The notes beneath the pieces are model-generated. The model saw nothing but the letters and a program-made list of their open reading frames with translations. It did no database searches and had not been told where the DNA came from. From Clostridia bacterium (GTDB taxonomy: Bacteria; Bacillota; Clostridia; Christensenellales; Christensenellaceae), in the NCBI GenBank assembly GCA_014805015.1, contig JAAUYQ010000061.1, forward strand, positions 1 to 37,438: a stretch of DNA of 37,438 nucleotides, given 5' to 3'. The translations under genes and the position numbers were made by a program. How positions within the stretch are numbered: the first letter of the stretch is position 1; each line of letters begins with the position of its first letter. Of this stretch, positions 1 to 37,438 are shown one piece after another.

Positions 1-99
1 AATAACCTTCGCCTGGCCGTCCCGAAGCATCCTTCTGACCTTCCCGTGCCGTTCTGTCGGCATGAGAGGCTTTCTGTCTTTGTTCAGTACATAGACCAT
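1..99 (-). CDS. iscB: IscB RNA-guided nuclease, N-terminus only (cut by window edge)
   Basis: This is the first 33 codons of a protein that continues beyond base 1. The translation begins MVYVLNKDRKPLMPTE and continues with GKVRRMLRDGQAKVI. This is the N-terminal RRXRR-type domain of IscB proteins: an MxVxVLxKxxKPLMP opening followed by a basic helix. IscB is a transposon-encoded nuclease related to the ancestor of Cas9, with a split RuvC domain and an HNH domain, guided by an omega-RNA. The HNH and RuvC parts are outside the window, so activity cannot be judged. The ATG at 97-99 is preceded by a good ribosome-binding site, AGGAGA, at about 108-113. The gene lies on the same strand as the PHP-murB-hprK operon and just downstream of it. 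Confidence 0.85.
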   Translation of the reverse strand, partial: MVYVLNKDRKPLMPTERHGKVRRMLRDGQAKVI

Positions 100-351
100 G
101 AAAGTAAGTCTCCTCGCGGAGTAGTGCAGCCGTCGCCAAGGGTATTCCGGGGTTTGGCGCATACAGCACTGTCCCTACCCATCAGGGCTGTTTAACCATA
201 TGCCGTAGAGCTTCGGACTCGGCTGTAGATCCAAAGGTACCTATTTCCCAGATAACGTAGCCAGCTCGCCGTGACTAATCACGTACCGGCTGACTGAGGC
301 TAGTCAAGCAGGGGCTTTTTCAAGCCCGCGACTTTAGTCGTGGGTTCTTGA
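100..351 (-). ncRNA. Omega-RNA (HEARO-type) of the IscB element
   Basis: About 250 bases without a reading frame, full of local inverted repeats, lie directly upstream of iscB, where IscB omega-RNAs are encoded. On the RNA strand the visible stems are CAAG-AA-CCC closing on GGG-CTTG (321-350); GGGCTT/AAGCCC (about 311-326); a perfect CGTGA-TTAG-TCACG hairpin (270-283) inside a longer GCC/GGC stem; CCCT/AGGG inside CAGC/GCTG (about 160-190); and GCCAA/TTGGC (about 133-156). The 3' end merges with the iscB ribosome-binding site, so RNA and mRNA probably overlap. In this family the guide is the 5'-most ~16 nt and comes from the flanking DNA; here that would be about 352-367. The family call rests on position and structure, not a covariance-model search. 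Confidence 0.75.
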
Positions 352-387
352 CAGAGCCCTTCTTCCTTCTTTGCTGTCAGCGTTTTA

Positions 388-1194
388 TCAGGAACCGCCG
401 TAGGCCCGGCCGAGCACGTCCCGGAACTGGCGCGGCCCCCGCCGCCGGCGCCGCTCCTCGAGCGAAGCGAGAAACGAATCGATATTCTCGCGGCTGTTCA
501 GGATCTGCGAGGGACTGATCCCGGCCTGTTCGGCCTTTTCGATGGCGGCGCGGAAATCCCCGACGCGGCCGGGGGAGTGGGCATCTGAACCAATGATGAA
601 TTTGGCGCCGGCGCGCGCAGCATCGCGGAGTTCTTCCACGGTGAATTCCGGATGCTTGGCATTGATTTCCAGCGCTTTTCCGGATGCTGCTGCCGCACGG
701 GCGAGAGCTGTCTTGTCGACGGGCAGACCATAGCCGGGATGCGACACCATCATGGCCGGGCTTTTTTCCAGGGCAGCGCTTACCGCTCTGGTGTTCTTTT
801 CCACAGCCGAATCCGAATGGGACTTCGGCATCATGAAATGAAAGAAATCAGCCGGATTGGGATAGCGCACCATGCGGTGATAACCGAAGAAAGGGAAGTC
901 AATCGCGTCCGTCCAGCCTTCCGGCAGGTCCACGCGTCCCTTTAGGGACTGCAGGTTGCCTTCGTAGCCCGAATAAACCCGGATCTGATCCGCATAGCGC
1001 TCCCGCACGTCCTCAATGTCCCGCAGATATTTTTCCATACTGCGGATCCCGTAGAACGGGTGCGCCATTCCGTGGTCGCTGATGGCGACAGCAGCAAGTC
1101 CCCGGTCGATCGCAGCCTTCACATTGTCTTCTACAGAACCGGTCCCGTGACTGTGTACTGTATGCGTATGAAAATCGCCTGCAATGTCAATCAC
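388..1194 (-). CDS. PHP-domain metal-dependent hydrolase
   Basis: A 268-residue PHP (polymerase and histidinol phosphatase) family hydrolase. Metal-binding motifs are visible: DFHTHT at residues 7-12, SDHG around 39-42, GYHRM near 105, SHPG near 150 and GSDAHSPGRVG near 205. Length and motif order fit the YcdX/histidinol-phosphatase-like group, which cleave phosphate esters using two or three metal ions. The substrate is unknown. The arginine-rich C-terminus (about residues 246-268) lies outside the PHP core. Its ATG overlaps the murB stop by 8 bases, so the two are translationally coupled. In many Clostridia a PHP gene sits between murB and rapZ-yvcK-whiA; here the next thing downstream is the IscB element. 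Confidence 0.85.
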   Translation of the reverse strand: MIDIAGDFHTHTVHSHGTGSVEDNVKAAIDRGLAAVAISDHGMAHPFYGIRSMEKYLRDIEDVRERYADQIRVYSGYEGNLQSLKGRVDLPEGWTDAIDFPFFGYHRMVRYPNPADFFHFMMPKSHSDSAVEKNTRAVSAALEKSPAMMVSHPGYGLPVDKTALARAAAASGKALEINAKHPEFTVEELRDAARAGAKFIIGSDAHSPGRVGDFRAAIEKAEQAGISPSQILNSRENIDSFLASLEERRRRRGPRQFRDVLGRAYGGS

Positions 1195-2074
1195 AGAAAT
1201 CTCCTAACAATCGTACCTCGGGCTCCAGCGTGATGCCCGTTTCCGCTTCAACGGTCCGGCGCACTTCCTGGATCAGCCGGTAGATGTCTGCGGAGCAGGC
1301 GCCCTCGTCGTTTACCACAAAGCCTGCATGTTTATGCGATACAGCGGCTCCGCCGATCCGGGCGCCCCGCAGGCCGCACGCTTCGATCAGCGGACCGGCA
1401 AAAGCACCCGGCGGGCGTTTGAACGTAGAACCAGCACTTGGCAGATCGAGCGGCTGCCGATCCCGCCGGCGCTGCATGAGCTCAGCCTGCCGCAGCCGGC
1501 TTTGAGCTGTGTCGCCCCGGGGCAGGGAGAACAGAACCGAGAGAACAGTGCCGCCCTCTGTGCTGAAACGGCTGGTGCGGTAGCCGAACTGCAGATCAGA
1601 AAGGGGCATCTCATGGATGCGTCCGCCTGGCTCGCGCCAGCGCACCGAGTGCACCACGTCTTTCATCTCGCCGCCGTAGGCGCCTGCATTCATGAAAATA
1701 GCGCCGCCAAGCGAACCAGGAATGCCGGCGGCAAATTCGAGTCCGGTGAAACCCTGCTCCAGGGCCAGTTCGAAAAGATGCCCAAGACGAATGCCGGCGT
1801 CTGCCCGCAGCAGAGGGCCTTCCGCGGCCGCACTGCCGTACGCAACGCGGATAACCAGCCCGTCATAGCCGGCATCAGCAGCCAGCAGATTTGAGCCGCG
1901 GCCAATGACGGTGTGGGGAAGACTGTTCTGCTCAGCGAAGTCGAGCAGGGCCAGAAGCTCTGCCTCGTCCGCCGGCTGAGCGAGCCACCGGGCCGGTCCG
2001 CCGGTGCGGAATGAGGTGTAGCCGGCAAGCGGTTCGTGTTCCCGGATGTCCCGGCAGCAGTCCCGGAGCGTCAT
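1187..2074 (-). CDS. murB: UDP-N-acetylenolpyruvoylglucosamine reductase MurB
   Basis: MurB reduces UDP-GlcNAc-enolpyruvate to UDP-MurNAc with NADPH and FAD, the second committed step of peptidoglycan precursor synthesis in the cytoplasm. At 295 residues it has the compact Gram-positive (type II) length. Visible motifs are VIGRGSNLL (57-64) and AAGIPGSLGGAIFMNAGAYGG (starting at 115) of the FAD domain, FGYRTSRF (163-170), PSAGSTFKRP (212-221) carrying Ser216, the expected proton donor, GGAAVSHKHAGFVVN (241-255) and LEPEVRLLG (283-291) with the catalytic Glu. Its start overlaps the hprK stop as ATGA. murA, the preceding pathway step, lies apart at 17328-18614. Confidence 0.97.
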   Translation of the reverse strand: MTLRDCCRDIREHEPLAGYTSFRTGGPARWLAQPADEAELLALLDFAEQNSLPHTVIGRGSNLLAADAGYDGLVIRVAYGSAAAEGPLLRADAGIRLGHLFELALEQGFTGLEFAAGIPGSLGGAIFMNAGAYGGEMKDVVHSVRWREPGGRIHEMPLSDLQFGYRTSRFSTEGGTVLSVLFSLPRGDTAQSRLRQAELMQRRRDRQPLDLPSAGSTFKRPPGAFAGPLIEACGLRGARIGGAAVSHKHAGFVVNDEGACSADIYRLIQEVRRTVEAETGITLEPEVRLLGDFCD

Positions 2075-2985
2075 CTTGAGCCGAGCACCGCCATAATATT
2101 CTGTGCTGTGCCGCCGTCTGTGCCCATGCTCTTGAGACGGAAGTTCATAGCAGCCACTTCAATAACGATGGCCAGGTTGCGGCCCGGACGTACCGGCAGT
2201 GTGATCTGCGGCACCTTGATCCCAAGCAGCGTTATGTATTCGTTCGCGTTGCCGAGACGGTCGATATTGCGGATATCGCCGGGCTCAAGGTGGATGGCCA
2301 GGTTGATCGCCTTGTCCCTGACGACAGATCCCATGCCGTAGAGCACGGAGACATCAATAATTCCGAGGCCGCGGATCTCCATCATGTGCCGGATAATGTC
2401 CGGAGAGCGTCCGATGAGAGAGTCGTCGGACAGGCGGTGGATCTCCACGACGTCGTCGGCAACGAAGCGGTGGCCGCGCTTGACAAGCTCGAGTGCGGTC
2501 TCGGATTTGCCGACGCCGCTGTCGCCGGTGATGTAGACGCCAACACCGTAGACGTCCATCAGTCCGCCGTGGCGGCTGATCGAAGGAGCGAGGATCTCAT
2601 CAAGGTAAAGAGAGGCCTTATGGCTCAGCTTGGTCGTCGTCAGACCGCTCATCAGCACCGGCACATCGTACTTTTTGGCGCATTCCATGAATTCCGCGGG
2701 CGGTGTCAGGTTACGGCCGATGAGGACACAGGGAATGGGATTTGCAAAGAAGCGGTCAAGGCGCTGCAGACGGACCTCCTTGGACAGGGTCTGCAGGTAG
2801 GTCATCTCCACCATGCCGAACAGCTGAACGCGGTTAACAGCAAAGTATTCAAAAAAGCCGGTCATCTGCAGACCGGGACGGTTCAGGTCGCTTGAATCGA
2901 CCTCAGCGGTGTCGCGCATACCCATGTAGAGTACGTCCAGGTTGCAACCCTGTGCAAATTCTTCAATCTGAATGACGCGTTTCAT
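2071..2985 (-). CDS. hprK: HPr kinase/phosphorylase HprK
   Basis: A bifunctional enzyme that phosphorylates and dephosphorylates the regulatory serine (Ser46 in the model proteins) of the PTS protein HPr, the master signal for carbon catabolite repression in Firmicutes. The 304-residue protein has an N-terminal domain (about 1-130), then the catalytic core: ISRHGG (136-141) with the conserved His139, Walker A loop GDSGVGKS (154-161), FVADDVVEI (174-182) and the family signature EIRGLGIIDVSVLYG (203-217). All key residues are present. It lies 33 bases downstream of the HAD phosphatase gene and overlaps murB by 4 bases, so carbon-state sensing and cell-wall synthesis share a transcript. Confidence 0.98.
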   Translation of the reverse strand: MKRVIQIEEFAQGCNLDVLYMGMRDTAEVDSSDLNRPGLQMTGFFEYFAVNRVQLFGMVEMTYLQTLSKEVRLQRLDRFFANPIPCVLIGRNLTPPAEFMECAKKYDVPVLMSGLTTTKLSHKASLYLDEILAPSISRHGGLMDVYGVGVYITGDSGVGKSETALELVKRGHRFVADDVVEIHRLSDDSLIGRSPDIIRHMMEIRGLGIIDVSVLYGMGSVVRDKAINLAIHLEPGDIRNIDRLGNANEYITLLGIKVPQITLPVRPGRNLAIVIEVAAMNFRLKSMGTDGGTAQNIMAVLGSR

Positions 2986-3018
2986 ATCCGTTCCCCCTGC
3001 CCGGCATCAGCCGGTCGG

Positions 3019-3828
3019 TCAGTCGTTCTGTCTGTCTGCATGCAGACAGTATTTTTCCAGGCCCCAGGCCACCCCGTCATCGGTGTTGGACGGCACGACG
3101 ACGTCCGCAGCCGCTCGGATCTCCGGTGCTGCGTTTGCCATAGCCGCGCCCAGGCCGGCATATTCAATCATACTGAGGTCAATTTCGCTGTCCCCGAATG
3201 CAGCCGTCTGCTCGGCGGGAATGCCCAGGTGCCGGCCAATGTAGCGGAGTGCATTGCCCTTCGAGGCAGACCGGTTGCTGATCTCCAGAAACCAGGGCAT
3301 CGAGGTTTCGAAACTCAGATCGGGATACTGCGGGGACAGTTCGCGGCGGAATTCCGGAACGGTCTTCTCTGTATCAATCAGCAGGATTTTCGCTGCCCGG
3401 AGATCCTCCCGCGTCAGCAGATCCGGATCCTCGATGCCGGCGAATTCCACGTTCCGCTCGTAGTTCTCTGTATGAACTGTCCGCTGAAGATACCGGTAAT
3501 CCCTGTCCGTGTAGACCTGGAAATAGATGCCCCTTTTTACGGCCCACTCCATGATGCTGCGGACGGATTCAGGAGCGATGTAGTCTCCGTAGATGAGTCT
3601 GCCGTCCGGATCAGAAATCAGCGCACCGCCTATGTGAATGGAATAGTCATGCAGCCCGAGCGTGTCCCGGAACTGGGTCAGCGCCCCGTAAGCGCGACCT
3701 GTGGCAATCACCACATGGGCACCCTTAATGCGCACTGCATCTATGGCTTCGCGGTTGCGCCGGGAAATCCTTTTGCTACTGTCAAGGAGCGTATCGTCCA
3801 GATCAAGTGCAATCAGCCTGTAATCCAT
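3019..3828 (-). CDS. Cof-type HAD-IIB sugar-phosphatase-like hydrolase
   Basis: A 269-residue HAD superfamily phosphatase of the Cof/YidA type. Motif I is ALDLDDTLLDS near the N-terminus, with both Asp residues; motif II is VIATGRAYG; the motif III Lys is in SASKGNALRYI; motif IV is AFGDSEIDLSMI. The cap domain between motifs II and III fits the C2B class. These enzymes act on sugar phosphates or flavin phosphates; the substrate cannot be read from sequence. I chose the ATG at 3826-3828 because it is preceded by AGAGGAAACG and gives the usual Cof N-terminus. An upstream ATG at 3897 would add 23 proline/cysteine-rich residues with no homology signal. First gene of the hprK-murB-PHP transcript. 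Confidence 0.9.
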   Translation of the reverse strand: MDYRLIALDLDDTLLDSSKRISRRNREAIDAVRIKGAHVVIATGRAYGALTQFRDTLGLHDYSIHIGGALISDPDGRLIYGDYIAPESVRSIMEWAVKRGIYFQVYTDRDYRYLQRTVHTENYERNVEFAGIEDPDLLTREDLRAAKILLIDTEKTVPEFRRELSPQYPDLSFETSMPWFLEISNRSASKGNALRYIGRHLGIPAEQTAAFGDSEIDLSMIEYAGLGAAMANAAPEIRAAADVVVPSNTDDGVAWGLEKYCLHADRQND

Positions 3829-4072
3829 CGTTTCCTCTGTCCGTTGACCTGCTGCCCGGGCCGGGCAGAACCGACCCGGGCTAAGACAGCAAAACACGTA
3901 ACATTATACTATAGGGAGCCGGCAAGGGAAAATCACGGGCGCTGCTGACGCGCCGTCCGCAGGGCGGCATCCGGATGCTTGTGCCGCTGCTGAAGAGCGG
4001 TCCATTCTGTCCCACAGATACGTCAGAGATATGAGGCCGGTTCTGGGGAGGCCGGATGAAGGGGGGACGACT
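3829..4072. promoter_or_regulatory. Divergent intergenic region between the hprK operon and dnaE
   Basis: The region separates two divergent transcription units and should hold both promoters. On the minus strand a perfect TATAAT -10 box lies at 3903-3908, about 75 bases from the HAD start, but I see no good -35 box at 16-18 bases. A GC-rich hairpin (CTGCCC/GGGCAG, about 3849-3866) lies in the resulting leader. I found no convincing promoter for dnaE on the plus strand. Confidence 0.35.
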
Positions 4073-7000
4073 TTGAGCGACTTTGTTCACCTGCATGTGC
4101 ACAGCGAGTATTCGCTGCTTGACGGAGCCTGCCGTATCAGGGACCTGGTGGCCAGAGCCAAGGAGCAGGGTATGGAGGCACTGGCGATCACCGATCACGG
4201 CGCGATGTACGGCGTGGTGGATTTTTACCAGGCCTGCGAGCGTGAGGGCATCAAGCCGATCATTGGCTGTGAACTCTATATCGCGAGAAATTCCCGGTTC
4301 GACCGGCAGGGAAAGAAGGACCACTATCACCTGGTGGTGCTGGCCAAGAATGAGACTGGCTACCGGAACCTGATCCGCCTGAGCTCGATCGGTTTCACGG
4401 AAGGCTTCTATTATAAGCCCCGCATTGATTTTGATGTGCTGCGCGAGCACAGCGAGGGACTGATCGTGCTCTCGGCCTGTCTGGGCGGGGAAGTGCAGAA
4501 GCTGCTTCTTGAGAACGATTATGAAGGGGCTCTTGCGGCAGCCAGGCGTTACCAGGAAGTGTTCGGGGACGACTACTACCTCGAGCTGCAGGACCATGGA
4601 CTGCCAGAGCAGCGGGAGATTCTGCCGCTGCAGCTGCGGCTGGCCCGGGAGACGGGCATTCCGCTCGTGGCCACCAATGACGTGCATTATATCGGTCAGG
4701 AAGATGCGGAAGCGCAGGACGTGCTGATGTGCGTGCAGACAAACGCGACTGTGCGTGACCAGAACCGAATGCGCATGGCCGTGCCCGAATTCTACCTGAA
4801 GAGCGGCGAGCAGATGGAAAGCCTGTTTGCTGCGGTGCCGCAGGCTGTCCGGAGTACGGTGGAGATTGCGGACAAATGCCACGTGGAATTTGAGTTCGGC
4901 CGCCATTTTCTGCCGCACTTTGAGGTCCCCGAAGGGGAGGAAAGCCACGAAGCCTACCTCGAGAAGATTGCACGGCAGGGACTCGCGGAGCGGTATCCGG
5001 AAGTGAGCGCTGAGATTGAGGAGCGCTTCACCTACGAGCTGCGGACCATCCAGGAGATGGGCTTCACTGATTACTTCCTGATTGTCTGGGACTTTGTCGG
5101 CTATGCCCGCCGGGCAGGCATTATGGTTGGTCCCGGACGCGGCAGCGCTGCCGGCAGCCTCATTGCCTACTGCCTCGGAATCACAAAGATTGATCCGATC
5201 CGTCATCATCTGCTCTTTGAGCGTTTTCTCAATCCGGAGCGCATCACGATGCCGGATATCGACATCGACTTCTGCTTCGAGCGCCGCGGGGAAGTGATCG
5301 ACTATGTGACGCGGCGCTACGGTTCAGATAAGGTGGCGCAGATTGTCACCTTTGGCACCTTCGGTGCCCGTCTGGTGCTGCGCGATGTGGCGCGCGTGCT
5401 GGAAATGCCGTTAGCCGAAGCGAACCGGCTGGCGCGCATGGTTCCGGACGAGCTGAAGATGACGCTCGACAAGGCGCTCGATCTCAATGAAAAGTTCCGT
5501 GAGGAGTACGAAACAAATCCGCAGGCGCGGCGGCTCATTGATATTGCGCGGCGGCTTGAAGGTATGCCGCGACATACCTCTACGCATGCTGCCGGTGTTG
5601 TCATCGCCCGAAATCCGGTCACCGAATACGTGCCGCTGCAGAAGAGCATGAAAGACGGCACTGTCGCGACGCAGTACACGATGAAGAAGCTCGAAGAGCT
5701 CGGGCTCCTCAAAATGGACTTCCTGGGGCTGCGCACCCTTACCGTTCTGCGCGATGCCCTGGATCTGATTGAGAAGGACTACGGCATCCGGCCGGATCTC
5801 GATGCGATTGACATGGACGATCGGGAGGTCTATGCCATGATGAGCAGCGGCGACACTCTCGGCGTGTTTCAGTTTGAGAGCGGCGGCATGCGGCAACTTC
5901 TGAGGAACATGAAGCCAGGCAATCTTGAGGACCTGATGGCTGCGAACGCTCTGTTCCGGCCAGGTCCGATGGACAGCATTCCGGACTATATACGCAGCAA
6001 GAAAAAACCGAATCAGGTCCGATATGCGCATCCGCTGCTAGAGCCCATTCTCCGGGACACCTATGGATGCATCGTCTATCAGGAACAGATCATGCGCATT
6101 GTCCGTGATGTGGCGGGCTACTCCATGGCCCGCAGCGACCTGGTTCGCCGCGCGATGAGCAAGAAACAGCACAGCGTCCTTGAACAGGAACGCCGCAATT
6201 TCGTCTACGGCAGCCATGAGGACGGTCTCGACATTCCGGGCGCCGTGGCCGGCGGTATGGATGAGCAGACAGCCATGAAGCTGTTTGACGACATGATGTC
6301 GTTTGCCAATTATGCCTTCAACAAGAGTCATGCCTGCGCCTATGCAGTCGTTGCATACCAGACGGCCTACCTGAAGCGGCACTATCCAGAGCAGTTTGTG
6401 ACGGCTCTGCTCAACAGCTTCCTCGGCAATAAGCAGAAACTGGGCACATATATCAGCGACTTCAAGGCGGCCGGCATCAGGGTGCTGCCGCCGGACATCA
6501 ACCGTTCCGAAGTGCGCTTCACCACGGAAGATGGCGCTGTGCGTTTCGGTCTGGCGGCTATTTCGGGTGTCGGCGAAGGCCTCGATGCAGCGCTTGAGCG
6601 GCGCGGGGCAGGTTTTACGAGTTTCTTTGATTTCGTGGAACGTAATGCAGACGTTCTGAATAAGAAGAGCCTGGAAAATCTGATCCTGGCCGGCGCGTTC
6701 GATTCTCTGGGGGCGCGGCGTTCGCAGCTTGAGCTTGTGCACGAACGGGTCCTGCAGAACGCCGTCTCGGCCCAGCGCAAACAGGCAGGCGGCCAGATCT
6801 CCTTCTTTGAGAGTCAGCCTGAATCTTTTGACGGACTCAGTATCCAGCTGCCGGACGTACCGGAGTATCCGGCGAGACGGCTCCTTGCCTATGAAAAAGA
6901 CGTTACGGGTCTTTACATCAGCGGGCATCCGCTGCAGGATGCTGCCCAGGCACTCTCGAAGAGGCCGGTGACGATCGGGACAGTACTTGAATCCGTCACG

Positions 7001-7525
7001 GAGGGAGCGACCGGCGTCTCGACGCCCTACGACGGCAGGCAGGTGGAGCTGGTCGGCATCATCACCGAAGTGCGGCGGCGGCGTACGAAGCAGAAACGGC
7101 AGATGGCAGAGATTGTGCTCGAAGACCTGCGTGGACAGATGACGGTGCTGGTCTTCCCGGATCTGCTCCTCGAGGCAGATGAGCTGGTGAATGCTGATGA
7201 GATTGTGGAGATCAGCGGCCGCATCTCCGTGTCGAACCGGGACGAACCGGAACTGCTGGCCCAGAGTATCCGCCGTTTCTATCCAGACGATCAGGCTTAC
7301 TTCGGCAAGCAGCTCTTTGTGCGCCTTGCCAAGGACCGTTCTGCGAGTGAGCGTGATCTCGACAGGATTCTGCTTGACAATCATGGAGCGAACAGCGTGG
7401 TCATATATAATGAACGGACTGGTGCGCAGAAAAAACTCACGGGCCGCCGCAGCGTCGGCTACAATGACCGTCTGCTGAGTGACCTGCGCTCCTGCCTTGG
7501 GGACGAGAACGTGGTGCTGCGCTGA
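4073..7525 (+). CDS. dnaE: DNA polymerase III subunit alpha DnaE
   Basis: Catalytic alpha subunit of a replicative DNA polymerase, 1150 residues. It opens with a PHP domain (FVHLHVHSEYSLLDGA, then ITDHG). The polymerase core has GRGSAAGSL and PDIDIDF at 394-400, giving catalytic Asp395 and Asp397, with the third Asp549 in KMDFLGLRTLT. The fingers include ANYAFNKSHACAYA. A probable beta-clamp binding motif QISFF lies at about 908-912, followed by YISGHPL and a C-terminal OB fold (ELVGIITEVRRR). I prefer the TTG at 4073: it has GGGGGG six bases upstream and gives the family's usual opening (L/M)SDFVHLHVHSEYS. An in-frame ATG at 4031 would add 14 atypical residues and has only a weak site. Low-GC Gram-positives usually also carry PolC, not seen here. 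Confidence 0.97.
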   Translation: MSDFVHLHVHSEYSLLDGACRIRDLVARAKEQGMEALAITDHGAMYGVVDFYQACEREGIKPIIGCELYIARNSRFDRQGKKDHYHLVVLAKNETGYRNLIRLSSIGFTEGFYYKPRIDFDVLREHSEGLIVLSACLGGEVQKLLLENDYEGALAAARRYQEVFGDDYYLELQDHGLPEQREILPLQLRLARETGIPLVATNDVHYIGQEDAEAQDVLMCVQTNATVRDQNRMRMAVPEFYLKSGEQMESLFAAVPQAVRSTVEIADKCHVEFEFGRHFLPHFEVPEGEESHEAYLEKIARQGLAERYPEVSAEIEERFTYELRTIQEMGFTDYFLIVWDFVGYARRAGIMVGPGRGSAAGSLIAYCLGITKIDPIRHHLLFERFLNPERITMPDIDIDFCFERRGEVIDYVTRRYGSDKVAQIVTFGTFGARLVLRDVARVLEMPLAEANRLARMVPDELKMTLDKALDLNEKFREEYETNPQARRLIDIARRLEGMPRHTSTHAAGVVIARNPVTEYVPLQKSMKDGTVATQYTMKKLEELGLLKMDFLGLRTLTVLRDALDLIEKDYGIRPDLDAIDMDDREVYAMMSSGDTLGVFQFESGGMRQLLRNMKPGNLEDLMAANALFRPGPMDSIPDYIRSKKKPNQVRYAHPLLEPILRDTYGCIVYQEQIMRIVRDVAGYSMARSDLVRRAMSKKQHSVLEQERRNFVYGSHEDGLDIPGAVAGGMDEQTAMKLFDDMMSFANYAFNKSHACAYAVVAYQTAYLKRHYPEQFVTALLNSFLGNKQKLGTYISDFKAAGIRVLPPDINRSEVRFTTEDGAVRFGLAAISGVGEGLDAALERRGAGFTSFFDFVERNADVLNKKSLENLILAGAFDSLGARRSQLELVHERVLQNAVSAQRKQAGGQISFFESQPESFDGLSIQLPDVPEYPARRLLAYEKDVTGLYISGHPLQDAAQALSKRPVTIGTVLESVTEGATGVSTPYDGRQVELVGIITEVRRRRTKQKRQMAEIVLEDLRGQMTVLVFPDLLLEADELVNADEIVEISGRISVSNRDEPELLAQSIRRFYPDDQAYFGKQLFVRLAKDRSASERDLDRILLDNHGANSVVIYNERTGAQKKLTGRRSVGYNDRLLSDLRSCLGDENVVLR

Positions 7526-7543
7526 ATTGGGTGCCGTTGCGCG

Positions 7544-7572
7544 TTGTCACAGCGCGGGTGGTTTGCTAGAAT
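7544..7572 (+). promoter_or_regulatory. Sigma-A-type promoter for pfkA
   Basis: TTGTCA (7544-7549) and TAGAAT (7567-7572) are separated by exactly 17 bases. This predicts a transcript start near 7580 and a leader of about 150 bases before pfkA. The leader contains short GC-rich inverted repeats but nothing I recognise as a riboswitch. A strong purine-rich GGAGGGAG lies near 7683-7690, about 37 bases too far upstream to serve the pfkA ATG. Confidence 0.7.
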
Positions 7573-7727
7573 GAGGATAAAACGCGTAGAAGCGCGACCG
7601 GCAGGGCGTCAGCCCGGCAGGGAGGGTTGTGCTCGCTAAGGTGCGGAGCGGCAGGCTCCGGCCATGATCTGCGTAGAGGACAGGAGGGAGAAGCAAACGG
7701 CAGCTGCGGCGGCCGGGCGCACGAACT

Positions 7728-8699
7728 ATGAAAAAGAGAATCGGCATACTTACAAGTGGCGGTGATACGCCGGGCATGAATGCCGGCATCCGTGCTGTGG
7801 TCATGGCAGCTGACGCCGCAGGCTTCTCAGTCATGGGTATCCGCAAAGGATATGCCGGCCTGATCGAGGGCCGCATTGAACGCATCAAGACAGAAGATGT
7901 GGACGGCATCGTCGGGAAGGGCGGCACAATCCTGAAAACAGCCAGATGTCCGGAATTCAAGACCGAGGAGGGGCGGCAGAAGGCCCTGCAGGTCCTCAGA
8001 GCTTTCGATATCTCCGGCCTGGTGGTGATAGGGGGCGACGGCAGCTTCGCCGGAGCCCGCATCCTCAGTCACCTGGGTATTCCGACAATCGGCATACCGG
8101 GTACCATTGACAATGACCTTGCCTACACGGATTACACCATTGGTTTCGATACGGCCGTGAACTGTGTTATCGAGGAGATGAGCAAGATCCGGGACACGAT
8201 GGACTCGCACGAGCGCGTCGGCGTCATCGAGGTCATGGGCAACAAGTGCGGCGACATTGCACTCTATTCCGGTCTCACGGGCGGTGCGGAGCATATCATC
8301 ATTCCGGAAGTTGAGTTTGATCTCGACTACATCTGCGACCGTATTCTGGCAGCCCGGATCAAGGGCAAGATGACAAGCATCGTTCTCATCGCCGAAGGCG
8401 CAGGAAAGGGCGAGTCCGTCGCCAACTACATGCGTGAGAAGGCCGGCCTGGACGCCAAGGCCATTGTGCTTGGCTACCTGCAGCGCGGCGGTGCGCCGAG
8501 CGAGAGCGACCGGCTGCGGGCAACGCGGATGGGTATCCGTGCGGTTGACCTGCTCTCACGCGGGATCGGAAACCGGGTTGTCGGCGTCCGCGACCGCTAT
8601 GTTATTGACGAAGACATCGATGAAGCGCTCAGCAAGGAAATCATCTTCCCGAAGGAACTCTACCAGGAATTCCTGATCATGTCGGAAAACAAGCGCTAG
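7728..8699 (+). CDS. pfkA: ATP-dependent 6-phosphofructokinase PfkA
   Basis: Phosphorylates fructose 6-phosphate to fructose 1,6-bisphosphate, the committed step of glycolysis. The 323 residues match the bacterial homotetrameric PfkA length. The N-terminal loop TSGGDTPGMNAG (9-20) binds phosphate. GGDGSFAGA (102-110) and PGTIDND (with catalytic Asp128) carry Gly where PPi-dependent enzymes carry Asp and Lys, so ATP is the predicted donor. Further motifs are the EVMGNKCGDIAL substrate segment and LGYLQRGGAPSESDR. The start follows the standard family opening MKKRIGILTSGGD, yet no ribosome-binding site is within 15 bases of it. It has its own promoter at 7544-7572 and a terminator 15 bases after the stop. 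Confidence 0.97.
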   Translation: MKKRIGILTSGGDTPGMNAGIRAVVMAADAAGFSVMGIRKGYAGLIEGRIERIKTEDVDGIVGKGGTILKTARCPEFKTEEGRQKALQVLRAFDISGLVVIGGDGSFAGARILSHLGIPTIGIPGTIDNDLAYTDYTIGFDTAVNCVIEEMSKIRDTMDSHERVGVIEVMGNKCGDIALYSGLTGGAEHIIIPEVEFDLDYICDRILAARIKGKMTSIVLIAEGAGKGESVANYMREKAGLDAKAIVLGYLQRGGAPSESDRLRATRMGIRAVDLLSRGIGNRVVGVRDRYVIDEDIDEALSKEIIFPKELYQEFLIMSENKR

Positions 8700-8713
8700 A
8701 AGAAAGCAACACT

Positions 8714-8744
8714 GGAGGCTGCCGGACGGGAGTCTCCTTTTTTT
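8714..8744 (+). terminator. Rho-independent terminator after pfkA
   Basis: A 7-bp stem GGAGGCT/AGTCTCC (one G-T pair) with a 10-base loop is followed directly by seven T residues. It ends only 20 bases before the start of the HAD gene at 8765, so that gene must depend on read-through or on a promoter I cannot see. Confidence 0.8.
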
Positions 8745-8764
8745 CGTTTCGGAAGGAAAAAAAG

Positions 8765-9610
8765 ATGCAAGTTGCAGGCAGGCAGAACAGCAGCGCACCG
8801 GATCTTACAGATATTGAATGTTATGTGCTCGACATGGACGGCACGATCAACCTGGGTGACACGCCGATCGAGGGGGCCCATGAACTGATCGAGGAGCTGC
8901 GGCGCCGCGGCATCCCGTTCTATTTTTTTACCAACAATTCCTCCCGCTCACCGCAGGCGTACGTGGAACGGCTGCATGCCCTGGGTTTCACCGGCGTTGG
9001 CCGCGAGCAGATCATGACTTCCGGGGATGTCATGATTGACTATCTGCAGCGGCATCATCCCGATCCGCTCGTCTACCTGGCCGGTACACCTGCCCTCCGG
9101 GAGCAGTTTGAGCAGGCAGGGATCCGATTGGCGGACGAGACGTGCAGTTCAGCAGATTTCGCCGTGCTGGGTTTCGACACGACCTTTTCCTTTGCCAAAG
9201 CGGATACGCTCTGCCGGTTGGTTTCATCTGGCGTGCCTTTTCTGGCCACCAACATTGACCGTGTCTGCCCGCTCGAGGGCGGCGCTTTTCTGCCGGACTG
9301 CGGCTCCATGGCGGCCATGATTGAGCATGCGACCGGCGTTTCGCCGCAGTTTATCGGCAAACCGTTCCCGGAGACATCCGAATACATCCTCCGTCATGCC
9401 AGCTCGGCGCCAGAGAGGACCGCTGTTGTCGGCGACCGTATCTACACGGACATTATGACTGCCGTGAACGGCGGCCTCGTCGGCATTGCTGTTCTGTCCG
9501 GGGAGATCGGCTGGGAAGACATTGAACAGGGTCAGGTAACGCCGGACTACGTGCTTGAGAGTGTAGCTGACATCACAGCTGCACTGCGCCGGTATGCAGG
9601 ATACGACTGA
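8765..9610 (+). CDS. HAD-IIA family phosphatase (NagD/p-nitrophenylphosphatase-like)
   Basis: A 281-residue HAD phosphatase of subclass IIA. Motif I is VLDMDGTINLGDTP (both Asp present, about residues 20-33), motif II is FFTNNSSRSP, the cap domain spans roughly 80-190, and the C-terminal motifs are FIGKPFPETSEYI and VVGDRIYTDIMTAVNGGL. This is the NagD/AraL/phosphoglycolate-phosphatase-like arrangement. Such enzymes dephosphorylate nucleotides or sugar phosphates; the substrate is unknown. The ATG is preceded by GGAAGGAAAAAAAG. It lies behind pfkA but is separated from it by a strong terminator, so co-expression is likely partial. It converges with the CDF gene with only 3 bases between the two stops. 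Confidence 0.88.
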   Translation: MQVAGRQNSSAPDLTDIECYVLDMDGTINLGDTPIEGAHELIEELRRRGIPFYFFTNNSSRSPQAYVERLHALGFTGVGREQIMTSGDVMIDYLQRHHPDPLVYLAGTPALREQFEQAGIRLADETCSSADFAVLGFDTTFSFAKADTLCRLVSSGVPFLATNIDRVCPLEGGAFLPDCGSMAAMIEHATGVSPQFIGKPFPETSEYILRHASSAPERTAVVGDRIYTDIMTAVNGGLVGIAVLSGEIGWEDIEQGQVTPDYVLESVADITAALRRYAGYD

Positions 9611-9613
9611 TCG

Positions 9614-10720
9614 TCAGTCACTGAAATCTGCGTCTTCCACAATGCTGAAGCTGTAGCCCGGAAACTCTTTCTCCAGCGTGCTGCGCAGGTTCTCGCGGAT
9701 CTTCTCGCGGTCGGTCGTGTTGAAGTCCAGCACCAGGTCAAAGGAAACCTGCCTGTTGACCTCGTCCACGTAGAAGCCGTGAACCTGCAGGACGTCCTCA
9801 TTTTTTGCTGTGAGTTCGTGCACGCGTTTCAGTATTTTCCTAGCTTCCGGCGTCTTCTCGTTGGCTGCGTAAATCCCGACAGTCATGACGATGTTATGGT
9901 CCGTAAAGAGGGGGCCGGAGATTTCACGCGAGAGTGCGTCGATTTCCGGCGCTGTCATTTCGTCGGGTACCTGGATGTGAACAGAACCGATGGTCAGCTC
10001 GGGGCCGTAGCGGTTCAGAATGAGATCGTAGGCGCCAAGCACCCGAGGATGGGCTTCGATCTCGGCTTTCAGCTCCTTTGCTTCTTCTGCCGGGATCCGT
10101 TCACCAATGATATGGCTGACACTATCGCGAATGACGTCAATACCACTTTTGAGAATCAGCAATGCAATGCCAATACCGATCCAGCCGTCTATGCTCACGT
10201 TCCACAGCAGGGTGACCGCCGCGCCGACCAAGATGGAAGAAGAGACGAGTGCGTCGAGCGAAGCGTCGGCCCCGGAGGCTGTCAGCGCCTCAGAACCAAT
10301 TTCGCGGCCCCGCTTTTTGAAATAGCGTCCGAGAAGAATCTTGACGGCGATGCCGGCCACAATGATAACAATCGCAGCCGTGTCATACCTTGCCAGTTCC
10401 GGATGCAGTATTTTCTCGAAGGAATCGACAAAAGACGAGACGCCGGTATAAAGGATCAGCATGCCGATTGCCATGGAGCTGAGATATTCAATCTGCCCGT
10501 AGCCGTATGGATGCTTGCGGTCCGGCGCTTTGGCAGCCAGCTTGGCGCCGATCATGGTGACGACAGAGGAAAACGCGTCTGCCAGGTTGTTGAGAGCGTC
10601 GGTCACGATAGCTATGGAGCCGATGATCATGCCGATTACGGCCTTGAAAATAACGAGAACGACGTTGGCGGCAATTCCGACAGCGCTTACTTTCGATATC
10701 TGTGCCTGTCTGCTGTCCAC
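9614..10720 (-). CDS. Cation diffusion facilitator (CDF) family metal transporter
   Basis: A 368-residue CDF protein with six predicted membrane helices over about residues 12-200 and a cytoplasmic C-terminal ferredoxin-like domain extended to about 360. Helix 2 carries TDALNNLADAFSS (40-52), followed by the KHPYGYGQIEYLSS signature (69-82). Helix 5 carries SGADASLDALVSS with a DxxxD pair in place of the HxxxD common in zinc CDFs; that variation is linked to manganese or iron transport in some CDF clades, so zinc should not be assumed. CDF proteins export divalent metals by proton antiport. The start is GTG, with AAAGGAG eight bases upstream. The C-terminal part is longer than in FieF and may hold a second regulatory subdomain. 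Confidence 0.9.
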   Translation of the reverse strand: MDSRQAQISKVSAVGIAANVVLVIFKAVIGMIIGSIAIVTDALNNLADAFSSVVTMIGAKLAAKAPDRKHPYGYGQIEYLSSMAIGMLILYTGVSSFVDSFEKILHPELARYDTAAIVIIVAGIAVKILLGRYFKKRGREIGSEALTASGADASLDALVSSSILVGAAVTLLWNVSIDGWIGIGIALLILKSGIDVIRDSVSHIIGERIPAEEAKELKAEIEAHPRVLGAYDLILNRYGPELTIGSVHIQVPDEMTAPEIDALSREISGPLFTDHNIVMTVGIYAANEKTPEARKILKRVHELTAKNEDVLQVHGFYVDEVNRQVSFDLVLDFNTTDREKIRENLRSTLEKEFPGYSFSIVEDADFSD

Positions 10721-10766
10721 TATCTTCTCCTTTCCGCCCGCCTGCGGGCGGGTCCCGGACAGACCT

Positions 10767-10796
10767 GTTATACGCCTGTTGAACGTGTGACTGCAA
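10767..10796 (-). promoter_or_regulatory. Promoter for the CDF transporter gene
   Basis: On the minus strand TTGCAG (10791-10796) and TATAAC (10767-10772) are 18 bases apart, about 47 bases upstream of the GTG start. A GC-rich inverted repeat (CCCGCC/GGCGGG, about 10737-10752) lies in the short leader just ahead of the ribosome-binding site. Confidence 0.55.
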
Positions 10797-10855
10797 GAGC
10801 ACGATTCCAGGGATCTGTTCCGCGGACAGTGCCTGCATGCAGGTGCTGTATCAGT

Positions 10856-12355
10856 TTATGAACTCAGGACTGTCTGGTAGCGCTGCAGCCGGCTGTTGGG
10901 TTTTTCGGGAATGGTCTGCATAAGGCGACCGGCCTCAACTAGAGGCGTGACATAGCGGCGAACTGCATAGCCCTGACTTGAAATTCCCAGAAAGTCCGCA
11001 ATTTCCCGACGCGAGCGCGGCTCCGAGCAGAAATCGAGGATTTCAGCTGTAGATCGGGGGCCCTTTGAAACATCCGATGGCCCTTCCTGCAGTGGCTGCA
11101 CGTCGGTTACTGCTGCCTCGGCACTTCTGCTGTTGAATAGCTGAGCAATGAATTCTCCACGTCTGATCTGAAACACTGGTTTAGGCAACCGGGCATCCTG
11201 CATGAGGCGTCTGACCCGGGGGATCCCTGAGTATCTGTTCTCGGTCTTGCCCAGGGTTTCCATGGCCACGACAAGTGCGGGGTTGCGCGTTTCCGGCTGT
11301 GCCTTTCCAAGGTCGTCTATACTCATTCTTCCAAATAGTCCCCCCGGACTTCTGACTTCGAGTCTGTCAGCATACAGCTGCAGCTGGATAGGCATGCTTT
11401 CCGTATAGCGACTGTAATCTCTGTGCAGCAGCGCGTTCAGAATGACTTCGCGCACAGCTTCGATCGGATAGTCCGGAACCTCAAAGCGCTGACCGCTCGA
11501 CGGATCCACGCCAATGCCGGTGCGCATATTTGTCTGTACATAAGCTACAGCGTCTTCGAGCATTTCCGGTAAGGTTCCTAAGATTGCTTTCGTACTCAGA
11601 AAACGGTTTCCCAGGGCGTCGATTTCGCCTATCTCTGTACCTGGAATCTGACTGGCTGAAATGCGCAGCTGCGGGTATGCAGCCTGCGGATCAATGCCCA
11701 GCACGAGCAGTCCCCAAAGTGTGCAGCTTCCATCTTCGCGTCGCAGCGATGCTAAGCTGAGCTGTTCTGCTTCGCTGAGATTGGCAAGACGCGGGCGGGC
11801 GATTTTGCGCCGAAGGAGGTATTCCTGGACCAGGTCCGGATCGAGCATAGCGAGGCTCTGTAGGTCCGTGTCTACGGCTCGCAGCTCGTCCCGCGCGCGT
11901 TTTTTGAACGATTCAAAGCTGTACACTTCGTATTCTGTCATAGGCAGGTCACCGTCTCCGACACGGACGTATGAACCCTTAAGACGACCTGCCGACCTGC
12001 GGAAGCAAGGCCGTTCTGCCAAATCCAGTGGAGTGATTTCTGCAGAGACGATAGCTTTGCCATCCAATTCGCAAACGGACAGGATGGGGCGGACAACTGG
12101 TTCCATCTGCTCACCCGCTTCCATTACCTTGCGCTGCAAATCCTGTGGATCGTATACACCGACAGCAGCGTAACTCTGCGACTCGTCGAGCCCGAAGAGG
12201 ATAATTCCACCCATGTTCTGATTTGAGAAGGACGATAGCGTTTCGTAAATGTCTTTTGGACACCCTTGAGCAGCGCGCTTGATTTCAAGTGTCTGCCGTT
12301 CACATCCTTGACTTTGCACTTGTTTAACCAGTTCGACGAGCTCATCTTGCAGCAT
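10856..12355 (-). CDS. AlbA_2 (Schlafen-type) domain ATP-binding transcriptional regulator
   Basis: A 499-residue protein of the AlbA_2/COG2865 type. The N-terminal AlbA_2 domain (about 15-140) shows LEIKRAAQGCPKDIYETLSS and NMGGIILFGLDE. The middle has the GHKL-like ATPase segment DYPIEAVREVILNALLHRDY (about 290-315) followed by LEVRSPGGLFG. The C-terminus, with FCSEPRSRREIADFLGIS near 445-460, resembles a winged helix. Such proteins occur widely in bacteria as putative DNA-binding regulators, often in accessory regions, and their ligands are mostly unknown. The ATG has AAGGAG eight bases upstream. It stands alone, with the repeat array at 12639-12770 about 300 bases upstream of its start. 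Confidence 0.85.
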   Translation of the reverse strand: MLQDELVELVKQVQSQGCERQTLEIKRAAQGCPKDIYETLSSFSNQNMGGIILFGLDESQSYAAVGVYDPQDLQRKVMEAGEQMEPVVRPILSVCELDGKAIVSAEITPLDLAERPCFRRSAGRLKGSYVRVGDGDLPMTEYEVYSFESFKKRARDELRAVDTDLQSLAMLDPDLVQEYLLRRKIARPRLANLSEAEQLSLASLRREDGSCTLWGLLVLGIDPQAAYPQLRISASQIPGTEIGEIDALGNRFLSTKAILGTLPEMLEDAVAYVQTNMRTGIGVDPSSGQRFEVPDYPIEAVREVILNALLHRDYSRYTESMPIQLQLYADRLEVRSPGGLFGRMSIDDLGKAQPETRNPALVVAMETLGKTENRYSGIPRVRRLMQDARLPKPVFQIRRGEFIAQLFNSRSAEAAVTDVQPLQEGPSDVSKGPRSTAEILDFCSEPRSRREIADFLGISSQGYAVRRYVTPLVEAGRLMQTIPEKPNSRLQRYQTVLSS

Positions 12356-13169
12356 TTGTCTGCTCCTTCCAGTTCACTGCGGACACCCTGCGATATTTGG
12401 CGTGTTCCTTGAATTAGGCTGGACGTTAAACCGGCAGAACCACAGCGAAATCCACTGTGAAGCTGTCAGCAGGTTTTCGAGCCGCTTGTGTCAGCGTGTC
12501 TGATGAACGACATCACAAACAGATCAGGTCGATCGGATTGATGAATTTTACTGTAGAGCGGTCTTATGAAATAGTTGCACAGCGGGCCACTTATGTCCAC
12601 TACGTAACCAGGAATCTGTGAAATGCATGGCGGATTCCTGATCAGAAAGTGACTGGAAGTATGGTCAGATTGTGATCAGAAAGTGACTGGAAATAAGGAA
12701 ATGTGATCAGATTGTGATCAGAAAGTGACTGGAAACGAGAGGGTGTGATCAGATTGTGGTCAGAGAGCAACAGTATGCATTGTTGTAGGCCCACTGAGTC
12801 ACTGGGAAGCATTTGGCGTGTCTTCAGGTCGATGCAGTTCGTCAGGAAACTTATGTCAGACACGCGCGATGCGCGGCAGATGAGCCTCCTGTAAGCTGCA
12901 TCCGGCCCACCCCGGGTCTGCACAAAGGCAAAACTTGAAGTCAACTGGGAAAAAAGGATCCGCAGTGTGACTTCGTCAGCAGACTGGATGTTGGAGAGCG
13001 CTTTGCCGGGTTACATTATAATAGGCAGTCCCGTCAATCGATCCGGCTGCCGACTGATCCAGAAATTGAGGAATCCGCGCCGATTCGCGTGGGTGGAGGC
13101 AATGCAAAGAAGGAGGACGGCAATTTCTCCCCTGCCTTACTCGGCGGGCGTCTCCTTGCCGCTATTAAT
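12356..13169. other. Long intergenic region with repeats and a weak promoter
   Basis: About 810 bases without a credible gene. It contains a perfect 8-base inverted repeat CAGGAATC/GATTCCTG (12609-12640, 16-base loop), the direct-repeat array that starts right after it, and a perfect TATAAT at 13017-13022 with a poor upstream TTGGAG at 12991-12996 (20-base spacing). A strong ribosome-binding-like AAGGAGG at 13110-13116 has no usable start codon after it. The region may be the scar of a lost mobile element; no transposase fragment is recognisable. Confidence 0.5.
12639..12770. repeat. TGATCA-based direct repeat array
   Basis: TGATCAGAAAGTGACTGG occurs three times, at 12639, 12673 and 12715, each followed by A-rich sequence. 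After a variable spacer each copy is closed by TGATCAGATTG or a one-base variant (about 12662, 12704, 12746), and a decayed start of a fourth unit (TGGTCAGAGAGC) begins at 12757. Units are 34, 42 and 42 bases long. Both sub-motifs begin with TGATCAG, which contains the palindrome TGATCA. Possible roles are protein-binding iterons or the subterminal repeats of an insertion sequence such as the IS21 type. The sequence shows only the repeats themselves. Confidence 0.85.
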
Positions 13170-14654
13170 TTGAATTACTTACTTGGAATTAACGTCCGCA
13201 TTAATGGAGTGGACTGTATTTTAGTGGATGAGGAAGGAAAGCTCTGCCGCACGGAGTCGCAGCCATATGCCCTGGCAGAGGCGCAGCAAGGCAGCCGCGA
13301 ACAGAATCCGGGAGACTGGTGGGATGCTCTGGTGACCGCGCTCAGAACAATGCTGACGGACTTCAAAACTGAGGACATAGCTGCTGTGGGCGTGGCTGGG
13401 GAAATACATGGCCTGGTGGCCCTGGACAGCAGTTCTGAAGTGGTTCGGGACGCTATCCTCTGGAACGATGCACGTGGTGAGCAGGAATACAACCAGGCTA
13501 TCCTGGATGCCGGCGTTGATTCCCTGACGGATGGAAAACACAGGGGACATCACGTGGAGAGTAAGCTTCTGTGGATGCGGGAGCATGAACCGGATACCTA
13601 CGCGAAGATTGCCAAGTTCGTTATGCCCGTCGACTATGTGCGCTATCTGCTGACCGGGACTCTGGCGGCAGACCCGGAAGATGCCGGGCAGTCCGTCTAT
13701 TTCAACACCGAGGATCAGCAGTGGGACAATGAGATCATCTCCAAGGTTGGATTTGATATCGTGGTGTTCCCGCCAGTTGCCGATTCCAATGCCCCAGCCG
13801 GAACAGTGACAGAAGAGGCGGCTGAAGCGACCGGCCTTGCGGCAGGCACGCCGGTTTACAGCGCCGGTCCTGAAACAGTGATGCGCAATGCGCTGCTGAG
13901 CACATTGAATGCGGATGCAATGGCTGTCGTGCTCGGACCGTCTGCTATGGTTGCCATGCCGTCCAAAGAGATTCCCAAGACCGGCCGTGACAATCTGCAG
14001 GTGATGAGTATCAACGACGGCGACAGCTACGTGGTATACGGCCGGCAGCTTGCCGGCGGGGATGCGCTCAAATGGGCAGAAGAAGCCATGTTCGGCCTTG
14101 AGGACAATCCGGAGCTGGCGCTCTTTTCTGCCGCGGAGCAGGCAGACCCCGGGGCCGGCGGCACGATGTTTCTGCCATATCTGATGGGAGAGAATTCGCC
14201 AAAACCAGATGTGCAGGCTAGCGGTACGTTTACGGGGATATCGATGCTGACCCGGCCCCCGCAGCTTGCACGCGCGGTCATGGAAGGCATGATCTATGGT
14301 CTGCGTGAGATCTGCAGTGCAATTCTGCACGAGAACCGTCACCTGGATGCCAAGGAGATCGTGCTGTCCGGAAGCGCTACAAGCAGCTCGATGATCAAGC
14401 ACATCCTGGCGGATGTTTTCAATCTGCCGGTCAAGATCTATCAGGGAGCGCTTGAAGGCGGCGCCTACGGTGCGGCACTTACAGCCGGCGTCGGCGAAGG
14501 CATGTTCGCAAGCTTTGCGGATGCCGAGAAGCTGCATCACATTGCGGAAATCATTGAGCCGGATGCCGAGACGGCGGCGCTCTATGAGAAGGTCATGAAC
14601 AGATACGAGGAGTTTGCCAAGGGCATGAGGGGGATCTTCGCCAGAAACAGCTGA
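13170..14654 (+). CDS. FGGY carbohydrate-kinase homologue, probable pseudokinase (xylulokinase-like)
   Basis: An FGGY-family protein aligning with xylulokinase along its length: GVAGEIHGLVALD, DAILWNDARG, MPVDYVRYLLTG, MFLPYLMGENSPK, LARAVMEGMIYGLRE and EGGAYGAALTAG. The catalytic motifs are eroded. The first phosphate loop, DLGTSxVK in active enzymes, reads NVRINGVD (8-15). The catalytic Asp of GGDNA is Glu235 in AGPET. The second phosphate loop GTSG is GPSA (256-259), and the adenosine motif GGGARS is SGSATS. The frame is intact, so this is probably a stable non-kinase homologue with a sugar-binding fold. Start is uncertain: TTG at 13170 gives 494 residues and the family's usual opening; GTG at 13089 would add 27 unlike residues. 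Neither has a ribosome-binding site at normal distance. Confidence 0.82.
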   Translation: MNYLLGINVRINGVDCILVDEEGKLCRTESQPYALAEAQQGSREQNPGDWWDALVTALRTMLTDFKTEDIAAVGVAGEIHGLVALDSSSEVVRDAILWNDARGEQEYNQAILDAGVDSLTDGKHRGHHVESKLLWMREHEPDTYAKIAKFVMPVDYVRYLLTGTLAADPEDAGQSVYFNTEDQQWDNEIISKVGFDIVVFPPVADSNAPAGTVTEEAAEATGLAAGTPVYSAGPETVMRNALLSTLNADAMAVVLGPSAMVAMPSKEIPKTGRDNLQVMSINDGDSYVVYGRQLAGGDALKWAEEAMFGLEDNPELALFSAAEQADPGAGGTMFLPYLMGENSPKPDVQASGTFTGISMLTRPPQLARAVMEGMIYGLREICSAILHENRHLDAKEIVLSGSATSSSMIKHILADVFNLPVKIYQGALEGGAYGAALTAGVGEGMFASFADAEKLHHIAEIIEPDAETAALYEKVMNRYEEFAKGMRGIFARNS

Positions 14655-14669
14655 CGCAGAAAAGCAGAG

Positions 14670-14716
14670 AAAAGCGGCGGTGCACAGGAAAAAACGTCCG
14701 GTGTACTGCCGCTTTT
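14670..14716. terminator. Bidirectional terminator between the FGGY gene and lepB
   Basis: AAAAGCGGCGGTGCAC (14670-14685) and GTGTACTGCCGCTTTT (14701-14716) form a long stem with two mismatches and a 15-base loop. A/T-rich flanks on both sides let it serve the plus-strand FGGY gene and the converging minus-strand signal peptidase genes. Confidence 0.75.
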
Positions 14717-14774
14717 GTTCATCATCATAGAGGACTCCCGCTTCAGGTGCCAAAAGGCCAGGCGGGGAGAGCGT

Positions 14775-15374
14775 TTACTGCTCATTTTCGCTGTCTGCTG
14801 TAATCCAGTGCATGCTTTCCGGCGGCCAGATCACAAAAAGTCCGCGCCCGACGATGGCATCCTGCGGAATCGGGCCGACCTGCAGCGCCCGGCTGTCCAT
14901 GGAGTTGTAGCGATTGTCGCCCATGACAAACACGTGCCCCTCCGGTACGGTGAGCGGTCCGTAGTCAAAATACTCGAAGTCGCTGACATAGTCTTCCTCG
15001 AGGGGCTCGCCGTCGATGTAGACCGTACTGTTGCGGATTTCGATCGTTTCGCCCGGCAGGGCAATTGCCCGCTTCACAAAGTTCTCGGTACGGTTCGGAT
15101 AGTGGACGATCACAATGTCGCCCCGGTTTGGCAGGCCGGAATAACGGCTTACCTTCTCAATCGCTATCCGCTCACCTGTCTCCAGCGTCGGCTGCATGGA
15201 CGGTCCGTCCACCAGGACGAACTCAAACAGGAAAGCCCGGATGAGGAACGCCGCTGCCACCGCCACCGAAATGGCCAGTACCCAGCTCAGTGCCTCATGC
15301 ATGCTGCCTGCCTTCTTGGCCCGTGACCGTGTAGCTGCCGGCTCGCCCGCCGTATTCGTTTGGTATTCTCTCAT
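14775..15374 (-). CDS. lepB: Type I signal peptidase (second gene of pair)
   Basis: Removes signal peptides from secreted proteins at the outer face of the membrane. The 199-residue protein has one N-terminal membrane anchor (about 30-50) and all S26 family boxes: GPSMQPT with nucleophile Ser59, VKRAIALPGE with general-base Lys101, and MGDNRYNSMDSR. Its ATG overlaps the stop of the upstream signal peptidase gene as ATGA, so the two are translated together. It is closely similar to its neighbour through the catalytic domain, which points to tandem duplication. Likely clients in this window include the surface protein at 33492-34181 and the DUF2207 protein. Confidence 0.95.
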   Translation of the reverse strand: MREYQTNTAGEPAATRSRAKKAGSMHEALSWVLAISVAVAAAFLIRAFLFEFVLVDGPSMQPTLETGERIAIEKVSRYSGLPNRGDIVIVHYPNRTENFVKRAIALPGETIEIRNSTVYIDGEPLEEDYVSDFEYFDYGPLTVPEGHVFVMGDNRYNSMDSRALQVGPIPQDAIVGRGLFVIWPPESMHWITADSENEQ

Positions 15375-16060
15375 GTGTCCTCGTTGACGGCCGGCGCTGA
15401 GACAGCCCGGTCCTGATTGATTGTGTGCATGTTCTCAAACGGCCAGAGTACAAACAGCCCGTGGCCGAGGATGGCGTCTTTCGCAATCGGCCCGATATAG
15501 GAAGCCCGGCTGTCCATGGAATGAGCCCGGTTGTCTCCCATAACAAAAATGTGGTCCTCCGGAACAACCACGGGATCCATGTCCGCGTACGGTTCTTCCG
15601 CAATGTAGTCCTCATACAGGGCACGGCCGTCTATGTAGACAGTGCTGTCGCGGACCTCCACCGTCTCGCCGGGCAGACCAATCGTGCGTTTGACGTATGT
15701 TCCGTCCATATCGGGATAGCGGACGATCACAATATCGCCCCTCTCCGGCAGGGAAGTGTACCGGGTCACCTTTTCGATGCCTATGCGTTCATCGGTTTCA
15801 AGGGTCGGCATCATGGATTCCCCTTCAACCAGAATGATCTCAAAAAGAAAAGCCCGGATGAGCAGGGCCACAACAACAGCGAGTCCTATTGCAGCCAGCC
15901 AGCCCCAGCCGTCTCTCCGGCTGCGGCTTGTCCTAACTGCTGCGGCCGGGCGCGCGGAAGCGGGCTCGGCATCCAGTTCTGACCAGCCGCCCAGGCGGGA
16001 CCGGTCTTGAGATTGTCGCGGCATCCTCTGTGCGCTGCCGCCTGCGCGACGTATTTCCAT
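15371..16060 (-). CDS. lepB: Type I signal peptidase (first gene of pair)
   Basis: A 229-residue S26 signal peptidase. A cytoplasmic N-terminal extension of about 50 basic and polar residues precedes the single membrane helix (about 52-75). The catalytic boxes are GESMMPT with Ser82, VKRTIGLPGE with Lys124, and MGDNRAHSMDSR. Compared with the downstream copy the N-terminus is longer and has no counterpart there, so the two may differ in localisation or partners. Upstream of the ATG I see no strong ribosome-binding site. An in-frame Met13 is possible but offers no clear site either. Confidence 0.93.
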   Translation of the reverse strand: MEIRRAGGSAQRMPRQSQDRSRLGGWSELDAEPASARPAAAVRTSRSRRDGWGWLAAIGLAVVVALLIRAFLFEIILVEGESMMPTLETDERIGIEKVTRYTSLPERGDIVIVRYPDMDGTYVKRTIGLPGETVEVRDSTVYIDGRALYEDYIAEEPYADMDPVVVPEDHIFVMGDNRAHSMDSRASYIGPIAKDAILGHGLFVLWPFENMHTINQDRAVSAPAVNEDT

Positions 16061-16115
16061 ATCTGTGTCGTTCTGCTGTCTCGGTCTACGGCAGATGTGC
16101 CGCCATAGGTAACCA

Positions 16116-16124
16116 ATTCTATCA
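16116..16124 (-). promoter_or_regulatory. Possible extended -10 promoter for the signal peptidase pair
   Basis: On the minus strand TGATAGAAT matches an extended -10 element (TGn followed by TAGAAT), about 56 bases before the first lepB start. There is no good -35 box. The corA promoter (16155-16183) points the other way just beside it. Confidence 0.35.
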
Positions 16125-16154
16125 CAAACGGCCTGCCGCCGCCACTTGAGCGCG

Positions 16155-16183
16155 TTGCCGTGCCCGCGGCGGAAGTCTATAAT
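16155..16183 (+). promoter_or_regulatory. Promoter for corA (and murA)
   Basis: TTGCCG (16155-16160) and a perfect TATAAT (16178-16183) are separated by 17 bases. The predicted start near 16190 leaves a leader of about 150 bases before the corA ATG at 16343. I recognised no Mg2+ riboswitch in that leader, although it is GC-rich and contains inverted repeats such as TGCCGTGCCGGCCGGCACGG at about 16304. Confidence 0.7.
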
Positions 16184-16342
16184 TTAGAATGTTCGGGCGG
16201 ACGCCATGGATGGGAGGTGATCGCAGCGTGACAGCAGAACCGGACCCCTGGCCAGACAGCGGAAGCTTCCTGTTGTGCCGCTGCGGCCGGGAAGCTGCCT
16301 GACTATGCCGTGCCGGCCGGCACGGACGAGGTGGAGCAGCCT

Positions 16343-17278
16343 ATGATCGATATCTTTAAGACGCAGCCGGACGGGAGTCTTGCGGAGCTCGATGAGATTG
16401 AGCCCGGCGCCTGGATTCATCTGCTTGATCCCAACGAGGACGAACTCATGGAAGTCCAGGACGCGCTGCATGTGGAACCCGAATTCCTGCGGGCCGCCCT
16501 CGATGAGGAGGAAACGGTCCGCATCGAGACAGACGAAGGTCAGACCCTGGTTGTGGTCGACATTCCGATCGTCAAACCTTCCCAAAATTCCTTTCTGTAC
16601 ACGACGATCCCGCTGGCTATCATCCTGGTCGGGCACAACATTGTGACAGTGTGCCTCGAGGAGACGTCTATACTGGAGGATTTCTCGAATGACCGTGTGC
16701 GCGGGTTTGATACCTGCAAACGGTCCCGTTTTCTTCTGCAGATTCTGTACCGCAATGCGGGGAAATATCTGCAGTACCTGCGTCAGATAGACAAAGCACA
16801 GACTCAGGTCGAGAATGCACTGCATGAGTCGATGAAAAACCGCGAGCTCATACAGATGCTGAAGATTGAAAAATCCCTGGTCTTTTTCTCCACGTCGCTG
16901 AAAGCCAACGAGGTTGTGCTGGAAAAAATGATGAAATTCAATCTCATCAAACGCTACCCCGACGACGTGGATCTGCTTGAAGACGTCATTATTGAGAACA
17001 AGCAGGCTATCGAGATGGGCAACATCTACCGGGACATTCTCTCGGGAACAATGGATGCCTTTGCAAGCGTCATATCGAATAACCTGAATATCGTGATGAA
17101 GCTGCTGGCTTCGCTGACGATCGTGCTTTCGATCCCGACGCTGGTAGCGAGTTTCTGGGGAATGAACGTGGCTGTGCCTTTTCAGAATGATCCGAATGGT
17201 TTCTGGTGGGTTGTTATAATCTCTATCGGCGCCTGTGCAGTTTCGTTCTACTTCCTGTGGAAGAAAAAAATGTTCTGA
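16343..17278 (+). CDS. corA: CorA-family magnesium/divalent metal channel
   Basis: A pentameric Mg2+ channel of the CorA family. The 311 residues comprise a large cytoplasmic N-terminal domain (about 1-245, ending in the long stalk helix) and two C-terminal membrane helices. The selectivity-loop signature GMN (273-275, within SFWGMNVAVPF) lies after helix 1, and the second helix is followed by the basic tail WKKKMF. The ATG at 16343 is preceded by GAGGTGGAG at a good distance; an in-frame ATG at 16310 would add 11 residues without a better site. murA follows after 49 bases and may be co-transcribed. Confidence 0.92.
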   Translation: MIDIFKTQPDGSLAELDEIEPGAWIHLLDPNEDELMEVQDALHVEPEFLRAALDEEETVRIETDEGQTLVVVDIPIVKPSQNSFLYTTIPLAIILVGHNIVTVCLEETSILEDFSNDRVRGFDTCKRSRFLLQILYRNAGKYLQYLRQIDKAQTQVENALHESMKNRELIQMLKIEKSLVFFSTSLKANEVVLEKMMKFNLIKRYPDDVDLLEDVIIENKQAIEMGNIYRDILSGTMDAFASVISNNLNIVMKLLASLTIVLSIPTLVASFWGMNVAVPFQNDPNGFWWVVIISIGACAVSFYFLWKKKMF

Positions 17279-17327
17279 CGGCCGGGGCCAGGCCCGGGCC
17301 GGCTGTCAATAGACTGGAGAAAGCAAC

Positions 17328-18614
17328 ATGGCTGACAAGTTTGTGATCAACGGCGGACACGCGCTCACGGGATCTGTGGATGTAACTGGGGCCAAGAACG
17401 CGGCAGTTGCCATTCTGCCGGCGGCTATCCTGGCGCGCGGGGTCTGCGTGATCGAGAATCTGCCCCGGATCGCAGATGTTCTTATTATCCGTGACATTCT
17501 GATGGAGCTCGGAGCCAGAACGGAATACGACGACAACGGGACACTGACAGTCGATACGACACATCTTGATTCCAGCCATGCCACTTCGGAACTCTGCAAA
17601 CGGCTGCGGGCTTCCTACTACTTTATTGGCGCTTTGCTGGCCCGGTTCGGGGAAGCAGAAACGGCGCTGCCGGGCGGCTGCGCGATTGGCGAACGCCCGA
17701 TCGATCAGCACATCAAGGGCTGGGAAGCCATGGGTGCCAAAGTCTCGGTGGAATACGGCAAAATCCGCGCCGAGGCACCGAACGGTCTCAAGGGCTGCGA
17801 TATCTATATGGACCTGGTGTCTGTCGGAGCCACCATCAATATCATGCTCGCCGCCGTGCACGCCCAGGGCGTGACCACGATTGTCAATGCGGCCAAAGAG
17901 CCGCATGTGGTGGATGTTGCCAACTTCCTGCTCTGTATGGGTGCGAAGATTAAGGGCGCAGGCACGGACATCATCCGCATCACGGGTGTCCCGCGGCTGC
18001 ACGGCTGCAATTATGCGGTGATTCCGGACCAGATTGAAACCGGTACCCTGATGATCGCCGCGGCCGCGACGCGCGGCGATGTGACGCTGCACAATGTTAT
18101 TCCGCGGCACCTGGATGCGCTCACTGCGAAACTGCTGGAAATGGGCGTCATTGTTGAAGAAGGGGCCGATTATCTGCGGGTGCGCACGGAAGGCCGACCG
18201 CATGCAGTGCGCATCAAGACGATGCCCTATCCCGGCTTCCCGACGGACCTGCAGCAGCCGGCGACCGTGCTGCTTTCAACGGCTGAGGGCGCAAGTATGA
18301 TTACGGAAAGCATTTTTGAGCAGCGCTTCAAGCATATTCACGAAATCCGCCGCATGGGTGCGGATATTACGATTGAGGACAAAGTCGCTGTCGTGCACGG
18401 CGTGCCGCGGCTCACAGGCACTTCTGTGCGCGCCACAGATCTGCGGGCCGGAGCGGCCCTGATTGTGGCCGGTCTCATGGCGGACGGCACGACGGAGATT
18501 CACAACATCAAGTACATTGACCGCGGCTATGATCATATTGAAGACAAGCTGAATTCGCTCGGAGCGGATATCTCCCGTGTCAAGGAAGAGGCGGACGAGC
18601 GCGAGTTTTACTGA
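17328..18614 (+). CDS. murA: UDP-N-acetylglucosamine 1-carboxyvinyltransferase MurA
   Basis: Transfers enolpyruvate from PEP to UDP-GlcNAc, the first committed step of peptidoglycan synthesis and the target of fosfomycin. The 428 residues match the family. Visible are [12 protein letters not shown] with the catalytic Lys-Asn pair, [36 protein letters not shown] with Cys118 (the fosfomycin-reactive cysteine, so sensitivity is predicted), and [12 protein letters not shown] with Asp307. ATG is preceded by GGAGAAAG. Firmicutes often carry two MurA paralogues; a second is not in this window. Its last 7 bases overlap the end of the converging minus-strand gene at 18608. Confidence 0.97.
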
Positions 18615-19918
18615 GATCGTCTTGCGCGGCGGCGCAGAACGAGGACCATCCACAGGGCGAACAGGACGAAAACGGCAGCGACGGCTCCCCACCAGGGATG
18701 CGCGGGCGTGGGTATCAGCAGTGCCGACTGATTGAGCTGACGGTCGTTGATGACATAGGTCATGCCGCTTTCCGCCGGCAGGATGATAGAGCCGTTCTCG
18801 GCAATCACTGGTTCTGCCTGCAGCGGGACAATGTCGCCGTTTTCATCATAGTAGTACAGATAGAGCAGCATTCCCGCCGGGTAGATGCCGGACAGATCCA
18901 CACTGATCCGGCTGCCCGGCGGGATTGTTTCGTTTTCCCGCAGGTCCACAAAGACAGTACTGTCCGAGAAAGTGTTGGCTGTCTTGCGCCCGGATGGAAC
19001 TTCCTGGCTGACGGCGAGCTCGGTTGCAACGCTCCGCGGCTCCTCGATGCCGCTGCCGTGAAGGCAGAGCGCATAGGGAATCTCAGCAAGCGGAAACCAG
19101 GTGCAGAGGAAGCGGTCCTGTCCCTGCAGGGCATAGACGAGCGTATCGGGAATGAGATCCGGCTGCGTCAGCCCGAGCACGACGGGAGACGGAACCCGCA
19201 GCATCAGCTGCGCAGCCGCGCGCGTCAGGTCAATGGTGTCGGAGACGATAGCAATGCGCTGAGCGACCGCGGCTTGCTCTATGGCCCGGGCGTCAGCCGC
19301 GGCGCCATATGCCGCTGCTGCATCTGCAATGCTGAAGTCAAGCGGCTCCTGCTGACGGGGCAGGTGAAGAACGCTGCTGTAAAGCTCTTCCGTCGTCACG
19401 AGACTGTAAAGCGCTGCCGGTTCCGCCTGGGCCCTGCCAACAGCAAGTGCAGAAACGGTGCCGCAGAAATCACCCTGCTCATTCAGAGAACGCGCTGCCT
19501 GGACCTCGATTCCGGCTACCTGCGGAAAATACTCCGAGCCATATACGAGCAGATCATTGAGCAGGCTGGTGAGCTCGGCTCCGGTCACCTGCGTGCGGAT
19601 AAGCTGTGGATCGCTCTTCATGGCAGCACCAAATTCTCCCCAGGTGACAGGTCCGGCAGGCAGCGAAGAAGCAAACAGGCCGCCGTTCAGAACAGCCACG
19701 TCGGCCTCAGCGGCGGCAAGGACGGCGTCGCAGGCCACATTAGCCAGACCGGCACTGCCGTACAGAGTGTATTCCGGCAGGCCGTTCAGATAGACCGGAG
19801 CAGTCATGATGACGTCCCCGGCGCGTGCGGCAGGCAGCACGATCATCATGATCAGGCCTCCCAGGACCGCGGCCAGCACCGCCTGTTTCCAGTTTTTTCT
19901 CTTCGTTTCCATGCACAT
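18608..19918 (-). CDS. Membrane-anchored protein with a 5'-nucleotidase C-terminal-like domain
   Basis: A 436-residue secreted, C-terminally anchored protein. A signal peptide ([10 protein letters not shown] then a hydrophobic run, cleavage near ARA-G33) leads the protein. Residues about 55-230 resemble the 5'-nucleotidase C-terminal domain: [20 protein letters not shown], then TWGEFGAAM and [18 protein letters not shown]. In UshA-type enzymes this domain binds the nucleoside and is always joined to a metallophosphatase domain, but none is present here. The middle region (about 240-400) is unrecognised. A membrane helix (about 410-430) and RRRARR end the protein. The start is uncertain: Met at 19918 or 19912 is chosen for the signal peptide; 20020 would add 34 unlikely residues. 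It may be a surface nucleotide-binding protein. Confidence 0.65.
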
Positions 19919-20188
19919 ATTGAATCCGGGTTCCGGAGCCCCGCCTTGATGCGAGTCCGGCTGCTGCCGCCTGCCGGTGGAGCCGGGCTCATGATAGCAA
20001 ATTGGCAAAGCGGCCGGCAATGTTTAAGGCGGGCAGATACGGACGTATCTAAGGAAAAGGAGATCCGGAGCACCAGCCTTCAGGAGGAAGCGATTCCGGA
20101 TAAGTAAGCAGATACTTCCGAAGAGAGAAAGGGGGTTGCCGGCAGACCTGACCGGCCGCCGGGACAGCGGTCATGCCGGCACACTTAC

Positions 20189-20653
20189 ATGGAAGAACAG
20201 AACAACCTGAGTACGGCGCCCGCCGATACGCTGGCGCGTATTGAAGAGCTTCTCACGGCTGAGAAAGAGAACAGCCGGAAACTGCTGCGTTCGTCACGCC
20301 TGCGTAACGTGCTGATGATCATTTTTGTCGGTGTCCTCATCGTCACAGCCATAGCCTTCTATGACTCCCTGCAGACAATCACCAAGGACATTCCCGACCT
20401 TGTCGTTTCTGCCCGCAGCCTGATCGGCAACGTGAACGGCGCTGTGGATGACGTCATCGATAAGGTGGATGAGCTCAACATCGAGGCTCTCAACGATTCT
20501 ATTGAAGGAATCTCCGAGATCAACTATCAGGGTCTCAATACCAGCATCACCGGCCTCGCCAACGCAGTGCAGGGATTCGAGGACTTCGTGGACGCGCTGC
20601 AGCGGCCGGCCAACGCCTTCAGCTCGCTGTTCGGCGGCGGGAGAGGAGACTGA
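20189..20653 (+). CDS. Small single-pass membrane protein with amphipathic C-terminal helices
   Basis: An unrecognised 154-residue protein. Residues 1-40 are charged and cytoplasmic, one membrane helix spans about 41-58, and the rest (about 60-145) is a run of amphipathic heptad-like segments (LIGNVNGAVDDVIDKVDEL, LNTSITGLANAVQGFEDFV), like DUF948-type proteins. It ends with a Gly-rich tail. The stop is 3 bases before the Nudix gene, whose ribosome-binding site GGAGAGGAG lies inside its last codons, so the two are probably co-expressed. No good ribosome-binding site precedes its own ATG. Function unknown. Confidence 0.7.
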   Translation: MEEQNNLSTAPADTLARIEELLTAEKENSRKLLRSSRLRNVLMIIFVGVLIVTAIAFYDSLQTITKDIPDLVVSARSLIGNVNGAVDDVIDKVDELNIEALNDSIEGISEINYQGLNTSITGLANAVQGFEDFVDALQRPANAFSSLFGGGRGD

Positions 20654-20656
20654 GCA

Positions 20657-21262
20657 ATGGACCTGAAAGAAAAGACACTGAAATCCAATGAGGTGTTCAG
20701 CGGACGCCTTCTGCACGTGTTTGATGATGAGGTGGAACTTCCGAACGGACACACCTCCCGGCGGGAGATCGTGCGTCATACCGGCGGCGCCTGCGTCTGC
20801 GCCGTCAACGACGCCATGGAAGTTGCCTTCGTGCGCCAGTACCGCTATGCCTATGCAGATGAGATCCTGGAGCTCCCGGCCGGCAAAGTAGAGAAGGGCG
20901 AGGATCCTTACCAGTGCGCCGTCCGCGAGCTGCGCGAGGAGGTGGGTCTGGTGACCGATCAGCTCGTTCCGCTCGGGGCCATGTACCCGAGCCCCGGTTA
21001 CACGGACGAAATCATCTATATGTACCTCGCCGTGAACGCCAGGCCAGCCGAGCAGGACCTTGATCCGGATGAGTTCGTTGAGGTCGAGTATATTCCGCTT
21101 GGGGATGCGCTCAGTATGGTCATGCGCAGCGAAATCCTCGATGCCAAGACGCAGCTCGCGCTGCTGAAAACATACCTGACGCTGCAGATGCTCGGCGAGA
21201 ATGCCGAGGCCATTATGGCCGCAGAAGCAGCTTCGGCAGCCATGGCCGGAGAAGCCGAGTAA
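20657..21262 (+). CDS. Nudix hydrolase, ADP-ribose pyrophosphatase type
   Basis: A 201-residue Nudix protein resembling NudF/YqkG ADP-ribose pyrophosphatases, which cleave ADP-ribose to AMP and ribose 5-phosphate. The full Nudix box G-x5-E-x7-REL-x-EE-x-GL is at residues 76-98 (GKVEKGEDPYQ to REEVGL). The upstream RQYRY, ELPAGKVE and later YPSPGYTDE segments are typical of the ADP-ribose group. The C-terminal 15 residues are a low-complexity Ala-rich tail. Strong ribosome-binding site GGAGAGGAG, 10 bases upstream. The Zn-efflux promoter begins 8 bases after the stop. Confidence 0.9.
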   Translation: MDLKEKTLKSNEVFSGRLLHVFDDEVELPNGHTSRREIVRHTGGACVCAVNDAMEVAFVRQYRYAYADEILELPAGKVEKGEDPYQCAVRELREEVGLVTDQLVPLGAMYPSPGYTDEIIYMYLAVNARPAEQDLDPDEFVEVEYIPLGDALSMVMRSEILDAKTQLALLKTYLTLQMLGENAEAIMAAEAASAAMAGEAE

Positions 21263-21269
21263 AAAATTA

Positions 21270-21327
21270 TTGACAGACAGCCTTTCCGGGCTTAATCTGA
21301 ATACATGATCATATGAACATATATTCA
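21270..21327 (+). promoter_or_regulatory. Zn-responsive promoter and SmtB/CzrA-type operator
   Basis: The promoter is TTGACA (21270-21275), 17 bases, TAATCT (21293-21298). Just downstream, over the predicted transcription start, lies TGAACATATATTCA (21314-21327), a near-perfect dyad matching the TGAA-N6-TTCA core of SmtB/CzrA/NmtR operators. A wider inverted repeat TCTGAATA/TATTCAGA spans about 21296-21330. Apo-repressor bound here should block transcription of arsR-zntA; Zn2+ binding would release it. Confidence 0.8.
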
Positions 21328-21358
21328 GATAATGTTGGATCCAAAGAGAGGGTAACAA

Positions 21359-21682
21359 GTGAACGCTGCAACTGAACCACTGTACGTGGATGACATCAAT
21401 GCCGAGTACGTCTGCCAGCTCTTCAAACAGCTTGGTGACCCCAACCGGCTGCGGATTGTCTGCGCACTGCTTGAAAGACCGCAGTGTGTGGCTGATCTGG
21501 CAGCTGAGGTGGGGATGGAGCAGTCTGCTCTGTCGCATCAGCTGAAAAACCTGAAGAATGCTTCGCTCGTGCGGTGCGAGCGGCAGGGCCGTCAGATCGT
21601 CTACAGCCTCGATGACTCCCATGTGCTGGCCATTCTGGTGCAGGCACTGGATCACGCAGAACACGTCCGGAAAGGAGAATAA
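21359..21682 (+). CDS. ArsR/SmtB-family metal-sensing repressor (alpha5 zinc type)
   Basis: A 107-residue winged-helix repressor. The recognition helix region is VADLAAEVGMEQSALSHQLKNL (starting at residue 44). The alpha3N cysteine box of CadC/ArsR (ELCVCDL) is replaced by PQCVADL, so the alpha3 site is absent. The alpha5 site is complete: Asp86-x-His88-x10-His99-x2-His102, the ligand set of SmtB and CzrA, which sense Zn2+ (or Co2+). The start is GTG, preceded by GAGAGGG. The stop is 2 bases before the efflux ATPase, and a matching operator lies at its promoter, so this is an autoregulated zinc-efflux operon. Confidence 0.93.
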   Translation: MNAATEPLYVDDINAEYVCQLFKQLGDPNRLRIVCALLERPQCVADLAAEVGMEQSALSHQLKNLKNASLVRCERQGRQIVYSLDDSHVLAILVQALDHAEHVRKGE

Positions 21683-21684
21683 CA

Positions 21685-23694
21685 ATGCATAACCACGCAG
21701 AAGGAGTTGCTGCTGCGGCTGCGGCAGATGCGCATGCAGCTCCGCACCCGGGACACATGCATGAGCATGGCGGCCACAGTCATGATCACGGTAATGCACA
21801 TGCCGGCCACAGTCACGGTGAGGGAGAAGAAGAAGGCCCGCTTGAGAAAAGCTGGAGCCGGGTGATCGCGGGCGGCATCATCATGATTGCCGGCCTCATT
21901 CTTGAAAACACGGTAGGACTGAGCCTGTGGGTAAGCTTTGCGATTTATTTCGCGGCGTACCTGATTCTGGGAATCGATGTTCTGGCGGCAGCAGCCGTAA
22001 ACATTGCCCACGGCAAGGTCTTTGATGAAAACTTCCTGATGACCGTCGCCACGCTCGGCACATTTGCCCTTGGCATCTGGCAGCAGAGCGGCGACTTTGC
22101 TGAAGCCTGCGCTGTTATGCTTCTCTACCAGGTCGGAGAGCTCCTGACAGATGCCGCCGTCGACAAGAGCCGGGATAGCATCGCCTCACTGATGGATCTG
22201 CGGCCGGACTACGCCAACCTGGAAATTGACGGCCGGGTTGAGAAAGTGAATCCGCAGGACGTCAAGATCGGGCAGACGATCGTCATCCGTCCGGGCGAAA
22301 AGGTGCCGCTCGACAGTGTGGTCACCGAAGGTACCTCCTCGCTCAACACAGCAGCCCTTACCGGGGAGAGCATGCCCCGCGACGTCACCGTCGGTTCGCA
22401 GCTGCTGGCCGGCTGCGTTAACGAATCGGGCCTGCTGCACGCTGAAGTGGAGAAAGGCTACGCCGAGTCGACAGCAGCCAAGATTCTCGATGTGATGGAG
22501 AACGCCTCGAGCCATAAGGCAGAGCCGGAGCGCTTCATCACGAAGTTTGCACGCTACTATACACCGATCGTGTGCCTGGCCGCACTGATCGTGGCCCTCG
22601 TGCCGCCGCTTTTCTTCGGCGGCGCCTGGGAGACCTGGACCTACCGGGCCCTGCTGTTCCTGATCATCTCCTGTCCTTGTGCACTGGTGGTCTCCGTGCC
22701 GCTCACATATTTCAGCGGCCTTGGTGCAGCTTCGAAGAACGGTATCCTGATCAAGGGCGCCAACTACTTCGAGGCGCTGCGCAACATCAGCGAGGTTGTC
22801 TTCGACAAGACCGGTACGCTCACAAAGGGCACGTTCTCTGTGCAGTCTGTGAACTCGGAACCCGGCGTCTCGAAACAGGACGTGCTTGAAGCAGCGGCAG
22901 CTGCCGAGCAGAATTCATCGCACCCCATTGCCCGCTCTGTGCTGGCAGCCGCCGGCAGCAAACCAGCTCCGGCCGATGACGTGAAAGAGATTGCCGGACG
23001 CGGCGTGTCCGCCGTGGTGGACGGCACGCAGGTCCTGGCAGGAAACGCCCTGCTGATGAAGGACGAGAAAATCAGCTTCAAGGCAGAAGAAGCCCCAGGT
23101 ACGGTGCTCTATGTGGCCAAGGGCGGCAAGTTCCTCGGTTCGATCCTGATCGCCGACGAACCGAAGGCGGATGCCAAGCAGGTTCTCTCTGAACTGCACA
23201 GCATGAACATCCGCACCGCGATGCTTACCGGTGACAACTGCTCTATCGGTGAGCGCGTCGGCAAAGAGCTCGGAGTAGGCGAGACGTACTGTGAGCTTCT
23301 GCCGCAGCAGAAGGTGGAAATGCTCGAGAAGATCGAGAAGGCCAATACAGATACGGCATTTGTTGGTGACGGTATCAATGACGCGCCCGTGCTGTCGGCA
23401 GCCGATATCGGCATTGCCATGGGCGGCGTCGGCAGCGATGCTGCAATTGAGGCAGCAGACGTTGTGCTGATGCACGACCAGCTCTCGGAAATTCCGGTGG
23501 CTGTGGGTATTGCCCGCAAGACTCGCCGCATCGTGGTGCAGAACGTCGTGTTCGCCCTGGCCGTCAAGCTGATCGTCATGATCCTGGGCGTTCTGGGAAT
23601 TGCGAACATGTGGCTCGCGGTTTTCGCTGATGTGGGTGTGACCCTGATTGCGGTCGTGAACTCACTGCGGGCTCTGTTCTACGCCCGGCACTGA
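21685..23694 (+). CDS. zntA: P1B-type Zn2+/Cd2+/Pb2+-exporting ATPase
   Basis: A 669-residue heavy-metal efflux pump. The N-terminus has no CxxC HMA domain but a His-rich tail (about residues 2-48, e.g. HPGHMHEHGGHSHDHG) likely to bind metal. The transport site is C330-P331-C332. The A-domain loop is LTGESMP. Phosphorylation occurs at Asp374 in DKTGTLTKG. The N-domain has HPIARS, and the hinge is GDGINDAP (561-568). The last helices contain LAVKLIVMI and WLAVFADVG, carrying the Lys and Asp of the P1B-2 class, which predicts Zn/Cd/Pb rather than Cu. It is co-transcribed with the sensor upstream and ends before a strong terminator. Confidence 0.95.
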   Translation: MHNHAEGVAAAAAADAHAAPHPGHMHEHGGHSHDHGNAHAGHSHGEGEEEGPLEKSWSRVIAGGIIMIAGLILENTVGLSLWVSFAIYFAAYLILGIDVLAAAAVNIAHGKVFDENFLMTVATLGTFALGIWQQSGDFAEACAVMLLYQVGELLTDAAVDKSRDSIASLMDLRPDYANLEIDGRVEKVNPQDVKIGQTIVIRPGEKVPLDSVVTEGTSSLNTAALTGESMPRDVTVGSQLLAGCVNESGLLHAEVEKGYAESTAAKILDVMENASSHKAEPERFITKFARYYTPIVCLAALIVALVPPLFFGGAWETWTYRALLFLIISCPCALVVSVPLTYFSGLGAASKNGILIKGANYFEALRNISEVVFDKTGTLTKGTFSVQSVNSEPGVSKQDVLEAAAAAEQNSSHPIARSVLAAAGSKPAPADDVKEIAGRGVSAVVDGTQVLAGNALLMKDEKISFKAEEAPGTVLYVAKGGKFLGSILIADEPKADAKQVLSELHSMNIRTAMLTGDNCSIGERVGKELGVGETYCELLPQQKVEMLEKIEKANTDTAFVGDGINDAPVLSAADIGIAMGGVGSDAAIEAADVVLMHDQLSEIPVAVGIARKTRRIVVQNVVFALAVKLIVMILGVLGIANMWLAVFADVGVTLIAVVNSLRALFYARH

Positions 23695-23747
23695 ACCGTC
23701 CTGAGCGCAGCAACGATCTGAACATAATCTGAACTGAATATGCAGCG

Positions 23748-23790
23748 CAGCCGCGGTTTTCTGAAAGGAAGCCGCGGCTGTTTCTTTTCT
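23748..23790 (+). terminator. Rho-independent terminator after the Zn ATPase
   Basis: A perfect 9-bp stem CAGCCGCGG/CCGCGGCTG with a 15-base loop is followed by TTTCTTTTCT. It closes the zinc-efflux operon about 50 bases after the stop. Confidence 0.88.
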
Positions 23791-23848
23791 GACGGTTTGG
23801 CTGGCACGGCATGTCTGTCTCATCTTCTGCCATGCGGGCGGCAGCTTC

Positions 23849-24154
23849 TCAGTCTGCATCCTTCTGCCTGCCCGGCGATTCTTTCTCATCTGTCTCGGAC
23901 TGATCATTCAGCTCTTCGTCCCGGTGATCTTCCATGTATCCGAAATGGCCGCAGTTGGGGCAGATCATGCGCTTGTCCACTCCATCGCGGGCAGCCACAA
24001 ACGACGTCGCTGCGCTGGTCTTAAAACGCTTGCCGCAGTTGGGGCAGCGGTAGTGCCGACGGCGGTGCAGCACTGCATATAATATGAAGCAAACGACAGC
24101 GACAGCGATCGTGCCGAATACTGTGACGAAACCGAAAATCTGCAATCCGGACAT
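23849..24154 (-). CDS. Small membrane protein with a zinc-ribbon
   Basis: A 101-residue protein: one N-terminal membrane helix (about 5-30), a basic stop-transfer RRRHYR, then two CPNC knuckles (Cys37/40 and Cys65/68) that form a zinc ribbon, and an acidic, polar tail. I chose the ATG at 24154 because AGGAGGTCAT directly upstream is the strongest ribosome-binding site in the neighbourhood. The open frame extends upstream to 24541, but that part lacks protein-like character. Function is unknown. It converges with the zinc-efflux operon and need not be related to it. Confidence 0.75.
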   Translation of the reverse strand: MSGLQIFGFVTVFGTIAVAVVCFILYAVLHRRRHYRCPNCGKRFKTSAATSFVAARDGVDKRMICPNCGHFGYMEDHRDEELNDQSETDEKESPGRQKDAD

Positions 24155-24164
24155 ATGACCTCCT

Positions 24165-24616
24165 GAAGCATGGAAAACCGCGGGAAGTGGCGGTCTGGGC
24201 AGCACCGCAGCCACGAGTTTGCCCGTCCACAGCATAGGAGAATCGGCTTCCGCGTGCAAGACGCTCTCGCCGTATAGTGCTGGACTGTACCTGTCGATGA
24301 AGGCATGCCGCTTGAGACCTGCGCGAATGACTGATAGGCTCAGTGCGAATCTGTGGTCGCCTGAGGTAGCTGGGTGCATACGACCGTGCATGCTCAAGGC
24401 GGAGAACATAGCGCAGCAGGAAATTATCTCCCATACGAAGGGTGGACGAGAGACCGGTTGCTGCGTAGAACGAGCTTGCTTCTCTTTGTCGTAATGCCTC
24501 AGGACAGTGGATTTTCCGAGGCAGCGCCTGAAGAAAGACAAGCTGGAGCGCGTGCTGACCCAAGTCTACCCTACAGGACATACATGATATCCCATCTGCC
24601 TCAGAATTCTAGCGTC
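24165..24616. other. Intergenic region between the zinc-ribbon gene and the glyQS leader
   Basis: About 450 bases with no credible gene on either strand. The only signals I can support are the minus-strand promoter at 24231-24259 and, at the right end, the promoter of the T-box leader. The remaining open frames are short and have no start signals. Confidence 0.45.
24231..24259 (-). promoter_or_regulatory. Promoter for the zinc-ribbon membrane protein
   Basis: On the minus strand TTGCAC (24254-24259) and TATGCT (24231-24236) are 17 bases apart, giving a leader of about 70 bases to the ATG at 24154. This also argues against the longer open frame that starts at 24541. Confidence 0.5.
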
Positions 24617-24645
24617 TTGCGCTCGGCGGCAAGAACTGCTAATCT
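24617..24645 (+). promoter_or_regulatory. Promoter of the glyQS T-box leader
   Basis: TTGCGC (24617-24622), 17 bases, TAATCT (24640-24645). A second -10-like TATGAT overlaps at 24644-24649 but would need a 21-base spacer. Transcription would begin near 24652. Confidence 0.55.
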
Positions 24646-24651
24646 ATGATA

Positions 24652-24786
24652 CGTATGACTGCCTGGGCTTGGCAACCCCGTGAATATGGCAGTCTGTTGA
24701 GTGGGCGCCACAGGCGTCAACGAGGGTGGGACCGCGGAATCTTTATTTCGTCCCTTGCGTGGCAGGGGACGTGTTTTTGTTTTTGT
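24652..24786 (+). promoter_or_regulatory. T-box leader controlling glycyl-tRNA synthetase
   Basis: AGGGTGGGACCGCG (24723-24736) matches the conserved 14-base T-box sequence that pairs with the uncharged tRNA acceptor end. It is followed by a terminator hairpin CGTCCC...GGGACG (24749-24771) and a T-rich run (GTTTTTGTTTTTG); the 5' arm CGTCCCT can instead pair with the T-box to form the antiterminator. Upstream, GACTGCC/GGCAGTC (about 24657-24694) forms a short outer stem with GGG/CCC inside. Uncharged tRNA-Gly should favour antitermination and switch glyQS on. Only about 70 bases lie between the predicted start and the T-box, much less than a canonical stem I needs, and I could not place a specifier codon with certainty. 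The gene downstream is the main basis for assigning glycine. Confidence 0.8.
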
Positions 24787-24860
24787 GGGTTTCTGCCCGC
24801 AGTCCGTGATCCGGAAGAGCCTCGCACTCGGTCTGCTTCGTCGGCGGCGAAGCGCATGCT

Positions 24861-24903
24861 GAGGGTGGTACGTTTGGTTGAGAAAGGAGAGCGTCATTCC
24901 TCA
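24861..24903 (+). promoter_or_regulatory. Possible second T-box-like element around the glyQS ribosome-binding site
   Basis: GAGGGTGGTACG at 24861-24872 repeats the first eleven positions of the T-box consensus (AGGGTGGTACCGCG) but then diverges. It is followed by AAAGGAG and by CGTCATTCCTC, so GAGG/CCTC and ACG/CGT could pair, as in an antiterminator-like fold enclosing the ribosome-binding site. There is no T-run. It may be a tandem T-box remnant or chance. Confidence 0.3.
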
Positions 24904-24937
24904 CCGGGTAATCCGGCGTACCGTGACGCAGTTGCAG

Positions 24938-26323
24938 ATGGCAGATTCAAAGATGGACAGAATTGTCGCCCTGGCCAAGAATCGCGGCTTTGTCTATCCG
25001 GGTTCAGAGATATACGGCGGTCTGGCCAATTCCTGGGATTACGGTCCGCTTGGCGTTCTGATGAAGCAGAACATAAAGCGCGCCTGGTGGCAGGCCTTTA
25101 TAGATGAAAACCAGCATAATGTCGGTATTGATGCTGCGATTCTGATGAACCCGGAGGTCTGGGTAGCTTCAGGACACGTCGGCGGCTTCAACGATCCGCT
25201 CCTCGACTGCCGGGGCTGTAAAATGCGTTTTCGTGCGGACAAGCTTATCGAAGACTATGCGGCTTCGGCCGGCATCGAAGTGCCGGAAGTGGAAGCGATG
25301 AGCAATGCGGAGATGGAAGCGTTTATTGCCGAGAACGTGGCATGCCCCAACTGCGGCAAGAAAGATTTCACGCCCATCCGTCAGTTCAACCTGATGTTCA
25401 AGACCTTCCAGGGCGTGACGGAAGACAGCGCGGCGCAGATTTATCTGCGCCCGGAAACAGCGCAGGGTATCTTTGTCAACTTCAAGAACGTGCTGCGTAC
25501 GACGAGGCGCAAGATGCCAATGGGTATCGGCCAGATCGGCAAGAGCTTCCGCAACGAGATCACGCCCGGCAACTTTATCTTCCGGATCCGCGAGTTCGAA
25601 CAGATGGAACTTGAGTTCTTCTGTGCGCCGGCCGAGGAGTTTGAATGGTTCAACTACTGGCGGGATTTCTGCCGCAACTGGCTCCTGGCGCTGAACATAA
25701 AGGAATCGAGCATCCACATGCGCGACCACTCGCAGGAAGAGCTCGCGCACTATTCGAACGCCACTACAGATATTGAATTCGACTTCCCGTTCGGCCGCGG
25801 CGAGCTTTGGGGCATTGCTGACCGGACGGATTTTGACCTCAAGGCGCATGCGGAACACTCGGGGCAGAACTTCATGTACAAGGACCCGGTGACGGGGGAA
25901 GAGTACATCCCGTACTGCATCGAGCCGTCGCTTGGCTGCGACCGTATGTTCCTTGCTTTCCTGTGCGACGCCTACGAGGAAGAGACGCTTGAGAACGGCG
26001 ACACGCGTGTCGTGCTGCGGCTGCATCCGGCCATTGCTCCGTACACGGCAGCTGTGCTGCCGCTGCAGAAAAAGCTCACAGAGCCGGCCCGCGATGTCTG
26101 GAAGCAGCTGACGCGCAGTTTTGCCATTGACTTTGATGTTACTGGCTCCATCGGCAAGCGGTACCGCCGTCAGGACGAGATCGGCACGCCGTTCTGCATC
26201 ACCGTGGACTTCAACACGCTCGAGACGCGGCAGGTCACGGTGCGGCACCGCGACAGTATGCAGCAGGATCTTGTGGACATCAGCAGGCTGACTGAGTATC
26301 TGATGGAAAGAAGGGTGTTTTAG
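24938..26323 (+). CDS. glyQS: Glycine--tRNA ligase, homodimeric (GlyQS) type
   Basis: Charges tRNA-Gly with glycine. The 461-residue class II synthetase is the alpha2 type. Its N-terminus carries [20 protein letters not shown]. Zinc-type cysteines occur in DCRGCKMRF and [24 protein letters not shown] precedes motif 2 ([20 protein letters not shown]), and motif 3 is [14 protein letters not shown]. The anticodon-binding domain fills the last ~100 residues ([15 protein letters not shown]). I chose the ATG at 24938 to give [14 protein letters not shown], as in relatives; it lacks a close ribosome-binding site. A TTG at 24878 and an ATT at 24896 behind AAAGGAG are in frame but would add unlike residues. 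It is under T-box control and followed 2 bases later by the cobT-like gene. Confidence 0.96.
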
Positions 26324-26325
26324 GA

Positions 26326-27342
26326 ATGGCAAACACGGGGCTCAATCAGGCAGCAATGGAACGCTGCCGGCAGCAGCTGGCGATGCTTGCTGTTCCGCCG
26401 GGAAGTCTGGGCCGACTGGAATCCTATGCAGTCCGCCTGGCCGGCATCCGCGGCCGGGTGGGCGGCCGGCTCAGAAACAAGGCTGTGCTGGTTTTTGCAG
26501 CCGACAGCGGCTGTGAAGCCCCGGAGGAGAGCGGGCCTCTGGCGACGGCGAGGCGCTGCGAGCGCATCGGAGCCGGTCAGGCTGCAGTGAGTGCCCTGGC
26601 AGGTACCGTCGGCGCCAGAGTCTGTGTCTACGATATCGGCATTCGGGAGCGCGCTGTCAGCGGGGAAGTCAGAGACTGGAATATTGTGCGTGGCAGCCGG
26701 GAAATCGGACGCGGTCCCGCGATGACCCGCACTGAATTTGATGCGGCGTTCGCGGCAGGCAGAAATGCGGTTGCAGAAAACGGCACCTGTGATGTGTTTG
26801 GCATCGGGGCAATCGGGGACGGCAATGCTGCAGCGGCGGCGGCGGTCGCGGCAGTCCTGCTCGGTATGCCGCCGGAGGAAACAGTCGGGGATGCCTGGAG
26901 CAGCCGTGAGGAACGCGAAGCTATGGCAGAAACCGTGCGGCAGGCCGTGGAAGTCAACCGTCCTGACCCAGCTGACGCCCGGGAAGTGGTGACCAGAATC
27001 GGCGGTCTCGATCTTGCCGCTATGGCTGGCGCTTACCTCGAGTGCACCAAGCGGCGGCGGCCGGCGGTCATCGACGGCGGCATCTCGGCCTGCGCAGCTC
27101 TTGTCGCCTGCCGGCTGCGTCCGCAGGCGGCGGACTTTCTGTTCGCGTCGCAGCAGAGCACGGAGCCGTACTTTGGGACCATCATGAATGAGATCGGTCT
27201 GGTCCCGCCGCTCAGTCTCGACATGCACATCGGCGAAGGCAGTGCGTGTCCGTTCATGTTTGACATTCTGGACGGTGCGCTGGCTGTGGTGGAGGAGACA
27301 GCGCTTCTCGAAGCCCCGGACAGCGACGAGAGCGGTGAGTAA
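26326..27342 (+). CDS. CobT-like phosphoribosyltransferase, divergent
   Basis: A 338-residue homologue of nicotinate-nucleotide--dimethylbenzimidazole phosphoribosyltransferase, which activates the lower ligand of cobamides. Clear family segments are VPPGSLGRLE (23-32), VYDIGI, GPAMTR, NRPDP, IGGLDLAAMAGAYL and HIGEGSACPF with the catalytic Glu304 (Glu317 in the Salmonella enzyme). Two signatures are altered: ADHGV reads ADSGC (59-63), and GELGMANTT reads GAIGDGNAA (161-169), so the second active-site Glu (174 in Salmonella) is Ala162. It may use another base or have another activity. No other cobamide genes are in the window. It starts 2 bases after glyQS and overlaps the next gene by 8 bases. 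Confidence 0.8.
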   Translation: MANTGLNQAAMERCRQQLAMLAVPPGSLGRLESYAVRLAGIRGRVGGRLRNKAVLVFAADSGCEAPEESGPLATARRCERIGAGQAAVSALAGTVGARVCVYDIGIRERAVSGEVRDWNIVRGSREIGRGPAMTRTEFDAAFAAGRNAVAENGTCDVFGIGAIGDGNAAAAAAVAAVLLGMPPEETVGDAWSSREEREAMAETVRQAVEVNRPDPADAREVVTRIGGLDLAAMAGAYLECTKRRRPAVIDGGISACAALVACRLRPQAADFLFASQQSTEPYFGTIMNEIGLVPPLSLDMHIGEGSACPFMFDILDGALAVVEETALLEAPDSDESGE

Positions 27343-27814
27343 GCGGGACAGGCTGCGCCGGCTGCTCTACTTCGTGCAGTGGCTTGGCTTTTTCTCGTTT
27401 GTTACTCTGATTGCGGTCTTTTCCGTGACCGGCTGGCTGGGTATTATGCCGCCGCCGCGAAGCGGTGACAGCTTTGTCGCCATCTATGGAATGCGGCCCG
27501 TGCTGCTGCTGCTTTTTCTGGCAGCCTGCCTCGTGGATGCTGTCTGTCTCATGTTCGGCCGGTTTGCCCGGCTGCAGAGGTACCCGGTGACGCTGCACGC
27601 CCGCAACATTGAGGTGCAGTATCTGCTGCTCAATACTATGCTGGCGGTGCTGGAGTTTGTGGCGACGGTGTACTGCACGCTTCTGATGGTTCAGATCTAT
27701 CAGATGGAAGTGTGGCAGCGGCCGACATCATTCGGGGCGCTGACTGCCGCAGCAGCGGCATTGGCGGCCCTTGATGTGGTGGCGTACCTGCACCTTGCGA
27801 AGAAAAATACATAA
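27335..27814 (+). CDS. Four-helix membrane protein of unknown function
   Basis: A 159-residue hydrophobic protein with a basic start (SKRDRLRRLL) and about four membrane helices (roughly 8-30, 50-70, 90-118 and 128-150). The segment HARNIEVQYLLLNTMLAVLE between helices 2 and 3 is reminiscent of DUF1648-type proteins, but I do not claim the family. The start is GTG at 27335, overlapping the cobT-like stop by 8 bases, so translation is coupled. The open frame extends upstream to 27188, but there it only shadows cobT. Function unknown. Confidence 0.65.
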   Translation: MSKRDRLRRLLYFVQWLGFFSFVTLIAVFSVTGWLGIMPPPRSGDSFVAIYGMRPVLLLLFLAACLVDAVCLMFGRFARLQRYPVTLHARNIEVQYLLLNTMLAVLEFVATVYCTLLMVQIYQMEVWQRPTSFGALTAAAAALAALDVVAYLHLAKKNT

Positions 27815-27825
27815 TACCGTCCTCC

Positions 27826-27848
27826 GGCGCAGGATGGCTGACTGCGCC
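27826..27848. other. Perfect hairpin ahead of the panT-like gene
   Basis: GGCGCAG/CTGCGCC with a 9-base loop lies 12 bases after the membrane-protein stop. There is no T-run, so it is at best a weak terminator or an mRNA-processing or stability element inside the glyQS-to-hom cluster. Confidence 0.4.
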
Positions 27849-27906
27849 GAGCGGGACCTGTGTCTGACGGGTATCTGCAGGGCAGAACTCGAGCGGAGGA
27901 TAAAAA

Positions 27907-28524
27907 ATGCAGTCAAAAACACGAACTGTTGTCTGTATGGCCGTACTGGTGGCCCTGATGCTGCTGTTCGGCTTTACGCCCATTGGGTACATCCCGATGC
28001 CGTTTGCAGATCTGACACTGATGTGTCTGCCGGTCCTGATCGGTACCTTTGTGCTCGGACTGCGCGCCGGCTTCGGTCTTGCTGTTGTGTTTATTCTGAC
28101 AAGTCTGCTGCAGCTGGTGACGAAACCGAGCGCTCTGGCCCTGGTCATGCTGGAGACGAACCCGCTTTTGTGTGTGCTCAACCTGATTCTGCCCCGGCTG
28201 CTGATTCCTTTTGCAGCCTGGGGCGTGTGGAAGGCACTGGAGCGCCGCTGGCCGCGGCTGTCCCTGGCAGCCGGAAGCGCAGCGGGTTCGCTGATCAATA
28301 CAGCGGTTTTCCTGCTGCTTCTGCAGGTGTGGTTTGTCGGCGGCATTGCCTCCGGCTTCGGCCTGACGGATGCCGGTGCGACGGCCCTCATCTGGGGCAT
28401 CGTACTCACGAACGGCCTGCCTGAGGCAGCTCTGGCTGCGATTATCTGTCCGCTGGTGGCGCGGGCGCTGATCAAGAGCATTCCGCCGCTCCGAAACGGT
28501 CGAAAGGAGACTGAAGCCCCGTGA
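27907..28524 (+). CDS. panT: ECF transporter S component, probable pantothenate carrier
   Basis: A 205-residue, six-helix membrane protein with the features of an energy-coupling-factor S component: an N-terminal basic start and helix 1, then TPIGYIPMPFADLTLMCLPV, LGLRAGFGLAVVFILTSLLQ, and the conserved LLCVLNLILPRLLIPFAAWG. It captures a vitamin and works with a shared EcfA-EcfA'-EcfT module encoded elsewhere. Pantothenate is inferred because it overlaps coaX by 4 bases; this gene pair is known in Firmicutes for PanT. The ribosome-binding site GGAGG lies 8 bases upstream of the ATG. Sequence alone does not prove the substrate. Confidence 0.8.
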   Translation: MQSKTRTVVCMAVLVALMLLFGFTPIGYIPMPFADLTLMCLPVLIGTFVLGLRAGFGLAVVFILTSLLQLVTKPSALALVMLETNPLLCVLNLILPRLLIPFAAWGVWKALERRWPRLSLAAGSAAGSLINTAVFLLLLQVWFVGGIASGFGLTDAGATALIWGIVLTNGLPEAALAAIICPLVARALIKSIPPLRNGRKETEAP

Positions 28525-29339
28525 TCTTCGTCATGGATGTGGGGAACACAAATATTAAGTGTGGTTTTTTTGAACAGGGAGAACTGCGGCACTCGTTCCG
28601 CCTGGCGACGGACCTCGAAGCGACCAGTGATGAGTACGGTGTCAAACTGCTGGCGTTTACCGATCATCTCGGCATCCGCCCCGAGGAGGTTGAAGGCATC
28701 ATTGTCTCGTCGGTTATCCCGTCCATTAACTACACGATCGAGCACATGGGACGGCTGTATTTTCACCAGAAGCCCCATTTCGTGGAACCGGGCATCCGGA
28801 CCGGCATCAACATCTGCTACGACAATCCCAAGGAGCTCGGCGCTGACCGCATCGTCAACGCAGTGGCAGCGTACGAACTGTTTGGCGGACCGGTGATCGT
28901 GATCGACTTCGGCACGGCCACGACTTTCGGGGCCATTTCAGAATCGGGCGATTTTCTTGGCGGCGCCATCTGCACCGGTCTGCGGATTTCAGCAGAGGCG
29001 CTGACAAATAACACAGCGAAACTCCCGCGGATTGAGCTGGTGCAGCCGGGTCAGATCATTAACCGCACAACGGTCTCGAGTATGCAGGCCGGCATTATAT
29101 ACGGCTATGTCGGGCAGGTCAGGTATATTGTCAGCAAGATGCGCGAGGAGATTGGACCCGCCCGGGTCATCGCAACCGGCGGCTTCTCGCAGCTGATGGC
29201 GGAACAGACGGACGTGATCGATGAGGTTGTGCCGACCCTGACACTGCAGGGCCTGGAGCGCATATACCAGAAGAATATCAGGGAGTGGAACAGGACGCGA
29301 AAGGAGGATCGGCGCCGGGAGGCACCGACACTTGCATGA
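28521..29339 (+). CDS. coaX: Type III pantothenate kinase CoaX
   Basis: Phosphorylates pantothenate, the first step of coenzyme A synthesis, with the feedback-insensitive type III enzyme. The 272 residues show the phosphate loop DVGNTN (6-11), the PxxxGADRIVNAVAA segment (as NPKELGADRIVNAVAA), DFGTATTFGAIS with the catalytic region, GGAICTGLRISAEAL, and ATGGFSQLM near the C-terminus. The start is GTG at 28521, in a GTGA overlap with panT; the N-terminus MIFVMDVGNTN is canonical. It overlaps hom by 4 bases at its 3' end. The last ~20 residues are charged and lie beyond the family core. Confidence 0.96.
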   Translation: MIFVMDVGNTNIKCGFFEQGELRHSFRLATDLEATSDEYGVKLLAFTDHLGIRPEEVEGIIVSSVIPSINYTIEHMGRLYFHQKPHFVEPGIRTGINICYDNPKELGADRIVNAVAAYELFGGPVIVIDFGTATTFGAISESGDFLGGAICTGLRISAEALTNNTAKLPRIELVQPGQIINRTTVSSMQAGIIYGYVGQVRYIVSKMREEIGPARVIATGGFSQLMAEQTDVIDEVVPTLTLQGLERIYQKNIREWNRTRKEDRRREAPTLA

Positions 29340-30607
29340 AAGAAGTAAATGTAGCCATCCTCGGGATGGGAACCGTGGGCGGCGGCATCTACCAGCTCAT
29401 CGAGCAGGAAGGCCGGAACATCGAAGAAAAAGAGGGCATCCGGCTGAAGGTCAAAAAGACGCTGGCGCTGGACTATTCCGTGGACGTTCCGGAGGAAAAG
29501 AAGGCACGCGACATCAGTGAGATCATTGAGGATCCGGAAATCCAGATTGTTGCGGAGGTTATGGGCGGCATCAAGCCTGCCAAAGATTTTGAGATGATGG
29601 CCCTGCGGGCGGGCAAGACGGTTGTCAGCGCCAACAAGGACATGATTTCGCAGAACTGGCCGGACCTTGAGGCTGCCGCCAAGGAGGGCGGCGTCGGGCA
29701 CTACTTTGAGGCAGCAGTCGGAGGTGCTATTCCAATTCTGCGGGCTGTCCAGGATTCGATGCAGGCCAACACGATCACGGAAGTGTACGGCATCGTCAAC
29801 GGCACGACGAACTATATTCTGACGATGATGGACGAACGCGGCCTCGATTTCGATGAGGCCCTGCGTGAGGCGCAGGAGCTCGGCTATGCGGAGGCCAACC
29901 CGACCAGTGACATCGACGGTCTCGATGCCCGCTACAAGCTTTCCATTCTGGCTTCCCTGTGTTTCAATGCACGGGTCCCAGTGGACAAGATTCCCTGCGA
30001 GGGTATCTCGAAGCTGGCGCGAATGGATATTGAGATCGGCAAGGAGCTCGGCTACGTGGTCAAGCTGCTGGCGATCGGCAAGCGCGACGAAGACGGCGCC
30101 ATTGAGGCGCGGGTAGCGCCGACGATGATCCCCAAGGATCATGCCCTGGCAAACATCAAGGGTTCCTTCAATGCTGTATTTATTGAAGGCAGTGCGGTTG
30201 GCGAAATGATGTGGTACGGCAAGGGTGCCGGCGACCTGCCGACAGCTTCGGCCCTGGTTTCTGACATGATCTATTCAGTCAAGGCTGGCGAGCCGCGCTA
30301 CGCTTCCTTTGATAACCGCTACGACGCGCAGGGCGTCCGCTTTAACGATAACGGTCTGACTGAATACTATATCCGCCTGATGGTCAAGGATGAGCCGGGT
30401 GTGCTTTCGCAGATTGCCGGCGTGTTCGGAGATAATCATGTCAGCATCCGCAGTGTGCTGCAGAAGCCGGCGGAGAAAGGCGGACTGGCACCGCTCATCA
30501 TTGTCACCCATGAGGCACATGAAAAGGATCTGCAGAAGGCAGTCGCCGAGATGAGCAGCGTGGAGGCCGTGCACGGCGAGCTGCACTGCATCCGGGTGGA
30601 GCAGTAG
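29336..30607 (+). CDS. hom: Homoserine dehydrogenase
   Basis: Reduces aspartate semialdehyde to homoserine with NAD(P)H, the branch point to threonine and methionine. The 423 residues comprise the Rossmann domain (VAILGMGTVGGGIYQLI, residues 6-22), the catalytic domain (VSANKDMISQ, EAAVGGAIPIL, GIVNGTTNYILTMM, YAEANPTSDIDGLDARYK with the conserved Asp and Lys) and a C-terminal ACT domain (IRLMVKDEPGVLSQIAG), the usual site for threonine feedback. I chose the ATG at 29336, overlapping the coaX stop as ATGA, because it gives the canonical N-terminus; GGGAGG is 13 bases upstream. A cupin gene follows after 10 bases. Confidence 0.96.
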   Translation: MKEVNVAILGMGTVGGGIYQLIEQEGRNIEEKEGIRLKVKKTLALDYSVDVPEEKKARDISEIIEDPEIQIVAEVMGGIKPAKDFEMMALRAGKTVVSANKDMISQNWPDLEAAAKEGGVGHYFEAAVGGAIPILRAVQDSMQANTITEVYGIVNGTTNYILTMMDERGLDFDEALREAQELGYAEANPTSDIDGLDARYKLSILASLCFNARVPVDKIPCEGISKLARMDIEIGKELGYVVKLLAIGKRDEDGAIEARVAPTMIPKDHALANIKGSFNAVFIEGSAVGEMMWYGKGAGDLPTASALVSDMIYSVKAGEPRYASFDNRYDAQGVRFNDNGLTEYYIRLMVKDEPGVLSQIAGVFGDNHVSIRSVLQKPAEKGGLAPLIIVTHEAHEKDLQKAVAEMSSVEAVHGELHCIRVEQ

Positions 30608-30617
30608 GAGGGGAGAT

Positions 30618-30962
30618 ATGATCCGTTCTGGATACTATACGCACAAGGCCGAGCACCTCGGCGGCAACGGCAAAGGGATTGCGGTCCGCGAGGACTGGCT
30701 CAAGGACGAGGAACTGCCGCCGAACGTGCGCATGATCACGACAATCACGCTGCCGATCGATGCGTCGGTGAGTCTGCACAACCACGAAGGAGAAGCGGAG
30801 ATCTACCGCATTCTGAGCGGCACCGGCATGTACGATAACAACGGTGTCGAAACAGAAGTCGGTCCGGGTTTTGTGACGATCTGCTACGATGGCGAGCGGC
30901 ACGGCCTGATCAACACCGGAACAGAGCCGCTCGTGTTTGACGCTGTTATTGTCAGCCAGTAG
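30618..30962 (+). CDS. Small cupin-domain protein
   Basis: A 114-residue single-domain cupin. Motif 1 is SLHNHEGEAEIYRILSGTG (a variant of G-x5-HxH-x3,4-E-x6-G with HNHEGEAE as metal ligands) and motif 2 is GPGFVTICYDGERHGLINTG with the conserved His. Such small cupins bind a metal and act as isomerases, oxygenases or sugar-binding proteins; nothing here fixes the substrate. The ATG is preceded by AGGAGGGGAG, and it follows hom by 10 bases, so the two share a transcript. The hairpin at 31008-31030 may end that transcript. Confidence 0.88.
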   Translation: MIRSGYYTHKAEHLGGNGKGIAVREDWLKDEELPPNVRMITTITLPIDASVSLHNHEGEAEIYRILSGTGMYDNNGVETEVGPGFVTICYDGERHGLINTGTEPLVFDAVIVSQ

Positions 30963-31007
30963 GATGCCCAACCGCCGCTGAAGCCTCTCAACTACGGCGC
31001 AGCGGCA

Positions 31008-31030
31008 GGCCCGCAGCGAAGCTGCGGGCC
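31008..31030 (+). terminator. Probable terminator after the cupin gene
   Basis: GGCCCGCAGC/GCTGCGGGCC is a perfect 10-bp stem with a GAA loop, followed by GTTCTCTTGTTG. The stem is very stable but the tail is only moderately T-rich. It ends 13 bases before the DUF2207 gene start. Confidence 0.6.
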
Positions 31031-31043
31031 GTTCTCTTGTTGT

Positions 31044-32792
31044 ATGCGTTCATTGAATCGAATCTTCTGCGGGCTGCTCGCCGCAGTGATCCTGCTGCTC
31101 TTTGCAGGACGGGCACATGCAGCCCAAAGAACAGACATAGAAGATCTTGATGTTGTAATTAGTGTGCAGGCGGACAGTTCCTGGCATGTGGAACAGCACT
31201 TCGTGCTGACTTCGGACAGCAGCCTGCAAGAGTGGATCAATCTGCAGCCGTCCGTGGATTTCACGGCTGACGGCGTGCGCTGGCAGCGCGACAGCCGCCT
31301 GGATGTCAGCAGTATCCGAGCTGACGGCGGATCTGTCGCTGCGCACGTGTCAGACGGAGAGCTGTGTCTGTCTGTAAGCTCCGAGGAAACGGAGGTCAGT
31401 CTGAGCTTCGACTGCGCATCCGGGGCAGACGGCGATCCGGCTGGAGACCTGTTCTGCTTTGCTCTGGCCGGAAACCAGCGCTCAATGCCGGCTGGCGAAG
31501 TCCGGTTCCGCCTTCACATGCCGGAAGCTGTCCAGGCAGATAATGTGAGTTTTGCCCGCGGCGGGCATGCCGGTGAGGCAGTACCGGATGTCGTCTGGAA
31601 TCTTGAGGGCACGACAATTGAAGGCAGCTTGAGCGGCCTTGAACCGGATGAAAGCCTGTGGATCCGAATTTCTCTGCCGGACGGATATTTTCATGCAGCC
31701 GGCCCGCTTAGCGGGGCCGCTGCACTCGGTGTGTACGGCACGCTGATCCTGACTGTTGTCGTGATCGTGATCTGGCTTCTTGTGAAGCGCAGGCGCCTGG
31801 GCGGAGTTGTCGCTGCCGAGGCGGATCCGCCTGCCGGACTGACGCCGGCAGATATAGGCTGCGTGGCAGATGGCGCCGTTGAGGACGCAGATATTGCGGC
31901 GCTCCTTATGCACTGGGCGGGGCAGGGCAGTCTGCAGATCTCGGAAGAGGAAGGTACCCACGGCCCGGAGTTCGTCTTCGAGCGACTTGCCGATCTGCCG
32001 CTGCATGCGCATGAGTATGAGAAACTGCTGTTTGGTGAGATGTTCCGGGACGGCGATATTATCTCAAGCGCTGATCTGCGCTCGCGGACTGGCCGACAGA
32101 TGATCCGGGACACCAAACGCCGCATACGCCGGCGGTTCTCGAGCCCGCCGGACAGTACTTTGGCCCCGCGCTCTGTGATGCTCAGCGAACTCTGTCTGTT
32201 TCTCGCGGCAGTTCCGCCGGCACTGGTCCTGGCCGTCTGGGGCTATCTTACGTCCTATGCGAGCGCTGTTGCTGTTCTGTGCGGCCTTGCCGGTTTCTTT
32301 TCGGGTCTGATTCTGGGCGGCTGGCACATGCGCCTTTTCGACCGGCGTCATTCCATGATCCGGCCGCAGCGGTCGTGGGCGAACATCCTCTGGGGTTTGC
32401 TGCTTGTCCTCTATCTGGCCGCAACAGCATGGGCGGGTGCAGCCTTCTGCGGCTGGTACTGCCTGATCCCGCCGGCCGGATCCCTAATCATGATGCTGCT
32501 GGCACCTGGGTGCCGCCTGCGCACGGAGCTTGGTATGATCTGGTGCGGCCAGATTGTCGGGCTCTGGAGCGCTCTGCTCGAAAAAGGAAAGAAAACCACG
32601 GGGTCCGATTCCATGCTTATACCGTATGCCTGCGTGCTGCGGTGCAGCCGGGACTGGCCGAAAAGGAAAGGCCGGGGAAGAAAGCCAGACTGGTACAGCG
32701 GCCGCCGGACGCCGCCGGAGCTGCACACCGCCCTGCGCGATTCCATTGCCGGCAGGGAACGCCGCAGCAGACATGCCGGCACCGAAAATTAA
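31044..32792 (+). CDS. DUF2207-family membrane protein
   Basis: A 582-residue protein with the DUF2207 layout: a signal peptide (about 1-26, cleavage at AHA-A), an extracellular beta-rich domain (about 27-220, with VVISVQADSSWHVEQHFVL), a membrane helix (about 227-247), a cytoplasmic part that begins PPAGLTPADIGCVADGAVED and contains a winged-helix-like LLMHWAGQGSLQISEEEG segment, then a hydrophobic region (about 375-520) and a basic tail. Two further helices usually sit in the C-terminal half. Function is unknown in the family. The ATG at 31044 has no clear ribosome-binding site and follows a strong hairpin by 13 bases. Confidence 0.85.
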   Translation: MRSLNRIFCGLLAAVILLLFAGRAHAAQRTDIEDLDVVISVQADSSWHVEQHFVLTSDSSLQEWINLQPSVDFTADGVRWQRDSRLDVSSIRADGGSVAAHVSDGELCLSVSSEETEVSLSFDCASGADGDPAGDLFCFALAGNQRSMPAGEVRFRLHMPEAVQADNVSFARGGHAGEAVPDVVWNLEGTTIEGSLSGLEPDESLWIRISLPDGYFHAAGPLSGAAALGVYGTLILTVVVIVIWLLVKRRRLGGVVAAEADPPAGLTPADIGCVADGAVEDADIAALLMHWAGQGSLQISEEEGTHGPEFVFERLADLPLHAHEYEKLLFGEMFRDGDIISSADLRSRTGRQMIRDTKRRIRRRFSSPPDSTLAPRSVMLSELCLFLAAVPPALVLAVWGYLTSYASAVAVLCGLAGFFSGLILGGWHMRLFDRRHSMIRPQRSWANILWGLLLVLYLAATAWAGAAFCGWYCLIPPAGSLIMMLLAPGCRLRTELGMIWCGQIVGLWSALLEKGKKTTGSDSMLIPYACVLRCSRDWPKRKGRGRKPDWYSGRRTPPELHTALRDSIAGRERRSRHAGTEN

Positions 32793-33491
32793 CAAAGATT
32801 TTCAAATTGATGGATCCTTTTTGAAAAACCACCCGTCACATGAAGCGAGCAGGATTGTTCAGCAAGCGTTTTCACGTAGAATTCCAGCGGAAACGCCAGG
32901 AACGACTGCAAGTGTCTGGCAAGCGCATATACTCGCTTGCCTTGATAAAAGATCGGCAGACGGCCCCAGACAGGGTGCCGGAACAGTCTTGAACCGCTGC
33001 AGACCTTGCCGTTGAATTTATCGGGGCGATCGATATAATAAGAGAGACGAGCCAGCATGGTCGGAGCATTCCGGGCATAACTACGGACGAAACGGCTGAG
33101 AGACCAGGCAGTGCCTGGGCAGGCAGCCATCACCGGAAAGTCATGCGAGGATGTCAGATCAGACGGGGAACAGTGCGCGGATCTGCCGGAGGCATCTGCT
33201 TCCAGGGCAGCCGGTCAGTCGTTTTCAGTGGAGTTTCAGACGCTCTGCGGGAAACAACGAAGCCGGAAAGGCGCGGGCTTGTACCGTCTGCTGATGGAAA
33301 TCTCGACCATCCTGCTCACCCACAACTCCATGTGTGGCAGTGAATATACTGCTGCAATGGCAAAGAAGTCGCCGGCGTCAGGACGACCAGGGAAGAAAAC
33401 AGACTGAGCGCCCTGCCGGCATGCCGGAGCCGCTGAAGACCCCGGCCATTCCCCCTCTCTCGCTGTTACTCTTAGGAGGTAACTAATCAGT
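32793..33491. other. 700-base region without a recognisable gene
   Basis: The stretch between the DUF2207 gene and the surface-protein gene contains no gene I can support. On the minus strand a frame from 33133 to 32789 is open for 114 codons (SYYIDRPDKFNGKVCSG, RVYALARHLQSFLAFPLEF); it has a protein-like composition in places but no family I recognise and no start signal, so it may be the decayed end of a lost gene. On the plus strand the only signals are the promoter at 33012-33039 and the ribosome-binding site of the next gene. Confidence 0.4.
33012..33039 (+). promoter_or_regulatory. Promoter candidate far upstream of the surface-protein gene
   Basis: TTGAAT (33012-33017), 16 bases, perfect TATAAT (33034-33039). 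The nearest real gene on this strand is 450 bases away, so it would give that gene a long leader, or make a separate untranslated RNA. Confidence 0.5.
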
Positions 33492-34181
33492 ATGAGAAAG
33501 AAATTGCTTATCGGCCTCGCGGCAGCGCTGATTGCGGTCTTCGCGCTCAGCAGTGTTGCATTCGCTTCTGTCAGCATCAGTGGCGGTCCTTCCTCCGTTG
33601 ATCCTGGCGACACCGTCAGCATCACCATTTCCGGCACTGGCGAAGGTGTGAACGGAAACATCCAGACATCTGGTCTTGAGCTTGTTGGCGGCCCCAGCAG
33701 CAACCTTTCGTCCGCCAACGTATTCGTGCTTCTGCCGGACTTCGGCACAGATTCTGTGACGTACACCTACAGAGTTACAGCACAGAGCGGCACAGTTTCT
33801 GTCAACCTTACCGGTGTGACAGAGGCAGTGAACGGCGAGACGCAGAGCATCAATGGTGCCAGCTGGTCTGCAACAGTGAACGCTTCGGAGCCTTCTCCGT
33901 CTCAGCAGCCCACGCAGCAGCCGACTCAGCAGCCTTCCACGCAGCCGACCGGTGAGCCAAGTGCCATCACTTCTGCTACCGCTTCCAGCAGCGCGAATGC
34001 TTCGCTTGCTCCGGGCGCTTCTGTAAAGCCGGGCACATCCGTAAAGCCGGGTGCGAATGGCAACCAGGACAAGATGCCGAAGACCGGCGACGCCACGATG
34101 GATCTTTGGGTCCTGGCCGTTGTCGCGGCTGGCGCACTCTGCACAGCTGTTGTTGCTGGTAAGAAAGTTTTCTCCCGCTAA
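33492..34181 (+). CDS. Cell-wall-anchored surface protein with LPXTG-like MPKTG signal
   Basis: A 229-residue secreted protein. The signal peptide MRKKLLIGLAAALIAVFALS is cut near AFA-S26. Residues about 26-132 form one beta-rich, cohesin- or Ig-like domain (VSISGGPSSVDPGDTVSITI). A Pro/Gln/Thr/Ser-rich linker (133-190) with short repeats (TQQP, SVKPG) would span the wall. The C-terminus is a sortase signal: MPKTG (195-199), a hydrophobic helix and a KK..R tail. AGGAGG precedes the ATG by 11 bases. Sortase is not in this window. A cohesin-like fold would suggest protein or glycan binding, but the fold is inferred from pattern only. Confidence 0.85.
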   Translation: MRKKLLIGLAAALIAVFALSSVAFASVSISGGPSSVDPGDTVSITISGTGEGVNGNIQTSGLELVGGPSSNLSSANVFVLLPDFGTDSVTYTYRVTAQSGTVSVNLTGVTEAVNGETQSINGASWSATVNASEPSPSQQPTQQPTQQPSTQPTGEPSAITSATASSSANASLAPGASVKPGTSVKPGANGNQDKMPKTGDATMDLWVLAVVAAGALCTAVVAGKKVFSR

Positions 34182-34230
34182 CGGAAGTTAACGTCTCTGA
34201 ACGCAACACAAACTGCAGTCAGTAAAGTAT

Positions 34231-34259
34231 AAAAAGGCAGCCTACGGGCTGCCTTTTTT
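34231..34259 (+). terminator. Rho-independent terminator after the surface-protein gene
   Basis: AAAAAGGCAGCC / GGGCTGCCTTTTTT forms a long stem with a tiny loop and a perfect T-run. The A-run on the other side lets it also work on the minus strand. Confidence 0.92.
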
Positions 34260-34273
34260 CGTCATAGACAAAG

Positions 34274-34304
34274 AAATGCCGCGCTCCAGCTGATCGCGGC
34301 ATTT
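34274..34304 (-). terminator. Probable terminator of deoC
   Basis: AAATGCCGCG/CGCGGCATTT is a perfect 10-bp inverted repeat with an 11-base loop, 13 bases after the deoC stop. On the minus strand it is followed by CTTTGTC, so the T-run is short; the adjacent hairpin at 34231-34259 can back it up. Confidence 0.65.
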
Positions 34305-34316
34305 CTGCTCGGGCAG

Positions 34317-35018
34317 CTATAAGATGACCGGGCTTTCGCGGCCAAGCATGGAATCGAGCTCGCGGAAGATCGCAAGGGCGCTCTGGACCCCGATACCAAG
34401 GCGGGAGGCGCCGGCCTCGATCAGCTCTTCACACTGTGCCACCGTGCGGATGCCGCCGGACGCTTTCACCTTCGCCTTGTCCCCGACGGCCTCCTTCATA
34501 AGGCGAACCTGGGCGGGGGCGACGGGGCCGCCGCTGAATCCAGTGGCTGTTTTGACGTAGTGCACACCGCAGTCCGCGGCCAGGCGGGAAACCTCGACGA
34601 TCTGCTCATCGCTCAGCAGCGGCGCCTCGATAATGACCTTAATCGGAACAGACAGCGTTTCAGCCAGCAGACGAAACTCCCGCTCGGTGAGCTCGAGGTT
34701 GCCGGACAGGAACTCTCCGACATTCATAACCACGTCGATTTCCTGTGCCCCCAGCAGCTCAGACTGCTGGCAGCCATACAGCTTGACGGCCGTGCCATCG
34801 CACCCGAACGGAAAGGATCCCGTCGTGCCGCAGCGGATATCCGTGCGGCCGGCGCGGGCTTTCATAAGCTGCTGCAGGTAGCTGGGATTGACGATCGCCG
34901 CTGCGCAGCCGTACGTTTTCGCCACGTTCATTGTGAACTCGACATCCTGCGCTGTTGTATTCTCAGCCACGGCAGTGACGTCCACAATGCTCGGCAGTTT
35001 TTCAGGATCAAATTTCAT
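34317..35018 (-). CDS. deoC: Deoxyribose-phosphate aldolase DeoC
   Basis: Cleaves 2-deoxyribose 5-phosphate to glyceraldehyde 3-phosphate and acetaldehyde in deoxynucleoside breakdown. The 233-residue TIM barrel shows SIVDVTAVAENTT near the N-terminus, EIDVVMNVGEFLSGN with the conserved Asp, VKVIIEAPLL, HYVKTATGFSGG with the Schiff-base Lys, and KVKASGGIRT with the second Lys, so it should be active. The opening is less conserved than in classic DeoC (usually DHTLL), so a related aldolase role is possible. No ribosome-binding site is near the ATG; AGAAGGAGG lies about 60 bases upstream inside a hairpin. It is divergent from the second FGGY gene. Confidence 0.9.
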   Translation of the reverse strand: MKFDPEKLPSIVDVTAVAENTTAQDVEFTMNVAKTYGCAAAIVNPSYLQQLMKARAGRTDIRCGTTGSFPFGCDGTAVKLYGCQQSELLGAQEIDVVMNVGEFLSGNLELTEREFRLLAETLSVPIKVIIEAPLLSDEQIVEVSRLAADCGVHYVKTATGFSGGPVAPAQVRLMKEAVGDKAKVKASGGIRTVAQCEELIEAGASRLGIGVQSALAIFRELDSMLGRESPVIL

Positions 35019-35292
35019 ATAAATACGGCACGGAGACCGCCCGCCGGGTGTGGCGGGGGAGGAAAAGCCGGTCCTCCTTCTGTCTTAAAGCGTCTCCATC
35101 CAAATGGACTCCTCGGTTAATGATACTCAGCTGACAGATCTGTGCTGGTACCTGCTAGAGATACCCGAGCGGATTGCCGTGGAAACAGTTGGACAGCGCC
35201 GATTATCCTGCTTTACCGGCAGAACCCCTGTTTATCAATGCATTATGGACCGGTATGGGCCGGCCGACGAGACGCATACGGAGGTATACATA
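35019..35292. promoter_or_regulatory. Divergent region between deoC and the second FGGY gene
   Basis: About 270 bases that must hold both promoters. On the minus strand a GGAGGA/TCCTCC hairpin lies in the deoC leader (about 35055-35080). No -35/-10 pair stood out for either gene. The plus-strand frame is open from 35104, but the first 63 codons show no FGGY similarity, and the GTG at 35293 has a far better ribosome-binding site. Confidence 0.4.
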
Positions 35293-36777
35293 GTGAGTTC
35301 ATTCATTCTTGCCCTGGACATGGACTGGCAGGGAACAAAAGCAACAGTGTTCACAAGTGATCTGAAGCAGACAGGCATGGCCTTCGAGGAAAGCAGCCTG
35401 CTCTGCCCAGAACCGGGTCAGGCTGTGCAGGAACCTGACGACATCATTGGCAGTGCCCAGCGCGTGATCCGTCGTGCCATCGAGGAGTCAGGGGTCCAGG
35501 CAGCTGATATCTCCGTTGTGGGTCTTGCAGGTGAACTGGGCGGTTTCCTGGGAGTGGACAAGGCCGGTAAAGCGATGACGCCATACGTTACAGCCCAGGA
35601 TACGCGCTGCTCCAAATATGTGGATCTGATGCGCGCCAAGGATGGCCCGGAGATCATCAAACTGTCGGGCGGCCCGGCCGGTACGCAGGGTGCCCAGATT
35701 CTCTGGTGGAAGCATGAAGACGAGCATACATACTTTGACATTGCCAAGTTTGTGACTGCTTATGCCTACATCGGGATGCAGATGTGCGGACTCGACGCCG
35801 AAGGCGCGTTCTATGACTACACTGGTTTCGTGGATTCCGGCTTCGGTGATGCCGTCTACAAGACCTGGTCGCCGGATATCCTGCATAAGTTCCACCTGTC
35901 TGAGGACAAGCTGCCGAAGGTGGTTGCACCAACAGACGTGATCGGCACGGTCTGCGATGCGTTCGCAAAAGAAAGTGGTCTTGCTGCCGGAACGAAGGTC
36001 GTTGCGGGCTGCGTAACTGCAGCTGCTGGTCTTCTGGGTGCCGGTATCACGAAGGAGGGCTGCATCGGTCAGTTCACTGGTTCCCTCTCGCTGGTTGCGG
36101 GCGTCGTGAAGGATCACAATCCGGACGCGTTGAGCGGCGATATCTCCGCCATGCGGTGCCCAGTGGGTGACAGCTGGTATGCAATGGCCTTCACCAGTGG
36201 CTCAGGACTCGCAGAACGGTGGTTCAAGGACAACCTGACCGGTAAGGTTGAGGCCGGATACGCGGAGCTTGACGCGGAAGCGGCCGGTGTAGCTCCCGGA
36301 GCAGACGGCGTATTCTTTGTGCCGAAGTTCTGCGCACGGGACGCCGCCAAGGGCTCCTTTGTCGGCCTTGACTGGCACGTGACCCGCGCCTACCTCTACA
36401 GGGCGATGCTGGAGGGAATCGCCTATCAGAAGCGCCTTGTCCTCGACAGCATGCGCTCTGCCTACGGCAGCCTCGACTTCTCGGCTGTTGCTGCTGTGGA
36501 TGCGGCGGAACGCGGCGATCTCTCCAACCAGATTGAGGCAGATGTGCTGGGAATGACGGTTCAGCCGCTGCAGGCGGACAACCCGGTCGGCCTTGGCTGT
36601 GCAGCGGTGGCAGCACAGGGCGGCGGCCTGACCGCGGATGCGGCTTCCCTGATACCGGAGCCGGCAGCAGGCAGTGCCAAGAAGCCGGACGCTGCTGCAC
36701 AGGCAGCCTACGAGCCATGTGTACGCGCCTATAGAGATCTCACAGTGCTGCTCAGCGGATTCAATCCGGCCCGGTGA
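35293..36777 (+). CDS. FGGY carbohydrate-kinase homologue, probable pseudokinase
   Basis: A 494-residue protein with the two-domain FGGY fold: VVGLAGELGGFLGVD, AKFVTAYAYIGMQMCG, TSGSGLAERWFKDNL, RAYLYRAMLEGIAYQKR. Key motifs are lost. The first phosphate loop reads DMDWQGTK (9-16) in place of DLGTSxVK. The segment aligned with catalytic GGGDNA reads GCVTAA, putting Thr242 in place of the catalytic Asp. The second phosphate loop GTSG is TGSL, and the adenosine motif is VDAAERGD. The frame is intact, so this looks like a maintained non-kinase. The start is GTG at 35293, with CGGAGG eight bases upstream. A 74-residue gene follows after 6 bases; deoC is divergent. A sugar-sensing or scaffold role is inference. 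Confidence 0.83.
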   Translation: MSSFILALDMDWQGTKATVFTSDLKQTGMAFEESSLLCPEPGQAVQEPDDIIGSAQRVIRRAIEESGVQAADISVVGLAGELGGFLGVDKAGKAMTPYVTAQDTRCSKYVDLMRAKDGPEIIKLSGGPAGTQGAQILWWKHEDEHTYFDIAKFVTAYAYIGMQMCGLDAEGAFYDYTGFVDSGFGDAVYKTWSPDILHKFHLSEDKLPKVVAPTDVIGTVCDAFAKESGLAAGTKVVAGCVTAAAGLLGAGITKEGCIGQFTGSLSLVAGVVKDHNPDALSGDISAMRCPVGDSWYAMAFTSGSGLAERWFKDNLTGKVEAGYAELDAEAAGVAPGADGVFFVPKFCARDAAKGSFVGLDWHVTRAYLYRAMLEGIAYQKRLVLDSMRSAYGSLDFSAVAAVDAAERGDLSNQIEADVLGMTVQPLQADNPVGLGCAAVAAQGGGLTADAASLIPEPAAGSAKKPDAAAQAAYEPCVRAYRDLTVLLSGFNPAR

Positions 36778-36783
36778 TCACAG

Positions 36784-37008
36784 ATGCGTGATTTTCTGGT
36801 TGTGACTACCTCGTCGCCGGAAGAAACGGCGGCTGTGCAGGAGCTTCTGAAAAACAACGGGATCCGGTCCTATGCGCAGACAGACGCGACCAGCGAGGGA
36901 CTGGAGGCGTTGGAAGGCGGCTCGCCGTTCGGCAACAAGATCTACGTAAGTCCCGATGATTTTGAAAAAGCGAGGGATCTGGTGGATGCCTTCTTCAGCA
37001 GAAAATAA
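36784..37008 (+). CDS. DUF2007-like small protein
   Basis: A 74-residue protein with the alpha/beta pattern of DUF2007 (putative signal-transducing) proteins: FLVVTTSSPEETAAVQELLK, then NNGIRSYAQTD, a variable loop, NKIYVSPDDFEKARDLVDAFF. The pattern of a strand, a helix ending in a short GI-x(4) strand, and a final strand with an E/D-x-A-R-x-L helix is characteristic. Its start is 6 bases after the FGGY stop, so both are on one transcript ended at 37097; no separate ribosome-binding site is evident. A link between this protein and the FGGY homologue is suggested only by the operon. Confidence 0.72.
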   Translation: MRDFLVVTTSSPEETAAVQELLKNNGIRSYAQTDATSEGLEALEGGSPFGNKIYVSPDDFEKARDLVDAFFSRK

Positions 37009-37063
37009 GCGGGACAAGGGACCCTGAACGCGGGGAGCATCTGCTCCCGGTTGTCTGCGAACC

Positions 37064-37097
37064 AAAAAGAGCATGGTTTGAACTGTGCTCTTTTTTT
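37064..37097 (+). terminator. Rho-independent terminator after the FGGY-DUF2007 operon
   Basis: AAAAAGAGCA/TGTGCTCTTTTT forms the outer stem with a GTTTGAAC inner arm, followed by TTTTTTT. A smaller GGGAGCA/TGCTCCC hairpin (about 37032-37048) precedes it. Confidence 0.9.
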
Positions 37098-37438
37098 GGG
37101 CCCTTTCCGACTTTATTTGAAGCGGGGCACCTGCACGAAGTATAGCCTGTTATACTGACGAGCCGTAACATCTGCCAAACTGTCTGGCTTCCTCTGCACA
37201 CAAACTTCGAGGCTGCACAATTTGAAGACAGATCTTGTTGCCCACCAGTATAGATTTGTGCTCCAAGCTCTACAGGAACGCTCGCATGTCCTAATTCCCT
37301 TGATCTATTGGCCATAGAGCGACTATTCTCAAGTAGATTTGGCTCTTTCCAAGGATGGTTGACGAACGCTGGTGACTGCGCGCTGTTGAGCAGTTCCTTG
37401 AGCGTAGTGTGAGTAGCAGCTGCAGAATATCAACTGAA
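37098..37438. other. Right-edge region without a recognisable gene
   Basis: About 340 bases, visibly less GC-rich than the rest. A minus-strand frame is open from 37429 down to 36995 (e.g. LKELLNSAQSPAFVNHPWKE, ELGHASVPVELGAQIYTGG) but runs through the terminator and the end of the DUF2007 gene, so at most its upstream part could be a relic of a protein. I recognise no family. It could be the edge of an acquired segment that continues to the right. Confidence 0.4.

Follow-up and report, generated by a model that had tools for sequence, protein, structure and literature searches.

An IscB element family settled at start codons, with right ends that may act as split ribosome-binding sites

The stretch of DNA analysed here (the window, 37,438 nucleotides) is the entire contig C61 of a 2.70 Mb genome that is 97.8% complete and assembled into 102 contigs. 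The left edge of the window carries, on the minus strand, the 5′ part of an IscB gene (positions 1–99; 33 codons, MVYVLNKDRKPLMPTERHGKVRRMLRDGQAKVI), the ATG of which is at + coordinate 99 with GAGGAGA ahead of it and the frame of which exits at the contig edge. Directly upstream of this frame, on the same strand, is a full-length omega-RNA (121–352). HEARO (RF02033) is the sole match above threshold in an Rfam search of the window; it lies on the minus strand at 352..121 and spans the full model (1–211) with 117 bits (gathering threshold 83; E 1e-23). With its 5′ end, GTCAAGAACCC, the omega-RNA forms the sharp left boundary of the element. The adjoining flank (353–368, minus strand; AAGGAAGAAGGGCTCT) is expected to provide the guide, for which we assume a length of 16 nt as for IscB in general, and it contains the former SD of rapZ. 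Beyond this flank lies a PHP-domain gene (388–1194, minus strand), and the contig also encodes hprK and murB.

The initial annotation had placed the RRXRR N-terminus of an IscB at this edge with an omega-RNA upstream of it, and both assignments are borne out by the HEARO match and by the Pfam RRXRR profile, which matches the 33 codons with an E of 7e-7. The residues they encode are the same as residues 1–33 of a complete 428-aa IscB on contig C35, which holds the remainder of the gene. This leftward continuation encodes RRXRR (213 bits) and HNH (32 bits), and the protein aligns in two stretches to the IscB chains 11hr and 7xht (E about 1e-46 for 7xht), in line with an RRXRR N-terminus and a split RuvC that carries an inserted HNH. 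The part of this IS200/IS605-type IscB element that lies at the window edge is its left half. As an IscB the element is ordinary, with an omega-RNA upstream of an RRXRR-HNH protein as in the known IscB/HEARO OMEGA elements (RF02033; OgeuIscB, 7xht), and with several copies, as well as RNA-only copies, within one genome. The earlier suggestion of an undescribed variant does not hold for the protein, but it does apply to the positions of the elements and the build of their right ends, which lay beyond the view of the first reading. Its assignment of the host to a high-GC Firmicute is plausible, with 57.8% GC over 212 kb and an Oscillospiraceae MAG as the only named relative found.

The genome contains 15 HEARO matches and about nine RRXRR loci. 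Copies of the element have a variable left flank that meets a sharp GTCAAG boundary, and the right flank is NTGA in nearly all of them; HEARO elements insert 5′ of NTGA (ATGA or GTGA), as here. The left flank would supply the guide of an IscB OMEGA system and the right flank its TAM. A Y1 TnpA was sought within the element and none was found there, while the sole full-length Y1 gene of the genome, on C58, belongs to another element and is paired with TnpB. The IscB element would therefore be mobilised in trans, as it has no Y1 of its own. The end hairpin of this IS605-type TnpA and TnpB pair (L039, 371–1989 of C58) resembles the right-end hairpin of the IscB elements. On contig C50 (L024, 1–3170), a transposase gene (ORF 289–2034, minus strand) splits an IscB near profile position 102–105, and a right end of the SD-less C50 type is present downstream. 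The element at hslV on C93 (L032, 6981–7494, minus strand) is internally deleted to about 510 bp, keeps only the omega-RNA and IscB residues 1–30 and 385–428, and is probably non-autonomous. An omega-RNA on C78 (L031, 7315–7567) has no IscB behind it, and it is possible that this is a stand-alone omega-RNA or a deletion derivative.

On C35, the TGA stop of the IscB gene sits inside the ATGA start of rapZ. In ten relatives rapZ lies directly after the PHP gene (five, the closest relatives checked) or after murB, and the gap is mostly 2–81 nt with an SD near the ATG. In the present genome the former rapZ SD, GAAGGAAGAAGG, lies to the left of the element, in the flank beside its sharp GTCAAG end. 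Because rapZ adjoins PHP or murB in the relatives and the SD is here on the far side, the element most likely separates the ATGA start codon of rapZ from the SD, and its guide would be expected to be read from the flank that holds this SD. The joining of C61 to C35 would rest on the conserved gene order, since the 326-bp overlap between the tip of C61 and the start of C35 has 3 clustered differences. Contig C50 likewise starts within an IscB, but it has no DNA in common with C61 and was rejected as the continuation.

The other right ends (RE) were collected with a covariance model, R1, made from 12 aligned right ends, the columns of which stop before the NTGA junction; the first of these right ends had been gathered with probes ending in ATGAA, which brings in a small ascertainment bias. 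R1 gives 53 matches at E≤0.05 in the 2.7-Mb genome, and 43 copies are scorable once four with no usable downstream sequence, one duplicate and five of the C50 type are set aside. With gene starts defined by ORFs and Pfam, 34 of the 43 abut a start codon that opens a long ORF, the distance from the end of the model being 0–3 nt in nearly all cases. Two RE-only copies with the SD AAGGAGG and the hairpin are present in the window itself, one (13108–13167, plus strand) abutting the TTGA start (13170) of an FGGY carbohydrate kinase gene and the other (35021–35081, minus strand) directly before the ATGA at which a DeoC-family aldolase gene (35018–34317) starts. Genes at the start copies include pth, rlmH, rimO, NIF3, rapZ, murG, hslV, ddl, a GatA-type amidase (gatA) and those for orotidine decarboxylase, phosphatidate cytidylyltransferase and phosphoglucomutase; ribosomal protein L9 (rplI) was added as a further start case by BLAST. 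The start codons are ATG, GTG and TTG, and the next base is nearly always A. Pfam matches were obtained for the ORFs at 30 of the 34 start copies, and the called starts are supported because the profiles in many ORFs begin at the first residues (pth, rlmH, NIF3, rapZ, ddl, murG and LMW-PTP). On C49 (L038, about 182 kb), removing the element would leave glmU and pth with an ATGA overlap; the element keeps the two genes apart, and the frame of glmU extends a few codons into it. The surprising part is that an IscB family with a distinctive right-end design has settled at start codons, and this positional pattern is well supported.

In 168 kb of the genome, gene starts account for 1.4% of all NTGA sites and for 11.7% of the intergenic and start sites taken together. 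Against the 11.7% null, 34 of 43 copies at starts has a binomial probability of 4e-24, and the recent, sequence-similar copies alone, with about 11 of 17 at starts, give 4e-7. It is highly improbable that these are ordinary IscB insertions whose start-codon pattern arose from assembly or gene calling. Such an artefact might be suspected from the fragmented assembly and from the several copies that lie at contig ends; however, most of the 34 start copies are contig-internal and stand beside genes with Pfam domains beginning near residue 1. Moreover, the IscB right ends of other Firmicutes, which have the same hairpin and NTGA junction, fall at a gene start in about 1/8 when read in the same way. 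Gene starts are also where two relatives of the rapZ-type IscB terminate in viral contigs, L181 and, less certainly, L183.

The RE runs in the order GGAGAC, linker, AAGGAGG, a hairpin of ~45 nt, about 6 nt and NTGA, the hairpin being GCGGCAA-TTCCTCC-variable stem-GTCTCC-TTGCCGC. Both sides have changed in 11 of 15 hairpin pairs, with 31 such both-side-change cells against 7.8 in shuffles and 2–6 in slid controls. The SD core and the hairpin are found in 34 of 34 start copies, a few of the SDs having been seen by eye where the script missed them. A direct placement of the SD beside the ATG by the RE was rejected, as the SD precedes the hairpin. When the hairpin is taken out, the gap between SD and start becomes 4–9 nt in most start copies; for the copies ending GAGTTGATG the true gap is 9, the script having counted the preceding TTGA. 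The nine scorable non-start copies keep the SD in six cases and have lost it in three (C2, C9:37933 and C65), and retention differs between start and non-start copies with a Fisher p of 0.007, which is a modest test as the copies are related. The same hairpin is seen without an SD in the C50-type family, and a verified start was found at 0 of its 5 copies. Ahead of the SD, the conserved GGAGAC has its complement, GTCTCC, in the 3′ internal loop of the hairpin (for example in L133, 8630–8745), and a paired change is seen at C29:8689 (GGGTAC/GTATCC). It is possible that these two segments form a pseudoknot.

The mean predicted accessibility is 0.46 for the SD, against 0.47 with a shuffled spacer, and 0.57 for the start codon, against 0.50. 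The SD is no more accessible than in the shuffled case because one strand of the hairpin, TTCCTCC, is available to it as a pairing partner, and accessibility of the SD or the start as a proof of function is unsupported by folding prediction. We infer that the RE initiates translation of the host genes, for which folding prediction alone gives no confirmation. As the SD can pair with TTCCTCC, a regulated translational switch is also possible.

Copies near the R1 model still have IscB coding sequence beside the RE, while most of the diverged copies are RE-only. For 27 diverged copies, 23 of them at starts, tblastn detected no IscB coding sequence, so that their descent is drawn from RE similarity alone. 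Intermediates that keep IscB C-terminal codons are present at rimO (C39) and rplI (C36). At hslV an older RE is followed immediately, on its 3′ side, by a young element, and one junction has therefore been used twice. The RE-only copies appear to be decayed IscB elements. It is quite unlikely that they are instead a host cis-regulatory RNA family, working as an SD/anti-SD translational switch, that IscB elements copied or exploited. A host family of this kind would account for the covarying stems, the conserved GGAGAC complementary to the GTCTCC of the hairpin, the partial pairing predicted for the SD and the lack of an adjoining IscB coding remnant at most diverged copies. However, the hairpin sequence matches that of intact IscB elements, the two intermediates link RE to IscB codons, and the genes have no pathway in common. 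The motif is also absent from the same-family genomes searched (R1 gave no match in the 17 listed) and from Rfam, where the RE-only copies yielded no convincing known RNA family even at E 1. By strict pattern, the same RE sequence is absent from a sample of 390 further genomes of the class, and none was found in viral contigs.

The share of copies at starts is higher among older than among young copies, and this bears on whether the elements aim at starts or merely survive there. It is conceivable, though unlikely, that insertion is targeted, with a transposition machinery that prefers translation starts (for example NTGAA together with leader features) and an RE purine tract that is mainly a DNA-level transposition signal. 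Recent similar copies, already enriched at starts, agree with such targeting, as do the purine tracts, such as GGAGG, seen ahead of the RE hairpin in IscB elements of other Firmicutes that lie away from gene starts. Other recent copies, however, lie inside genes (an AraC-type HTH gene at C9:41219 and an aldo/keto reductase gene on C10) or at no gene (C65 and C2), and with ~58,000 NTGA sites in the genome, by extrapolation, NTGA alone would be insufficient. Because older copies are at starts more often, as retention would have it, and two recent copies are inside genes, we infer that the enrichment comes from tolerance and retention instead of targeted insertion.

The best explanation, which we regard as reasonably probable, is insertion of IscB elements at start codons where the RE acts as a split ribosome-binding site, followed by tolerance and retention. 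The elements of this lineage would insert 5′ of NTGA, with the omega-RNA guide at rapZ read from the rapZ leader. Where this NTGA serves as a start codon, the RE would provide the gene with a split ribosome-binding site, the hairpin looping out and placing the SD 4–9 nt from the start. In the rapZ-type subfamily, the IscB frame extends right up to the right-hand edge of the element and borrows its stop codon from the host ATGA, and the resulting 4-nt stop-start overlap would suit translational coupling of IscB and the host gene. With a split site or coupling supplied by the element, start-codon insertions would therefore be tolerated; the rest of the element would then decay and the RE would remain as the leader of the gene.

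This arrangement differs from other IscB/HEARO elements in that most SD-bearing copies are at start codons, many copies are RE-only, and the RE is built as SD, hairpin, 6 nt and start codon. Nothing on start-codon insertion of IscB was found in the open-access literature searched, and the original HEARO, OMEGA and ISC papers may describe it. Short non-autonomous derivatives of IS200/IS605 elements (PATE- or MITE-like) are short pieces with subterminal hairpins, as here; unlike them, the present copies retain one end, fixed at start codons, with the SD and stem conserved. IStrons (PMC4227781) are likewise IS-type elements with an RNA device that renders insertion harmless, but they rely on a group I intron to splice themselves out, whereas here there is no splicing and the element would stand in for the ribosome-binding site. 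In phage T4 genes 38 and 25, an intervening structure cuts the SD-AUG spacing from 22 to 5 and from 27 to 11 nt (PMC3014915), and in the same manner RNA structure between SD and AUG would here reduce a spacing that is too long to one that works. The T4 cases are single phage genes tested by mutation, whereas the present one is a transposon-borne repeat before tens of unrelated chromosomal genes, with a function suggested by its build.

The chances seem evenly balanced that the end of this RNA-guided transposon family doubles as a portable ribosome-binding site, the element inserting between SD and start codon and taking over translation through either a bridging hairpin or a stop-start overlap. 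At least 34 genes of this one bacterium, including many with housekeeping roles, would then have had their leaders rewired. If true, this would explain how a transposon can enter harmlessly at the most sensitive bases of essential genes, and it would hint at why IscB elements sit at NTGA. It would also mean that transposon ends have been reused en masse as translation signals. As for the natural targets of IscB, the guides here would be read from gene leaders beside start codons.
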